Source: Alphaproteobacteria bacterium
Lineage (GTDB): Bacteria > Pseudomonadota > Alphaproteobacteria > UBA2966 > CAIVPW01
Assembly: GCA_947481575.1 (NCBI GenBank)
Contig: CANKGV010000003.1
Location: 115,934 to 179,933, forward strand
Direction of reading: 5' to 3'
DNA: 64,000 bases
Part shown: positions 1-64,000 of the stretch, piece after piece
Numbering within the stretch: the first letter of the stretch is position 1
How the letters are laid out: each line of letters starts with the position of its first letter
Notes under the pieces: generated by a model
What the model saw: only the letters and a program-made list of their open reading frames with translations
What the model was told of the DNA's origin: nothing
Database searches by the model: none
Position numbers and translations under genes: made by a program

Positions 1-1262
1 GCAAGGAACCGTCAGGCGGCGTAAACGCCGACGACGCCATCAAGACCCGCACGTTCCGCGGCACCAACACGGTGTTCCGCAGCGCGGGCGGCAAAGACAT
101 CATCGTTGTCGGCGCTGGGGGCTCCGGCGTCGGCTGGGTTGGGGGCTATGACGCCGCCAACGGCAAGAACGTCTGGCGCACCTACACGATCCCGCAGCCG
201 GGCGAGGCCAACTTCGGCACTTGGCCGGACGACAAGTGGAAATGGGGCGGCGCTATGCCCTGGGGCCCGAGTGCCTACGACGTGGACAACAATACGGTGT
301 TCATCGGCACCGGCGAACCGTCTCCGGTTTACGACCCCGAGTTCCGGCCCGGCGCCAATCTCTATTCCGTCAGCACGCTGGCGCTCGACGCCGACACCGG
401 GAAGATGAAGTGGTTCTTCCAGGAGACGCCGAACGATCAGTGGGACTACGATTCGACCAGCACCCGTATCCTTTACGATCGGATCGGTACCGACGGCAAA
501 GCCCGCGCCGTGGTTAGCAACTGGGCCCGCAACGGCTTCTTCTACACATATGACCGCGTGACCGGCGAATTTCTCTCGGCGATCCCACAGTCGTCCAACA
601 TCAACTGGACCAAGGGCATCGATCCCAAAACCGGCAAGCCGGTGGAGTTCAATGGCACGCAGACTCTGCAGACCTACAATGTTGCGGGACCGCGGGCGGG
701 CCGCGCGGAAAAGGACGCTCCCCTGCTATGCATGACCTGGGGCGGTTCCCCGACGGGCATTTGGCCGGCCTCGTTTGACCCCACCAGTGGGGTCTCCTAC
801 CAAACGAGAACCGGTGGGTGCACCTACCAGACCCTCGTTACGCCTGCTGCCACCAACTTCCAGCCACTCGCGCGCGAGTGCCTCGGTTGCGTGATCAAAC
901 AGGTGCAGGTGAACACGAACGCCAACCTGGTCGCTATCGATACGCGTAGCGGCAAGGTGGTGAACACCTTCACCCGCGATCTCGGCATTCCGAGTGATCG
1001 CCAGGCCGAAGTTGGGACTCTGGTCACTGCCGGCGGCTTGGTGTTCACCGGGTTCGACGACGGTGGATTCTCGGCCTACGACAAGGACACCCTTGCCGAA
1101 CTGTGGCGGTTCAACACCGGCACTGGTCTGAAGGCCGCGCCGATCACCTTCTCGGTGGGTGGAAAGCAGTACATCGCCCATGTCGCCGGTGGTGACAATC
1201 CGGGCAACGGCATCCGTTCGTTGATTATGCCGTCCGCAACGCTGATCGTTTACGGGCTCTAG
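1..1262 (+). CDS. PQQ-dependent alcohol dehydrogenase, C-terminal part (5' end outside window)
   Basis: The reading frame is open from base 3 with no start, so the gene begins before the window; about 420 residues are visible. It carries the beta-propeller W-motifs of quinoproteins (AYDAANGKNVW-like, LALDADTGKMKW, AYDKDTLAELWRF) and the segment NDQWDYDST, which matches the DxWD motif that holds the active-site Asp in methanol/ethanol dehydrogenases. The family oxidises alcohols in the periplasm and passes electrons to a cytochrome c. The protein stops just after the propeller (ending in IVYGL), so there is no fused haem domain as in quinohaemoproteins. The separate cytochrome c at 2820-3293 is the natural partner candidate. 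The substrate cannot be told from this part. Confidence 0.9.
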   Translation, partial: KEPSGGVNADDAIKTRTFRGTNTVFRSAGGKDIIVVGAGGSGVGWVGGYDAANGKNVWRTYTIPQPGEANFGTWPDDKWKWGGAMPWGPSAYDVDNNTVFIGTGEPSPVYDPEFRPGANLYSVSTLALDADTGKMKWFFQETPNDQWDYDSTSTRILYDRIGTDGKARAVVSNWARNGFFYTYDRVTGEFLSAIPQSSNINWTKGIDPKTGKPVEFNGTQTLQTYNVAGPRAGRAEKDAPLLCMTWGGSPTGIWPASFDPTSGVSYQTRTGGCTYQTLVTPAATNFQPLARECLGCVIKQVQVNTNANLVAIDTRSGKVVNTFTRDLGIPSDRQAEVGTLVTAGGLVFTGFDDGGFSAYDKDTLAELWRFNTGTGLKAAPITFSVGGKQYIAHVAGGDNPGNGIRSLIMPSATLIVYGL

Positions 1263-1286
1263 TCGTCGAGCCTCGTTCTTATCAGG

Positions 1287-1316
1287 CAGGGGGAGCTTCG
1301 CGCTCCCCCTGTTTGT
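1287..1316 (+). terminator. Rho-independent terminator after the PQQ dehydrogenase
   Basis: A perfect 10-bp stem (CAGGGGGAGC at 1287-1296 and GCTCCCCCTG at 1302-1311) with a TTCGC loop is followed by TTTGTT. It lies 24 bp after the dehydrogenase stop codon and before the next gene. Confidence 0.85.
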
Positions 1317-1332
1317 TCGTGCAGGGGTCCAG

Positions 1333-2079
1333 ATGCTCCGCTTACTTGTTGCCGTGCTCGCTGTTGCCTGCGGACTGCCGGTCAGCGCTGCGTTTGCGCA
1401 AAGCCGCGCCCGAATATGGGATGTCCAATTCGGGACTCCGGTTACGCAGTTGCCAATCAACGAATGGGTCGACCCGGCGTGCGGGACCAACGGGGGACCG
1501 CCGACGTTGCCGCTTACAACCTTTGCCGATTTTGTCCGCTGCCCGGTCGAACCTGCGACGGGTCTGCGCGAAGTGTGGTTCGTCTACGACGACGAATGGG
1601 AATACATCGCGCGCGCACAGCGGGATGAACGCGGGATCGCCCGGTACTCGGCGAATGCCCTGGACCGGCAGCCGATCCTTACCTCACTCTTGATCGACGG
1701 CGGTGGACTGGTGCAGGGGTACCGCGTGATCACCGACCCACGGGCCCCGGTCGATGTCCGCAGAGACAGCCACTTGTTGGGCGGGCTTCTCAAGACCCTG
1801 ATCGGTGGGGCCCGATGGAACTGCGCCGACCAGCCGGCCGAGGAGCGCGAGCGGCCCATCGACGGCCTATTCGTAAAACAGACTTGCGTAGCAGTTTCCG
1901 AAAAGCGCCTCGCTAGGGTAGAGACCCGCTACCTCTACAAAGCAGGACAAGACCTCCGCGACGTCCCGAGGTTTGCCGCCGATGCGGCCGGTGACTTTGA
2001 AAGCGCGTCGCGTCTGGAGGTCTACGCCATCGATGCGGTCACGGGTGCACCTTGCTGTCAGGCATACGTGCGCCCGTAA
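1333..2079 (+). CDS. Unknown secreted protein, 248 aa
   Basis: A clear Sec signal peptide (MLRLLVAVLAVACGLP then SAAFAQ, cleavage near residue 23) leads a mature protein of about 225 residues with scattered cysteines, including an adjacent CC pair near the C-terminus (GAPCCQAY). I do not recognise a family. GCAGGGG lies 5 bp before the ATG. It follows the dehydrogenase terminator, so it is probably transcribed on its own or by read-through. Its last 41 bp overlap the convergent end of the pentapeptide gene on the other strand. A role linked to the quinoprotein system is only a guess from position. Confidence 0.75.
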   Translation: MLRLLVAVLAVACGLPVSAAFAQSRARIWDVQFGTPVTQLPINEWVDPACGTNGGPPTLPLTTFADFVRCPVEPATGLREVWFVYDDEWEYIARAQRDERGIARYSANALDRQPILTSLLIDGGGLVQGYRVITDPRAPVDVRRDSHLLGGLLKTLIGGARWNCADQPAEERERPIDGLFVKQTCVAVSEKRLARVETRYLYKAGQDLRDVPRFAADAAGDFESASRLEVYAIDAVTGAPCCQAYVRP

Positions 2080-2800
2080 GGTCGGCATTCTGAAGGTTTG
2101 CCGTGGTCATGGTGGCCGCCAGCAAGTCGGAATTGCGCAAGTTGGCTTCCCCTAGGTCCGCGCCATCGAAATTGGAGCCGCGCAGAATGGCGTTGCTGAG
2201 GTCCGCGTTGCGCAAATCCGCGCCGGCGAAGTAGGTCGCCTCTGCGGTGGCATCGCGCAGGTCAGCCCGGAACAGTGCGGTATCGCGAAGATCGGCCTCG
2301 CTTAGATTGGCTTTGCCAAGCCGCGCGTCGCTGAGGCGGGCACCGCCTAAATCTGCCCGGAACAGATTGGCGCTCTCGAGATTTGCGCGGAGCAGGCGTG
2401 CGCTGCCCATCATAGCCTCGGAAAGGTCGGCACCAGCGAGGTTTGCTGCCGATGCGTCTGCCGCAAATAGCATCGCGCCGGTGAGAGTGGCGCGCGCCAG
2501 GTTGGCGAACGTTAAGTCCGCGCGGTTGAGGTTGGCGTAGGCCAAGTTCGCCCCCGCTAGGTTGGCCCCGCGTAAGTTGGCGTGGTGGAACGACACCTCT
2601 TCGAGGTTGGCCCCCGAAAGGTCTGCGCCGGCGAGGTTACGCCGCTTCAGATTCGCGCCAACGAGATCGCAGCCGGGGCAGTCGTTGGTCTGGCTGGAAA
2701 GAAAGGCGGCCTCGCGCGCTTGTGCGTGCGCGCTCTGCGTTGGCGCAGCAACCGCCAACGCAACGGCTAACGCGCCGGCAAGCCAGAGAGGAACGCGCAT
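2039..2800 (-). CDS. Exported pentapeptide-repeat protein
   Basis: The 253-aa protein starts at MRVPLWLAGALAV (ATG complement at 2798-2800), giving a Sec signal peptide ending near AHAQA; a longer frame upstream lacks a signal and was not chosen. From about residue 45 to the end it is built of A(D/N)LXX pentapeptides (for example GADLS, GANLE, RADLT, KANLS), the pattern of a right-handed quadrilateral beta-helix. A short CPGC motif precedes the helix. It lies 19 bp downstream of the cytochrome c gene on the same strand and is probably co-transcribed. Most bacterial pentapeptide proteins have unknown roles; this one should act in the periplasm or at the surface. Confidence 0.85.
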   Translation of the reverse strand: MRVPLWLAGALAVALAVAAPTQSAHAQAREAAFLSSQTNDCPGCDLVGANLKRRNLAGADLSGANLEEVSFHHANLRGANLAGANLAYANLNRADLTFANLARATLTGAMLFAADASAANLAGADLSEAMMGSARLLRANLESANLFRADLGGARLSDARLGKANLSEADLRDTALFRADLRDATAEATYFAGADLRNADLSNAILRGSNFDGADLGEANLRNSDLLAATMTTANLQNADLTGARMPDSKVHP

Positions 2801-2819
2801 CGCCGCGCGCGTTAGGCCG

Positions 2820-3293
2820 TCACTGTGGGTACTGCAGGCATTCCGGAGCGTTCTGGTTGCCCTCGTTGAACGCAGCGCAATACTTCTTGTTGAGGCGCGC
2901 TTGGCCAACAACGTTGGCGACCAGGAAGTCCACCAGCGTCTTGATTTGCTGTTCGGTTAGCTGAGCGCCCTTGGCGGTCTGGTCGGGTACAGCGCCGACC
3001 GGAACGCCGTAGCAGGAGGTCTTGGTGTAGGCGCCGTCCAAGTGGAACGGCATTTTCGTGCCGGGGCGGCCGCACGAAATAGTTTCCCTTAGCAGGTCCG
3101 CGTCCAGCTTCGTCTTGCGCAGGCTGGGACCCGGCGGGTACGCGGGGTCGCCATCGCCGTCCGCGAGGTTGCCGTGGCAGTTGGCGCAAGCGCTCTTGAG
3201 CCAGACGTTGGCGCCGCCGTCCTGGGCGTGGGCCGGCACCACGAGCGCGAGCGTCGCGACCGCAGCGAGTGCCATGACGAATGAGCGAGCCAT
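2820..3293 (-). CDS. Periplasmic class I-type cytochrome c
   Basis: A 157-aa protein with a signal peptide (MARSFVMALAAVATLAL to AHAQ) and one haem-binding CANCH motif around residues 36-40. A GTKMPF segment about 50 residues later supplies a plausible axial Met. The ATG at 3293 has GGGAGG 6 bp upstream, which decides the start over a longer upstream frame. Single-haem cytochromes of this kind accept electrons from periplasmic PQQ dehydrogenases, and one lies about 1.6 kb away on the other strand, so that role is likely but inferred. The gene heads a two-gene unit with the pentapeptide protein. Confidence 0.88.
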   Translation of the reverse strand: MARSFVMALAAVATLALVVPAHAQDGGANVWLKSACANCHGNLADGDGDPAYPPGPSLRKTKLDADLLRETISCGRPGTKMPFHLDGAYTKTSCYGVPVGAVPDQTAKGAQLTEQQIKTLVDFLVANVVGQARLNKKYCAAFNEGNQNAPECLQYPQ

Positions 3294-3394
3294 TGAATCC
3301 TCCCGAATCGCGTACCGACCGGACCAGCTAACACTCGCTGCGAGGCCGGAGCAAGCGGCGGTTGCGATCGGTTCAATGATGCCCCCGGCGCGCT

Positions 3395-4297
3395 CTAGGG
3401 CGCCCGTTGCTCCGCGCACACATCGCGGACGCAGCCGCGCAGCCAGCGATGGGCGGGATCGGCATCGGCCCGCGGGTGCCACAGCAGGGATACGGTGATC
3501 GCCGGTACGGCGACGGGGAGCGCAAAACTATGCATGCCGGTGCGCAGGTTTCCGGTGTGCCGTTCGGGGACGCTGGCGATCAGTTCGGACGCCCGCGCCA
3601 GCGCCAGCGCGGCCGAGAATCCGCCGACGACCGCGACGACTTCGCGTTCCAACCCGAGCAGAGTCAGGGCGGCGTCGATCGGGCCGTGGTCCTGGCCGCG
3701 CCGGGAAACGCCGATATGTCGGCCCGCCGCATAGCGCGCGGCCGTGACCTTGCCCCGGGCCAGCGGGTGGCCGGTCCGTACGACGCCGACAAAGCGGTCT
3801 TGAAACAGCGCGTGGGCACGCACCTCGGGTCCGGTGGCCGGCCCGACCACGCCGGTCTCCAGATCCACCGTTCCATCGCGCAGGGAGGCGCTGTCTTTGT
3901 CTGCCTTCGGCACGAAGCGGAGCCGCACGCCCGGCGCCTCGGCAGCCGCACGCGCGATGAGACCCGGCCCGAAGTTTTCGACGAAGCCATCGCTGGTGCG
4001 CAGGGTGAATGTCCGGACCAGGTGCTGGAGATTCAGCGCATCGGCGGGGCGGAGGACCGCCGCACCGTCCCGTACCAGTTCGCTCACCCGATCGCGCAGT
4101 TCGAGGGCCCGGGGGGTGGGAACCAGCCCGCGCCCGGCCCGGACCAACAAGGGATCACCGGTCGCCGCGCGCACTCGCGCCAGCGCCCGGCTCATCGCCG
4201 ACGGACTTAGATGCAGGCGCTTGGCCGCGCGCGCGACGCTGCCTTCGGCGAGCAGCACATCAAGGGTGACGAGCAGGTTGAGATCCGGTCGCGGCAC
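3395..4297 (-). CDS. LysR-family transcriptional regulator
   Basis: 300 aa, the usual LysR length. The N-terminal winged helix-turn-helix is clear (DLNLLVTLDVLLAEGS, then RAAKRLHLSPSAMSRALARVR), followed by a substrate-binding domain from about residue 90. The start is GTG at 4297 because no in-frame ATG is near. It is transcribed away from the DUF2798 gene at 4407, with a 109-bp gap where LysR regulators usually bind, so that gene is the likely target. Its effector is not evident. Confidence 0.92.
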   Translation of the reverse strand: MPRPDLNLLVTLDVLLAEGSVARAAKRLHLSPSAMSRALARVRAATGDPLLVRAGRGLVPTPRALELRDRVSELVRDGAAVLRPADALNLQHLVRTFTLRTSDGFVENFGPGLIARAAAEAPGVRLRFVPKADKDSASLRDGTVDLETGVVGPATGPEVRAHALFQDRFVGVVRTGHPLARGKVTAARYAAGRHIGVSRRGQDHGPIDAALTLLGLEREVVAVVGGFSAALALARASELIASVPERHTGNLRTGMHSFALPVAVPAITVSLLWHPRADADPAHRWLRGCVRDVCAEQRAP

Positions 4298-4406
4298 GGG
4301 CCAATCATAGCGTCAAGCGCACGAATACAATGCAAATGGTGCGTCTTCCGCCATGCCGGGGAAAGGCCTATTTCCAGGGCTGTCGCACTCGTTCAGGAGA
4401 CCTCCC

Positions 4407-4631
4407 ATGATCCCAGCCCGGTTCGCTCCCGTTCTGTTCGGCTTCGTTCTGTCGTGCCTGATGTCGTTTGTCGTTTCCGGCATTTCTACCTTCCGCAATG
4501 CCGGACTGGTCGACGGCTTCTTCGGCTACTGGATCGGCGCCTGGCTGCCGTCTTGGTTCATCGCGTTCCCGATCGTTCTGGTGGTCGGCCCGGTGGCGCG
4601 CCGGATCGTCGGTCGCCTAGTGAAAGCCTGA
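4407..4631 (+). CDS. DUF2798 small membrane protein
   Basis: A 74-aa protein with two transmembrane helices (about residues 5-25 and 40-62) and the family pattern MIPARFAP...SGISTFRNAGL...WIGAWLPSWFIAFPIVLVVGP. The start is fixed by AGGAG at 4396-4400, 7 bp before the ATG; an 18-codon extension upstream has no such site. DUF2798 proteins are inner-membrane proteins of unknown function that are often found beside LysR genes, as here. Confidence 0.85.
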   Translation: MIPARFAPVLFGFVLSCLMSFVVSGISTFRNAGLVDGFFGYWIGAWLPSWFIAFPIVLVVGPVARRIVGRLVKA

Positions 4632-4646
4632 CGCCCGGTCAATGCA

Positions 4647-4675
4647 GCGCGGTGAACGCCCCCGCGACCGGCGCC
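4647..4675 (+). repeat. Direct repeat copy A (29 bp, pairs with 5022-5050)
   Basis: 27 of 29 bases match 5022-5050, with a perfect 19-bp core beginning GCGCGGTGAAC. On the minus strand both copies encode APVAGAFTA followed by a stop two codons later. Copy B is the 3' end of the intact gene at 5014-5292, so copy A looks like a leftover of a second copy of that gene. Confidence 0.7.
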
Positions 4676-4765
4676 GCAGCGCGAAGGCGGCGTGACCCAC
4701 ATTATCGCTCAAACGGCGTGACGTAGTTCCTATGCCTTGCCTCGAAGAAGGTCGATGTTCGGTGC

Positions 4766-4960
4766 GTGCCAGATCAGACCAAGAAGTTCCGGGGGAATGC
4801 CACTGAGGCGCGGGCCAAGGCGGCGAATGCCAGCGACCCAGCCAACCAGAGAATGCTTCTGGAGGTCGCCACAACCTGGGACATCCTGGCGAGCGACCAC
4901 GAGGATTCGCTCTTGGCGGACCAACTATTGGAATGGGACCCGCGCGCGAGCGAAGCCTAA
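4766..4960 (+). CDS. Small hypothetical protein, 64 aa
   Basis: GTG start giving MPDQTKKFRGNATEARAKAANASDP and ending DPRASEA. It resembles short helical proteins common in alphaproteobacteria, with an N-A-x-E-x-R-x-x-A-x-x-A-x-D-P pattern and a C-terminal acidic helix; their function is unknown. The ribosome-binding site is weak (GAAGAAGG about 15 bp upstream), so the start is uncertain. It sits between the two copies of the 29-bp direct repeat. Confidence 0.55.
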   Translation: MPDQTKKFRGNATEARAKAANASDPANQRMLLEVATTWDILASDHEDSLLADQLLEWDPRASEA

Positions 4961-5013
4961 ACCGGCTGCGCCGCAGGCACTCTTCAACGGCGAAGGGGCT
5001 GAAAACCCCAGGA

Positions 5014-5292
5014 TCAGTCTGGCGCGGTGAACGCCCCCGCCACGGGCGCCACTTCGATCGAGGCGCCGGTGCGGGCGACGGCGAGGATGCCGTTGTCGCA
5101 GCGTGGAGCGCCGTCCGGCCCGGCCGCCTCTAGATTCACGACGATGAAGTCGCCGGCGCGGAGTACTTCGCGGCCGCCGTCGAAGTAGTGGGGGGCGAGC
5201 AAGTCTGGGGCGCGGTCGGCGCTGCGGAAGTGCCACAGGGTGAAGCCGTTGGCGTAACCCACCACGCTGAGCTGGCGCGGGTTGTAGGGCAT
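5014..5292 (-). CDS. Unknown phage-associated protein under repressor control, 92 aa
   Basis: Starts MPYNPRQLSVVGYANGFTLWHF; GAGGAGG lies 7 bp upstream of the ATG, which rules out a 9-codon extension. No transmembrane helix or signal is seen. Proteins of this look occur in alphaproteobacterial prophages, often near tail or capsid genes, without a known role. It is transcribed leftward from a strong promoter whose -10 lies inside the 19-bp operator at 5322-5340, so it should be switched on when the S24 repressor is removed. Its 3' end is repeated at 4647-4675. Confidence 0.7.
   Translation of the reverse strand: MPYNPRQLSVVGYANGFTLWHFRSADRAPDLLAPHYFDGGREVLRAGDFIVVNLEAAGPDGAPRCDNGILAVARTGASIEVAPVAGAFTAPD
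5022..5050 (+). repeat. Direct repeat copy B (29 bp, pairs with 4647-4675)
   Basis: This copy forms the 3' end of the 5014-5292 gene. The two copies lie 375 bp apart in the same orientation and bracket the 64-aa gene at 4766-4960. Confidence 0.7.
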
Positions 5293-5321
5293 CGGGTGCC
5301 TCCTCATTGCGAGAGGCACAA

Positions 5322-5350
5322 ACGATACACTACGTATCGTATCCGGTCAA
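5322..5350 (-). promoter_or_regulatory. Repressible promoter and 19-bp operator O1 (leftward)
   Basis: On the minus strand: TTGACC (5350-5345), a 17-bp spacer, then TATCGT (5327-5322). The -10 lies inside a perfect inverted repeat, ACGATAC-ACTAC-GTATCGT at 5322-5340. It drives the gene starting at 5292. The same 7-5-7 repeat layout recurs at 6173-6191 on the other side of the S24 repressor gene, so this is inferred to be a repressor operator. Confidence 0.75.
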
Positions 5351-5398
5351 TTCACGACGATTTGTAGAAGGCGGGAATCCGCCGCCGGCGTGGCGGAA

Positions 5399-6106
5399 TT
5401 AGCGGCGGTTGTACTTGCCGACGACGACGAGGGCCTGCTGCCACTCGGTGCGGGCGAGGTCGTAGTCCTTGGGCGGATTGTACTGGCGCACGGTCCACGC
5501 CTCGGTGGTCCAACGCATCATGCGTTTGATCAGGGCGGCGCGGGAGCCGTCGCTGTCGGTGGACAGCAGCAGCACGTCGTCGCCGGATTGCACCGGGCGC
5601 TGGGGGTGGACCAGGATCATGTCGCCCTGCTCGTAGCGCGGCTCCATGCTCTGGCCGATCACGTACACCGCGAACGCCCCGCGCACGCTCAACAGCGGCT
5701 CCGGGCGCTTGACCCAATCGATGGGGTCGCTGGTTACGATCATGCCGCTCTTGCCGCCTTCCGCACTGGCATAGACGGGCAGGTCGCTGTCGCCGGTGAG
5801 GACGGGGCGGCCGTCGATTTCCACTTCGTTCGGGCGCAGGCGGGCGAGGTCTTCTTCGGTGCGGGCTTCGCCTTCGGGCTCGACGTTGTAGGGGTCGCCG
5901 GTGCCGGTGAGCAGCCACACCCAGTTGGCGTTGAGGACGCCGGCGTAGCGGCGCGCCTGGGGCTCGCCGAAGCCGCGCAGGCCGGACTCGTGGGCGCGGT
6001 AGCTGACTTCGGGGACGCCCAGGTTGCGGGCGAATTCGGCGGCCGAGCGGAAGCTCGAACGCTCGCGCAAAAAGGCCAACCGGCCGTGGGGTGTTTCGAT
6101 TGCCAT
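5399..6106 (-). CDS. Phage repressor, helix-turn-helix plus S24 (LexA/CI-like) peptidase
   Basis: 235 aa. The N-terminal 70 residues form an XRE-type DNA-binding domain (SAAEFARNLGVPEVSYRAHE). The C-terminal half has the S24 Ser/Lys dyad: Ser in GQSMEPRYEQGDM and Lys in AALIKRMMRW. Such repressors cut themselves when RecA is activated by DNA damage, which induces the prophage. The auto-cleavage site is probably in the 110-120 region (ASAEGGKSG) but is not a clean Ala-Gly. It is flanked by matching operators at 5322-5340 and 6173-6191. GGGAGGG lies about 14 bp before the ATG. Confidence 0.9.
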   Translation of the reverse strand: MAIETPHGRLAFLRERSSFRSAAEFARNLGVPEVSYRAHESGLRGFGEPQARRYAGVLNANWVWLLTGTGDPYNVEPEGEARTEEDLARLRPNEVEIDGRPVLTGDSDLPVYASAEGGKSGMIVTSDPIDWVKRPEPLLSVRGAFAVYVIGQSMEPRYEQGDMILVHPQRPVQSGDDVLLLSTDSDGSRAALIKRMMRWTTEAWTVRQYNPPKDYDLARTEWQQALVVVGKYNRR

Positions 6107-6153
6107 GACGAAACCCTAGCCCTCCCGGCGCAGTTTGTACAGTACGGAATGGG

Positions 6154-6191
6154 TTGACAAACCCCGCTACGTACGATACGATCTGTACCAT
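6154..6191 (+). promoter_or_regulatory. Repressible promoter and operator O2 (rightward)
   Basis: TTGACA at 6154-6159, a 17-bp spacer and TACGAT at 6177-6182 make a near-ideal sigma-70 promoter reading toward 6257. The -10 overlaps ACGATAC-GATCT-GTACCAT (6173-6191): the left arm is identical to that of O1 and 5 of 7 bases match in the right arm. This is inferred to be the right operator of the S24 repressor. Confidence 0.75.
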
Positions 6192-6256
6192 TCTTAGTGT
6201 CGGGTTCGTGTGACCGGCGGCCACCAACCGGGGCCGCGCCGAGGGAGGGGATAGCC

Positions 6257-6736
6257 ATGCCTGTGCGTATCCGGCGCAAACGCAAACCGCCGGCCGGTCC
6301 CGACTGCGGCACCCCGGAAGCGCAGGCTCGCAAGCGCGAGCTGGTGGGCGACGGCGACCCGGCGCTGGCGGGCTATCCGCTGGGCGTGCTGCTGGCGCGG
6401 CGGGTGATTACCCAAGACCAGCACGACGCGGGACGGCACTACGCGTATCTGGCCGGGCGGGTGCTGGGACGCACGCGGCCGTATCGTCCGGATTCGGGAT
6501 CAGGCGGCAGCACGGAATTGGGCGAGGGCGCACTGGAGGCCGTGGAGGACCGCTGGCGCGAAGCAGCGGCGGCGCTGCTGGCGGCGGGGCGGCGCGCCAA
6601 GGACGCGGTGGACAATGCAGCGCTGTTCGAGCGCTTGCCGGTGGCCGCCGAGCTTGGTGCGCTTACCGCCGGGCTCGATGCGCTGGCATTGTGGCGCCGC
6701 GGGCGGCGGCCGCTGTTCGCCGAGGCCGCCGAGTAG
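6257..6736 (+). CDS. Unknown phage-type protein, 159 aa
   Basis: ATG with GGGAGGGG 6 bp upstream. The N-terminus is very basic (MPVRIRRKRKPP), then a segment of the type GDGDPALAGYPLGVLLARRVI...DAGRHYAYLAGRVLGRT, which I associate with genes next to repressors in alphaproteobacterial prophages; no function is known to me. The C-terminal half is an Ala/Arg-rich helical region. It is the first gene after the repressor-controlled rightward promoter and so the first product expected on induction. A DNA-binding or early regulatory role is possible but unproven. Confidence 0.7.
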   Translation: MPVRIRRKRKPPAGPDCGTPEAQARKRELVGDGDPALAGYPLGVLLARRVITQDQHDAGRHYAYLAGRVLGRTRPYRPDSGSGGSTELGEGALEAVEDRWREAAAALLAAGRRAKDAVDNAALFERLPVAAELGALTAGLDALALWRRGRRPLFAEAAE

Positions 6737-6741
6737 GGCGG

Positions 6742-7164
6742 CTAGGCCGGACCCGGCACGGGAGGCACGCCGTCCGCTTCGGCGGCTTGGTTCAGCGCTT
6801 GGACGATCATGTTCCAGTGGGTGTTGGGCGCGCGGACCGACATCAGCATCGGGCCGAACATCGCGATCATCATGCCGGTGCCGGGAGCATCGGGCGTGGG
6901 GGTGATCGACAGGCTGGTGGGATCGGCCACCATTTCCATGTCGAGGGCTTCCGGCGCCTTGAGCAGCGTTGGATTGCGCAGGCCCCAGCCAGTACCGAGG
7001 CGGCAGAAGTGCGCCAGCATGCGCGACATCTGTTCGTTGGTGGCGGAGAACGAGAACTTCTCGCCCTTGCCGTTGGTGAGTTCGACGCCGAAGCGCGTGC
7101 CGTTGTAGCCGCCGCTGATGTCGACAACCTCGGGCCGGGTGAACAACGCTGCCTGGTCTGCCAT
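6742..7164 (-). CDS. Hypothetical protein, 140 aa
   Basis: Starts MADQAALFTRPEVVDISGGYNG with AAGGAACGG upstream. No signal peptide or transmembrane helix is clear, although the middle has a Met-rich hydrophobic stretch (GTGMMIAMFGPMLMSV). The family is not recognised. It converges on the 6257-6736 gene with only 5 bp between stop codons and diverges from the secreted protein at 7340. It may be a lysogeny-expressed cargo gene, since its direction differs from the late operon, or a host gene. Confidence 0.65.
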   Translation of the reverse strand: MADQAALFTRPEVVDISGGYNGTRFGVELTNGKGEKFSFSATNEQMSRMLAHFCRLGTGWGLRNPTLLKAPEALDMEMVADPTSLSITPTPDAPGTGMMIAMFGPMLMSVRAPNTHWNMIVQALNQAAEADGVPPVPGPA

Positions 7165-7339
7165 TAGCCGTTCCTTGCCGTGTGCTTACGATGTTGGGCG
7201 CGCAGCATAGTTATCGATCGGCCCGCGCAACAGCGGCGATATGGTTTCCAGATGTGGCGCCCCGGGTGGCGAGGCCCAAGCCAGTCCGCCTATGATGGCC
7301 GTGCCGCACCCGGTGCGGCCGGCCAACCAGGGTAGATAG

Positions 7340-7840
7340 ATGCTTCGAGGCCTTGCCGCCGCCGCCGTTGCTGTGTGCCTGGGTATGACCGGGTTCGGCG
7401 CCGCGGCCGCGATCGTTCCGCCGCTGAAGTTTCAGACCGCGGTGGAGTTCGGCATCAGCAATGCCGAGCTGGATGTGCTGATGAAGACCCTGTTCGACGA
7501 GCACCCCGAGTTCGATGCCATCGATCCCAACTTCGGCAAGCGCAACATCGGTATCGGGGTGGTGGACCTGAACGGCGACGGGGTGGACGAACACCTGGTG
7601 CAGGTGATCTCCAGCTCCACCTGCATGTTCGGCTGCGTGACCTATGTGTTCCAGTTGCGCGACAGTAAATGGACCCGGATCGGGGCGATCAGCACCGGAA
7701 CGGTGCTCATTCTGCCGGACACCACGCCGGGCGCCACGTATTCCCTGATCCAGGGCGAGTACAACCAGCTGCGGTGGAACGGCGTGGGCTATGGCGGGTT
7801 CTGCCACGAGGTTGGCGTATGCGAGCCGGCGGGCCGCTGA
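7340..7840 (+). CDS. Secreted protein with FG-GAP-like calcium motif, 166 aa
   Basis: A signal peptide (MLRGLAAAAVAVCLGMTGFGAAAA) is followed by a mature domain containing DLNGDGVDEHL, a calcium-binding loop of the FG-GAP/EF-hand-like type, and paired cysteines (SSSTCMFGC and CHEVGVC) suited to the periplasm. No family is assigned. It lies inside the prophage interval but outside the late operon, with its own spacing, so it could be a lysogenic-conversion gene or a host gene trapped in the element. Confidence 0.7.
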   Translation: MLRGLAAAAVAVCLGMTGFGAAAAIVPPLKFQTAVEFGISNAELDVLMKTLFDEHPEFDAIDPNFGKRNIGIGVVDLNGDGVDEHLVQVISSSTCMFGCVTYVFQLRDSKWTRIGAISTGTVLILPDTTPGATYSLIQGEYNQLRWNGVGYGGFCHEVGVCEPAGR

Positions 7841-7850
7841 CACGGCAGTT

Positions 7851-7891
7851 CTAGTGGCTGCTAGGGCCAGGAGCCACTAGGCATAGTGGCT
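7851..7891. repeat. Three copies of TAGTGGCT (direct, inverted, direct)
   Basis: CTAGTGGCT at 7851-7859, its perfect 9-bp inverse AGCCACTAG at 7872-7880, and TAGTGGCT again at 7884-7891. The first two could form a hairpin after the 7340 gene, but no T-run follows. The third copy suggests repeated binding sites instead. Confidence 0.6.
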
Positions 7892-7930
7892 GTGGACGAA
7901 TTACTAGCGGGGTCTCTGGCTCGTTTGTGC

Positions 7931-7959
7931 TTGACTTGCCCGCTGCTCGAAACTACAAA
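7931..7959 (+). promoter_or_regulatory. Candidate late promoter of the prophage
   Basis: TTGACT (7931-7936), a 17-bp spacer and TACAAA (7954-7959) face the lysozyme and packaging genes. The 8-bp inverted repeat TCGTTTGT (7921-7928) / ACAAACGA (7955-7962) brackets the promoter, its second arm covering the -10, which suggests a regulator site. The 333-bp gap between the genes at 7340 and 8174 holds this promoter, the TAGTGGCT repeats and the hairpin at 8071. Confidence 0.5.
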
Positions 7960-8070
7960 CGAATCATTCCTACGAAGGGTGCTAGCGCCTGCGGATCACA
8001 CCGCGGGCGCGGCGGTTTCAGGGGCCTGACACCCCGAACACCTGCCCAAACCACCCGGTAGGCATTGCGG

Positions 8071-8104
8071 GAAAAGGCGCGTCCTTCGCGGGACGCGCCT
8101 TTTC
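8071..8104. terminator. Long perfect hairpin terminator ahead of the late operon
   Basis: A perfect 14-bp stem (GAAAAGGCGCGTCC at 8071-8084 and its complement at 8091-8104) with loop TTCGCG. A-rich and T-rich ends make it a two-way terminator. It lies between the candidate promoter at 7931 and the first late gene at 8174, so transcription of the late genes from that promoter would need read-through or antitermination. Confidence 0.75.
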
Positions 8105-8173
8105 TCGTTTCCGGGCCCCGGTTTGCCGGTGCGCCGGGCCGATTCCTTCTTTCCAACGTCCGGAGCGTGACCC

Positions 8174-8851
8174 ATGCCCCCAGCCAGGGAACGGGATCCG
8201 TTTGCCGCGCGCGGGACGCCGGAAGCAGCCGTGGCGCCGGTTGCGGACCCCGGGCCCTCCACCGCCGAGCCGCCGGGCGGTTGGCAGTTCGCCGCCGGTG
8301 GCCGGGTGATCCTGTCCGGCCACGAGCCCTATCTGCACGCGCGCTTCGTGGATGCGCTGCACCGGTGCGAATCCGCCGACGCGGGCTACCGGTCGGTGAA
8401 CGCCAGCGGCGCCCTCGGCCGCTACCAGCTGACGCGAACCGGCGGGCTGCGGTCGGCGGGGATGGCGGACGGCTCGGGCAGGTGGACCGGCAAGTACGGC
8501 GTGCATGGCGCGGCGGAGTTTCTGGCCAACCCGGCGGCGCAGGAGTTGGCGCTCGAGGACTACATGCGCGCGATGGAAGGGTACAACCGGGCGGCGGGCA
8601 ACGACCGGTTCGTTGGCACCGCCGTCGCGGGCAAGGCCGGCCCGTTTGTCGTTACCGAAGCGGGATTGGCCGCTGCGGCGCACCGCGTTGGCCAGAGATG
8701 CGTCCGCCAGTTGCTGGACATTCTGCGCGCCAACGGCTGGCAGCACCCGGACGACCTGCCGGCGTTGGATCCGGACACCCGTGACCGGCTGCTGGCGGCG
8801 GAAACGCGTCTGCGCACGTTTGCCGCGGTGCCGTACCGCCACGCCGGATAG
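8174..8851 (+). CDS. Phage lysozyme/transglycosylase-like protein, 225 aa
   Basis: After a Pro-rich N-terminus of about 50 residues comes a lysozyme-like fold signature: FVDALHRCESAD (with a candidate catalytic Glu) and SGALGRYQLTRTGGLRSAGM, matching the G-x-Y-Q block of transglycosylases and muramidases. It probably cuts peptidoglycan, either as endolysin or as a virion-carried enzyme. GGAG sits 8 bp before the ATG. It is the first gene of the late operon, ahead of TerS, and far from the holin at 26053; the family call rests on motifs only. Confidence 0.7.
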   Translation: MPPARERDPFAARGTPEAAVAPVADPGPSTAEPPGGWQFAAGGRVILSGHEPYLHARFVDALHRCESADAGYRSVNASGALGRYQLTRTGGLRSAGMADGSGRWTGKYGVHGAAEFLANPAAQELALEDYMRAMEGYNRAAGNDRFVGTAVAGKAGPFVVTEAGLAAAAHRVGQRCVRQLLDILRANGWQHPDDLPALDPDTRDRLLAAETRLRTFAAVPYRHAG

Positions 8852-8906
8852 GCGGCCGCGCACTACCCCCGCCCTTTGCCGGGCGCTCCGACCAAGGAAG
8901 ACCGAT

Positions 8907-9335
8907 ATGACGCGTTGGACGAAGAGTCCGGCGGCGCGGCGGCGCGCGTTTCTCGTGGCGCTGGCGGCGACCGGCAACATCACGCTGGCGGCGGCGCGCG
9001 CGGACGTTCCGCGCCCGACGCTGTACGTGTGGCGCAAGCGGTTGCCGGAGTTCGCGGCGGCGTGGGCGGAAGCCCTGGAGACCGGTACCGACGCGCTGGA
9101 GGATGTGGCGGTGGATCGCGCGGTCGCGGGGACGCCTGAGCCGGTGTTCTACCAAGGCAGGCAGGTGGCGACGCAGACCAGGGTTTCCGACTCGCTGCTG
9201 ATGTTCCTGCTGAAGGCGCGGCGGCCGGAAAAGTTCCGGACCGGACCGGCGCTGGTGGGCGCGGACGGCAGGCCGGTCAAGGCGACCATCACGGTGACCG
9301 TCCGTCGCACGGACCACGATGACGACCGCGCTTGA
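8907..9335 (+). CDS. Terminase small subunit (TerS)
   Basis: 142 aa from the ATG at 8907, preceded by AAGGAAG. It has an N-terminal helix-turn-helix (AFLVALAATGNITLAAARADVPRPTLYVWRK), then a helical middle with DALEDVAVDRAV and a KARRPEKFR segment, all typical of phage small terminases that recognise the packaging site. The last 17 bp overlap the start of TerL, the standard arrangement. A longer frame from 8505 overlaps the lysozyme gene and is rejected. Confidence 0.85.
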   Translation: MTRWTKSPAARRRAFLVALAATGNITLAAARADVPRPTLYVWRKRLPEFAAAWAEALETGTDALEDVAVDRAVAGTPEPVFYQGRQVATQTRVSDSLLMFLLKARRPEKFRTGPALVGADGRPVKATITVTVRRTDHDDDRA

Positions 9336-10791
9336 GGTCCACCTCGGTCTGCAGGTGCACCGAAAGCAGGCGGTGGCGCTCGACACGACGGCCACCGAGG
9401 TGCTGTACGGCGGTGCCGCCGGGGGCGGCAAATCGCACCTGCTGCGGGTAGCCGCGGTGACCTGGGCGAACACGGTGCCGGGACTGCAGGTGTACCTGTT
9501 CCGCCGCCAACTCCCCGACCTGGTGAAGAACCACCTGGAAGGGCCGAAGGGGTTCCGTGCGTTGCTGGCGCCGTTCGTGGCCGCCCGCGTGGTGGAGATC
9601 GTCGAGCGCGAGATCCGCTTTCCCAACGGCGCGAAGATCTACCTGTGCCACTGCCGCGACGAGGCGGACCGGTTCGGCTACCAGGGCGCGGAAATCCACG
9701 TGCTGCTGATCGACGAACTGACCCACTTTACCGACCCGATGTACCGGTTCCTGCGCGGGCGCGTGCGGGCGGTGGGACTAGGCGGCGGCGGTCTGGCGCG
9801 TCCGGTGCTGCCGCGCATCCTGTGCGCGTCGAACCCCGGCAATATCGGCCACGCGTGGGTGAAGGCAGCGTTCATCGACAATGCCGTGCCGATGGCGCTG
9901 CGGCCGATGCCGGACGGCGAAGGCGGCATGGTGCGCCAGTACATCCCGGCGCGGCTCGACGACAACCCGTACATGACCGAGGACGATCCCACCTATCGCG
10001 CGCGGCTGCGCGGCCAAGGCGCGGCGGCCCTGGTGCGGGCGATGGAGGACGGCGACTGGTCGGTGGTGGACGGCGCGTTCTTCGACTGCTGGGCGACCGC
10101 CCGGCACGTAGTCCTGCCGTTCCGCATTCCGGCGTGGTGGCTGCGGTTCCGCGCGTTCGACTGGGGCGCGGCGGCGCCGTTCTCGGTGGGCTGGTGGGCG
10201 GTGGCGGGGGAAGACCTGGCCCTGCCGGGCGGTAGCACCATCCCGCGCGGGGCGCTGGTGCGATACCGGGAATGGTATGGGGCGGCGGCGCCCAACGTGG
10301 GCCTGAAGCTGACCAACGAGGCGATCGCCGCCGGCATCGCGGCGCGCGAGGCCGGTGAGCCGATCGCCTACGGGGTCGCCGACCCGAGCATTTTCCGCAG
10401 CGACGGCGGGCCGTCGATCGCCGAGCAGATGGCGCGGCGCGGCATCCGCTGGCGGCGCGCCGACAACCGCCGCGTAGCCAGGGCCGGGCCGATCTCAGGC
10501 TGGGACCAAGTGCGCCAGCGGCTCGTGGGCGACGGCGACGGCCGGCCGATGCTGGTGTGCTTTGCGACCTGCACGGACTCGATCCGCACGATCCCGGCGC
10601 TGCAACACGACGCCGGCAACGCGGAAGACCTGGACACCAATGGCGAAGACCACGCCGCCGACGAGTGGCGCTACGCGTGCATGAGCCGGCCGTGGATCCG
10701 CGGGCGTCCCGTCGCCCCGCAGAGCCCGCGCGCGCCCACGTTCAACGAACTGATTGCCCAGCACCGCCAACAACGAGAGGACGACCGATGA
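9319..10791 (+). CDS. Terminase large subunit (TerL)
   Basis: 490 aa, typical length. The ATPase domain has Walker A GGAAGGGKS (about residues 32-40) and Walker B VLLIDELTHF (about 130-139). A nuclease domain begins around RAFDWGAAAPFS, with further acidic sites at GVADPSIF and NAEDLDTNGEDHAADEWRY. It drives DNA packaging into the prohead and cuts the concatemer. TerS overlaps its start and the portal ATG overlaps its stop (ATGA), showing translational coupling. Confidence 0.95.
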   Translation: MTTALEVHLGLQVHRKQAVALDTTATEVLYGGAAGGGKSHLLRVAAVTWANTVPGLQVYLFRRQLPDLVKNHLEGPKGFRALLAPFVAARVVEIVEREIRFPNGAKIYLCHCRDEADRFGYQGAEIHVLLIDELTHFTDPMYRFLRGRVRAVGLGGGGLARPVLPRILCASNPGNIGHAWVKAAFIDNAVPMALRPMPDGEGGMVRQYIPARLDDNPYMTEDDPTYRARLRGQGAAALVRAMEDGDWSVVDGAFFDCWATARHVVLPFRIPAWWLRFRAFDWGAAAPFSVGWWAVAGEDLALPGGSTIPRGALVRYREWYGAAAPNVGLKLTNEAIAAGIAAREAGEPIAYGVADPSIFRSDGGPSIAEQMARRGIRWRRADNRRVARAGPISGWDQVRQRLVGDGDGRPMLVCFATCTDSIRTIPALQHDAGNAEDLDTNGEDHAADEWRYACMSRPWIRGRPVAPQSPRAPTFNELIAQHRQQREDDR

Positions 10792-12581
10792 CCGACGAGA
10801 GCGACGCCGACACCGACCCGCGGGCGCTGGCCACCCATTGGCTGGCGGAGCTGGAGGCGGCGGGCAAGGCCGAAGCCAAATGGCGCGACGACGCCCGGCG
10901 TGTGCTGGAGGTGTACCGCGACGACAGCGATGGGCGGCGCCGCGCGCGCTTCAACATCCTGTTCAGCAACGTGCAGACGCTGGCGCCGGCGGTGTATGCC
11001 GGGGTGCCGCGGCCGGACGTGCGGCGGCGCTTCCGCGATGCCGACCCGGTGGCGCGGCGCGCGGCCGAGACCGTGGAGCGGGCGCTGGCCTATGGGGCGG
11101 ATGCAGGCGACCTGGACGCCGGCCTGCGCGCGGTGGTGCACGATGCGCTTCTGACGGGGCGCGGCGTGGCGCGGGTGCGCTATGTGCCGCGGTTTGCCGA
11201 AGCGGGCACCCGCGTGCCGTGTCTGGTGACGTACCAGCCGGCGGGGCCGGGGGCCGATGACTTTGCCCGGCGCGGCGGGGAGCCGGTGTATTTGCGGGCG
11301 GACACGCGCGACGTGGTGGCCGACCCGGAGTTCGACGGCCAGGGGCCGTTCGTGGCAGACGCGGGCGAGCAGGTCGCGGCCGAGGCGGTAACGTGCGAGG
11401 CGGTGCACTGGGACGACTTCCGCGTGGACCCGGCGCGGTCGTGGGACGAGGTGCGCTGGGTGGCGTTCCGCGCCCATCTCACCCGCGCCGAACTGGTGGA
11501 CGCGTTTGGGCCGGAGCGCGGTGCGGCGGTGCCGATCGTGGCGGCGGAGGCGGACGGGCCCGCCCGCGGCAATCATGCCGAGGTGTGGGAGGTGTGGGAC
11601 CGCGAGTCGCGCACGGTGATCTTTGTTGCGCCGGCGTATGCCGGTGGGGTGCTGCGGGTGGAGGACGATCCGTTGGGGCTGGCGGGGTTCTTTCCGTGCC
11701 CGCGGCCGTTGTACGCGATTGCCACGAGCGGCAGCCTGGTTCCGTACCCGGAATACCTGGTCTATGAGGACCAGGCGCGGGAGCTGAACGAAGTCACGCG
11801 CCGCATCGAGGTGCTGACCAAGGCGCTGAAGCTGCGCGGCATCTATGACGCGGCGCAGCCGGAGATCGCCGAGCTCCTTTCCGCCGACGACAACAAGATG
11901 ATTCCGTCGGAGAACTTCTTGGCGCTGGCGGAGCGTGGCGGCTTGGACAAGGCGGTGCAATTTGCGCCGGTGGAGATGGTGGCGGCCGTGCTCGCGCAAC
12001 TCCATCAGAGCCGCGACCGCATCAAACAGACGATCTACGAGATCACCGGCCTCGCCGACATTCTGCGCGGCGCGACGCAGGCCAGCGAGACGGCCACGGC
12101 CCAGAGCATCAAGGCGCGCTGGGGCTCGGCCCGCCTAGCGGAGCGGCAGCGCGAGGTGCAACGGCTGATCCGCGACGTGTTCCGGCTGCAGGCGGAGGTG
12201 ATCGCCGAGCGGTTTAGCGCCGAAACGCTGCGCGCGATGACCGGGGTGGCGGTGGACGATGCGGTGTTGGCGGTGCTGCGCTCGGACGGCCTGCGCGGGT
12301 TCCGCATCGACGTGGAAACCGACGCGACGGCCGCGGGGGACGCGGCGGACGACCAGCGGGCGGTGACGGAGCTGCTGTCGGGCGTGACGTCGTTCGTGCG
12401 CGGGATCGCGCCGCTGGTGGCGGCTCCCAGCAACCCCCAAGGGGTGATCCCGGTCGAGGCGGCCAAGGCGCTGCTGATGGCGGCGGTGCGCCGCTTTCGC
12501 CTCGGGCGCGAGGTGGAGGATGCGCTGGACACAATCGGCAAGGCGCCGCCAGGGCATGCAGACCGTGCGCTACCGCTATGA
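10788..12581 (+). CDS. Phage portal protein
   Basis: 597 aa from the ATG at 10788, which overlaps the TerL stop and has GAGAGG upstream. The N-terminus is acidic (MTDESDADTD), followed by a helical block (ARFNILFSNVQTLAPAVYAGVPRPD) and a long C-terminal helical region (QSRDRIKQTIYEITGLADILRGATQASET), the pattern of podovirus-type portals that start with a membrane- and DNA-facing stem. Position right after TerL and length agree. It forms the dodecameric ring through which DNA enters the head. Confidence 0.88.
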   Translation: MTDESDADTDPRALATHWLAELEAAGKAEAKWRDDARRVLEVYRDDSDGRRRARFNILFSNVQTLAPAVYAGVPRPDVRRRFRDADPVARRAAETVERALAYGADAGDLDAGLRAVVHDALLTGRGVARVRYVPRFAEAGTRVPCLVTYQPAGPGADDFARRGGEPVYLRADTRDVVADPEFDGQGPFVADAGEQVAAEAVTCEAVHWDDFRVDPARSWDEVRWVAFRAHLTRAELVDAFGPERGAAVPIVAAEADGPARGNHAEVWEVWDRESRTVIFVAPAYAGGVLRVEDDPLGLAGFFPCPRPLYAIATSGSLVPYPEYLVYEDQARELNEVTRRIEVLTKALKLRGIYDAAQPEIAELLSADDNKMIPSENFLALAERGGLDKAVQFAPVEMVAAVLAQLHQSRDRIKQTIYEITGLADILRGATQASETATAQSIKARWGSARLAERQREVQRLIRDVFRLQAEVIAERFSAETLRAMTGVAVDDAVLAVLRSDGLRGFRIDVETDATAAGDAADDQRAVTELLSGVTSFVRGIAPLVAAPSNPQGVIPVEAAKALLMAAVRRFRLGREVEDALDTIGKAPPGHADRALPL

Positions 12582-12795
12582 CCCCGCCGTGGGGCGGGTG
12601 GTGCCGGCGGGCCCGGGTGCGCGGGCGGCGGGGCCGTTCGTGCGCGGCGATCTGCCGGGCTACCGCTCGCCGGTGACCGGGCGCTGGATCGAAGGCCGCC
12701 GGGCGCGCCGCGAGGACCTGGCCGCTGCGGGGTGCCGCGCAGTGGACCCCGGCGAGCGGCCGCCGTTGTTTCCGGGGCAGCGCAATCCCAGATGA
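12556..12795 (+). CDS. Small phage protein with GRWIEGRRARREDL motif, 79 aa
   Basis: Starts MQTVRYRYDPAVGRVVP, overlapping the portal end by 26 bp. The core, DLPGYRSPVTGRWIEGRRARREDLAAAGCR, matches a motif in small proteins that recur between portal and capsid genes in podovirus-like phages; their role is unknown, possibly structural. Very basic. Confidence 0.7.
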   Translation: MQTVRYRYDPAVGRVVPAGPGARAAGPFVRGDLPGYRSPVTGRWIEGRRARREDLAAAGCRAVDPGERPPLFPGQRNPR

Positions 12796-12866
12796 CGGGG
12801 TGTTGTTTGCCGCGCTGCGCCGGTCTGCGGTAGCGTTGCGGCGCGGAGGACAAGGGCGCGTTGACG

Positions 12867-13688
12867 ATGTGGGAGCAGCCGGAAATCGTCGTGATCGACG
12901 TGGCGGCCGAGCGGATGCGGGCGTTGCGCCGCATCGCGTTCGCGGCGCTGGCGATCGGCCTGCTGCTGGCGGTGGGCATCACGGCGCGCGTGTGGTTCGA
13001 CGACAGCCCGCGGCGCTTGGCGGCGCCAGAGCGGCTGACGGCGGCGTTCGACCGCATGGCCTATGGCATGGGTCCGCGCGGCACCAGCTTGCAGATCTGG
13101 CCGGGCACGGTGACGGTGGCCGTGCTTGGCGAAACACCCGGGTGGGTTGCCGCCGAACTGGAGCGGGCGACGGCGCTGTTTGCCCAGGCGACGGGGCGGG
13201 CGGTGAGCGTCGCTCCGGCGGGCGCGGAAGCCACGGCCAACGTGCAGATGAGCTTTGTCGCGCGCGAGCAGTTCGGCGCGGTGGCGGAGCGCACCGGTGG
13301 CGGCGCCGACGGCGGACGCTATGTGGCCGAGCACGCGTATTGCTACACCGCTTCGCCGGCACGGATGGGCCCGGGCCTGCGCGAGCGGCGCACCCAGGTG
13401 GTGATCCCGAACGATCTGGCGCCGGATGAAACCGCCACCTGCATCTGGCACGAGATGATGCACGCGCTCGGGTTCCGCGGGCACCCGGACAATGAGATCG
13501 CCTCGGTGCTAGGCACCAGCCGGCGCATCACGGTCAACGACGTGGCGCTGCTCAAGGTCCTGTACGCCCCGAGCCTGCTGCCCCTGACCCGCGCCGAAGC
13601 ATTGGTGACTGCCCAGGCTCTGTTCACCCAATACGCTGCCAAGGTGAAGGCAGCGAAGGACCCACTGCAGGCGCTGCTGGCGCCGTAA
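12867..13688 (+). CDS. DUF2927 zinc-protease-like membrane-anchored protein
   Basis: 273 aa from the ATG at 12867, with GGAGGACAAGG upstream. An N-terminal transmembrane anchor (IAFAALAIGLLLAVGITARVW, about residues 27-48) is followed by a DUF2927 domain ending in WHEMMHALGFRG: an HExxH zinc motif with a nearby GHPDNE segment. DUF2927 proteins are usually secreted host proteins of unknown substrate. Here it stands between portal and capsid, where many phages keep the prohead protease, but the membrane anchor argues for an envelope role. Confidence 0.75.
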   Translation: MWEQPEIVVIDVAAERMRALRRIAFAALAIGLLLAVGITARVWFDDSPRRLAAPERLTAAFDRMAYGMGPRGTSLQIWPGTVTVAVLGETPGWVAAELERATALFAQATGRAVSVAPAGAEATANVQMSFVAREQFGAVAERTGGGADGGRYVAEHAYCYTASPARMGPGLRERRTQVVIPNDLAPDETATCIWHEMMHALGFRGHPDNEIASVLGTSRRITVNDVALLKVLYAPSLLPLTRAEALVTAQALFTQYAAKVKAAKDPLQALLAP

Positions 13689-13840
13689 CCCGTTTGCACC
13701 TCCGCACCGCGTTCGCGCGGTCAGCGGAGCGTGCCGCTACCCCGCGAACCGCGACGTTGCCGCGTGAGCGCTCTGTGCAGAGCCAGCTCCGGGGCACGCG
13801 CTTGTTCGCGATTCCCCGAAACATCCGAAAAGGAACCGCG

Positions 13841-14794
13841 ATGACTTCCCCCAACACCACCTTCACGGAGATGGTGGCGACGACGCTGCGGTCGCATCCG
13901 AGCGAACTCGCCGACAACGTCTCCAAGCACAACGCCCTGTACGCGCGCCTGCGCAAGCGCGGCAAGATCAAGACCGTGAGCGGCGGCTATGAGATCGTCC
14001 GCCCGCTCGACTACGCCGAGAACGCGACCTACCAGCGGTACTCGGGCTACGAGCAGCTGAGCGTACAGGCCTCCGACGTGATTTCGGCGGCGCGCTACGA
14101 CTGGAAGCAGGCGGCGGTGCACGTCACCGCCAGCGGCCTGGAGATCCGCCAGAACTCCGGCAAGGAACGGCTGGTGGACCTGGCGGCGGCGCGCACCAAG
14201 AACGCGATGCGCACCATGGCCAACAACCTGAGCGTGGACATCTATTCGCTCGGCACGGCCGATGGCGGCAAGCAGATCGGCGGCCTGCAGCAGGTGATCA
14301 CCCACGACGGCACCGGCACGGTGGGCGGCATCGATGCCGGCACGTACACGTTCTGGAAGAACAAGTTCAAGGACCTCGCCGGCGCCGACAAGGACACCAT
14401 CGGCCCGCGCATGAACCTGTTGTGGATGGACCTCGTGCGCGGGACCGACAAGCCCGACATGATCGTGTCGTCGAACGAGTTGTACGCGTTGTACTGGGAC
14501 GGGCTCACCGACCTGCAGCGCTATTCGTCGGCAGACGAGGAAGCGACGATGGGCTTCCAGACGCTGAAGTTTCAGACCGCCGACGTGTTCCACGACGGCG
14601 GCTCGGGCATCCCCGCCAACACGATGTACTTCCTGAACACGGACTACCTCGAACTGGTGGCACACCGCGACGCCAACCTGACCGCGCTCGACGAGAAGGC
14701 GAGCGTGAACCAGGACGCGGTGGTGATCCCGATCATCTTCCAGGGCAACCTCTGCTGCTCCAACCGGAGCCTGCAGGGCGTGGCCTTCGACTAG
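13841..14794 (+). CDS. Major capsid protein
   Basis: 317 aa from the ATG at 13841, with AAAAGGA about 6 bp upstream; a 49-codon upstream extension is Arg-rich and unlikely. The sequence TSPNTTFTEMVATTLRSH, then a beta-rich and then alpha-helical body (ENATYQRYSGYEQL, KERLVDLAAARTKNAMRTMANNL, LLWMDLVRG) fits HK97-fold capsid proteins of short-tailed phages. Position after portal and before decoration/adaptor genes supports it. There is no N-terminal delta domain, so scaffold must be separate. Confidence 0.85.
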   Translation: MTSPNTTFTEMVATTLRSHPSELADNVSKHNALYARLRKRGKIKTVSGGYEIVRPLDYAENATYQRYSGYEQLSVQASDVISAARYDWKQAAVHVTASGLEIRQNSGKERLVDLAAARTKNAMRTMANNLSVDIYSLGTADGGKQIGGLQQVITHDGTGTVGGIDAGTYTFWKNKFKDLAGADKDTIGPRMNLLWMDLVRGTDKPDMIVSSNELYALYWDGLTDLQRYSSADEEATMGFQTLKFQTADVFHDGGSGIPANTMYFLNTDYLELVAHRDANLTALDEKASVNQDAVVIPIIFQGNLCCSNRSLQGVAFD

Positions 14795-14805
14795 GAGCGC
14801 ACGCC

Positions 14806-15297
14806 ATGACGTACATCATCACCAACGCGATGGCGGGCGCGCAGGCGATCGCCGATACCTCCACGACCCAGCGGCATCCGCTGGGCACGGTAGTCACCGC
14901 GACGGACCCGGCCTACGGCGCGGGGGAGTTCATCTACCTGTCCGGGGCGGCGAACACCGCGGTGGGGTCGTGGGTCCGCTACACGGAGGACGACTTCGGC
15001 ACGACGCTACTGGGGGCCGACATGATCGGCCAAGTGGCGGTGGCCATGGCGGCCAACGTGGCCGGCCAATACGGCTGGTACCAGATCAAGGGCAAGGCCG
15101 TGGGCAAGTGCCTCAGCGGTTACGCCGACAACGGTCTGGTCTATGCCACGGCGACGGCGGGCAGCGTCGATGACGCCGTGGTGGCGGGCGACCGCGTGAA
15201 GAAGGCGCTGGGCGCATCCGCCATCGGCACGCCGAGCACGGGACTGGCCGAGTTCGAGATCGACCGGCCGTTCGCGGACGACGGGTCTGCCGCTTAG
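14806..15297 (+). CDS. Probable head decoration or fibre protein, 163 aa
   Basis: ATG with AGGAG 8 bp upstream, 11 bp after the capsid stop. The sequence is small-residue-rich and beta-like (MTYIITNAMAGAQAIADTST, GEFIYLSGAANTAVGSWV, GQYGWYQIKGKAV). Such proteins directly after the capsid gene commonly decorate the head; the identification is by position and composition only. Confidence 0.65.
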   Translation: MTYIITNAMAGAQAIADTSTTQRHPLGTVVTATDPAYGAGEFIYLSGAANTAVGSWVRYTEDDFGTTLLGADMIGQVAVAMAANVAGQYGWYQIKGKAVGKCLSGYADNGLVYATATAGSVDDAVVAGDRVKKALGASAIGTPSTGLAEFEIDRPFADDGSAA

Positions 15298-15369
15298 GCC
15301 GCGGCGGGGAGGGCGTGCGCGCCCTCCCCAACCGCCTATCTGTCAGCAACAATCGAAGGAGGCATGCCC

Positions 15370-15915
15370 ATGAGCGATCGTGGCGTGTACGTGGAGTTTC
15401 GCTTTCAGCCGGTCCAGGACGAGGAGGCTTCGCGCCGCCACGGGCGCTGGGTGGGCACGGATGTGGAGTACGCGTTCGTCACGCTGCCCGGCGGACGCAC
15501 CAAGATTCCGCTGCGGGTGACCGACGAGGTGCGCGCCCGCTACCGCCTGGAATACGACGCGTGGAAGCGCGGCGAGGAAGCGCCACTGAACGGCATGAGC
15601 CTGAAGGAGTGGCCGGCGATCACGCGCAGCCAGGCCGAGGAGTACTGGCGCCTGGGCGTGCGCACGCTGGAGGACCTGGTGGCGGTGCCGGATACGGTGC
15701 TGCAGCAACTGGGCAGCGGCGCCCGCGCGCTGCAGAACAAAGCGCGGGCGTGGCTGGCGACGGCGCAGGCGAGCGGCGTGGGTGCGGAGGAACTGGCGGC
15801 GCTGCGGCAGGACAACGAGGCGTTGCGCGCGCGTGTCGCGGAGCTTTCGGCGCAGGTCGCGACGCTGGCGGCGCAGCGGCCAGAGCGCGCGACGCGCAAG
15901 GGAGCGCGCCCATGA
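15370..15915 (+). CDS. Phage structural/adaptor protein with C-terminal coiled coil, 181 aa
   Basis: The start is MSDRGVYVEF at 15370 because AAGGAGG (15356-15362) lies 7 bp away; the ATG at 15364 is too close to it. Residues 20-60 form a beta-rich part, residues 95-135 a helix-hairpin-helix-like stretch (VRTLEDLVAVPDTVLQQLGSG), and the C-terminus a coiled coil (ALRQDNEALRARVAELSAQVATL). Its role is unknown. The stop overlaps the next ATG (ATGA). Confidence 0.65.
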   Translation: MSDRGVYVEFRFQPVQDEEASRRHGRWVGTDVEYAFVTLPGGRTKIPLRVTDEVRARYRLEYDAWKRGEEAPLNGMSLKEWPAITRSQAEEYWRLGVRTLEDLVAVPDTVLQQLGSGARALQNKARAWLATAQASGVGAEELAALRQDNEALRARVAELSAQVATLAAQRPERATRKGARP

Positions 15916-16610
15916 CGTTGCTAACAATCATCCAGGCGGTGGCGGACGAGATCGGCCTGCCGCGTCCCGCCACCGTACTGAGTTCGACCGACCCGACCGT
16001 GCGGCAACTGCTCGCGCTCGCCAACCGCGAGGGCAAGCTGCTGGCCCTGCGCTACCCGTGGCAGGCGCTGACTAAGGAGGCGTCGTTCACCACCGTGGCG
16101 CAGGAGAGCCAGGGCGCGCTGACGGCGATCGCGCCGGACTTCGCGCGGTTCCGCAACGACACGATGGTGGACCGCGCGCGGGCGTGGCCGATCCTGGGGC
16201 CGCTGTCGGCCGCCGAATGGCAGCGCAGCTATGGTACCGGCGCTAGCGTGGACCGGTTCCGCGTGCGTGGCGGCGCGGTGCTGTTCACGCTGGTGCCGGC
16301 GGCGGGGCGCACGATCCACTTCGAGTACCTGAGCCGCAACTGGTGCCGCGATGCCGCAGCCACGACGGAGCGCGAGGCGTGGGCGGCCGACGACGACGCC
16401 GGAATCCTGGACGAGGACTTGATGGCGCTCGGCGTTAAGTGGCGGTTCCTGAAGGCCAAGGGCTTGGACTACGCCGAGGAGTTCCGCGACTACGAAGCGC
16501 GCCTGTACGACGCGCGCGCCAGCGACGGCGGCAAGCCGCGGCTGGATGTTGGCGCGGACGGCGCCGCCCGGTTTGGCGCCGCGGTGCCGGACGGCAGTTG
16601 GAACCTGTAG
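15912..16610 (+). CDS. Head-tail adaptor/head-completion protein, 232 aa
   Basis: Starts MTLLTIIQAVADEIGLPRP, coupled to the previous gene. The N-terminal helical bundle, the W-I-L-G-P-like beta segment (ARAWPILGPLSAAEWQR) and the position between capsid and tail hub resemble connector proteins of podoviruses (P22 gp4-type role), which seal the portal after packaging. The C-terminal helix (LDYAEEFRDYEARLYDARA) is typical of the group. Assignment by pattern and synteny. Confidence 0.7.
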   Translation: MTLLTIIQAVADEIGLPRPATVLSSTDPTVRQLLALANREGKLLALRYPWQALTKEASFTTVAQESQGALTAIAPDFARFRNDTMVDRARAWPILGPLSAAEWQRSYGTGASVDRFRVRGGAVLFTLVPAAGRTIHFEYLSRNWCRDAAATTEREAWAADDDAGILDEDLMALGVKWRFLKAKGLDYAEEFRDYEARLYDARASDGGKPRLDVGADGAARFGAAVPDGSWNL

Positions 16611-16625
16611 CGCGAGGAATTGGCC

Positions 16626-18155
16626 ATGCTCACTCCCCTGGGGGGCGCTGCCGGGCGCGCGCTCGGCCGCTCGACGCCGGCGCCGACCGGCGGTTGGAAT
16701 GCGCGCGACAGTCTGGCCGACATGGCGCCGGACCACGCAGTGCAGCTCGACAACTGGTTTCCGCAGACCAGCAACGTGCGCATCCGCCGCGGGTTCGCGC
16801 AGCACGCCAGCGGCGTGGGCGCAGGCGCGGTCGACACGCTGTTCGAGTTCGCGGCCGGCATCACGCGCAAGCTACTGGCGGCGGGCGGCGGCGCGATCTT
16901 TGAGGCCACCGCGGCGGGCGCGGTGGGGGCGGCGCTGGGTTCGGGCTTTGCCTGCGACCGCTGGCAGCACGTGCAGTTCGGCGGCTACGCCATCCTGGTG
17001 AACGGCGCCGACACGCCGCGCAAGTTCGACGGCGCGACGCTCACGACCACGACGATCACCGGCGCGGGGCTGACAGCCACCAATCTGATCGCGGTGAACG
17101 AGTTCAAGAGCCGGCTGTTCTTCGTGGAGAAGGACACGCTGAATGCCTGGTACCTGGGCACCAACGCCATCGCCGGAGCGGCGGGCAAGCTGGACTTTTC
17201 CACGTTCTGCAAACTGGGCGGGACGCTCGCCGCCATGGGCACCTGGAGCCGCGACGGCGGGGCGGGGGCCGACGACGTGGCGGTGTTCGTGACCTCCATG
17301 GGCGAGGCGCTGGTGTTCCAGGGCTCGGACCCGGCCGACCCGAACGACTGGGCGCTGACCGGGGTGTTCCGCATCGGCGCGCCGGTGGGGCGCCGCTGCC
17401 TGATGAAGCTCGGGCCCGATCTGGTGGTGATCACCGCCGATGGGTTCGTGCCGTTGAGCCGCGTGCTGCCGGTGGATCGCGGCGCGCCGCAGTTTGCGCT
17501 GTCGGACCGGATCGGCAACGCGGTCAACGCTGCGGTGCGGGACTCCGGCGCGCGCTTCGGCTGGGAAGGGATCGTGTACCCGAAGGCCGAGATGGCGCTG
17601 TTCAACGTGCCGGCGGCGGCGGGCGTGACGGCCCAGCAGTTTGTGATGAACCTCGCCACCGGCGCGTGGTGCCGGTTCACCGGCATGAACGCCAACTGCT
17701 GGGCGCTGGGGGCGGATGACCTGTACTTCGGCGGCGCAGGGGGGAAGGTATACCGCGCGGACACCGGCACGGCGGACGATGGCGCCACCATCGTTGCGGA
17801 CGCGAAATCGGCGTTCACGTATTTCGGCGCCGCGGGAAGGCTGAAGCGTTTCACCATGGTGCGGCCCAATCTGGCCAGCGACGGTGCGCCGGTGGCGGCG
17901 CTCGACCTCAACGTCGACTTCGAGGACCGCGCGCCGGTTTCGATTCCGACACTGTCCGGCGCGGGCAATGCCGCGTGGGACGTGACCGGCTGGGACGTCG
18001 GCGAGTGGGGCGATGCGGCCCAGGTAGTGAAGGACTGGCTCGGCGTCACCGGCGTCGGCTACGCCGCCGCCCTGCGCATGCGCATCGCCACCGACGTGCT
18101 GACGGTGAGCTGGCAATCCACCGACTGGCTGTTCGAGCCGGGCGGAATCCTGTGA
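16626..18155 (+). CDS. Tail hub / packaged-DNA stabilisation protein, gp10-like
   Basis: 509 aa from the ATG at 16626, with GAGGAA 6 bp upstream; an in-frame TTG at 16620 is too close. The N-terminal block GGWNARDSLADMAPDHAVQLDNWFPQTSNVRIRRGF is characteristic of the beta-propeller-like tail hub of short-tailed phages, comparable to P22 gp10. Repeated short beta motifs follow (LLAAGGGAIFEA, ADDLYFGGAGGKVYRAD). It is the strongest sign that the particle is podovirus-like. Confidence 0.8.
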   Translation: MLTPLGGAAGRALGRSTPAPTGGWNARDSLADMAPDHAVQLDNWFPQTSNVRIRRGFAQHASGVGAGAVDTLFEFAAGITRKLLAAGGGAIFEATAAGAVGAALGSGFACDRWQHVQFGGYAILVNGADTPRKFDGATLTTTTITGAGLTATNLIAVNEFKSRLFFVEKDTLNAWYLGTNAIAGAAGKLDFSTFCKLGGTLAAMGTWSRDGGAGADDVAVFVTSMGEALVFQGSDPADPNDWALTGVFRIGAPVGRRCLMKLGPDLVVITADGFVPLSRVLPVDRGAPQFALSDRIGNAVNAAVRDSGARFGWEGIVYPKAEMALFNVPAAAGVTAQQFVMNLATGAWCRFTGMNANCWALGADDLYFGGAGGKVYRADTGTADDGATIVADAKSAFTYFGAAGRLKRFTMVRPNLASDGAPVAALDLNVDFEDRAPVSIPTLSGAGNAAWDVTGWDVGEWGDAAQVVKDWLGVTGVGYAAALRMRIATDVLTVSWQSTDWLFEPGGIL

Positions 18156-18156
18156 C

Positions 18157-18579
18157 GTGCTGGACCTGGCATACGGCGCGCCGGTGGCCGCGTGGGTGGC
18201 GGCGCGCATTCCCCATGTGGGCGATGCGGCGCGGTTCGGGCCCTGTGCGGCGATCGGCTTCGTGCGCGGCCACGCGCTGTGCGCCGGGGCGGTATTCACC
18301 AACTACCGCGGCCACGACATTGAACTGAGCTTTGCCGCCGCCGATCCGCGCTGGGCGCGGCGCGGCTCGTTGCGCGCGGTGTTCCACTACCCGTTCCGGC
18401 AACTGGGCTGCGTGCGCGTCACCGCGGTGACGGGGCGAGCGAACGCCCGGGCGCGGCGTCTTACCGCCGGACTTGGCTTCACTTTGGAAGGCGTGATCCG
18501 CCACGGCCTGGACGGCCGGGACGACGCGCTGGTGTTCGGCATGCTCCGCGAGGAGTGCCGCTGGCTTGCCCCTGACTAG
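18157..18579 (+). CDS. Phage-carried GNAT acetyltransferase
   Basis: 140 aa from the GTG at 18157, one base after the hub stop. GNAT features: AIGFVRGHALCAGAVFTNY (strands), RRGSLRAVFHYPF, then TAVTGRANARARRLTAGLGFTLEG, the usual acetyl-CoA and terminal block. It lies within the structural operon on the same strand, as in several podovirus-like prophages; the substrate is unknown and a small virion or host protein is conceivable. Confidence 0.8.
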   Translation: MLDLAYGAPVAAWVAARIPHVGDAARFGPCAAIGFVRGHALCAGAVFTNYRGHDIELSFAAADPRWARRGSLRAVFHYPFRQLGCVRVTAVTGRANARARRLTAGLGFTLEGVIRHGLDGRDDALVFGMLREECRWLAPD

Positions 18580-18588
18580 GAGAACCTG

Positions 18589-19896
18589 ATGGGAAAATCG
18601 ACACCTTCGCCGCCGCCGGCACCCGATCCGGCGGCCATCGCCAGCGCCCAGGCGCAGGCCAATCTGGCCGCCGCCAACCAAGCCGCGATCTTGAACCGGG
18701 TGAACGAGATCACGCCGACCGGATCGAGCTTTTACGTGCCGCCGGGCCGCGCCGACCTGTACGGCACGCTGCCCGGCTACGCGACCGACCCGGCGGGATT
18801 GCCGGCGCAGGCCAATGGGTTTGTGCAGCCGCCGGCGCCGCCGGAGCGGATCGCCAATCCGCAAAAGGCGGCTTTGGCGCAGCAGATCGCGGCTTGGCGG
18901 GCATCGCTGCCCACCAACGACGCGGGTGAGACGATGGACGATCCGTTTGGCCGCATCGCCCCGGCGGAGCAGGCGTGGGCGGCGATGCCGGACACGATTC
19001 CGGGGTCCACTGGTCCGGCCGTGTTCGTGCGCGATGGCCGGGTGGTGGATACGCAGGGCAACGCGGTGCACGACAGCCGCTATGAGCAGCACGGTGCGCC
19101 GGTTGCCGGGGTCGCGTACGGCGCTTCCGCGGGGCCGCAGGCCGGTGGCGCGGCCCCCGCGCCGGCTTCTGCGGCCGCGGGCGACTTGCCGTGGACGCGG
19201 GTGACGTATTTGGACCCGGCGGGGCAGGGCAACCTGGACCGCACCCAGGCGCTGTCGGCGGCGTTGCTGGGCCTGGGGCAGGACCAGATCGGGCGGATCG
19301 CGGCGAGCGTGGGGCGGCCGCTGTCGGCGGAGGTACTGCCGCCGGCGCCGGGGACGGAGGACTTTGGCGCCGGCCGCCAGCGGGTGGAGGACGCGCTGTA
19401 CCGCCGGGCTACCAGCCGCCTGGACCCGATGTTCGCTCACGAGCGCGATGGGCTGGAACAGCGCCTGGCCAACCAGGGCATCACCCAGCAATCCAACCCC
19501 GAGGCGTACGCCCGGGCGGTGGACACCTATGCCCGGGCGCGCACCGACGCCTATGACGAGGCGCTGGCGGCGGCGGTGGCGGGCGGCGGCGCGGAGCAAT
19601 CGCGGCTGTTCGGCCAGCAGACGGCGGCGCGCCAGAACGCGCTGCAGGAAGCCCTAGCGCTGCGCAACCAGCCGATCAACGAACTGGCGGCGTTGCTGGG
19701 CGCTTCGCCCGGCGTGGCGATGCCGCAGTTTCAGCCGTTCGCGCCGGTGACGGTGGGTGCTGCGGACACCACCAGCCCGGCCCTGGCCGCGTACCAGGGC
19801 CAGGTCGCCGCGCACAACGCCCAGGCCCAATCCCAATCGGCGCTCACCCACGACCTGTTCGGTCTGGGCGCGAAGTTGCTGCCGTTGATGCTGTAA
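18589..19896 (+). CDS. Probable internal virion / ejection protein, 435 aa
   Basis: The Pro/Ala-rich N-terminus (MGKSTPSPPPAPDPAAIASA) leads to a Gln-rich helical C-terminal half with YRRATSRLDPMFAHERDGLEQRLANQGITQQSNPEAY, a motif shared by phage proteins that follow tail hubs. No transmembrane segment is seen. Podovirus genes at this position often encode proteins injected with DNA; that role is inferred. AGGAG at 18578-18582 precedes the ATG. Confidence 0.65.
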   Translation: MGKSTPSPPPAPDPAAIASAQAQANLAAANQAAILNRVNEITPTGSSFYVPPGRADLYGTLPGYATDPAGLPAQANGFVQPPAPPERIANPQKAALAQQIAAWRASLPTNDAGETMDDPFGRIAPAEQAWAAMPDTIPGSTGPAVFVRDGRVVDTQGNAVHDSRYEQHGAPVAGVAYGASAGPQAGGAAPAPASAAAGDLPWTRVTYLDPAGQGNLDRTQALSAALLGLGQDQIGRIAASVGRPLSAEVLPPAPGTEDFGAGRQRVEDALYRRATSRLDPMFAHERDGLEQRLANQGITQQSNPEAYARAVDTYARARTDAYDEALAAAVAGGGAEQSRLFGQQTAARQNALQEALALRNQPINELAALLGASPGVAMPQFQPFAPVTVGAADTTSPALAAYQGQVAAHNAQAQSQSALTHDLFGLGAKLLPLML

Positions 19897-19910
19897 CCCC
19901 GGAGGTATCG

Positions 19911-20783
19911 ATGCACGAAGAAACCGAAACTCCCGCGCCGTCGATCGAGCAGACGATGGGCGAGGTGTATGACCGCGTGACGGCGGAAGAACCCGGCACC
20001 GAAGACGCAACGCCCGCGCCGGACGCGGCGCCGGAGGCGGAGGACGCGCGCGAGCCCGATGCGCCGGAGCACTGGCCCGAGGCGGACCGCGCGGCGTTTG
20101 CCGGGCTGGCGGCGCCGGGGCGCGAGTTTCTGTTGCGCCGCCACCGCGAGATGGAGGCGGACTACACCCGCAAGACCCAAGAACTGGCGGGCCACCGCCG
20201 CGCGGCCGAGGCATTTGCCGAAGCGGCAAAGCCGTACCAGGCGATGATCGCGGCGGAGGGCGCTACGCCGCTGACCGCGTTCCGCGCGCTGCTGCATACC
20301 GCCCACGTGCTGCGCACCGGCACCCCGGCCGAAAAGGCGCAAAGCCTGGCGGCGGTGGCGCAGCGGTTTGGCGTGGCGCCCGGTGCCGCACCCTTGCCGA
20401 TAGCGCAGCCGGACCCGCGCCAGCGCGCGCTGGCCGAGGAGCTGGCGCGTTTTCGCGGCGCGACGGACGCCGCGGGCAAGCCGCAGCATCCGCACTTCGA
20501 CCAGGTGGCGGGCGAGATCGGTGCGCTGCTGATGGCGGGCCGCGCGGCAACGGTGGCGGATGCCTATGAGCGGGCGGTGTGGGCGCACCCGGAAACCCGG
20601 GCGCTGCAATTGGCGGCGGCGGACGCGGCGCGGGCCGATGCGGCACGCCGCCGGGCGAGCGAGGCGCGCCGCTCGGTCAACGTGCGGGCGGGCGCGGCGC
20701 CGGGGCAGCGCACGCGCGGCGCATCGATCGAGGAAACCATGGCCATGGTCTACGACCGCATGGCCGGCAGGGAGGCCGACTGA
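19911..20783 (+). CDS. Scaffold-like phage protein with the same motif at both ends
   Basis: 290 aa, acidic N-terminus (EETETPAPSIEQTM) and long helices: HWPEADRAAFAGLAAPGREFLLRRHREMEADYTRKTQE is typical of scaffold-like proteins in alphaproteobacterial phages. A short motif is present twice: SIEQTMGEVYDRV at residues 11-23 and SIEETMAMVYDRM near the C-terminus. The gene is downstream of the hub instead of beside the capsid, which is unusual for a scaffold. GGAGG precedes the ATG. Confidence 0.65.
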   Translation: MHEETETPAPSIEQTMGEVYDRVTAEEPGTEDATPAPDAAPEAEDAREPDAPEHWPEADRAAFAGLAAPGREFLLRRHREMEADYTRKTQELAGHRRAAEAFAEAAKPYQAMIAAEGATPLTAFRALLHTAHVLRTGTPAEKAQSLAAVAQRFGVAPGAAPLPIAQPDPRQRALAEELARFRGATDAAGKPQHPHFDQVAGEIGALLMAGRAATVADAYERAVWAHPETRALQLAAADAARADAARRRASEARRSVNVRAGAAPGQRTRGASIEETMAMVYDRMAGREAD

Positions 20784-20784
20784 C

Positions 20785-22314
20785 ATGCCTTTCAACGGCA
20801 CCGGCTTGTTCGCCCGCGTCCACAACTGGGTGCAGGACAAAGGCAACGGCATCAAGATCAACGCTTCCCGCATGGACGAGGAGTTCGACGGCATCGCCAC
20901 GGGTTTGTCTGGCGCGCTGCTGAAGGACGGCCAGCAGGCGGCGGCGGCCGACCAGCCCATGGGCGGATTCAAGCACACCAACGTGGCGGTGGCGGGCGCG
21001 CGCAACCAGTACGCGGCGGTTGCCCAAGTGCAGGACGGCGCGTTCGGCTATGCCGCGGCCGGCGGCACGGCCAATGCGCAGACGCTGACGCTCTCGCCCG
21101 CCATCACCGCCTATGCCGCCGGGCAGACGTTCCGCTTTCTGCCGGTGGGCACCAACACGGGGGCCGCCACGCTGGCGGTTTCGGGCCTCAGCGCCAAGGC
21201 GATCAAGAAGGCGGGCGGCTACGGCGTGCTGGTGGGGCTGGACCCCGGCGACCTGCAGGGCGCGGTGGCGGCGGAAGCGATCTACGACGGCACGCAGTTC
21301 ATTCTGTTGTCGCCGCCTTGGTCGGCGATGGTGCAGGCCAACCTGCTCGACAACCCGATGGGGGAGGTGTGCCAGCGCGGCAGCACGGCGACCGCCGACG
21401 ACACCTATGGCGGCGCGGACCGCTGGTACAGCCTCACGCAGTCGAACGCGATCACCGCCAGCCAAGGCACCGACGGCGAGGCGGGCACGCCGTTTTTCGA
21501 CCGCATCAACCAAGACCATGCCTCGGCCCAGCGCATGGGCCGCGCGACGATTTTGGAATCCGCCAAGTGCCGCCACTTGCGCGGCCAATCCGCCACGCTG
21601 CAGATGCGCGTGCGCCTCGGCGCCAGCGCCAACCTGCGCATCGCCATTGTGGAATGGACCGGCACCGCCGACAGCGTGACCTCGGATGTGATCAACGACT
21701 GGACCAGCGGCACCTATACCGGCGGCAACTTCTTTCTCGGCAGCAATTTGAACGTGCTCGGCGTGGCGCAACTTAGCCTGACCGCCAACACCTGGACCGA
21801 CACCGTGCCACTCACGGTGACCGTGGGCGCCGCCATGAACAACCTGCTGGTCGTGTACTGGACCGAAGGGACGGTGGCGCAGAATGTGAAGCTCGATGCT
21901 TCGCAGCGGCGACTGGTGGCGGGGAATGTCGCGGGGCCGTTCGTGCCGCGCGAGTACGGCGAGGAGTTGCGGCGGTGCCAGCGGTATTACTGGCGCGTCA
22001 ATTCCAACGGGACGAACACATATTTCTGTGCAGGCATCACCAGTGGAACAACGCTGGCGAATGGGTGGGTGCAGAAGTCAGTGCAAAGCCGAACTATCTC
22101 CGGGACTTTGAGTAGCTCTGGCACACCCAGCGACTATCGCATCTGGTCCCCGGCCGGGCAGCTCGCGTGTTCAACCAATCCGCCGGTCCTCGCCCATGAA
22201 ACTGATCGATCGATGGCCATCCAGATGCAGACCACGGGGCTCACAGATGTGCAGGTATGTGTTCTCGGATTTACAGGAACCAACGGATGGGTAGGGGTAA
22301 GTTGGGAATTGTAG
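20785..22314 (+). CDS. Tail fibre/spike protein, 509 aa
   Basis: Starts at 20785 (GGGAGG nearby). The N-terminus MPFNGTGLFARVHNWVQDKGNGIKINASRMDEEFDGIATGL is a virion-attachment head found in podovirus fibres, followed by a linker with GGFKHTNVAVAGARNQYAAVAQVQ and then a beta-sandwich-like domain (from about residue 190) of the type seen in receptor-binding tips. It is the last obvious structural gene and probably decides host range. Confidence 0.85.
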   Translation: MPFNGTGLFARVHNWVQDKGNGIKINASRMDEEFDGIATGLSGALLKDGQQAAAADQPMGGFKHTNVAVAGARNQYAAVAQVQDGAFGYAAAGGTANAQTLTLSPAITAYAAGQTFRFLPVGTNTGAATLAVSGLSAKAIKKAGGYGVLVGLDPGDLQGAVAAEAIYDGTQFILLSPPWSAMVQANLLDNPMGEVCQRGSTATADDTYGGADRWYSLTQSNAITASQGTDGEAGTPFFDRINQDHASAQRMGRATILESAKCRHLRGQSATLQMRVRLGASANLRIAIVEWTGTADSVTSDVINDWTSGTYTGGNFFLGSNLNVLGVAQLSLTANTWTDTVPLTVTVGAAMNNLLVVYWTEGTVAQNVKLDASQRRLVAGNVAGPFVPREYGEELRRCQRYYWRVNSNGTNTYFCAGITSGTTLANGWVQKSVQSRTISGTLSSSGTPSDYRIWSPAGQLACSTNPPVLAHETDRSMAIQMQTTGLTDVQVCVLGFTGTNGWVGVSWEL

Positions 22315-22347
22315 CCATGATCTGACGGGTCGGCCCCTATTCGAACG

Positions 22348-22830
22348 CTAGCCCCGATCCGGAAAACACTCCGCCATCACCATGTCGACTTCCTGGCCTT
22401 CCCAGAGGTAGTGGCGGGCGCGCCGGCCGGCGATCTGCATTCCGGACTTCTCGAACAGCCGTAGCATCGGCACGTTCGTTGCCATCGTTCCCGCGGTGAT
22501 CTTGCGGGCGCCGGATTCGCGGATCGCCTGCACCCACGCTGTGAGGCCGTGCCCGTGACCCTGCGCGTCCCGCTCGCCAATGAGGATGGCGAGGTCGGCG
22601 ACGCCGTTGCGCGCGTCCACGGTGGCGGTGATGTTGCCGATGTGGCGGCCGTCGAGCTCGATCGCCCAGAAGCGGTCGGGCGCGGCGATGCTTTCCCAGT
22701 ACGCGCGGCAAGAGGCGAGGGTGTGGCGGCGGTGGCGCTGCTCGGAATACCGGGTCACGACCGGATCGTTGAGCCACGACACATAGCGTTCGGTGAGGTG
22801 GCGTTCCGCGAAGGGGACGAGGCGCAGCAT
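22348..22830 (-). CDS. GNAT acetyltransferase (RimJ-like)
   Basis: 160 aa in the Acetyltransf_3 pattern: MLRLVPFAERHLTERYVSWLNDP, then FWAIELDGRHIGNITATVD, GERDAQGHGHG and the final ITAGTMATNVPMLRLFEKSGM. It is the only gene in the distal part of the element on the minus strand, which marks it as inserted cargo. It diverges from the oxygenase at 22957 with a 126-bp gap. The substrate may be a small molecule such as an amino sugar, but the sequence does not tell. Confidence 0.85.
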   Translation of the reverse strand: MLRLVPFAERHLTERYVSWLNDPVVTRYSEQRHRRHTLASCRAYWESIAAPDRFWAIELDGRHIGNITATVDARNGVADLAILIGERDAQGHGHGLTAWVQAIRESGARKITAGTMATNVPMLRLFEKSGMQIAGRRARHYLWEGQEVDMVMAECFPDRG

Positions 22831-22920
22831 GGCGCGAACCTAGCACGGCTGTTGCGCCGTGCGACGGTTTGCAGCGGTCCGGCGGGGGGTCAGACTCTGG
22901 CGCGGTTCCCCGGGCTAAAC

Positions 22921-22950
22921 TAAGGTTGGGCCGCACGAATAAGGTTGGGC
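22921..22950 (+). repeat. 11-bp direct repeat upstream of the oxygenase
   Basis: TAAGGTTGGGC occurs at 22921-22931 and again at 22940-22950, 19 bp apart, directly before the ATG at 22957. The second copy supplies the AAGG used as ribosome-binding site; the first may be a slip duplication. Confidence 0.5.
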
Positions 22951-22956
22951 AACGGC

Positions 22957-23796
22957 ATGCGCGCAGAAGTCATTCCCGAGTCACTGGTCGTCCGCATCCC
23001 TGGCGCGGCACTGATGAACGGCGACGCGGCGATGCTGGCCCGGGTGAAGGCGGTGGTGGCGACCGGCAAGGTGGTTCTGGCGGAAGGTTTGATCTCGCGC
23101 GAGACCGCCGACCAGTTGCGCCGCGAAGCGGTGGCGTTCGCCAAGACGGCCGCGCCGGTGCGCCGCACCCATTATTCGCGCGGCTGCGCCGATATTCTGC
23201 ACCACGACGAAAACGGCTTCCGGCTGCGCCAGTGGCTGGCGGCGCTGCGCGCGGGAGTGAAGCCGCGCTACCGCAAGATCGTCAGCCACAAGTTCCTGCC
23301 GTGGAACGCCTATGGCGCGGCGATCCAATCCACTGCTGCCGCGATGATCCATCTGCGCAACGCGCTATATGGCATGGACCCGGACTTCACGTTGAAGCCG
23401 GGCGGCGAATATTTCACCGTGCTTCAGGTGCAGCAGTACCCGAAGGGCGGCGGGTTCCTGAGCAAACATTCCGATGCCGAGTTCCATCTGCGCCAGGGGC
23501 TTTCCACGGCGCTTGAGCTGATCCTGCTGCTCAGCACCAAACACGAGGACTACGAGCAGGGCGGACTGTTCATTGAAACCGGCGGGCGCACGTATCTGGT
23601 GGACGATGTCGCCAAGCCCGGCGACGTGGTGATCTATGACGTGAAGCACCCGCACGGCTGCGCGCCGGTCGATCCGGGCGAGCAACCCGATCCGGAGGGC
23701 TGGCGGGGCCGCTGGGTGATGCTCACGCCGCCGTATAGCGTGAAGAAGTATCTCGACGACGCCCGCGCGGGCGCAGTGCAGGGCGCGGCAGCCTGA
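22957..23796 (+). CDS. 2-oxoglutarate/Fe(II) oxygenase-like protein
   Basis: 279 aa. The double-stranded beta-helix is indicated by LQVQQYPKGGGFLSKHSDAEFH, containing the H-x-D pair of the iron site, then the distal His in VKHPHGCAPVD and an Arg in RGRWVMLTPP that would bind 2-oxoglutarate. The facial triad looks complete. The start is taken as the ATG at 22957; the in-frame TTG at 22945 sits directly on the AAGG site. Substrate unknown; hydroxylation of a surface sugar, lipid or peptide fits the neighbouring acyltransferase. The next gene overlaps its stop. Confidence 0.75.
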   Translation: MRAEVIPESLVVRIPGAALMNGDAAMLARVKAVVATGKVVLAEGLISRETADQLRREAVAFAKTAAPVRRTHYSRGCADILHHDENGFRLRQWLAALRAGVKPRYRKIVSHKFLPWNAYGAAIQSTAAAMIHLRNALYGMDPDFTLKPGGEYFTVLQVQQYPKGGGFLSKHSDAEFHLRQGLSTALELILLLSTKHEDYEQGGLFIETGGRTYLVDDVAKPGDVVIYDVKHPHGCAPVDPGEQPDPEGWRGRWVMLTPPYSVKKYLDDARAGAVQGAAA

Positions 23797-25970
23797 CCAC
23801 GGCGCGCGGGGCGTATCGGCCTGCCATTGACGGGCTGCGTGCGGTCGCCGTCGTTTCCGTCATCCTGTTTCACGCGGGTTTCGGCGCCTTTGGCGGCGGA
23901 TACGTTGGGGTCGACGTCTTTTTCGCCATCAGTGGCTTCCTGATCACGTCGCAAATCGCGTCCGACTTGGACGCGGGGACGTTCTCCCTCGCCGGTTTTT
24001 ATGAGCGCAGGGCGCGGCGCATCTTGCCCGCCATGTTCGTCGTGCTCCTCGCCTGCCTGCCTGCGGCGTGGCTCTGGATGCTGTCGAGCCAGATGAAGGA
24101 GTTCTCCGAGAGTCTGATCGGGGTTGCGACCTTCACGGCGAACATTCTGTTCTGGCGAATATCCGGCTACTTCGAGTCGGAGACCGCGCTCAAGCCGCTG
24201 ATCCACTTCTGGAGCCTGTGTGTCGAGGAGCAGTACTACATCCTGTTCCCGATATTTCTGATGGTCGCTTGGCGCGCGGGCAGGGCTTGGGCGGCTGCAT
24301 TGGTTGCCGGTGCGGCGCTGGCAAGCTTCGGGATCGGGCAGTGGGGCTCGACCCATGCGGAGCCGGCGGCCTTCTATCTGCTACCGGCGCGCGGCTGGGA
24401 GATTCTGGCGGGGGCGCTGCTTGCCCTCGGGTATGCCAAGTTGGATTGGCTGAAGCGCAATACGCTGGTCAACGAGGGGGCCAGTGCCGCGGGCCTAGTG
24501 TTGGTCGGGTACTGCGTGTTTGCCTTCGACAAGCGGACCCCAACCCCCGGCATCTACACGGCGGTTCCGGTCCTGGGAACGGTCCTGCTGCTCCAGTTCG
24601 CGACGGCGGGCACGCTGGTCGGCAGAATGCTCGGGACCAAGGCGTTCGCGGGCATCGGCCTTGTCAGCTACAGCGCCTATCTGTGGCATCAGCCGCTGTT
24701 TGCGTTCGCGCGATTGAGAAGTCCGGGGGTGCCAGGTGAGGGTCTTCATCTGGTCCTGGCGGCCACGGCATTTGTTCTCGCCTACTTCAGTTGGAAGTAC
24801 GTCGAAACACCCTTCCGGCGGCGGGGAAACTTCACGCGTCAGCAGATCGTCGCCTACGGTGCGTCGGGGCTTGTCGCCTTTGCCGTGTTCGGATTGGCAG
24901 GAATGCTGACTGCGGGGTTCACATTTCGGTTCAACGAGGGCGACCGGTACTTGGCGGAGCTGCAATCGAGCGTCGCTGGCGACTACGTGAAGAAGCGGTT
25001 TGAGGCGTTGTCGCTAAAGGAGTTTGACGACTCTGATCCGCGCAAGAAGATCCTAATTCTCGGCGACAGTTACGCGCAGGACTTGGTGAATGCGCTGTAC
25101 GAAACCGAGTTCGCCAAGCGCGTCCAGGTTTCCACCCATCAGATCGGGAATGGCTGCGGCAATCTATTTCTGCCGCAGACGGGCGCGATCCGGAACGGAT
25201 GTGACGGCAAGGGCCTCTATGACAATCCGATGGTCCGGAATCTCATGCTCCGGGCCGACGAGATTTGGCTGGCATCGAACTGGCCGGCCCGGCAAGTCGA
25301 ATCCATCGACCAAATCGTGCGCGGGGCGCGGGAGTTTTCGGGCAATCCGGTCAGGGTATTTGGCCGCAAGCAGTTTGGACCCTACACACTCAACCGATTG
25401 CTTGCGCTGGACCAAGACCAGCGGATCGCGCTCCGAAATCGCGTGGACGACGAGGCGCTTCGTACGAACGAGGCGATGCGGTCCCGGTTGGGCGCCGGTA
25501 CGTTCATCGACGTTGAGGCCCTGCTGTGCGGGGACGACCTTCCGCTGTGCCGGTTGTTCACCGAGGCCGGCGACTTGATTTCGTTTGATGGCGCACATCT
25601 GACGAAGGCCGGGGCGGTGTACTACGGCCAGAGGTTGGCCACCCAACCGGAATTGCGCGACTTTCAGGATCGCGATAGCGCCTGCTTGGCGTCCGCCGGT
25701 TTGCACCGGCACCCCAACCCTATTCACAGGAGACCGCGATGGCTGCAGAGCCTCGAGCGGGCGCGCTTGCGCTCGATACGCGTGCATTGGAAGTCGCCAC
25801 CCGCGCCGAGGCGCGCGTGCGCGGCGTGGAGAAAGGCATCGAACGCCTGGACCAGCAGGTTGGGCAATTGCGGGCGGAGAACACCGCCCAGCACGCGGCG
25901 ACCAGCGCCAAGTTCGACCAGGGCATGGCGCGCCTGCACGACCGGATGGACGACCACGGGCGGGCGATGA
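23793..25970 (+). CDS. OafA-type surface acyltransferase with SGNH domain
   Basis: About 725 aa. Membrane acyltransferase_3 domain: YRPAIDGLRAVAVVSVI at the start, then FAISGFLITSQ, RRARRILPAM and SLCVEEQYYILFPI, with about ten transmembrane helices to residue 370, then a periplasmic SGNH domain (ILGDSYAQDLVNAL; DGAHLTKAGAVYY). No ATG, GTG or TTG precedes YRPAIDGLR after the last upstream stop; CTG at 23793, overlapping the previous TGA, is the best start. After about residue 625 the frame runs on for some 100 residues, overlapping the next gene by 232 bp, as if the natural stop was lost. Such enzymes O-acetylate lipopolysaccharide or other surface glycans. Confidence 0.8.
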   Translation: MTTARGAYRPAIDGLRAVAVVSVILFHAGFGAFGGGYVGVDVFFAISGFLITSQIASDLDAGTFSLAGFYERRARRILPAMFVVLLACLPAAWLWMLSSQMKEFSESLIGVATFTANILFWRISGYFESETALKPLIHFWSLCVEEQYYILFPIFLMVAWRAGRAWAAALVAGAALASFGIGQWGSTHAEPAAFYLLPARGWEILAGALLALGYAKLDWLKRNTLVNEGASAAGLVLVGYCVFAFDKRTPTPGIYTAVPVLGTVLLLQFATAGTLVGRMLGTKAFAGIGLVSYSAYLWHQPLFAFARLRSPGVPGEGLHLVLAATAFVLAYFSWKYVETPFRRRGNFTRQQIVAYGASGLVAFAVFGLAGMLTAGFTFRFNEGDRYLAELQSSVAGDYVKKRFEALSLKEFDDSDPRKKILILGDSYAQDLVNALYETEFAKRVQVSTHQIGNGCGNLFLPQTGAIRNGCDGKGLYDNPMVRNLMLRADEIWLASNWPARQVESIDQIVRGAREFSGNPVRVFGRKQFGPYTLNRLLALDQDQRIALRNRVDDEALRTNEAMRSRLGAGTFIDVEALLCGDDLPLCRLFTEAGDLISFDGAHLTKAGAVYYGQRLATQPELRDFQDRDSACLASAGLHRHPNPIHRRPRWLQSLERARLRSIRVHWKSPPAPRRACAAWRKASNAWTSRLGNCGRRTPPSTRRPAPSSTRAWRACTTGWTTTGGR

Positions 25971-26056
25971 ACCGGGTGGTGCTGGGCGTGGCGGGCACGC
26001 TGGTGGCGCTGCTCGCCGGGTGGCTGTGGGACGTGATTCACGGTGCCATCCTGTGA
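25739..26056 (+). CDS. Small coiled-coil membrane protein of the lysis module, 105 aa
   Basis: ATG with AGGAGA 5 bp upstream. A long amphipathic coiled coil (EARVRGVEKGIERLDQQVGQLRAEN) precedes one C-terminal transmembrane helix (VVLGVAGTLVALLAGWLWDVI). The 3' end overlaps the holin GTG start (GTGA). The layout suits a second holin, antiholin or spanin-like partner; the function is not proven. The first 232 bp overlap the run-on of the acyltransferase frame, but its ribosome site and coupling to the holin support this frame. Confidence 0.7.
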   Translation: MAAEPRAGALALDTRALEVATRAEARVRGVEKGIERLDQQVGQLRAENTAQHAATSAKFDQGMARLHDRMDDHGRAMNRVVLGVAGTLVALLAGWLWDVIHGAIL

Positions 26057-26469
26057 CCGCGCTGCTGAGCGCGGTGATCCCCGACATCGTCGGCAAGGTG
26101 TTGGACCGGGTGCTGCCCGATCCGGCTGTGCGCGAACGCGCCAACCAGGAACTGCTGCGGTTGACCCAAGAGGGGGAACGGGCCGAGACGCGCACCCAGC
26201 TTTCGGCGATTCTGGCCGAAGCACAGTCGGCGGACCGGTGGACCGCGCGGGCGCGGCCCGCGTTCCTGTACGTGATGTACGCGGTGATTCTGTTGTGCTT
26301 CGGCGGCGGGGTGATCGGCATCTGGTGGCCGGCCCAGGTGGCGACCGCGGCGCAGAACATCGCCAATCTGCTGGCGGCCATTCCGGACAGCCTGTGGTGG
26401 CTGTTCGGCACCGGGTACCTTGGGTACACGGGCGCCCGCAGCTTGGAGAAGCTGAAGGCCAAGAACTAG
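26053..26469 (+). CDS. 3-TM holin of gene-transfer-agent type
   Basis: 138 aa from the GTG at 26053. An amphipathic N-terminus (TALLSAVIPDIVGKVLDRVLPD) and the charged stretch NQELLRLTQEGERAE lead to RARPAFLYVMYAVILLCFGGGVIG and further hydrophobic segments up to LWWLFGTGYLGYTGARSLEKLK. This matches the GTA_holin_3TM family, membrane pore formers used for lysis by alphaproteobacterial phages and gene transfer agents. It ends the element 18 bp from tRNA-Val. Confidence 0.85.
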   Translation: MTALLSAVIPDIVGKVLDRVLPDPAVRERANQELLRLTQEGERAETRTQLSAILAEAQSADRWTARARPAFLYVMYAVILLCFGGGVIGIWWPAQVATAAQNIANLLAAIPDSLWWLFGTGYLGYTGARSLEKLKAKN

Positions 26470-26487
26470 GGAAATGGGATTGGCCGG

Positions 26488-26562
26488 TGGTGGGGCTGCC
26501 TGGGATCGAACCAGGGACCCCTCGCATGTGAAACGAGTGCTCTACCGCTGAGCTACAACCCC
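26488..26562 (-). tRNA. tRNA-Val(CAC)
   Basis: The minus-strand transcript folds as a full cloverleaf: acceptor GGGGTTG/CAGCCCC, D-arm GCTC..GAGC, anticodon loop TTCACAT (anticodon CAC), T-arm CCTGG-TTCGATC-CCAGG, discriminator A and encoded CCA at 26490-26488. Its 3' end points toward the prophage, the arrangement expected of an integration site. Confidence 0.95.
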
Positions 26563-26604
26563 GTCACCGGACGGCCCAGGATATGAGGGCGCGCGCCTGC
26601 GGTG

Positions 26605-27270
26605 TCAACGGCCTAGGGTGGCCGGCAACTCGGCAAAGCCGCCGACAATGGCATCGGCACCCAACTGTTCCACCGGGATGGTGGTGTAGCCGCCGCGCAC
26701 CAGGATCACCGGAATGGCCGCGTTGCGGGCGAGCTTCACGTCGGTTTCGCTGTCGCCCACCAGGACACACTGGGCGGCGGTCGCGCCAAGGCGCTCCATC
26801 ACCGCAAAGGCCATCTTCGGGTCGGGCTTCTTCACGGGCAGGCTGTCGCCGCCGACCAGTACCGGCAGGTAGGGGGTCAGGCCCAGGGCGGCCAGGATCT
26901 TGGCGGAGAACGCCGCGGGCTTGTTGGTGCAGACACCCATCTTTACGCCGGCGGTCTTGAGGCGCTTGAGGGTATCGATGACCCCCGGGAACGGGCGGCT
27001 TTCATCGGCGTAGTGGGCATCGTAGCGGTCGAAAGCGCGCTTTACCGCGGCATCGAACACATCCGGTTCCGGCATGCCGCCGCTCGATTCTAGGCCTAGG
27101 CGCACCAGTTGTGGCAGGCCGCCGCCGATCATCGCCTTGGCATCCACCGGGCTCATGACCCGGCGGCCCAACGGCCCGATGGCAGCGTTGAGCGCGGCGG
27201 CCAGGTCTGCCGCGGTATCCACCAGGGTTCCGTCCAGGTCGAACAGAATTGCGTCACACGAAAGCCGCAC
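26605..27270 (-). CDS. gph: Phosphoglycolate phosphatase-type HAD hydrolase
   Basis: 221 aa. HAD motif I is FDLDGTLVDT (about residues 9-18), the motif II threonine region is MGVCTNKP, the motif III lysine is in VKKPDPKM and motif IV is VLVGDSETDVK. The alpha-helical cap between residues 18 and 85 is of C1 type. Gph removes phosphate from 2-phosphoglycolate, a product of DNA repair and photorespiration. It is divergent from glmU with an 89-bp gap. Confidence 0.88.
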   Translation of the reverse strand: MRLSCDAILFDLDGTLVDTAADLAAALNAAIGPLGRRVMSPVDAKAMIGGGLPQLVRLGLESSGGMPEPDVFDAAVKRAFDRYDAHYADESRPFPGVIDTLKRLKTAGVKMGVCTNKPAAFSAKILAALGLTPYLPVLVGGDSLPVKKPDPKMAFAVMERLGATAAQCVLVGDSETDVKLARNAAIPVILVRGGYTTIPVEQLGADAIVGGFAELPATLGR

Positions 27271-27359
27271 GAAACACCTCGTAGTCAGGTTTGAGTGCCT
27301 TACCCCTTGCGGAGGATTCCCGCCGCCAGAGGCCGGTGATATAGACAGCTACACGCTTG

Positions 27360-28760
27360 ATGACTACGCAAAAGGCGACCACCGGCGCAGCGGCGCAGAC
27401 CAGCGGCTTGGCAGCAATCGTGCTGGCCGCGGGCAAAGGCACGCGTATGCAGTCGGCGCTGCCCAAGGTGCTGCACCGGATCGCCGGCCGCCCGATGCTG
27501 GGGCACGTGGCCGCCACCCTTGCCGAATTGAACCCGCAACAGGTGCTGGTGGTGGTCCCGCCCGGCGGCGAAGCGATCGCCGCCGCCGCGCCGGGGGCCC
27601 GCGCCGTGGTGCAAACGGAAGCCCACGGCACCGGCGATGCGGTGGACCGCGCCCGCGACGCGCTGGCGGGGTTCGATGGCGACGTGCTGGTGGTGTTCGC
27701 CGATACCCCGTTTCTCACCGCCGATACGATGCGCGCGCTGCTGGCGGCGCGGCGCGGACCGGGCAAACCGGCGCTTGCCGTACTGGGCTTTGAGCCGGCC
27801 GAGCCGGGTGCCTATGGCCGCCTGGTGCGGGATGGGTCGGGTGCGCTCGCCGCGATTGTCGAGGCGAAGGACGCGAACGCGGCGGAGCTGACGATCCGCC
27901 AATGCAACTCCGGCATGATGGTGGCGGATTGCCGCACGCTGTTCAGCTTGTTGTCCGAAGTGGGCTCGAACAACGCGAAGGGCGAACGCTACCTGACCGA
28001 TGTGGTGCGCATTGCGCGCGCCCGCGGCCTTAGCGCCGCCGCCGTGATGGGCGATGAAAGCGAACTGATGGGCATCAATTCGCGCGCCGAACTCGCCGTG
28101 GCGGAAGGCGTGGTCCAAGACCGCCTGCGCCGCCGCGCCATGGACGGTGGGGCGACGCTGATCGACCCAGCCACGGTGTACTTCAGCATGGACACGCGCG
28201 TGGGGCGCGACGTGTTGATCGAGCCCGGCGTGATCTTCGGCCCCGGCGTGGTGATCGGCGATGAAGTCACCATCCGCGCCTACAGCCACATCGAGGGCGC
28301 GATCATCGAATCCGGCGCCACGGTAGGCCCCTTTGCGCGCCTGCGCCCCGGCACGAAGCTGGAAGAGAATTCCCGCGTCGGCAATTTCGTCGAGGTGAAG
28401 AACACGACGCTCGGGCCGGAAGCCAAGGCCAACCACCTGACGTATCTGGGCGATGCCACCATCGGCGCGGGCGCCAACATCGGCGCCGGCACCATCACCT
28501 GCAACTACGACGGCTACACCAAGTCGCACACCGACATCGGCGACGGGGCGTTCATCGGTTCCAACACCGCGCTGGTGGCGCCGGTGAAGGTGGGCAAGGG
28601 CGCGGTGGTGGGTGCGGGCAGCACCATCACCCGCGACGTGCCCGCCGATGCGCTCTCGCTCACCCGCGCCGAGCAGAAGGAATTCGAAGGCTGGGCGGGC
28701 CGCCGCCGGGCCGAGCGCGCCGCCGCCAAGGCGAAGCACAAGCCAACCGGGAGCAGCTGA
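27360..28760 (+). CDS. glmU: Bifunctional UDP-GlcNAc pyrophosphorylase / GlcN-1-P acetyltransferase
   Basis: 466 aa. The N-terminal nucleotidyltransferase has IVLAAGKGTRMQSALPKVLH, and the C-terminal left-handed beta-helix acetyltransferase spans about residues 255-450 (GVIFGPGVVIGDEV, GAGTITCNYDGYTKSHTDIGDGAFIGSN). It makes UDP-N-acetylglucosamine for peptidoglycan and lipopolysaccharide. The ATG at 27360 is preferred over the TTG one codon earlier. glmS follows after 1 bp, so the two form an operon. Confidence 0.95.
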   Translation: MTTQKATTGAAAQTSGLAAIVLAAGKGTRMQSALPKVLHRIAGRPMLGHVAATLAELNPQQVLVVVPPGGEAIAAAAPGARAVVQTEAHGTGDAVDRARDALAGFDGDVLVVFADTPFLTADTMRALLAARRGPGKPALAVLGFEPAEPGAYGRLVRDGSGALAAIVEAKDANAAELTIRQCNSGMMVADCRTLFSLLSEVGSNNAKGERYLTDVVRIARARGLSAAAVMGDESELMGINSRAELAVAEGVVQDRLRRRAMDGGATLIDPATVYFSMDTRVGRDVLIEPGVIFGPGVVIGDEVTIRAYSHIEGAIIESGATVGPFARLRPGTKLEENSRVGNFVEVKNTTLGPEAKANHLTYLGDATIGAGANIGAGTITCNYDGYTKSHTDIGDGAFIGSNTALVAPVKVGKGAVVGAGSTITRDVPADALSLTRAEQKEFEGWAGRRRAERAAAKAKHKPTGSS

Positions 28761-28761
28761 G

Positions 28762-30585
28762 ATGTGCGGCATTGTCGGTGTGATCGGCGGCGCGGATGCG
28801 GCGCCGTTGTTGTCGGAAGGCCTGCGGCGGCTGGAGTACCGCGGCTATGATTCCGCCGGTATCGCCACGCTGATCGACGGCCAGATCGAGCGGCGCCGGG
28901 CGGAAGGCAAACTTGCCAACCTGGAATCGCTGCTGCGCACCAGCCCGCTGGCCGGCACCACCGGCGTCGGCCACACGCGCTGGGCGACCCACGGCCCCGC
29001 CAACGAACGCAACGCCCACCCGCACGCCAGCCGCCGCGTCGCGCTGGTGCACAACGGCATCATCGAGAACTACCGCGAGTTGCGCGAAGAGCTGACCGCC
29101 AAGGGCTACGTGTTCGAGACCGAGACCGACACCGAAGCGGCGGTGCACCTGATCACGAGCAACCTGGACGCCGGCATGACGCCGGAGGCCGCGACCCAAG
29201 CGGCGCTGGGGCGCTTGGAGGGCGCGTTCGCGCTGGGCATCCTGTTCGCCGACCACGAGGACATTCTGATCGCCGCCCGCCGCGGCAGCCCGCTGGTGAT
29301 CGGCTGGGGCGACGGCACGATGTATCTGGGCTCGGACGCGATGGCGATCGCGCCGTTCACCGACCGGGTGAGCTACCTGAACGACGGCGAGTGGGCCGTG
29401 CTGCGCCGCACCGGCGCGGTGGTGCACGACGAGCGCGGCCGGATTGTAACTCCGGAAGTGAAGCTCACGACTGTTTCCGGCGCGGCGGTGGGCAAGGGCA
29501 ACTTCCGCCACTTCATGCTGAAGGAAATCTACGAGCAGCCTTCCGCCATCGGCGAGACGCTGAACACGTATTTCAACCCGCTCACCCGCACCATCGAACT
29601 GCCCGCGCTGCCCTTTGACCTTGCCACCGTTACCAAGATCACCATCGTCGCGTGCGGCACGTCGTTCTTTGCCGCCACGGTGGCGAAGTATTGGTTCGAA
29701 AGCATCGCGCGGGTGCCGGTGGAAATCGACGTCGCTTCCGAGTTCCGCTACCGCAACGCGCCGCTGCCCGCGGGCGGCTTGGCGATCTTCGTGTCGCAGT
29801 CGGGCGAGACGGTCGATACGCTCGCCGCGCTGCGTTATGCGCGCGAGCACAAGCAGCACATTGCCGCAGTGGTGAACGTGCCGGAAAGTGCCATGGCGCG
29901 CGAAGCCGATGCGGTGTTCCGCACCCATGCGGGGCCGGAGATCGGCGTTGCTTCGACGAAGGCATTTACGTGCCAGCTCGTGGTGCTGGCGTGTCTGGCG
30001 ATTGCGACCGGTGTTGCGCGCAAGACCCTCAACCACGCCACCGAGGCGCGCCTGTGCCAGGCGATCGCCGAGGTGCCGGCGCGCGCCGCCGAAGTGTTGA
30101 ACCACGACGAGCGCATCCGCGAACTGGCGCTGGAAGTCGCCGAAGCGACCGACGTGCTGTACATCGGCCGCGGGTCATCGGCAGCCGTCGCGCTGGAAGG
30201 CGCGCTGAAGCTGAAGGAAATTTCCTACATCCACGCCGAGGGGTTCCCGGCGGGCGAACTGAAGCACGGCCCGATCGCGCTGATCGACGACTCGGTGCCG
30301 GTGATCGTGATCGCGCCGAGCGATGCGGTGTTCCAGAAGACCGCGTCCAACATGCAGGAAGTGGTTGCCCGCGGCGGCCGGGTGATTTTGCTCAGCGACC
30401 GCGACGGCATCGCCGCCGCCGGCGACATCGCCCGCCACACCATCGAGCTGCCGCGCGTCGATCCGTTCGTGACGCCGATCCTGTACGCGATTCCGGTGCA
30501 GCTGCTCGCCTACCACGTGGCGGTGCACAAGGGCACGGACGTGGACCAGCCGCGCAACCTCGCCAAGTCGGTCACGGTCGAATAG
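28762..30585 (+). CDS. glmS: Glutamine-fructose-6-phosphate aminotransferase
   Basis: 607 aa starting MCGIVGVIGG, so Cys2 is the glutaminase nucleophile after Met removal. Other marks are HTRWATHG, the two SIS domains (CGTSFFAA; FVSQSGETVDTLAAL) and the C-terminal DVDQPRNLAKSVTVE. The enzyme makes glucosamine-6-phosphate, the first step toward the GlmU substrate. It is directly downstream of glmU. Confidence 0.97.
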   Translation: MCGIVGVIGGADAAPLLSEGLRRLEYRGYDSAGIATLIDGQIERRRAEGKLANLESLLRTSPLAGTTGVGHTRWATHGPANERNAHPHASRRVALVHNGIIENYRELREELTAKGYVFETETDTEAAVHLITSNLDAGMTPEAATQAALGRLEGAFALGILFADHEDILIAARRGSPLVIGWGDGTMYLGSDAMAIAPFTDRVSYLNDGEWAVLRRTGAVVHDERGRIVTPEVKLTTVSGAAVGKGNFRHFMLKEIYEQPSAIGETLNTYFNPLTRTIELPALPFDLATVTKITIVACGTSFFAATVAKYWFESIARVPVEIDVASEFRYRNAPLPAGGLAIFVSQSGETVDTLAALRYAREHKQHIAAVVNVPESAMAREADAVFRTHAGPEIGVASTKAFTCQLVVLACLAIATGVARKTLNHATEARLCQAIAEVPARAAEVLNHDERIRELALEVAEATDVLYIGRGSSAAVALEGALKLKEISYIHAEGFPAGELKHGPIALIDDSVPVIVIAPSDAVFQKTASNMQEVVARGGRVILLSDRDGIAAAGDIARHTIELPRVDPFVTPILYAIPVQLLAYHVAVHKGTDVDQPRNLAKSVTVE

Positions 30586-30595
30586 CCTTAGCGCC

Positions 30596-31969
30596 ATGGC
30601 GGCGCGGCGCGACTTCGACCTTTTCGTCATCGGTGCCGGCTCCGGCGGTGCTGCCGGTGCGCGCCGCGCCGCGCGTCACGGTGCGCGCGTTGGCATTGCC
30701 GAAGCGGGGGCGGTGGGCGGCACCTGCGTAAATCGCGGCTGCATCCCGAAGAAGCTGTTCCTGTACGCGGCCGAGTTCGCGGATCACTTTGACGCGGCCC
30801 CCGGCTACGGCTGGGAACGCCCGCTTTCCGGGTTCGACTGGCCCACCTTGGTGGCCAACAAGGACACCGAGATCGCGCGCCTGAACGGCGTGTACGAGGG
30901 CCTGCTGGCCAACGCCAACGTCGAACTGGTGCGCGGCCACGCCCGCTTGGCGGGACCGAACGCCGTCGAAGTCGGCAACCGGCTGATCACCGCCGACCGG
31001 ATTCTCGTCGCCACCGGCGGCGCACCGGCGGTGCCTGACATTCCGGGAGCGGAACTGGGGTTCACTTCCGACCAAGCGTTCCATCTGCCCCAATTGCCGG
31101 ACCGCATCGTGATTCTGGGCGGCGGATACATCGGCGTCGAATTCGCCGGCATGTTCCGCGGCCTGGGCGTGGAAGTGACGCTGGTGCACCGTGGCGACGC
31201 GCTGTTGCCCGGCTTCGACGGGGACGTCCGTTCCCACGTCGCCGCGGAGATGCAAAAGCACGGCATCGTCCTCACGTTCGGCCGCACCATCGTGCGGATC
31301 GACCGGCACGGCCGGGCGCTCGCGGTCACATTGGACGACGGAGCGGTCATCGCCGCCGATGCCGTTCTGTTCGCGACCGGCCGCAGTCCCGGGACCGCGG
31401 AGCTCGCCCTGGCCGCGGCGGGCGTGGAGTTGACCGGCGCGGGAGCGATCCGCGTGGATGCCGATTCGCGCACGAGCGCCGAGAACATCTTCGCCGTCGG
31501 CGACGTCACCGACCGCCGCAACCTGACGCCTGTCGCCATCGCCGAAGGCCGCGCGGTCGCTGACCACCTGTTCGCCCAAGGTCATCGCCGGCTGGACTAC
31601 GACCTTGTGCCCCACGCCGTGTTCGGCCGCCCGCCGGCAGCGGCGGTCGGCCTCACCGAGGCGCGCGCCCGCGAACGGTTCGCGCAGGTCGACATTTACC
31701 GCTCCACGTTCCGGCCTCTGCGCAACACCCTTAGCGGCGCCCAGGGCCGCACCCTGGTGAAGCTGGTGGTGGACCGTGCCTCGGACCGGGTACTGGGCGC
31801 CCACATGGTGGGGCCCGATGCCGCCGAGGTGATTCAGGGCCTGGCGGTGGCGCTTACGGCCGGCGCCACCAAGGCGCATTTCGACGCTACCCTGGCCATC
31901 CACCCCACGGCGGCCGAGGAATTCGTGCTGCTGCGGGAACCGGCTAACCCGGCGGTTCCTAAGGCTTAG
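30596..31969 (+). CDS. gor: Glutathione-disulfide reductase
   Basis: 457 aa. FAD-binding GAGSGG at residues 14-19, redox disulfide GGTCVNRGCIPKKL, NAD(P)-binding GGGYIGVEFA, and the C-terminal dimer motif HPTAAEEFVLL with the catalytic His. It reduces oxidised glutathione with NADPH in the cytoplasm. It lies 10 bp after glmS. Confidence 0.92.
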   Translation: MAARRDFDLFVIGAGSGGAAGARRAARHGARVGIAEAGAVGGTCVNRGCIPKKLFLYAAEFADHFDAAPGYGWERPLSGFDWPTLVANKDTEIARLNGVYEGLLANANVELVRGHARLAGPNAVEVGNRLITADRILVATGGAPAVPDIPGAELGFTSDQAFHLPQLPDRIVILGGGYIGVEFAGMFRGLGVEVTLVHRGDALLPGFDGDVRSHVAAEMQKHGIVLTFGRTIVRIDRHGRALAVTLDDGAVIAADAVLFATGRSPGTAELALAAAGVELTGAGAIRVDADSRTSAENIFAVGDVTDRRNLTPVAIAEGRAVADHLFAQGHRRLDYDLVPHAVFGRPPAAAVGLTEARARERFAQVDIYRSTFRPLRNTLSGAQGRTLVKLVVDRASDRVLGAHMVGPDAAEVIQGLAVALTAGATKAHFDATLAIHPTAAEEFVLLREPANPAVPKA

Positions 31970-32047
31970 CGCCTCGCGGCCATTGGCAATTCTTGCCTCC
32001 CGGGGGTATAGCAACCAGATTCGGGTGCAGGACCCTCAAGCAAGCCG

Positions 32048-33436
32048 TTGACCGTGAAGCGCAATTGGACCCCGTCGAGCTGGCGTAGCCATCCCGCGTC
32101 GCAGATGCCGGAGTTCCCGGATCGCGTGGCGCTGGAGCGGGTCGAAGCCGAGCTGCGCCGCTACCCGCCGCTGGTGTTCGCGGGCGAAGTGCGCAATCTC
32201 CAGAACCGCCTGGCGAAGGCGGCCGAGGGGAAGGCATTTCTGCTCCAAGGCGGCGATTGCGCGGAAAGCTTCGCCGAGTTCACCGCCGACAACATCCGCG
32301 ACACGTTCCGCGTCATTCTGCAGATGGCGGTGGTGCTGACCTATGCAGCGGCGGTGCCGGTGATCAAGGTCGGCCGCCTGGCCGGCCAGTTCGCCAAGCC
32401 GCGCTCGCAACCCACCGAAACGCGCGATGGCGTGACGCTGCCCGCGTACCGCGGCGATATCGTCAACGGCATCGAATTCACGCCGGAAGCGCGCATTCCC
32501 GATCCGGGCCGGCAAGTGCGGGCGTATAGCCAGTCGGCGGCGACGCTGAACCTGCTGCGGGCGTTCGCCACCGGCGGCTATGCCGATCTGCACCGGGTGC
32601 ACCGTTGGACGCTGGGCTTCGTCGCCAACAGCCCGATTGCGGAAAAGTTCCGCGACCTGGCCGACCGCACCACCGAGGCGCTCGCCTTTATGGAAGCGTG
32701 CGGCATCGATTCCAGCACGTTCCGTGGGCTCGCCGAGACGGAGTTCTACACGTCCCATGAGGCGCTGCTGCTTGGCTACGAGGAGGCGCTGACCCGCGTC
32801 GATTCGACCTCGGGTGAGTGGTACGACACGTCAGCCCACATGGTGTGGGTGGGCGACCGCACACGCGACACCAACGGCGCGCACACCGAATTCCTGCGCG
32901 GCATCGCCAACCCCGTAGCGGTCAAGGTCGGTCCCAGCACCACCGCCGAAGGGCTGGTGCGGACGGCGGAAATTCTCAATCCGGCCAATGTGCCGGGGCG
33001 CCTCACGCTGATCTCACGCTTCGGCGCGGGCAAGGTGATGGCCAACCTGCCGAAGCTCATCCAGGCCATCCAGCGCGAGGGCCGCACCGTGCTGTGGGTG
33101 TGCGACCCCATGCACGGCAACACGATCACGTCGGAGAACGGCTACAAGACCCGGCTGTTCGACAGCATCCTGAGCGAGGTGCGCGACTTCTTCACGGTGC
33201 ACGGCGCCGAAGGCACGATTCCGGGCGGCCTGCATTTCGAACTGACCGGCCAGGACGTGACCGAGTGCCTGGGCGGCGCCCAGCGCATCACCGAGGGCTC
33301 GCTGTCGGACCGCTATCACACCCACTGCGATCCGCGCCTGAACGCGCAGCAGAGCCTGGAACTTGCGTTCCAGGTGGCCGAAACCCTGAAGGCGCACCGC
33401 GTCGCCACCAGTGCCAAGGTCGCCGCGGCGTCCTAG
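32048..33436 (+). CDS. aroG: Class II 3-deoxy-7-phosphoheptulonate (DAHP) synthase
   Basis: 462 aa; N-terminal [22 protein letters not shown] with the metal-binding Cys, and the C-terminal [10 protein letters not shown] and [14 protein letters not shown] are diagnostic of the plant-like class II enzyme. First step of aromatic amino acid synthesis. The start is a TTG at 32048 or a GTG at 32054; no clear ribosome site separates them. Confidence 0.93.
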
Positions 33437-33483
33437 GTTGCGGCGGGTTCGCGCCCGCGCACCTGCACTCCGGCCGCTTCCCC

Positions 33484-35181
33484 ATGGCTGACGCACTCGC
33501 CATCGTTCTGGCGCAACTCAATCCCACCGTCGGCGATCTCGACGGCAATGCTGCCGCGTTGCTCAAGGTCTGGCGCGAGGCAGCGGATGCCCGCGCCGAT
33601 CTGGTGGTGGCGCCCGAGTTGTTTGTGTCCGGCTATCCGCCCGAAGATTTGGTGAAGCGCCCCGGGTTCCAGGGCGCGGTGGCCGCCTGCATCGAACAAC
33701 TGGCCGCTGCGACCCGTGGCTCCACCACCGCCATGCTGGTGGGCGCACCGTGGCGCGACGGCGACGTGCTGCACAACTCGGTGTTGCTGCTGGCCGATGG
33801 CGGCGTGGCGGCGGTGCGCCACAAGTGCGACCTGCCCAACTACGGCGTGTTCGACGAAAAGCGTGTGTTCGCCCCCGGCGGCGTGCCCGATCCGATTCCG
33901 TTCCGCGGCGTCAGCCTGGGTGTGATGATCTGCGAAGACGTGTGGTCAGCGTCCACCGCTACGGCACTACGCCGCGCCGGCGCCGACTTGCTGATTGTCA
34001 TCAACGCGTCGCCGTTCGAAACCGACAAGTCGTCGCGCCGCATGGCAGTGGCCACGGCGCGGGTGCGCGAAGCCGGCCTGCCGCTGATGTACGTGAACTT
34101 GGTCGGCGGCCAGGACGAATTGGTGTTCGACGGCGAATCGTTCGTGCTCAGCGCCAAGGGCGAGACGGTGCTGCGCTTGCCTTCGTGGCGAACCGCGACC
34201 GCCGTTAGCCGCTGGGAGCGCACGAAGGCTGGCTGGCGCTGTGCGTCGGAACCGTTGGCCCCGCTCAGCGAGGGCCCCGAAGCGATCTACCAGGCGCTGA
34301 CAGTGGGGCTGCGCGATTACGTCACCAAGAACGGCTTCCGGGGCGTCGTGCTGGGATTGTCAGGCGGCATCGATTCGGCGATCTCGGCGGCGGTGGCCGT
34401 CGATGCGTTGGGTGCCGCCAACGTGCACTGCGTGATGTTGCCGTCGGAGTTCACCTCGGAGCGCAGTATCGTGGACGCCACGGCGTGCGCGCAGGTGCTG
34501 GGTACGCGCCTGGAGACGATCTCGATCAAGCCAGCGGTGGAAGCGTTCCGCGCGATGCTGCGGCCGAGCTTTTCCGGCCAGAACGCCGACACCACCGAGG
34601 AAAACGTTCAGGCGCGGGCGCGCGCCGTCACCCTCATGGCGCTGTCGAACAAGTTTGGCTACCTGCTGCTCACCACGGGCAACAAGTCCGAGATGTCGGT
34701 CGGCTACGCTACGCTGTACGGCGACATGAGCGGCGGGTTCTCGGTGTTGAAGGACGTGTACAAGACGACCGTGTACGAACTTTCGGCGTGGCGGAATGCG
34801 CATGTGCCGGAAGGCGCACTGGGGCCGGCGGGCGTTGTGATCCCCGACGGGGTGATCACGCGCGCCCCGACCGCCGAGCTGAAGCCCAACCAGACCGACC
34901 AGGACACGCTGCCGCCGTACCCGCAGCTCGACGACATTCTGCGCGGGTTGGTGGAGGACGAACTGACGGTGGCAGAGATCGTCGCGCGCGGGCACGCCCT
35001 GGCGCTGGTGGTCGAAGTGGAAGGTATGCTGTACCGCGCCGAGTACAAGCGCCGCCAAGCGCCGCCCGGCGTGCGCATCACCCGGCGCAACTTTGGCCGC
35101 GACCGGCGTTACCCGATCACCAACAAGTTCCGCGAAGGCCTGAAGGCCCCGGGCAAAGGGACGAACAATGGCAAGCGCTGA
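33484..35181 (+). CDS. nadE: Glutamine-dependent NAD+ synthase
   Basis: 565 aa. The N-terminal carbon-nitrogen hydrolase domain (residues 1-260) has the Glu-Lys-Cys triad: E in [15 protein letters not shown] in [17 protein letters not shown] in VMICEDVW. The C-terminal synthetase has the ATP-loop [10 protein letters not shown]. It makes NAD from deamido-NAD with glutamine. The last 14 bp overlap gltX. Confidence 0.95.
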
Positions 35182-36517
35182 CGTTACCGTCCGGTTCGCG
35201 CCGAGCCCAACCGGGCGGCTCCATGTCGGCAACGGCCGCGTGGCGCTGCTGAACTGGTTGTATGCGCGCAAGTTCGGCGGCCGGTTCATTCTGCGGCACG
35301 ACGACACGGACACCGAGCGATCGACGGAGGAATTCGTTCAGGCGATCGAACTCGATCTAACGTGGCTTGGCCTGAGTTGGGATGCGCGCTACCGCCAGTC
35401 GGAGCGCCGCGACCGGTATGCCGCCGGGCTGGATCGTCTGGTCGCGGCCGGGCGCGCCTATCCGTGCTTCGAGTCGGCCGAGGAGCTAAGCCTCAAGCGC
35501 AAGACGCAACTCGCGGCGGGGCGCGCGCCGATCTACGACCGGGCGGCACTGAAGCTTACGGCGCGCGAGTGCGACCAGTTTGAGGCGGCGGGCCACAAGC
35601 CGCACTGGCGGTTCCTGGTGGACGCAAAGCCGGTGCAGTGGGACGACGTGATCCATGGCCCAATGCGATTCTCCGGCAGCGACCTCAGCGACCCGGTGCT
35701 GGTGCGCGAAGATGGTACGCCGCTGTACACGTTCACCTCGGTGGTGGACGACGGCGAAATGGGCATCACCCATGTGATCCGCGGTGATGATCACCTTGCC
35801 AACACCGCGGTCCAGATTCAGTTGTTCCAAGCGCTCGGCGCAGCCGTGCCGGTGTTCTCGCACCTCGCGCTGTTCACCGGTGCGGGCGGCGAGGGGTTGT
35901 CGAAGCGGCTGGGTAGTCTCAGCCTGTCGGGCCTGCGCGACCAGGGCATCGAGGCGATGGCGATCAACTGTTTGCTCGCCCGCCTGGGATCGTCGGATCC
36001 GGTGGAGCCGGTAGAGCACCTTGCCGATCTGGTGGCGGGTGTGGACCTGTCGCATTTTGGGCGCGCCCCGGCGAAGTTCGATCCCGAGGAACTGACGGCG
36101 CTCAATCACAAGGTGCTGCAGAAGCTCCCCTACGCCACGGTGCGCGACCGCTTGGCCGCTCTTGGCGTGCCCGGCGACGCGGGCGCATTCTGGGATGCGG
36201 TGCGCCCGAACCTTACGACCCTGAACGAGGCCGCGGACTGGGTGCGCATCGCCCAGGGACCCATTGCGCCAGTAGTCGAAGACCCGGCATTCGCCGCGGC
36301 AGCCGCGCAACTGCTGCCGGCCGCGCCGTGGGGCGAGCAGACCTGGAGCGACTGGACGCACGCAGTTGGCAGTGCTACCGGAGCCAAGGGCAAGAAGCTG
36401 TTCCGGCCGTTGCGGTTGGCGCTGACCGGCCGCGAACACGGGCCTGAAATGATGAAGTTCCTGCCGTTCATCGGTCGCGAGCGCGCCGCCGCCCGGCTCG
36501 CCGGCGAGACGGCCTAA
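35168..36517 (+). CDS. gltX: Glutamyl-tRNA synthetase
   Basis: 449 aa class I synthetase: [14 protein letters not shown] contains the HIGH-like motif and LSKRLGS the KMSKS-like motif. Charges tRNA-Glu. Alphaproteobacteria commonly carry two gltX genes, one serving tRNA-Gln by mischarging; which this is cannot be decided here. It begins inside nadE and is followed 5 bp later by cysS. Confidence 0.93.
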
Positions 36518-36522
36518 CGACC

Positions 36523-37872
36523 GTGGCGCTCACCCTCTACAACACGCTGGCGCACCGCAAGCAGCTGTTCGAGCCGATCGATCCAGCGCGCGTCGGCGTC
36601 TATGTGTGCGGACCGACGGTGTACGACTTCGTGCATATCGGCAACGCACGCCCTGTCGTGGTGTTCGATCTGCTCGTGCGCGTGCTGCGGCGCGCGTACC
36701 CGGCGGTGCGCTACGTGCGCAACATCACCGACGTGGACGACAAGATCATCGCCGCAGCAGAGCGCACGGGCGAAGCGATTGCGTCCCTGACCGAGCGCAC
36801 CGCTGCCGCCTTCCGCGCCGATATGGCGGCCCTGGGCGCCGCGCCGCCGGATTTCGAGCCGACCGCCACCGGCCACATTCCGCAGATGATTCAGATGATC
36901 GGGCAGCTGGAGGCGAGCAGCCACGCCTACGAGGCGGAAGGCCACATGCTGTTCGCGGTCGGCACCGATCTCAACTACGGCAAGCTTTCCGGCCGCGACC
37001 GCGACGAGATGATCGCCGGCGCCCGGGTCGAGGTGGCGCCCTACAAGCGCGATCCCGCCGACTTTGTGCTGTGGAAGCCTTCGACACCGCAGCAGCCGGG
37101 CTGGAGCAGCCCGTGGGGCAGGGGGCGCCCCGGCTGGCACATCGAGTGCTCGGCGATGGCGAACACGTATCTGGGCGAGACGTTCGACATTCACGGTGGC
37201 GGTCAGGACCTGCTGTTCCCGCATCACGAGAACGAGCTGGCGCAAAGCCGCTGCGCGCACCAAGGCAAGCCGCTGGCGCGGTTCTGGATGCACAACAGCT
37301 TCATCACCGTGAACGGCGAGAAGATGGCCAAGTCGGTGGGCAATGTGGTCACGGTCCACGACCTGCTGGCCAAGCTGCCCGGCGAAACCATCCGGCTGAC
37401 GCTGCTCAGCTCGCACTACCGGCAGCCCATGGATTGGACCGACGACGGCGTGGAGCGCGCCAAGAAGGCGCTCGACCGCTGGTATCGCGCCGCCGGGGCG
37501 GTCGCTGCGGCGGCCGTTCCGGATGCCGCGTTCCTGCAGGCGCTCGACGACGACCTCAACACGCCGGAAGCCATTGCGCGGTTGCATGCCTTGGCCGATG
37601 CCGCCATGGCCGGCGATAGCGGTGCGGCCGCGGCGCTGCGGGCATCGGCGCAGTTCTTGGGCGTGCTCATTCAGACCTCGGAGGCGTGGTTCCAGGGCGG
37701 AGCAGGGCTTGAACTTCAGCCCGCACAGATCGACGATCTGATCGCGCAACGCACGGCAGCGCGCAAATCGCGCGATTTCGCCGGTGCGGATCGCATTCGC
37801 AAGCAATTGGAGCAGGCCGGAATCGTGCTCGAAGACACGGCAGCGGGCACGACCTGGAGGCGCGGCGGATGA
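36523..37872 (+). CDS. cysS: Cysteinyl-tRNA synthetase
   Basis: 449 aa from a GTG start. [20 protein letters not shown] contains the zinc Cys and HIGH motif, and [10 protein letters not shown] the KMSKS motif; the zinc site continues at WHIECSAMA and HHENE. Charges tRNA-Cys. The stop overlaps the ATG of cimA. Confidence 0.96.
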
Positions 37873-39488
37873 CGCGCGAGCGCTTGTACCTGTTCGACAC
37901 CACGCTGCGCGACGGAGCCCAGAGCCAGGGCGTTGCGTTCAGTGTCGAGGACAAACACGCGATCGCCGCGGCGCTGGACGGTCTTGGCGTCGATTACGTC
38001 GAAGGCGGGTGGCCCGGCGCCAACCCCACCGATACGGCGTTCTTCGGTGCGCCGCCCAAACTCAAGAAGGCACGCCTCACCGCGTTCGGCATGACGCGCC
38101 GTCCGGGCCGCAGTGCGTCCAACGATCCCGGCTTGAAGACGGTGCTGGATGCGGACGTTCCGGCGGTGTGCCTGGTAGGCAAGACGTGGGACTACCACGT
38201 GGAGGTTGCGCTCGGCACCACCACCCACGAGGCGGTGAAGCTGATCGCCGACAGCATTGCCGCCGCCGTCGCCCGTGGCCGTGAGGCGATGCTCGACGCC
38301 GAGCACTTCTTCGACGGCTTCAAGGCCAACCCTACGTTTGCGTTGGAATGCTTGCGTGCTGCCGCTGACGCCGGTGCGCGCTGGGTGGTGCTGTGCGACA
38401 CCAACGGCGGCACCCTGCCGCACGAAGTGGAGCGTATTGTCACGGAGGCCGCGCGCCACATTCCCGGCGCCAAGCTCGGCATCCACGCGCAGAACGACAC
38501 CGGCAATGCGGTGGCCAACAGCTTGGCCGCGGTGCGCGCCGGCGTGCGCCAAGTCCAAGGCACGCTGAACGGCATCGGGGAGCGGTGCGGCAACGCCAAC
38601 CTCGTCACGCTAATCCCGACGTTCCTGCTGAAGCCGGAATTCGCCGACGTGTTCGAAACCGGCGTGAGCTTGGAACAGCTCAAACAGATCACCCACGTTT
38701 CACGCCTGTTGGACGACCGCCTGAACCGCGCGCCCGATATGCATGCGCCGTACGTCGGCGACGCGGCGTTCGCGCACAAGGGCGGGCTGCACGGCTCGGC
38801 GGTGGCGAAAGACCCGCGCACCTATGAACACGTGCCGCCAGAAGCCATCGGCAACCGCCGCCACGTGCTGGTATCCGACCAAGCCGGCAAGGCCAACGTG
38901 TTGGGGCGCCTCAAGGAATCGGGCATCGATGTGGCTGCGGACGACGCCCGCCTGCCGCGTCTGATCGCCGAGATGAAGGAGCGCGAGCACCTTGGCTATT
39001 CCTATGATGGCGCCGCTGCCAGCTTTGAACTGATGGCGCTACGCGCACTCGGCATGGTGCCGGAATACTTCCAGGTGCCGAGCTTCCGGGTGATCGTCGA
39101 GCGCCGCTTCACGGCGAAAGGCGAAGCCGTCACCACGTCGGACGCCATGGTGAAAAGCATCGTCGACGGCAAAGTGTTCACCTCGATCGGCGAGGGCAAC
39201 GGTCCGGTCAACGCGCTCGACTCGGCGCTGCGCCAGGATTTGGGCAAGTACTCCCAATACCTGGAAGACCTGGAACTGGTGGACTACAAGGTCCGCATCC
39301 TGACTCAGGGGACCGCCGCCGTGACCCGCGTCATGGTCGAAAGCCGCGATCGCACCGGCCACCGCTGGAGCACCGTCGGCGTGTCGGCCAACATTATCGA
39401 CGCGTCGTTCCAGGCGCTGTTCGACGCCATCGTCTACAAGCTGCACCGCGAAGGCGCACCGGCCGGCGTATCCAAGGCGGCGGAGTAG
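37869..39488 (+). CDS. cimA: (R)-citramalate synthase
   Basis: 539 aa. N-terminal TIM barrel with the metal-binding [13 protein letters not shown] and the [14 protein letters not shown] block, C-terminal LeuA-type regulatory domain (about residues 395-520). Length and the pattern [11 protein letters not shown] separate it from 2-isopropylmalate synthase. It makes citramalate from pyruvate and acetyl-CoA for a threonine-independent isoleucine route. Coupled to cysS by ATGA. Confidence 0.93.
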
Positions 39489-39493
39489 CCGCC

Positions 39494-40399
39494 GTGGCGC
39501 TGGGTGCCGCCGAGGGGCTTACTCCCTCAGCCGACCGCATTCGCCGCGCCGGCTTTGCCTATGCACTTACGGCGATCGGCATCTGGGGCTTCATCCCGCT
39601 TCTCTACAAGGAACTGAGCGGCGTTCCGCCGTTCGAGGTGATTGCCTATCGCGTGCTGTGGGGCCTGGTTGCCGCGCTGGCCGCGGCGGCATGGCAGGAC
39701 CGCGGTGCCATGCTGCTGACCGCACTGCAATCGCGCCGCCAGCTCGCGACCATGGCGGTGACGGCAACGCTCATCGCCATCAACTGGCTCGCGTTCATCT
39801 TCGCGGTGAACCGTGGCCTCGTGCTGCAGTCCAGCCTCGGTTACTTCATCGGCCCGCTGGTGAACGTGCTGCTCGGCGTGGTGTTCCTGCGCGAGCGCCT
39901 CTCCCTTCGCCAGGTCGTAGCGGTAGCGCTTGCCGCGGTCGGCGTGCTGAACCACACGGTCGCGGTCGGCGAGCTGCCGTGGATCGCGCTCACGCTCGGC
40001 GGCTCCTTCGCGCTTTATGCCTACGTGCGCAAAGTCGCCCGCGCACCCGCCCTGGAAGGCCTGACCATCGAGCTGCTGTGGCTTGCGCCGATTGCGCTGG
40101 GCTACCTGTGGTTTGCGGGGAGTGGCGGCTTCAGCTTGGACACGCCGTGGCTCAGCGGTGCGTTGATCGTGGCCGGTATCTCCACCGCGCTGCCGCTGGT
40201 TTGGTACACCGAAGGGTCCAAGCGGATGACGCTGGCCACCATTGGCATCCTGCAGTTCATCGCGCCGTCGATGCAGTTCTTGCTTGCGGTGTTCGCGTTT
40301 GGTGAGCCGTTCCGCGCCTATGATGCGGTAACGTTCGTTTGCATCTGGGTGGCATTGGCTGTGTACCTGTGGCCGGTACGGAAAGGCGCTGGCGCCTGA
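39494..40399 (+). CDS. rarD: RarD-type EamA permease
   Basis: 301 aa with ten predicted transmembrane helices. The N-terminus GFAYALTAIGIWGFIPLLYKEL and the middle FIFAVNRGLVLQSSLGYFIGPL are typical of RarD, a drug/metabolite-family permease linked by homology to chloramphenicol sensitivity; the natural substrate is unknown. GTG start. Its stop overlaps the trmJ start. Confidence 0.9.
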   Translation: MALGAAEGLTPSADRIRRAGFAYALTAIGIWGFIPLLYKELSGVPPFEVIAYRVLWGLVAALAAAAWQDRGAMLLTALQSRRQLATMAVTATLIAINWLAFIFAVNRGLVLQSSLGYFIGPLVNVLLGVVFLRERLSLRQVVAVALAAVGVLNHTVAVGELPWIALTLGGSFALYAYVRKVARAPALEGLTIELLWLAPIALGYLWFAGSGGFSLDTPWLSGALIVAGISTALPLVWYTEGSKRMTLATIGILQFIAPSMQFLLAVFAFGEPFRAYDAVTFVCIWVALAVYLWPVRKGAGA

Positions 40400-41163
40400 T
40401 GGCGGGAACCGATCACACCCGCGAACTGATCCTGGGTGGCCCGGCGGTCATCCTGGTGAACCCGCAGCTCGGCGAAAACATCGGGGCGGCGGCCCGCGCG
40501 ATGCTGAACTTCGGGCTCAGCGACCTGCGCTTGGTGAAGCCGCGCGACGGGTGGCCGAACGAGCGGGCAGTGGCGACCGCTTCGGGCGCCGAGGTGGTGG
40601 TGAACGGCGCCAAGCTGTTCGACACGACGCGGGAAGCGATCGCCGATTTGCAGCATGTGTACGCCTCCACCGCGCGGGTGCGCGACATGACCAAAGACGT
40701 GTACGAGCCGCGCGCTGCAGCAGGGCGCTTGCGCCAGCACAGCGCGGACGGCGAACGCGCCGGGATCCTGTTTGGGGCGGAGCGGGCGGGCTTGGCGAAC
40801 GAGGATATCGCCAAGGCCGATGCGGTGATCGCGGTGCCGGCAAATCCGGGGTTCGCGTCGCTGAATTTGGGCCAGGCCGTGGTCGTGGTGGCCTATGAGT
40901 GGTTTCAGGCGACCAACCCGAATCCCCATGCGCCTGGCGAAAGTGTTAAGGCGACCAGCGAGCAGGTGCTGGACATGTTCGACCACCTGGAGGGCGAGCT
41001 GGACGCCCGCGGGTTCTTGTTTCCCAAGGCAAAACGGCCGCGCATGGTGCGGAATCTGCGCAACATGTTCCACCGCGCCGGCCTGACCGACCAAGATGTC
41101 CGGACGATGCGCGGGATCATCCACGCGTTGGCGGGAACCAAGGGCCGGCCCAAAAGCGGCTGA
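40399..41163 (+). CDS. trmJ: tRNA (cytidine/uridine-2'-O-)-methyltransferase TrmJ-like
   Basis: 254 aa SPOUT methyltransferase. Motif 1 is LVNPQLGENIGAAARAMLNFGL, and the knot motifs are LFGAERAGLANEDI and NLGQAVVVVAYEW. TrmJ methylates the ribose at position 32 of tRNAs. The ATG overlaps the rarD stop (TGATG), so the two are coupled. Confidence 0.9.
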   Translation: MAGTDHTRELILGGPAVILVNPQLGENIGAAARAMLNFGLSDLRLVKPRDGWPNERAVATASGAEVVVNGAKLFDTTREAIADLQHVYASTARVRDMTKDVYEPRAAAGRLRQHSADGERAGILFGAERAGLANEDIAKADAVIAVPANPGFASLNLGQAVVVVAYEWFQATNPNPHAPGESVKATSEQVLDMFDHLEGELDARGFLFPKAKRPRMVRNLRNMFHRAGLTDQDVRTMRGIIHALAGTKGRPKSG

Positions 41164-41358
41164 GCGGTTGACTGGTCCGGTTGCTTCCCTTGCGGAAATG
41201 CCCCCGGACCCAGCGCGTGATTTTGCCGCAGGTCGCGGGTGATCCGGTTGCAGCGGTCGGGCGTAGTGAACCGTGTGACCGAGACGGCCGTTCCGCCGCC
41301 GCACTACCGCGTTGATCTGGGCGGAACCGCCTCCATCCATTGGAACGATGGAAGTGCG

Positions 41359-41389
41359 ACTTGAAACATTACGAAACGTCGTTTCAAGT
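41359..41389. promoter_or_regulatory. 31-bp inverted repeat in the gap before the carbonic anhydrase
   Basis: Perfect 9-bp arms ACTTGAAAC (41359-41367) and GTTTCAAGT (41381-41389) separated by 13 bp. It sits in the 289-bp gap between trmJ and the carbonic anhydrase remnant, 64 bp before its ATG. No T-run follows, so an operator is more likely than a terminator. I see no gene in the rest of the gap. Confidence 0.5.
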
Positions 41390-41452
41390 GCCGCCGGAGT
41401 ACGTATCGGCTGGTACACAATCGTCCTCAGCGACAGACTAAGGAACTGCTAC

Positions 41453-42292
41453 ATGGCCGACCGACCGACTTCGACCCCCGCCAGTGTAAGCCGCGGAGGC
41501 CAGCCGCGCATGGCGCGCCGCTCGTTCCTGACGATGGCGGCAGGGGCCGCCGCCGCGTGCCCGCTGTGCTTGCTCGCGGCCAGCCGGCAAGGCGCTGAGG
41601 CGCAGGCCGTTCACACGGCGCCACACTGGGACTAAACGGGCGCGGCCGCGCCGGAGCGTTGGGGCAACTTGTCGCCCGACTTCCGGGTGTGCAGTTTGGG
41701 CATGGAGCAGACACCGGTGGACCTCACCGGCGCTATCCGGGCCGAGGCCGGGGCGGTGGAGCCGAATTTTCAGCCGATGCCGCTGCGCATCGTCAACAAC
41801 GGCCACACCATCCAGGTGAACTGCCCGCCCGGCAGCACCACGAAGATCAACGGCGCGACCTACGACTTGGCGCAATTCCACTTCCACCATCCGTCGGAGC
41901 ATCTTCTGAACGGATCGCGCTTCGACCTCGAATGTCATTTCGTGCATCGCAACGCTGCGGGTGACCTTGCGGTTGTTGGGGTGTTCCTGCGCCCGGGGGC
42001 CGCCAACGCAGCGCTGGAGCCGATCTGGCAGGCGATGCCCGCCAAAGAGGGCCCGGAAGTCCAAACCGCCGCAACGATCCGGCCGGCCGATCTGTTGCCC
42101 CGCGACCGCGCGTATTTCCGCTACTTCGGCTCGCTCACGACGCCGCCGTGTTCCGAAGGCGTGTTGTGGACGGTCTACCGGGATCCGATTGAAATCTCGC
42201 GCGAGCAGGTCGTGCGGTTCGCCCAGCTGTTCCCGGCCAACGCGCGGCCGGTGATGCCGCTCAACCGGCGCTTCCTGCTCGAAGCAAATTGA
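41453..42292 (+). pseudogene. Alpha-carbonic anhydrase broken by one in-frame TAA
   Basis: From the ATG at 41453 (AAGGA 8 bp upstream) the frame gives a Tat signal (RRSFLTMAAGAAAACPLCLLA) and the mature start HTAPHWD, then TAA at 41633-41635, then continues in the same frame with TGAAAPERWGNLSPDFRVCS. Alpha-carbonic anhydrases have a Tyr or similar residue in this HW-x-Y-x-G segment, so TAC to TAA is the likely change. Downstream, the zinc ligands are intact (FHFHHPSEH and ECHFVH), as are TTPPCSEGVLW and the C-terminal RPVMPLNRR. The enzyme would hydrate CO2 in the periplasm. Restarting at the TTG at 41669 would lose the export signal. Confidence 0.9.
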
Positions 42293-42337
42293 TCGCCGTC
42301 GCGCCCAAGCCCTCTATGAATGGAATTGGCATCGAAC

Positions 42338-43384
42338 ATGTCTAACGCACCACAGGCCTCCGGCTTCGGCACCGTCTTCACCAACCTAAAGGTCAGCACC
42401 AAGATCGTCGCGGGTTTCGCTGTGGTCCTGGCAATTGTGCTCGTTTCCTCGGCGGTCTCGTACATGTCGTTGGCACGCATCGCCGCCGACTTCGACGGCT
42501 ACACCGAAAAGTCGGCCTTCGCTGCGGCGGTCGCGACTGTCGATGAAGCGTTCACCGACTTCGAACGTAACGCGCAGATCTTTGCCGCAACGGGCGGCAA
42601 ACGCGAGGCCGACGCCGCGCTTGCCGCGGCCGCCGGTACCCGCAGCGCTCTGGATGGCGCCGCCAAACTGACGGACGACCCGGCTGAGAAGAAAGAATTG
42701 AAGGCGGCCTCCGAGGCGGCGCAGTCGTACGCCAAGAACTTCGATAAGCTCGTTGCGGCGCGCACCGCGCAGGACACGTTGACCCGGACTGTGCTGGATG
42801 TTGCCGGCCCCGCCGCCGCCGAGGGTTTCCAGCAGCTGGCAGGATTGGCCGCGCGCGGCGGCAACAGCAATGCCGAAGTGTTGGCGCTGACCGGGCTTCA
42901 GTCATTGATGACCGTCCGCATCAACGCCAACAAACTGCTCGCCCGCCACGAAGCTGCCGCCGCGTCGGCCGCAGAACAGGCCGCCCACGATCTCGAGGCC
43001 ACTTTGGCGGGCCTCGACGCGGCCGTCCGCGTGGCGGATCAGCGCAAGGCGCTGGGTGATGTGGGTGCGCTCGTCACCAAATATCTACAGGCGTACGAAA
43101 AGGGCGCCGAACTCTCGCACGAGATCGAGACGCTGGCCCAGGTCGAACTGCTCGAAGTGGGCCACGAACTCATGGCCGATCTGAACACGATCAAGGCCGC
43201 CATCGACGCCGACGAAAAGCAGCTGGAAGAGGGGCTGCATGGCACAACCGAGACAGCGGAACTCGCCGCGATGGTCATAGGTTTGGCGGGCCTGGTGCTC
43301 GGCGGCTTCCTGGCACTGTTGATCGGCCGCACGATCTCTCGTCCGGTGATCGGGATGCCAAATCGGCTTCACCAACATCGATGA
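42338..43384 (+). pseudogene. Truncated chemoreceptor (sensor half only)
   Basis: After a first transmembrane helix (IVAGFAVVLAIVLVSSAVSYMS) comes a long helical periplasmic domain and a second helix (AAMVIGLAGLVLGGFLALLIG) followed by RTISRPVIGM, the start of a HAMP domain. At about 43357 homology stops; the last residues (PNRLHQHR) are out of frame in a cheY fragment. The HAMP and methyl-accepting signalling parts are missing. An in-frame ATG at 42320 is an alternative start. Confidence 0.85.
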
Positions 43385-43664
43385 AGCACTGGGCGGGCCG
43401 GTCGCGCTGGAGAAGCTGCACGCAAAGAAGTTCGGTTTGATCCTTTCCGATTGGAATATGGAGCCGATGTCGGGCATCGAACTGCTTAAGGCAGTGCGCG
43501 CGGATGCGGCGCTGAAAGCCATTCCGTTCATCATGGTGACGGCGGAGAGTAAGGTCGAAAACGTGATCGCCGCCAAAGCCGCCGGCGTGAACAACTACAT
43601 CGTGAAGCCGTTCAACGCAGTTACGCTGAAGCAGAAGATTGCGACCGTGCTGGGCGAGTTCTAA
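43359..43664 (+). pseudogene. cheY: CheY response regulator lacking its N-terminus
   Basis: The frame reads QIGFTNIDEALGGPVALEKL, then LILSDWNMEPMSG with the phospho-acceptor Asp, MVTAESKVENVIAAK with the conserved Thr/Ala, and NNYIVKPFNA with the conserved Lys, ending in GEF. The first ~30 residues, including the metal-binding acidic pair of beta-strand 1, are absent, replaced out of frame by the chemoreceptor remnant. No start with a good ribosome site is seen, so a working CheY is unlikely from this copy. Confidence 0.85.
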
Positions 43665-43694
43665 CGCCCACGGAAACGCAGAAGGGGATTCGCG

Positions 43695-44255
43695 ATGAAA
43701 GATGCCTCACGGCAGCCGCAGGCGGCAGTGATTCACCTTGTCGCAGAACTGGCGCGCTTGGCGTCCGTGATTGAGCTTGCGCGCAGCGACTTGGCGGCGC
43801 TGGGTTCCGATGGAGTGACCCACGGCCAGCTGAATTCTGCGGGCACTGAATTGGACGCGACCCTGGCGGGCACCGCTGCGGCAGCGGAAACGATTATGGA
43901 TGCTGCCGAGCGCATTGGGGCGCTTGCCGCACCGCTTGACCCGGCGGTGAGTGGCGCGATCCTGGCCGAGACGACCCGGATCTTCGAGGCGTGCTCGTTC
44001 CAGGACCTTACCGGCCAGCGCATCACCAAGGTGATGCGGGCGATCGGCGGGTTCGGAAGCGTTGCCACCGGGATTCAGCAGGTTCTTGCGGCATTGACCA
44101 ACGAAGCGGGGCCGTCCGCCCCGGATGGCGCCTCTGCCGCGCCCGGCGGCGTGGATGACCCGAAGTCGCTGATGAACGGCCCGGCCCTGCCGGACGCAGC
44201 GCCTTCGCAGGACCAGATCGACGCGATGTTTGGCGCGGCGCCAGCGCAGAAATGA
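43695..44255 (+). CDS. cheZ: Chemotaxis protein phosphatase CheZ
   Basis: 186 aa, all-helical, with CSFQDLTGQRITKVM, the CheZ active-site block (Asp and Gln of QDLTGQ), and a C-terminal SQDQIDAMFG, the CheY-binding tail. CheZ dephosphorylates CheY-P. AAGGGGATT precedes the ATG. The frame is intact although its cheY neighbour is broken, so either another cheY exists in the genome or decay is recent. Confidence 0.88.
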   Translation: MKDASRQPQAAVIHLVAELARLASVIELARSDLAALGSDGVTHGQLNSAGTELDATLAGTAAAAETIMDAAERIGALAAPLDPAVSGAILAETTRIFEACSFQDLTGQRITKVMRAIGGFGSVATGIQQVLAALTNEAGPSAPDGASAAPGGVDDPKSLMNGPALPDAAPSQDQIDAMFGAAPAQK

Positions 44256-44265
44256 GCACGACGCG

Positions 44266-45375
44266 ATGCTGACGCGCACCGACCTTCAGAAGTTCGTCGC
44301 CGACCCTTCGACCAAGTCGCGGGTGGAATTGGCGCATGAACTCGGTGGGGTAGTCGACGGCGCCGCGATCACCGAGCGCGAGCGGGAGATTGCCGCCGAA
44401 ATCTTCCGGCTCATGGCACGGGACGCGGAGGTGGAGGTGCGTGCGGCCCTCGCGGCGAGCCTGCGCGCCAGCCCCAAGCTGCCGCGCGACGTGGCACTGA
44501 AGCTGGCGGCCGATGTCGATCAGGTGAGCTTACCGCTACTTGAGTTTTCCCCTGCGCTATCGGACGCAGACTTGGTGGCGATCATTCGCGCGGGAGGCGA
44601 TACCAAACAGACCGCGATTGCCCGGCGCGATGCGTTGTCGCCTACGGTCGCGAGCTCGATCGCTGAAGACGCCGGGCCGGTCGCCGTCACGGCGATGTTG
44701 GCCAATCAGACGGCGATGGTTTCGGACGCCGCTCTGGCGACCGTGTTGGACCGCCTCGGCGCAAACGAGCAGGTGCAAGTTGGCCTGGCCCACCGTCCGC
44801 GCCTGCCGGTGAATGTCGCCGAACGCCTGGTGGGTTTGGCCGGCGACTCTCTGCAGCAGTATGTTGTGGCGCGTCATGCGGTCTCGCCCGACGTGGCCGC
44901 TGACCTTGTGCTGCGCGCGCGCGAACATGCGACCATCGGCCTGTCGCTGGCGTCCAGCGAAGAAGATGTTCAAGCGCTGGTGGATAGCCTGCACGCCGGT
45001 GGAAGGCTTACCGAAACGCTGGTGACGCGGGCGTTATGCACCGGCGACATCGATTTCTTCGAGCGCGCTCTTGCCCGCATTGCGGGGATTCCTGTGACCA
45101 ACGCCTATGCGCTGGTCCACGACCCTGTGGGCCTGCAGCGCTTGGTGGCCCGATGCGGTTTTTCGAGCGGGTTCCTGACCACCGCGCGCGCGGTAATCGA
45201 GATCGCCCACGATCTGCAACTGTCCGGCGCCGATCAGGATCGCAGCGGGTTTGCGGCGCGAATGATCGAGCGGGTCCTGACCCAGTTCGCGGGCGAAACC
45301 GGCGGCGATGACTCGGACTATCTGCTGCGCCGCCTTGCGAAACTGAATGAGTCGCGATTGCCGACAACGGGCTGA
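44266..45375 (+). CDS. DUF2336 helical-repeat protein
   Basis: 369 aa starting [22 protein letters not shown], with HEAT-like helical repeats ([46 protein letters not shown]). DUF2336 proteins occur widely in alphaproteobacteria; their function is not established and the che-gene context suggests a link with motility or signalling. It starts 10 bp after cheZ and is co-directional. Confidence 0.85.
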
Positions 45376-45421
45376 GGCCGCCCCGGTATGAGCCGGGACG
45401 TGATACCTCGAACTGTGTTGC

Positions 45422-45437
45422 GCCAGCATTTGCTGGC
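45422..45437. promoter_or_regulatory. 16-bp palindrome ahead of the chemoreceptor gene
   Basis: GCCAGCA-TT-TGCTGGC, a perfect inverted repeat immediately before the AAGGGA ribosome site (45443-45448). It could be an operator or an RNA hairpin that affects translation start. Confidence 0.4.
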
Positions 45438-45455
45438 CCCATAAGGGACGAATTG

Positions 45456-47138
45456 ATGAAGCACCTTAGTGTCCGCGCAACGTTTGTTGGCATCGGCCTA
45501 GCCACGTTGATCATTACTGGGATTATGACTGCGATCGGGATCACCGACGTCATGCTGCTCGGCGACCGGCTGGTCCAGGGAGACGAGGCGTCGGCCGCCG
45601 TGCGCCATCACCTGGAAGCCGACATGATGCACGATGCTCTGCGGGGCGATGTGTATGCGGCGCTCTTGGCCGCCGATCTCGGCGGCGGCGCTATGCGTGC
45701 CGATGTCGAAGGCGCGCTGAAAGAGCACACTGCCAACTTTCGCGAGGCGATCGCTGCGAACGTCGAGGCGGATCTGCCGGCGGACGTTGTAAAGCTGCTG
45801 GCGGACGCGCGGGGCCCATTGGACGCCTACATTCTTTCGGCCCAGAATCTGGTCGCCCTGGCGTTCACCGATCGCGCAGCCGCGGTTCGCGGTCTTCCGG
45901 CCTTCAACCAGGTGTTTGTCCGCCTCGAGGGCGTGATGTCCGACATCAGCGAAAAGCTGCAGGAACAAAATGATCTCAGCATCGAGGAGGGGTTGAAGTC
46001 CGCGTCTGCCTCCCGGCTCAACCTGAGCATCGCCGCTGCGGTGGCAGTTCTGTGCGCGCTGGCGGGCATGGCTATCGGCATGCGCTCGATCCTGCGTCCG
46101 ATGATGGCGGTGACCGAGGCGCTGGTTGGCGTGTCCCGCGGCGACTTGACCGTGGCGGTGCCGTACGCGGACTGGCACAACGAGATCGGTTCCCTCGCAA
46201 CGGCATTGCAGACCTTCAAGAGCGGCATTCAGGAGAACAACCGGCTGCGCGGGCTGCAGGAGGCGCAAACGGTGGAGACGCAGGTCCAGCGGCGCAAGAT
46301 GCTGATGGACTTGGCGGCCAAGTTTGAGGCGGGCGTGGGTGGGATTGTCGACAGCGTGACTTCGTCCGCCGCGCAGCTCCAGGCCGCTGCGCAGACCATG
46401 GCGACGGATTCCGATCAGACCAGAGAGCAGACTGACGTGGTTGTCACCGCCAGCGGCGACGCCACCCAAAACGTTCAGACCGTAGCGGCTGCCACCGAAG
46501 AACTGACCGCTTCCGTTCAAGAGATCGGCCAGCTGGTGTCCCATTCGACGACGCTGACCAGCGCTGCGGTCAAGCAGGCGGGCGTGACCAGCCAGCAGGT
46601 GCAGGGACTCGCGGCCGCGGCGCAGAAGATCGGCGAAGTCGTGACGATGATCAGTACGATCGCCGGCCAGACCAACCTGCTCGCGCTCAACGCCACCATC
46701 GAGGTGGCGCGGGCTGGCGAAGCCGGCAAGGGCTTTGCCGTTGTGGCGTCCGAGGTAAAGGCGCTGGCCAACCAAACCGCGCGCGCGACCGAGGACATCG
46801 GCGCCCAAGTGGCGGCAATTCAGGACGCGACCAACACCTCGGCCGCATCGATCAAGGATATCGCCCAAAGCATTGCCAACGTGAACGAGACCGCCACCGC
46901 CATTTCGGCAGCGGTCGAGGAGCAGGGCGCGGCAACCCAGGAGATTGCCCGCAACACGCAGCGCGCGGCGCAGGGCACCATGGAGGTGTCCACCAATATC
47001 GCGACGGTGGGCGAAGCGGTTCGCCGGACCGGGCTTGCAGCCGGCGCGGTCTTAACGTCGGCCGGTGAATTGAACCAGAGCGGCCAGTTGCTGAAGCGCC
47101 AGGTGGAGGAGTTCCTGCGCGAGGTTCGTGCCGCCTAA
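45456..47138 (+). CDS. Methyl-accepting chemotaxis protein (complete)
   Basis: 560 aa. First transmembrane helix about residues 8-30, periplasmic four-helix domain to about 190, second helix ([20 protein letters not shown]), HAMP about 212-265, then the signalling domain with hairpin tip [41 protein letters not shown]. No C-terminal CheR-binding pentapeptide; it ends FLREVRAA. The ATG at 45456 is used over the TTG before it. Confidence 0.95.
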
Positions 47139-47252
47139 CCCGCCCATGTTATGGGCACTTGGTGGGGCGGTAATCTGTGCCCGGTTGGGCATCAGGACTG
47201 CAGGCGGTGAGGGCCTGAGACCCGCAGAACAGGTGGTGGTTTGTGATGCTAC

Positions 47253-47280
47253 TTGCGTCTGGCGACCTCCTGCGTATAGT
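47253..47280 (+). promoter_or_regulatory. Candidate rpsD promoter
   Basis: TTGCGT (47253-47258), a 16-bp spacer and TATAGT (47275-47280), 76 bp before the rpsD start. Downstream is GGGC-TTTTTG-GCCC followed by TTTTT (47328-47346 region), a short attenuator-like hairpin. No gene lies in the 217-bp gap. Confidence 0.5.
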
Positions 47281-47355
47281 ACGCCGCTTCGCGGGGGGCT
47301 CATGCCTCCGGCTCCCTTTTCGTCGGGCTTTTTGGCCCTTTTTGCTGGGTAATCC

Positions 47356-47973
47356 GTGACCAAACGCGCCGAGTCCAAGTACAAGGTCAACCGCGCCCTG
47401 GGTGAGAACCTCTGGGGCCGCCCGAAGAGTTCCCTCAACAAGCGCGACTACCGCCCTGGCCAGCACGGCCAGGCGCGCCGCCGCCGCTTGTCGGACTACG
47501 GCACCCAGCTGGCAGCCAAACAGAAGCTCAAGGCCTACTACGGCGATATCACCGAGCGTCAGTTCCGCAACCTGTACAAGGAAGCGATCCGGTTGCCGGG
47601 CGACACGTCCGAGTACTTGATCGGCCTGTTGGAGCGCCGCTTGGCCACGGTCGTGTATCGCATGAAGTTCGTGCCGACGGTGTTCGCCGCGCGCCAGATG
47701 GTCAACCACGGCCACGTGACCGTGAACGGCCGCCGCATGGATACCCCGAACGCGCTGCTCAGCCCGGGCGACGTGATCCAGCTTGCCAGCCACATGATGC
47801 AGAACGCGAACGTCTTGGAAGCGACCGCTTCCAGCGAGCGCGACGTGCCGGAGTTCATCGAGGTCGACCACAAGGCGATGAAGGGCACGTTCCTGCGCGT
47901 CCCGTCGTTCGCTGAAGTGCCGTACCCGGTCCGCATGGAACCGCACATGGTCGTCGAGTTCTACTCGCGCTAA
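47356..47973 (+). CDS. rpsD: 30S ribosomal protein S4
   Basis: 205 aa from a GTG start; [21 protein letters not shown], then [20 protein letters not shown] and the S4 RNA-binding domain ([34 protein letters not shown]). It nucleates 30S assembly. Standing alone, away from the alpha operon, as is common in alphaproteobacteria. A strong terminator follows. Confidence 0.97.
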
Positions 47974-47997
47974 CCGCGCGGATACACGGTTACGCAG

Positions 47998-48031
47998 CAA
48001 GCCGCGGGCATCCCCCGCGGCTTGTTCGTTT
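47998..48031. terminator. Terminator between rpsD and the MFS gene
   Basis: A perfect 11-bp stem CAAGCCGCGGG (47998-48008) / CCCGCGGCTTG (48014-48024) with loop CATCC, followed by TTCGTTT. It serves rpsD and, read in the other direction, may also serve the convergent MFS gene. Confidence 0.85.
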
Positions 48032-49216
48032 CTAGGCCGGCCGCGTTGCCACGGGCGGCCGGCGCAGGGCGTACCAGCCGATCAGCACGGTGGCGGCCAC
48101 CAGCACCGGCACGGCCACGTAGTTGACCCCCGACCAACCCATCGCCGCCAGCAACACGCCGGACGAGAACGACGCGGTGGTGGAGAACGCGAACACGATC
48201 AGGTCGTTGGCGGCCTGGACCTTGGCCTTTTCCTCGGGCCGGTAGGCATCCACCAACAGGGTGGTGCCGCCGATGTAGAGGAAGTTCCACCCGATCCCAA
48301 GGAACGTGAGCGCCGACAGGAAGTGGGGCAGGGTAATGCCCGCTTCCGCGATGCCGACATGGGTTGCCAGTAGCATCACGCCCGCCAGCATGATGCGGGT
48401 GACGCCGAAGCGCTGGATCAGTGCGCCGGTGAAGAACGACGGCACGAACATGCCGAGCACGTGCAACTGGATCACCCGTGCCGCGTCCTCGACCGCGTGG
48501 TGGTGGGCGGTCATGGCAATCGGCGTGGCCGTCATCGCCAAGGTCATCACCCCGAAGGCTGCGGCCGCGCCACCGCACGCCACGAAGAACGCCGGTTGCC
48601 GCAGGATCGTGAGCAACGGCCGCCCCGTGGAGTCGGATGCCGCCCGGCGCACATGCGGGATATCCACGAACGCCATCACCACCATGGCCGCGACCATGAG
48701 CCCTGCCGCGATCAGGAACGGCGCCACGTAGGCCACCGCGCCCCAATGGGCCGCACTGCGGGCGATCTCGGGCCCGGCAACCGCCGCGACGACGCCGCCC
48801 ACCAGCACCCAGGAAATGGCGCGGGAACGGAAGTCGGGGCTGGCAACATCGGCGGCGGCGAACCGGTAGTACTGGGCGAAGCCCTGGCATGCGCCCACCA
48901 ACAGGCTGCCGCTAGCGAAACCGGCGAAGCTGCCGTAGTGCACCGACACGGCACACGTGACGGCGCCGGCGAACCCCAGGGCAGCACCCAACACGAACCC
49001 TGGCCGGCGCCCGTAGCGCTGCATGAACAGCGAAGCCGGGATCATCGTGAGCGCCGTACCCAGGATGAAGTTGGCCGCAGGCACCGTGGCCAGAGAGGCC
49101 ACTGGCGCCAGCGTGGTGCCGACCAGGGCGCTGAGCGTGATCATCAGCACGACCACGGTCTGGGACAGGGCCTGGCCGGCGGCTAGGATCAGGACGGTCT
49201 GGCGCTGGGACGTCAC
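48032..49216 (-). CDS. MFS transporter
   Basis: 394 aa with about twelve transmembrane helices and the loop 2-3 motif LFMQRYGRRPGFVLGAALG. The substrate is unknown. It converges with rpsD on a shared terminator region and is not in an operon with other genes here. Confidence 0.88.
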   Translation of the reverse strand: MTSQRQTVLILAAGQALSQTVVVLMITLSALVGTTLAPVASLATVPAANFILGTALTMIPASLFMQRYGRRPGFVLGAALGFAGAVTCAVSVHYGSFAGFASGSLLVGACQGFAQYYRFAAADVASPDFRSRAISWVLVGGVVAAVAGPEIARSAAHWGAVAYVAPFLIAAGLMVAAMVVMAFVDIPHVRRAASDSTGRPLLTILRQPAFFVACGGAAAAFGVMTLAMTATPIAMTAHHHAVEDAARVIQLHVLGMFVPSFFTGALIQRFGVTRIMLAGVMLLATHVGIAEAGITLPHFLSALTFLGIGWNFLYIGGTTLLVDAYRPEEKAKVQAANDLIVFAFSTTASFSSGVLLAAMGWSGVNYVAVPVLVAATVLIGWYALRRPPVATRPA

Positions 49217-49301
49217 GGGGCCACCTGTGGGCTAGTGCTGAAACAGTTCGGGCGGCGCATGGTCTGCGCCGCCCGAGCAGGAAACCGAACTGGGCGCGCG
49301 C

Positions 49302-49664
49302 CTAGGCGGCGGTGGTGGCGATGCCTTTTTCCTTGAGCAGCGCTTGCAGCTCGCCAGCCTGGGTCATCTCTTTGACGATGTCGGCGCCGCCGATGAATTC
49401 ACCCTTTATGTACAACTGGGGAATGGTCGGCCAGTCGCTGAATTCCTTGATGCCTTGGCGCAACTGCGGGTCGGTCAAGACGTCGATGCCCTTGTACTTC
49501 ACGCCGAGCGTGCCGAGCACATGGACGACCGCGGCGGAGAAGCCGCACTGCGGAAATGCCGGGACGCCCTTCATGAACAGGACCACCGCGTTGTCGGTGA
49601 TTTCCTGTTTGATGCGGTCGAATACCGGGTTCTTGGCGTCCTTCGCCGGAGCTTCCATGTTCAT
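49302..49664 (-). CDS. grxD: Monothiol glutaredoxin (Grx4 type)
   Basis: 120 aa from the ATG at 49664 (AAAGGGA upstream). [16 protein letters not shown] holds the CGFS active site, and [20 protein letters not shown] the glutathione-binding TVP-like (TIP) loop. Such proteins carry [2Fe-2S] clusters and pair with BolA; bolA lies 40 bp upstream in the same operon. Confidence 0.95.
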
Positions 49665-49704
49665 GGCACGTCCCTTTCCCGCGCAACGCGGAGTTGAACC
49701 GAGA

Positions 49705-49941
49705 TTACTCGCCGGGGGCAAACGTTTGCAGGGCGAGCGCGTGCAGCACTCCGCCCATGCGCCCCTGGAGCGCCGCGTACACCATCTGGTGGCGCCGTAC
49801 GCGCGGCACGCCCGCAAACTTGGCCGACACGACCGTGGCCGCATAGTGATCGCCGTCGCCGCGCAGGTCTTGGATGGTGACCTCGGCGTCCGGCAGCGCA
49901 GCTTTGATGAGGCTCGAAATGTCCTCGGCGTTCATCGCCAT
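49705..49941 (-). CDS. bolA: BolA/IbaG-family protein
   Basis: 78 aa ([20 protein letters not shown]...). The class II KH-like fold is indicated by [21 protein letters not shown], with the conserved His used for cluster ligation with Grx4. It sits between purL and grxD, the usual alphaproteobacterial layout. Function: iron-sulfur cluster trafficking or iron regulation. Confidence 0.92.
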
Positions 49942-49960
49942 GGGGTGTGCAGCCTTGCGG

Positions 49961-52167
<2,207 letters not shown>

Positions 52168-52171
<4 letters not shown>

Positions 52172-52857
52172 CCCAAGGCCTCCGCCATGCCGGTAAAGAA
52201 TGCGGCGCCGTCGCTGCCGCCCAACGCGGGCTCAATCACCCGTTCGGGATGCGGCATCAGGCCGAGCACGTTGCCCTTGGCGTTCAGAACGCCGGCGATA
52301 TTGCGCAGGGACCCGTTGGGGTTGCTCGCCTCTGCGGCCTCGCCACCTTCGGTGACGTAGCGGAACGCCACGCGGCCCTCGCCTTCGAGACGGGCGACTG
52401 TTTCCGCGTCGGCCCGGTAGTTGCCGTCGGCGTGGGCGATGGGGATGCGCAGGACTTGGCCTGCGGCATAGCGGCTGGTGAACGCAGACTGCGCGTTTTC
52501 GACCTTTACGTGCACGTCGCGGCAAATGAAGTGCAGGCCGGTGTTGCGCATCAGGGCGCCGGGCAGCAGGCCCGCCTCGGTGAGGATCTGGAAGCCGTTG
52601 CAGATGCCCAGCACGGCAACGCCGGCGTTGGCGCGCTCGGCCACCGCCCGCATGATCGGCGAGTGGGCCGCCATGGCGCCGGAGCGCAGGTAGTCGCCGT
52701 AGGAAAACCCGCCGGGCAGCACGATCAGGTCGACCTTGGGCAGGTCCGTATTGCGGTGCCAGACCATGGCCGGGGCGGTGCCGGTGGCGCGCTCCAGGGC
52801 GACCGCGACATCGCGGTCGCAGTTGGAGCCGGGGAATACGATAACCGCGGCTTTCAT
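52168..52857 (-). CDS. purQ: Phosphoribosylformylglycinamidine synthase subunit I (glutaminase)
   Basis: 229 aa class I glutamine amidotransferase: [14 protein letters not shown], nucleophile Cys in [22 protein letters not shown], and the catalytic His-Glu in [10 protein letters not shown]. It supplies ammonia to PurL. 52 bp after purS. Confidence 0.96.
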
Positions 52858-52909
52858 CGGGCGGGCGCTACGAGCAAGGGGTGGCCAGACAGCAGATAGG
52901 ACGGGCGGA

Positions 52910-53152
52910 TCAATCGACCAGTTCGACGGCGTAGTTCTCGATCACCGTGTTCGCCAGCAGGCGTTCGCACATCGACTTCACCTGGGCTTCCGCCTTGGCG
53001 CGGTCGGTCTCGGCGATCTGCAATTCGATGAACTTGCCTTGGCGCACGCCCTGAACGCCGGCGAAGCCCATGCCGCCGAGAGCGTTGGCGATGGCTTTGC
53101 CTTGCGGATCGAGGACGCCGTTCTTCAGGGTGATGTGGACGCGTGCTTTCAT
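52910..53152 (-). CDS. purS: Phosphoribosylformylglycinamidine synthase subunit PurS
   Basis: 80 aa: [33 protein letters not shown] and a C-terminal [17 protein letters not shown]. It bridges PurL and PurQ. The start at 53152 gives the normal length; a longer frame overlaps purC. Confidence 0.94.
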
Positions 53153-53172
53153 GGGCCAATCCCGTGCTTGGG

Positions 53173-53943
53173 CTACTGCATTACCTTGGGGCCCTGGATA
53201 TCGCGGGGCCCGCTTTCGGGAAGAATGCCCAACCGTTGGGCCACTTCCTGGTACGCCTCGGCGACGCCGCCAAGGTCGCGGCGGAAGCGGTCTTTGTCCA
53301 TCTTCTCGCTGGTCTTTACGTCCCACAGGCGGCACGAATCCGGGCTGATTTCATCCGCCAGGATAATGCTCACGTCGTCGGTCTGGCTGTTGTAGAAGCG
53401 TCCGAACTCGGCTTTGAAATCGACCAGCTTGATGCCGACGCCGAGGAACAGGCCGAGCAGAAAGTCGTTGATGCGCAACGACAGCGACATGATCTCGTCC
53501 ATCTCCTGGGCGGTGGCCCAGCCGAACGCGGTGATGTGTTCTTCGGAAACGAACGGGTCGCCCAACTCGTCGGCCTTGTAGCAAAATTCGACGATCGAAC
53601 GGGGCAGGGGGGTGCCCTCCGGAATCCCCAGGCGCTTAGAGAACGAGCCGGCCGCGACGTTGCGGACGATGACCTCGACCGGGACGATTTCGACTTCCCG
53701 GATCAGCTGCTCGCGCATGTTCAGGCGCCGGACAAAATGCGTCGGCACGCCGATCTCGCCGAGCTTGGTCATCAGGTACTCGGAGATGCGGTTGTTGAGC
53801 ACGCCCTTGCCGGTGATCGTGCCCTTTTTCGAGTTGTTGAACGCGCTCGCGTCGTCCTTGAAATATTGAACGAGAGTGCCGGGTTCCGGACCCTCAAAGA
53901 GGATCTTGGCCTTGCCCTCGTATACCTGCTTGCGGCGCGACAT
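53173..53943 (-). CDS. purC: SAICAR synthase
   Basis: 256 aa starting [19 protein letters not shown]-type ATP-binding block, [34 protein letters not shown] and [10 protein letters not shown]. Catalyses the aspartate addition to CAIR. First gene of the purC-purS-purQ-purL-bolA-grxD run; divergent from the DUF1476 gene with a 152-bp gap in which I see no further gene. Confidence 0.96.
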
Positions 53944-54095
53944 CGGTGAGAGAGAGCCTCGGCGGAAAAGGGCCTCGAACTTACCCGAAAGCACGGGGGG
54001 GTACAAACCGGCCAGGCGTGCCGCGGCGATCCGCCCCAGGTTGATTTGCGCGCGGGCTCCCGGTATCCCTTGCAGCCATCCGCCAGGAGGTCCGT

Positions 54096-54416
54096 ATGCC
54101 CACGTTTGACGACCGCGAAAAAGGCTTCGAGAACAAGTTCGCCCACGACAAGGAACTTGAGTTCAAGGTTGAGGTCCGCCGCAACAAGATGTTGGGCGAG
54201 TGGGCCGCGGGCCTGATGGGTATCGCGGCGAAGGACGTTGCCGCGTACGTCGCGAGCGTCGTCGAGTCCGACTTCAAGGAACCGGGCGACGAGGACGTGT
54301 TCGTCAAAGTGTGGGCCGACCTGAAGGCCAAGAAGGCCAAGGTCACCGAGGCCGAACTCCGCAAGAAGATGACGGACTTGCTGACGGCCGCGCGCACCCA
54401 GGTGATGAAGGAATAG
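54096..54416 (+). CDS. DUF1476 protein (ATP synthase zeta-inhibitor family)
   Basis: 106 aa: [42 protein letters not shown]. The family includes the zeta subunit that inhibits the F1-ATPase in Paracoccus; whether this copy does so is inferred from homology. AGGAGG lies 7 bp before the ATG. It ends 3 bp from the convergent purB stop. Confidence 0.9.
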
Positions 54417-54419
54417 GGC

Positions 54420-55718
54420 TTAGGCCCGCCCGAACACCCGCTTGAAGATCGTGTCGACGTGGCGCGTATGACGCGTCAGGTCGAACGCTGATTCCAGCGC
54501 GGCAGCCTTTACCACGCCTTTCACGTCCGGATCGGCCTCCACATACTCGCGGAAGCTGCCGCCGTCCTTCCACACCTTGGCGGCGCAGCGCTGGACGACG
54601 CGGTAGGCGTCTTCGCGGGCGACCCCTGCCTCGGTCAGCGTCAGGAGCACCGCGCCGGAGAACACCAGGCCGCCGAGCGATTCCAGGTTCGCCAGCATGC
54701 GGTCCGGATAGACCACCAGCTTGTCCATCATGCCGGTGAGACGGGCGAGGGCGAAATCCAAGGCGATCGTGGTGTCGGGGCCGATCACGCGCTCCACCGC
54801 GGAGTGCGAGATATCGCGCTCGTGCCACAGGGCGACGTTTTCCATGGCCGGGATCACGGCGCCGCGCACTAGGCGGGCAAGGCCGGTGAGATTCTCGGAC
54901 AAGATCGGGTTGCGCTTGTGGGGCATCGCCGATGAGCCCTTTTGGCCGGGCGAGAAAAACTCTTCGGCTTCGCGCACTTCCGTGCGCTGCAGGTGGCGAA
55001 TTTCGGTGGCGAGGCGCTCGATCGATCCGGCGATGACGCCGAGGGTGGCGAAGTACATCGCGTGCCGGTCGCGCGGGATCACCTGTGTCGAAACGGGCTC
55101 AATGGTGAGCCCCATGGCCTTGGCGACGTGGGCTTCGACGCGGGGATCGACGTGGGCAAAGGTGCCGACCGCACCGGAGATGGCGCATGTGGCGATGTCG
55201 GCGCGGGCGGCGACTAGGCGCTGTTTGGCGCGGGCGAACTCGGCGTAGGCGACTGCCATCTTGAGGCCGAACGTGGTCGGTTCGGCGTGGATGCCGTGGC
55301 TGCGGCCAATGCAGATGGTGTTCTTGTGTTCCTTGGCGCGGCGCTTCAGCACCTTGAGCAGGGCATCCAGATCCGCGAGCAGGATGTCGGAGGCACGGCT
55401 GAGTTGCACGGCGAGGCAGGTGTCCAGAACGTCGGACGAGGTCATGCCTTGGTGCACGAAGCGGGCGTCGGGGCCGACGTGTTCGGCGACGTTGGTGAGG
55501 AATGCGATGACGTCGTGCTTCACCTCGCGCTCGATGGCGTCGATGCGGTCGATCTCGAACGCGCCTCTTTCGCGCAGCGCCTTGGCGGCGGATTTGGGCA
55601 CGTGACCCAGCTTGGCCATCGCCTCGGTGGCGTGGATCTCGATTTCCAGCCAGATGCGGAAGCGCGACTGCGGCTCCCACAGCGCGGTCATTTCGGGGCG
55701 GGAATAGCGAGGAATCAT
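54420..55718 (-). CDS. purB: Adenylosuccinate lyase
   Basis: 432 aa starting MIPRYSRPEMTALWEPQSRF. Signature GSSAMPHKRNPILSENL (about residues 263-280) with the catalytic flexible loop, plus GMTSSDVLDT and GRSHGIHAEPTT. It acts twice in purine synthesis, on SAICAR and adenylosuccinate. A 14-codon upstream extension lacks support. Confidence 0.97.
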   Translation of the reverse strand: MIPRYSRPEMTALWEPQSRFRIWLEIEIHATEAMAKLGHVPKSAAKALRERGAFEIDRIDAIEREVKHDVIAFLTNVAEHVGPDARFVHQGMTSSDVLDTCLAVQLSRASDILLADLDALLKVLKRRAKEHKNTICIGRSHGIHAEPTTFGLKMAVAYAEFARAKQRLVAARADIATCAISGAVGTFAHVDPRVEAHVAKAMGLTIEPVSTQVIPRDRHAMYFATLGVIAGSIERLATEIRHLQRTEVREAEEFFSPGQKGSSAMPHKRNPILSENLTGLARLVRGAVIPAMENVALWHERDISHSAVERVIGPDTTIALDFALARLTGMMDKLVVYPDRMLANLESLGGLVFSGAVLLTLTEAGVAREDAYRVVQRCAAKVWKDGGSFREYVEADPDVKGVVKAAALESAFDLTRHTRHVDTIFKRVFGRA

Positions 55719-55784
55719 TGGGGTTTCGCCGGGTTGTGAACCGCTATGGTAGGCTAGCACGTAGCGTCGATCAGGACCGGTCCC

Positions 55785-56243
55785 ATGAGCACAAGCATCG
55801 GATGCCGCTGCGCGCTGGCCGTGTTTCTCACGGCGGCACCGCTGTTCGCAAGTGCGGCCGAGACCTACCAGTGCGTCGAGAACGACCGCACCGGGTTCCT
55901 GTGGAACGGCCAGAACATGGAACGCGGGCGCCTGCCGGGCGCCAACATGGTGCTGGCCGGCGAGTTCCCGCTAGAAGGCGGCACCCCGACCGAGGCTGTG
56001 CTGCAGATCGAAGGCATCCGCTCGCCGCTGGCGATGGGGTGTACGGTACCGTTCTTCGGCCAGAAGCCAGTGCTGTGCACGAGCGGCAGCCACACCCTGG
56101 TGCTGGACCGGGATTCGGGCCGGTTTACGCTGGCGCGGCAGTTCGGCTGGGTGTTCGAAGATCTGCACACCGGGGCTCCGAACGAGGACACGTTTACCGT
56201 CGGCTGGGGCATGTGCACCCGCGGGCCCGGCGCGGCCAAGTGA
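55785..56243 (+). CDS. Secreted four-cysteine protein, tandem paralog 1
   Basis: 152 aa with a signal peptide (MSTSIGCRCALAVFLTAAPLFASAA). The mature part has four cysteines at YQC, GC, LCTSGSH and MC, and the shared core DSGRFTLARQFGWVFEDL...NEDTFTVGWGMC. It aligns with the next two genes along its whole length, so these are three tandem copies. I do not recognise the family; two disulfides are likely. AGGA precedes the ATG. Confidence 0.8.
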   Translation: MSTSIGCRCALAVFLTAAPLFASAAETYQCVENDRTGFLWNGQNMERGRLPGANMVLAGEFPLEGGTPTEAVLQIEGIRSPLAMGCTVPFFGQKPVLCTSGSHTLVLDRDSGRFTLARQFGWVFEDLHTGAPNEDTFTVGWGMCTRGPGAAK

Positions 56244-56310
56244 CGCGCGAATCCGGCGGCAGTAGCGCAGTGATGCTATGATGCGCGCGGAACCGATCCG
56301 GAGCCTGACT

Positions 56311-56763
56311 GTGACCACACCCGTGCCCGTTCGTTGCGCGGTGGCCGTGCTGCTCGCGGCCGTTGTGACTACCGCGACCGCCCAGGAGCAGTGGGAGATC
56401 TACGTCTGCACCGAATCGGAAGAGGCCGGCTATCGCCTGCAGGGCGATACGCTGGCGCGCAACCGGTACGAGGGCGCGACCTTTACGTTTTCGCTGTCCG
56501 CCACGGATCCGGTTGGGACCTTGGAAGAGCACGGCACGGGCGGAATGCTCTACATGGATTGCCTGATCCCCTACGAGGACAAAGCGCCGACGACCATCTC
56601 GTGCACCGAGGGGGCGCACACGTTTGTCATGGACCTCGAATCGGGAAGGTTCGCCTTCAGCCGCCTGTTCGGCTACGTATTCCCTGACCCCATCACCGGC
56701 GGCCCGAATGGCGACGCTGTGACTGTGGGTGTCGGCCTGTGCAAGCCTAGCCAAGGAATCTGA
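56311..56763 (+). CDS. Secreted four-cysteine protein, tandem paralog 2
   Basis: 150 aa from the GTG at 56311, which has GGAG 7 bp upstream and gives the same length as its sisters; the double ATG at 56278/56281 would add a basic leader. Signal peptide PVRCAVAVLLAAVVTTATA, then YVC, MDC, SCTEGAH, the core ESGRFAFSRLFGYVFPDP, and NGDAVTVGVGLC. Function unknown. Confidence 0.78.
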   Translation: MTTPVPVRCAVAVLLAAVVTTATAQEQWEIYVCTESEEAGYRLQGDTLARNRYEGATFTFSLSATDPVGTLEEHGTGGMLYMDCLIPYEDKAPTTISCTEGAHTFVMDLESGRFAFSRLFGYVFPDPITGGPNGDAVTVGVGLCKPSQGI

Positions 56764-56766
56764 CGC

Positions 56767-57216
56767 GTGAAACGCACCCTCCCATGGACGGCCGCTGCAT
56801 TCGCGGCGATGACCAGCGTGACTGCGCCCGCTCTTGCCGCGGATGGCTGGCTGGAGTTCGGCTGCAATGAAATCGAAGAAACCGGCTACCAGATGGTGGA
56901 CGGCAAGATGGTGCGGCAGCTTTACGAGGGGACGCAGTTTCTGTTCGCGCTACGCGAAGCCGACATGACCGCGATCCTGCAGCTGGTGAACAACCAGCGG
57001 TTCTATATGGACTGCCGGATCGCGTTCCGGCTGGCGCCGGACGCGGTGGCGTGCACCGACGGCGCCCACGCGTTCGTCATCGAAAAGGTGTCGGGGCGGT
57101 TCACCTATACGCGCCACCTTGGCTGGGCGTACCCCGATGTCCGCGTGCCCACCAACGCCAATGGCGATCCGCTGACGGTCGGTTACGGATTCTGCATCGT
57201 AAAGGGCGGCGCCTAG
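56767..57216 (+). CDS. Secreted four-cysteine protein, tandem paralog 3
   Basis: 149 aa, GTG start 3 bp after paralog 2, so probably one transcript. Signal peptide MKRTLPWTAAAFAAMTSVTAPALAA. Cysteines at FGC, MDC, ACTDGAH and FC; core VSGRFTYTRHLGWAYPDV and NGDPLTVGYGFC. Function unknown; the family looks confined to small periplasmic proteins here. Confidence 0.8.
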   Translation: MKRTLPWTAAAFAAMTSVTAPALAADGWLEFGCNEIEETGYQMVDGKMVRQLYEGTQFLFALREADMTAILQLVNNQRFYMDCRIAFRLAPDAVACTDGAHAFVIEKVSGRFTYTRHLGWAYPDVRVPTNANGDPLTVGYGFCIVKGGA

Positions 57217-57235
57217 CGTACCGCTGGCGGGTTGG

Positions 57236-57709
57236 TTAGCGCAGGGCCTTAGGCTCCGGCGGGAACGTAGCGGCAGGGCGTTCGCGCTTCGGCCGCAATT
57301 CGCCTTTGGCGACGGTGACACCCATCTCGAGGCTGTCGGCGATACGGTGGGCGCGCTCCAGGAAGTGGGCGGCCGCAGCAGGGGGGCACCGTTCCCGCGC
57401 CGTGGCGGCGAACAGTTCCAGCCAGCGGTCGAACTCCGGCGTGTCGATCGGCAGCGGCAGATGGGCCGCCATCGGCTGGCCGTGGTAGCGGCCGGTGAGC
57501 AGCGCCACCGACGACCAAAACGCGCTGATCTTCGCGATGTGCGCCTCCCAGTCGCGGACATGCGCCTGGAAGATCGGCCCGATGAGCGGGTCGAGGCGGG
57601 CGCGGCCATAGAATGTGCGCACCAGGTCTTCGATCATCGCCTCGGTGATGCCGGTGCGAGCCGCGATCTCGGCAGTGATCGCCGCGCGCCGCTCTGCCTG
57701 TTCATCCAT
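57236..57709 (-). CDS. Group III truncated haemoglobin
   Basis: 157 aa with the group III pattern: IEDLVRTFYGRARLDPLIGPIF (distal Phe-Tyr pair) and LTGRYHGQPMAAHLPLPI, where the His after Tyr is the proximal haem ligand. The family binds oxygen or handles nitric oxide; the exact role varies. Two bases separate its ATG from the radC stop, so it follows radC in one transcript. Confidence 0.9.
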   Translation of the reverse strand: MDEQAERRAAITAEIAARTGITEAMIEDLVRTFYGRARLDPLIGPIFQAHVRDWEAHIAKISAFWSSVALLTGRYHGQPMAAHLPLPIDTPEFDRWLELFAATARERCPPAAAAHFLERAHRIADSLEMGVTVAKGELRPKRERPAATFPPEPKALR

Positions 57710-57711
57710 CG

Positions 57712-58410
57712 CTAGAGCAACCCTTGCGCGCGGAAGCTGACATGGCGCCCGCGGCCGATCACCAAGTGGTCATGCACGGTGATGCCAAGCTTCTGGGCGG
57801 CGTCGCGGATTTCCCGGGTCATGGTGATGTCGGCGGCCGATGGCGTAGGGTCGCCGCTCGGGTGGTTGTGCACCAGGATCATCGCGGAGGCGTTCCGCTC
57901 CAGGGCGAGGCTGAGCACCTCGCGCACGTAGACCGGAACATGGTCGACCGTACCCCGCGCGACTTCGTGGTCGTGGACGAGCGCATTCTTCTTGTCGAGC
58001 AGCAGCACGCGGAACTGTTCCTTGCCTTCGAAGCCCATGCGGCTGACGCAGTAGTCGAGAACCTGCTCCAGCGACGACAGGACGTCTTGCTTGCGGATTT
58101 GTCCGAACTTCAGACGGTGCGCTGCGGCGGCTACCGTCTTCAGCGCAGTCACCGCTCCGGGCGTAACGCCAGTGACCTTGCGGAGGCGGGCCGGGTCCGC
58201 GGAAACCACATCGGCGAATGTCTTGAATTCAGCGAGCAACGCCTTCGCGAGTGGCTTCGTGTCCTTTTGCGGGATGCCGAGGAAGAGGATCAGTTCCAGC
58301 AGTTCGTAGTCGGGCAGGGCGTCGGCGCCGCCCTCAAGGAAGCGCTGCTTGAGGCGCTGGCGGTGCCCGGTGTGGCCGGGCGGGCGAGGCGGTGGAGCCT
58401 CAGGCGGCAT
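57712..58410 (-). CDS. radC: RadC/JAB-domain protein
   Basis: 232 aa. N-terminal helix-hairpin-helix-like region (LPDYELLELILFL) and a JAMM metal site: E in VREVLSLALERNASAMILVHNHPSGDPTPSAADITMT. Despite the name, a role in DNA repair is not well supported for the family. Its start lies inside the 3' end of map by 11 bp. Confidence 0.94.
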   Translation of the reverse strand: MPPEAPPPRPPGHTGHRQRLKQRFLEGGADALPDYELLELILFLGIPQKDTKPLAKALLAEFKTFADVVSADPARLRKVTGVTPGAVTALKTVAAAAHRLKFGQIRKQDVLSSLEQVLDYCVSRMGFEGKEQFRVLLLDKKNALVHDHEVARGTVDHVPVYVREVLSLALERNASAMILVHNHPSGDPTPSAADITMTREIRDAAQKLGITVHDHLVIGRGRHVSFRAQGLL

Positions 58411-59257
58411 ACGGGGGTTTGTGCATGCCCTTGGGCGAAGTGGTGAAAATCTCGACCCCCGTTTCGGTCACGCCCACTACGTGCTCAAACTGCGCCGACA
58501 GCGAGCGGTCTTTGGTGACCGCGGTCCAGCCGTCCTGCAGCATGCGGATCTGCCACTTGCCGAGGTTGATCATCGGCTCGACCGTGAACATCATTCCGGC
58601 CATCAAGCGCGGGCCTTCGCCTGGCTCGCCGTAGTGGAGGATGTTGGGAACGTCGTGGAACACCCGGCCGACGCCGTGGCCGCAGAAATCGCGGACCACC
58701 GAGTAACGGTGCTCTTCGGCGTACGACTGGATCGCATGGCCAATGTCGCCGACCGTAGCGCCGGGGCGGACCTGGGCGATGCCGCGCATCATGGCTTCGT
58801 AGGTAACGTCGCATAGGCGCGCCGCCTTGCGGCCGACTTCGCCCACGAAGAACATGCGGCTCGTGTCGCCATGCCAACCGTCCAGGATGGCGGTGACGTC
58901 GATGTTGACGATGTCGCCTTCGAACAACTGCTTGTCGCTCGGGATGCCGTGGCACACGACGTGGTTCACTGAAGTGCAGATCGACTTGGTGAAGCCGCGA
59001 TAGTGCAACGGCGCCGGTACACCGCCGTGGTCGAGGACAAACGCGAGGCAGGCGAGGTCGAGGGAGTCGGTGGTCACGCCCGGCTTCACGAACGGCGCGA
59101 TGTAGTCGAGCGTGGCCGCAGCCAACTGGCCGGCGCGGCGCATGCCGTCGAACCCTTCCGGGCCGTGAATCTTGATTGCGCCGTTGCGGCGCGGCCGCTC
59201 GATGTCGAGCACGTCCTGGTCGGGCGCGAAGCCTGCGTCTGCGCTGAGTTCGATCAT
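58400..59257 (-). CDS. map: Methionine aminopeptidase, type I
   Basis: 285 aa with the pita-bread fold metal ligands: D in VNIDVTAILDGWHGDTSRMF, H in CGHGVGRVFHDVPN, E in MFTVEPMINLG and the final E. It removes initiator Met. An N-terminal extension of about 35 residues precedes the catalytic domain. Confidence 0.95.
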   Translation of the reverse strand: MIELSADAGFAPDQDVLDIERPRRNGAIKIHGPEGFDGMRRAGQLAAATLDYIAPFVKPGVTTDSLDLACLAFVLDHGGVPAPLHYRGFTKSICTSVNHVVCHGIPSDKQLFEGDIVNIDVTAILDGWHGDTSRMFFVGEVGRKAARLCDVTYEAMMRGIAQVRPGATVGDIGHAIQSYAEEHRYSVVRDFCGHGVGRVFHDVPNILHYGEPGEGPRLMAGMMFTVEPMINLGKWQIRMLQDGWTAVTKDRSLSAQFEHVVGVTETGVEIFTTSPKGMHKPPYAA

Positions 59258-59263
59258 GGCAGC

Positions 59264-59965
59264 CTACGGTGCAAAGGGCAGCGCCTTGTCTAGCACAATT
59301 TCGGCCGGCGAGAGAGCGCAGCAGTAGGCCAGCAACTCAACCCCGGCTGCCTGCGCGGCCTGCGCCGCCGCGGCAAAAGCCGGGTCAACGTCGGCGGCGA
59401 TGGCAAACGCGCGGGCATCGCTGCGCTGGACCAGGAACACGACCGCCGCGCGAGTTCCCGCCGCGGCCAGGGACGCCAACTCGGCCATGTGCTTGGCGCC
59501 GCGCTCGGTAACGGAATCGGGGAACTCCGCCAGCCCGAGCGTCCGCATTAGGTGCACATTCTTTACCTCGACGTAGCAGGGGCCGCGGGCGGGGTCGTCG
59601 AGCACGATATCCACGCGGGAACGGTGGCCGTAAGGGACCTCGCGGCGTAGCGCGGCATACCCAGCGAGTTCCGGGATGGCGCCGGCGGCGATGGCCTCCG
59701 CGACGATGCGGTTGGGGTGTGCGGTGTTGATGCCGACCAGCCCGCCGCCGGCCGCAGCCAATTCCCAGGAATACGCCAGGGCGCGCTTGGGGTTGGCCGA
59801 CCGCGACAACCACACGGGCATGCCGGGCCCGGTCAGACCGGTCATCGCGCCGGGGTTGGCGCAGTGGGCGGTGACGGCTTCGCCGCTATCCAGCACCACG
59901 TCGGCCAGGAACCGTTTGTAACGCCGCGCAAGGCGCGCCGGCACCAGAGGACTCTCAAACCGCAT
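59264..59965 (-). CDS. sfsA: SfsA family protein
   Basis: 233 aa starting MRFESPLVPARLARRYKRFL, with AHCANPGAMTGLTGPGMPVWLS and DIVLDDPARGPCYVEVKNVHL. The family has an N-terminal OB-like part and a nuclease-like domain; it was linked to maltose gene expression in E. coli but its function is unclear. 6 bp upstream of map. A longer frame upstream overlaps the next gene. Confidence 0.93.
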   Translation of the reverse strand: MRFESPLVPARLARRYKRFLADVVLDSGEAVTAHCANPGAMTGLTGPGMPVWLSRSANPKRALAYSWELAAAGGGLVGINTAHPNRIVAEAIAAGAIPELAGYAALRREVPYGHRSRVDIVLDDPARGPCYVEVKNVHLMRTLGLAEFPDSVTERGAKHMAELASLAAAGTRAAVVFLVQRSDARAFAIAADVDPAFAAAAQAAQAAGVELLAYCCALSPAEIVLDKALPFAP

Positions 59966-60037
59966 GCCGGGCAAGGTAAGGCGCGGGCCGTGCGGTTTCC
60001 AGCGCAGGGCAAGGTCCCGTTGGGGTATCCTGCGGCC

Positions 60038-60784
60038 ATGAAGACTGCGGCGCTGGTAATCATCGGCAACGAGATCCTGTCCGGGCAGACCCAGGACCGC
60101 AACGGACCGTTCCTGGCGCGTCGTCTCGGCGAGCTCGGCGTGCGCGTGGCGGAACTGCGCGCGGTGCGCGACGACGAACCGGCGATCGTTGCGGCAATCA
60201 ACGAGCTGCGCGCCAGTTGCGACTACGTTTTGGCGACCGGCGGGATCGGCCCGACCCACGACGACATCACCGCCGCTGCCATCGCCAAGGCGTTTGGCGT
60301 CGCACATGCGGTTCATCCCAAGGCGCGCGCCTTGCTGGCGGCAAAGTATGGCGCGGACCTGAACGCCGCGCGTCTGCGCATGGCGACGGTGCCGACGGGC
60401 GCGGAGTTGATCGACAACCCGATCAGCACGGCACCGGGATTCGTCATCGGCAACGTCTATGTGTTCGCCGGAGTGCCGGAGATCATGCAGGCGATGTTTG
60501 AAAGTGCCCGCCATCGCATCGCCGGCGGCCCGCCGGTGCGCTCGCGCACGGTTCTGGCCACGGCCACCGAGGGCGTATTCGCCGACCAACTCGCGGCGGT
60601 CCAGGCGCAGCATCGCGACGTCGAGATCGGCAGCTATCCGTCGTTCGGGCGGGCGAAGGTTGAGACTCGCATCGTGATGCGGTCGACGGACGCCGCGCGG
60701 ATCGACGCGGCGGCGGCGGCGGTGGAGAACATGTTCCGGGCGCTGGCCGTCCCGGCCGTCTCAGAACCCGGCAGCGCGCCATGA
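60038..60784 (+). CDS. CinA/MoaB-type molybdopterin-binding-domain protein
   Basis: 248 aa: IIGNEILSGQTQDRNGPFLARRLGELG and LATGGIGPTHDDITAAAIAKAFG are the MoCF-BD (CinA N-terminal) signatures. The nicotinamide-nucleotide amidase domain of full CinA is missing. The function is uncertain; related single-domain proteins act on nucleotide diphosphates. ATGA overlap with the GNAT downstream. Confidence 0.88.
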   Translation: MKTAALVIIGNEILSGQTQDRNGPFLARRLGELGVRVAELRAVRDDEPAIVAAINELRASCDYVLATGGIGPTHDDITAAAIAKAFGVAHAVHPKARALLAAKYGADLNAARLRMATVPTGAELIDNPISTAPGFVIGNVYVFAGVPEIMQAMFESARHRIAGGPPVRSRTVLATATEGVFADQLAAVQAQHRDVEIGSYPSFGRAKVETRIVMRSTDAARIDAAAAAVENMFRALAVPAVSEPGSAP

Positions 60785-61353
60785 TCCGCACCGGCTACCG
60801 GATCCGCGCGGCCTCGCCGGTCGATGCCAGCGCGATTGCCCACGTGTATGTGGCGACCTGGCGCACGAGCTACCACAACCTGCTGCCGGCGGCGACGCTG
60901 AGCAACATGAACGAGATGCGCGAGACGCTGTATTGGTGGACCGCGCTGTGCAGCGCGCGGGCAAGCACGGTGACGCTGGTCGTCGAGAATCCCGAGGGGC
61001 GGGTCGTTGGATTCGTGTCCGGCGGGCCCGATCGTGGCCAGGGTGCGGCACGGCGCGCCGAGATCTACACGCTGTACCTGCTGCAGGACATGCAGCGGCG
61101 CGGGTTCGGCGCCGCGCTCTTGTCGGCTTGCGCGGCCCGGCTGGCGGCGCTCGGGTTCAACTCTCTGGTGGTTTGGGTTCTGGCGGCAAACTCCGCGCGC
61201 GGATTCTATGAATCGTTCGGCGGGATCGCCGCCGCGTCCAAGACCATCCGGGTCGGCGACCGGCGTGTGGAGGAGGTCGCCTACTTATGGGCCGACATTC
61301 GTTCTGCCGCCCAGGCAGTCGCCGATTCCGGCGACGGCGTGGGCGACATATAG
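60781..61353 (+). CDS. GNAT acetyltransferase
   Basis: 190 aa. N-terminal YRIRAASPVDASAIAHVYVATWRTSYHN and the acetyl-CoA loop LQDMQRRGFGAALLSACAARLAALGFN, followed by VLAANSARGFYESFGG. The substrate is unknown. Coupled to the preceding gene, so probably expressed with it. Confidence 0.88.
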   Translation: MIRTGYRIRAASPVDASAIAHVYVATWRTSYHNLLPAATLSNMNEMRETLYWWTALCSARASTVTLVVENPEGRVVGFVSGGPDRGQGAARRAEIYTLYLLQDMQRRGFGAALLSACAARLAALGFNSLVVWVLAANSARGFYESFGGIAAASKTIRVGDRRVEEVAYLWADIRSAAQAVADSGDGVGDI

Positions 61354-61391
61354 CGGGCCATCGAATACACGACGGCGCAGCAGAACCATCC

Positions 61392-61478
61392 GCGGACGTG
61401 GCGAAACTGGCAGACGCAGCAGACTTAAAATCTGCATCTCGCAAGGGAGTGTGGGTTCGAGTCCCACCGTCCGCACCA
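61392..61478 (+). tRNA. tRNA-Leu(UAA)
   Basis: Class II cloverleaf: acceptor GCGGACG/CGTCCGC, anticodon stem GCAGA/TCTGC with loop CTTAAAA (anticodon TAA), a long variable arm and T-arm GTGGG-TTCGAGT-CCCAC, discriminator A and encoded CCA (61476-61478). The dnaE2 stop lies 5 bp downstream on the other strand. Confidence 0.95.
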
Positions 61479-61483
61479 TAATC

Positions 61484-64000
61484 CTAATGAAAGTCTCGGC
61501 TCTTCGGTGCCGGCGCCCTGCCGTCCGGGACGGAGAGAGAAGCGGGCCGTGCTTCGCCCTGGGACAGCAGATTCAGCCGGCTGCTGAGATCGACGAATGT
61601 CTCGGCGACCACGTGGATCACCTCGCCTTCGCGCTGGATACGCCCGCGCACCAGCAGGAACTTGGCGCTTGTCACCACGCGGCGATGGCCGGCGAACACC
61701 TTTGCCCACACCACCACGTTGACGACGCCGAACTCGTCTTCCAGCGTCATGAACACCACACCCTTGGCCGTTCCCGGCCGCTGCCGCACCAGCACCAGCC
61801 CAGCCACGGACACACGCCGGAGCACGCGTTCCGCCTCGCGATGCTGGGCACTGGTGATCACTCCCATCTGCCGCAACTCAGAGCGGAAGAGTCCGCACGG
61901 GTGCGCCTTCAGCGATAGCCCGGTCGCGGTGTAATCTTCCACCACGTGCTCGCCCAGCGTCATGGCCGGCAACGTCACCGCCGCCTCGTGGAACAGATCG
62001 CCGGGTGGGATCGCAAACATCGGCGCGGCGCTTGCCATCGCCGCGGCTTTGCGTTGCAGCGCGCCGCCCTCCAGCCCCTTTACCGCCCACAGCGCTTGGC
62101 GGCGATCCAGCCCGAGCGAGCGGAACGCATCCGCTTCGGCGAGCCGCACCAGTTGCGCCACCGGCACGCCGCCTCGCGCCCACAGCGCGCGGAGTTCGGT
62201 GTATCCTGCGCCGCGCGCGGCCACGAGTGCGCGTGCGTGCGCCTCGGGCATGCCGTTCACCTGGCGCAGCCCCAGGCGCACCGCGCGCCACTTGCCGGCA
62301 GTGGCGGGCTCCAGCGTGCAGTCCCAGTCGCTTGCGTTCACGTCCACCGCGCGCACCTCGACGCCGTGCTCGTGCGCATCGCGCACCAGTTGCGACGGCT
62401 GGTAGAAGCCCATCGGCTGGCTGTTGAGGATCGCGGCGCAGAACGCATCCGGGTAGTGGCACTTGAGCCACGCCGAGACGTACACCAGCAGCGCGAAGCT
62501 GGCAGCGTGACTCTCGGGAAATCCGTATTCGCCGAAGCCTTCGATCTGTTTGAAGCAGCGCTCGGCGAACTCGGCCTCGTAGCCGTTCTTGACCATGCCG
62601 CCGACGAACTTCTCGCGGAACGTGTGGATGGTGCCGGTGTGGCGGAACGTTGCCATTGCCCGGCGCAGCTGGTCGGCCTCGCCCGGACTGAATCCCGCCC
62701 CGACGATGGCGATCTGCATCACCTGCTCCTGGAACAGGGGCACGCCGCAGGTCTTGCCCAGCACCGTCTTCAGCGCCTCGGACGGATACTCGACCGGCTC
62801 GGTGCCGTCGCGGCGCTTCAGATACGGATGCACCATGCCGCCCTGGATAGGCCCCGGTCGCACGATCGCCACCTCGATCACCAGGTCGTAGAAGGTGCGC
62901 GGCTTCAGCCGCGGCAGCATCGACATCTGCGCCCGGCTTTCCACCTGGAACACGCCGACCGAATCGGCGTGGCACAACATGTCGTACACCGCCGCGTCGT
63001 CCTGCGGCACCGTGGCGAGCTCGAGGTCGCGGCCGTGGTGCCCACGGATCAGGTCGAATGCTTTGCGGATGCAGGTGAGCATTCCCAACGCCAGCACATC
63101 GACCTTGAGCATGCCGAGGGCGTCGATGTCGTCCTTGTCCCACTCCACGTTGGTGCGGTCTGGCATCGCCGCCTTCAGGATCGCCCCGGTCTCGTCGAGC
63201 CGCTCGCGCGTGAGCACGAACCCGCCCACGTGCTGTGACAAGTGCCGCGGAAACCCGATCAGCGTGTGGGTCAGTTCCAGCGCTAGGCGCAGTTGCGGAT
63301 TGACCGGATCGAGCCCGATCTCGCGCACGTGGTGGTCGGGCACACCGTCGTCGCCATAGCCCCATATGGTGCCGGCCAGCGCGCCGATCACGTCGTCCTT
63401 TAGCCCCATGGCCTTGCCGACGTCGCGGATCGCCATGCGCGGGCGGTAGTGGATCACCGTCGAGCAGATCGCGGCACGCTCGCGGCCATAGCGCAGGTAG
63501 AGGTATTGGATTACCTCCTCGCGCCGCTCATGCTCGAAGTCCACGTCGATGTCGGGTGGCTCGCGTCGCTCCAGCGACATGAAGCGCTCGAACAGCAACG
63601 CAATCTTGGTGGGATCCACCGCGGTGATCCCGAGGCAGTAGCACACCGCGCTGTTGGCCGCCGACCCGCGCCCCTGGCACAAAATGCCACGCCCGCGCGC
63701 GAAGCGGACGATGTCGTACACCGTGAGGAAATAGCGCTCGTACGCAAGTTGCGCGATCAGCGCCAGCTCCTTGCGCAACACCGTACGCACAGCATCAGGC
63801 ACGCCCGCCGGGTAGTGCTTCGCCGCACCCTTCCAGGTCAGTTCTTCCAGGTACTCCTGGGGCGTCCTGCCCGGCGGCACCGTCTCGTCCGGATACTCGT
63901 AGCGCAGTTCATCGAGGCTGAATCGAACCTGGGCGGCGATCGCCACCGAGCGCGCGACCGCGTCCGGCAGCCGCGTGAACAGCCGCGCCATCTCGGCTGC
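61484..64000 (-). CDS. dnaE2: Error-prone DNA polymerase III alpha subunit DnaE2, C-terminal part
   Basis: At least 835 residues; the 5' end (PHP domain) lies beyond the window. The polymerase active site is [44 protein letters not shown] and a final OB-fold region (about 120 residues from the C-terminus) are typical. The absence of a long tau-binding tail and the end at APKSRDFH fit DnaE2 rather than DnaE1. It works with ImuA and ImuB in mutagenic repair in this class; those genes are expected upstream, outside the window. Confidence 0.93.

Follow-up and report, generated by a model that had tools for sequence, protein, structure and literature searches.

A tandem array of fast-diverging four-cysteine proteins, predicted to be secreted beta-barrels, beside purB in an alphaproteobacterium

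Introduction

The closest described systems are small barrels clamped by a disulfide bond. In PliC/MliC and in the Neisseria Adhesin Complex Protein (ACP), the barrel is closed by a disulfide from the first to the last strand, which are beta1 and beta8 in PliC/MliC (PMC5507604). For MliC/PliC the motif YxxxTKG has been defined, and ACP inhibits lysozyme without the MliC motifs (PMC5507604). Here we describe three tandem genes in a 64,000-nucleotide stretch of alphaproteobacterial DNA (the window), whose predicted products resemble PliC/MliC/ACP in the architecture of their models. Our best explanation, held with about even confidence, is that they form an uncatalogued, lineage-specific, fast-diverging tandem family of secreted, disulfide-clamped beta-barrels that are probably binders.

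Results

The array consists of three genes on the forward strand, each encoding a putative exported four-cysteine protein. Copy 1 (positions 55785..56243 of the window, 152 residues) adjoins purB and starts with ATG, preceded by a Shine–Dalgarno-like AGGA (55773-55776, same strand). Copy 2 is listed at 56278..56763 (161 residues), but its true start is likelier to be GTG 56311, giving 150 residues, because GGAG is found 7 bases upstream of this codon (56300-56303) whereas no Shine–Dalgarno sequence precedes ATG 56278. Copy 3 (56767..57216, 149 residues) has a GTG start, with its Shine–Dalgarno AAGGA (56753-56757) located inside copy 2. By inspection, all three begin with a Sec-type signal peptide that closes on an A-x-A cleavage site, i.e. 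LFASA/AET in copy 1 (55785..55856), TTATA/QEQ in copy 2 given the GTG start (56311..56382) and APALA/ADG in copy 3 (56767..56838). The mature part of each copy contains exactly four cysteines. The initial annotation, which described three tandem paralogs with a signal peptide, about 150 residues and four cysteines, is thereby borne out (149-152 residues). It had also taken the spacing of the last two genes to show co-expression. The gap between the stop of copy 2 and the start of copy 3 is indeed 3 bp (56764-56766); co-expression of the two may be expected from it rather than being shown by it. A promoter scan of the array revealed nothing resembling a sigma-70 site, nor a convincing terminator.

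The conserved core reported earlier, (S)GRF-x3-R-x-(F/L)G(W/Y)...TVG-x-G-x-C, is present letter for letter. Its first block reads SGRFTLARQFGW, SGRFAFSRLFGY and SGRFTYTRHLGW in the three copies, and its second TVGWGMC, TVGVGLC and TVGYGFC. The strong divergence noted outside this core was likewise found, with pairwise identities between the mature parts of 40, 38 and 34%. Matches from copy to copy in a whole-genome search (E 1.9e-26 and 2.8e-13) are not due to chance, and the genome (2.45 Mb, 98.7% complete) has no copies beyond these three. Neither of two profiles detected a further copy in the window, and a search of public genome contigs with copy 3 gave no match.

The proteins had been called unrecognised, and a match to a characterised family, sought by profile and library scans, was not found. 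Scans of all family members (see below) against Pfam, NCBIfam, PHROGs and PADLOC provided nothing credible; a CpeT-like PHROG match of one member (E 0.096) was treated as chance. The profile gave chance matches only against PDB sequences, with no ACP chain, and no sequence relative was detected in 50,697 phage records, by plasmid tblastn or in IMG/VR scans. Judged by these searches, the family is uncatalogued, with no entry in any of the four collections scanned.

The array lies in a slot that varies among genera. Its divergent neighbour and synteny anchor is purB (adenylosuccinate lyase, 54420..55715, reverse strand, Pfam PF00206/PF10397). On the far side follow a convergent gene for a bacterial-like (truncated) globin (57236..57709, reverse strand, PF01152, E 6.3e-6) and radC (57712..58410, reverse strand, PF04002). 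No mobile gene was seen among the immediate neighbours, and no neighbour gene points to a ligand or partner. In a sister genus of the same taxonomic family, five species carry one copy each, next to purB and in antisense orientation; rpiA (by inspection) and radC follow beyond it, and the most distant species is without rpiA here. Most sister-genus species have rpiA in the place that the window gives to the globin gene, on the radC side of the array. Two more genera of the family lack the array gene, and their radC directly abuts purB; although one of the two genomes reaches just 79% completeness, its radC–purB junction is intact. By position, copy 1, the neighbour of purB, corresponds to the sister genus's single gene. 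Given this one-copy genus and the gene-less junction in the two other genera, a single gene was apparently gained at a fixed slot, or lost elsewhere, and then tripled in the window lineage. The sister-genus protein matches four MAG contigs in public records, some with titles that point to lakes. In one genome a second, 3'-truncated family gene copy (L022 / G415:C4:52457-52768) sits 18 kb from the intact one, to which its first 104 residues are 94% identical; this is a case of recent duplication and decay.

A maximum-likelihood tree joins the three window copies with moderate support (83/70). Among them, copies 2 and 3 are nearest to each other (99/95), and the copies of the sister genus form a group as well (95/93). 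Because the window copies group apart from those of the single-copy sister genus, the expansion appears to be lineage-specific, and the divergence among the copies appears to stem mostly from speed. Between the two genera, the array proteins are 28-37% identical; purB reaches 76-81%, map 69-72% and radC 55-61%. The initial annotation had offered old duplications or fast evolution; the tree grouping and the identities relative to purB favour the latter. Among four species of the sister genus, dN/dS of the mature part was 0.11-0.18 when close species were compared and 0.33-0.49 in pairs with the most distant one; purB, radC and map gave 0.15-0.32 in those pairs. This range (0.11-0.49) argues that the array genes are real and under purifying selection in the sister genus, yet fast. 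The ratio stayed below 1 throughout and so gives no sign of diversifying selection; the fast change could result from weak constraint.

The family extends beyond this taxonomic family. A profile of eight sequences gave one outside match among 385 class genomes (E 6.8e-9), in a genome of ~1.4 Mb with 32% GC at the locus. Good matches occur in 8 or 9 of the 162 genomes of the corresponding order, and one AT-rich genome has five copies, of which four are packed into about 2.3 kb. Conversely, a reverse profile built from the AT-rich sequences alone and run against the 1028 stop-to-stop ORFs of the window matched the three array ORFs and no others (E 4e-8, 4.5e-7 and 3.3e-6), and hhalign of the window side with the AT-rich side gave 97%. 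Four mature cysteines, C-x6/7-G[FY], a late F and the final GxC are invariant over 15 sequences from three lineages and, together with the signal peptide, define the family. Its spread is patchy, with members in 3 of the 276 genera sampled across the class. As the class and phylum samples held no other lineage with the family, it is, to the extent that profile searches can tell, rare or too diverged elsewhere. Three weak phylum matches were rejected, G547 because it lies in a longer, unrelated-looking frame, G651 and G665 because they cross stop codons. Genome size and composition suggest that the AT-rich hosts are planktonic.

Some further features of these AT-rich loci deserve mention. One island (L065:3148-9480, on G842:C5) holds ~13 small exported ORFs in a single orientation, four family members among them, and within it several unrelated mature domains share a near-identical signal peptide, MKILLTLFVLFFSS-x-VFA. 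Five small exported proteins from this island and a similar locus had no credible Pfam match. Exported proteins with only the early and the terminal cysteine are encoded at L069:6459-6833 (YCN...LGWCLDN) and L065:4244-4657 (YDC...YEGFCN). Both are possibly relatives of the family; the former matches the family profile weakly (E 5.9e-4).

AlphaFold2 models, resting on only seven sequences, were obtained for copy 2 (model 1, pLDDT 73) and mature copy 3 (model 2, pLDDT 82.6, pTM 0.77). Both depict a nine-strand all-beta meander, which in model 2 forms a closed antiparallel beta-barrel. Model 2 places Cys9 in the first strand (4-20) and Cys119 in the last (112-121), and by residue numbering Cys59 and Cys72 face each other across the 54-63/66-73 hairpin. 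In the predicted pairing Cys1–Cys4 closes the barrel and Cys2–Cys3 spans the hairpin. Periplasmic disulfides can form, since the genome encodes DsbB (E 1.4e-32). The closest solved structures are mostly closed beta-barrels with Z 8-9, which is near background for such models, and a closed barrel is a common fold that says nothing of function. The best structural match overall, and clearly so for both models, is the viral predicted structure A0A1B1IRE3 (BFVD; TM 0.80 on query, E 4.3e-8, 21% identity over 141 columns; E 4.2e-9 in the other structure search). This likeness is structural and far above that of other matches; A0A1B1IRE3 itself is unannotated, and a literature search for the accession found nothing. 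Going by the models, it is probably a true relative of the array family, a hint that viruses carry a member.

Discussion

Taken together, we propose that Sec delivers the array proteins into the periplasm or the medium, where the mature chain of ~125 residues would fold into a closed antiparallel barrel of 8-9 strands. The barrel would be clamped by two disulfides, one joining the first and last strands and one across the beta5-beta6 hairpin. With a conserved framework, and with loops and surface quick to change, it may act as a stable scaffold for binding a partner outside the cytoplasm, the copies being kept because binding came to cover different or changing partners. Binding of such a partner is, in our estimate, about evenly balanced. 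Among possible partners, lytic or degrading enzymes that make their way into the periplasm seem likeliest; they would be blocked in the manner of PliC or ACP. The initial annotation had raised an inhibitor, binding or envelope-stress set as possible roles. The predicted closed barrel fits a binder or an inhibitor, and since ACP inhibits lysozyme without the MliC motifs, an inhibitor-like working is conceivable for the array proteins as well; that they inhibit enzymes is nevertheless a guess, and an unlikely one.

A stricter reading would make them true lysozyme inhibitors of the MliC/PliC or ACP kind, using a loop to reach into the active site of muramidases, lysozyme among them, that come from grazers, predatory bacteria or phages. 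The first-to-last strand disulfide architecture is that of ACP and PliC/MliC (PMC5507604), and ACP provides a precedent for inhibition without MliC motifs. In the model, cysteines of the first and last strand are placed so as to close the barrel, as in MliC/PliC. ACP appears in the Foldseek list, and Brucella PliC (4mis/4mir) is among the best structural alignments of model 1 (Z 8.3/8.0, rmsd 4.1-4.3); it does not appear in the list of the better model 2. Against this, PF09864 did not match the window proteins or the 15 family members at E up to 10, and hhalign with five MliC domains from relatives gave a probability of 0.2%. SxSGAxY, the MliC loop 4 motif, is absent from the window proteins, and YxxxTKG is absent from all family members. 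The window proteins have a single SG motif, SGRF, which the model puts not in loop 4 but in the turn that links strands 77-82 and 87-92. Membership in MliC was rejected, as the profile and both motifs fail, and we regard this stricter reading as quite improbable.

Two other explanations dispense with a partner enzyme. The barrel might carry a small hydrophobic or chromophore-like ligand, as in lipocalins and fatty-acid-binding proteins, and its structural neighbours do include the putative lipid-binding protein 3h3i (Z 8.3) and the fluorogen-binding barrel 6ohh (Z 8.9); as these Z values are low and near background, and Pfam gave no calycin match, ligand carriage is very doubtful. Alternatively, the genes could be mobile or phage cargo, or encode near-neutral exported proteins, spread by transfer and without an important role. 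Such a history would suit the scattered occurrence (8 or 9 of 162 genomes of one order, 3 of 276 genera of the class sample), the by far best structural match being viral, and the AT-rich members sitting among many small exported ORFs. It is at odds with the stable position beside purB in five sister species, with purifying selection in the four compared, with the lack of a sequence relative in the phage or IMG/VR searches and with array neighbours among which no mobile gene was seen, and we consider it unlikely.

Exported binders remain our preferred reading. An extension of it, in which small-genome planktonic bacteria duplicate diversifying barrels in tandem to block the lytic enzymes of grazers, predators or phages (an "inhibitor locus"), is a long shot; if true, such a small locus would stand in organisms that otherwise shed genes. 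The family recurs in tandem in two unrelated small-genome alphaproteobacterial lineages, where extra copies cost, and should its loops bind enzymes from outside, it would open a way to study how these bacteria respond to attack. Otherwise, annotation pipelines still gain a compact, defined four-cysteine family.

Comparison with known barrels places the array proteins near several of them in architecture. The C-terminal barrel of NHBA (6cuj) is the best PDB Foldseek match of model 1 (E 3.6e-3, TM 0.39-0.41), and NHBA/TbpB-like barrels reach Z 7.1-7.5 with model 2; these barrels are domains of larger surface proteins, with no sequence relation to the array found. Like the modelled array proteins, MliC/PliC (PF09864, COG3895) are small antiparallel beta-barrels of the periplasm, with one cysteine in the first strand and one in the last. 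The array proteins differ in length (about 125 residues versus about 75-100), in the predicted second disulfide across the hairpin and in the conserved core. ACP resembles the models in its first-to-last strand cysteine barrel without MliC motifs; its match to model 1 is weak (6gq4, Foldseek E 0.38), and no sequence relation was found. As published, ACP has the one disulfide between first and last strand, whereas two are predicted for the array proteins.
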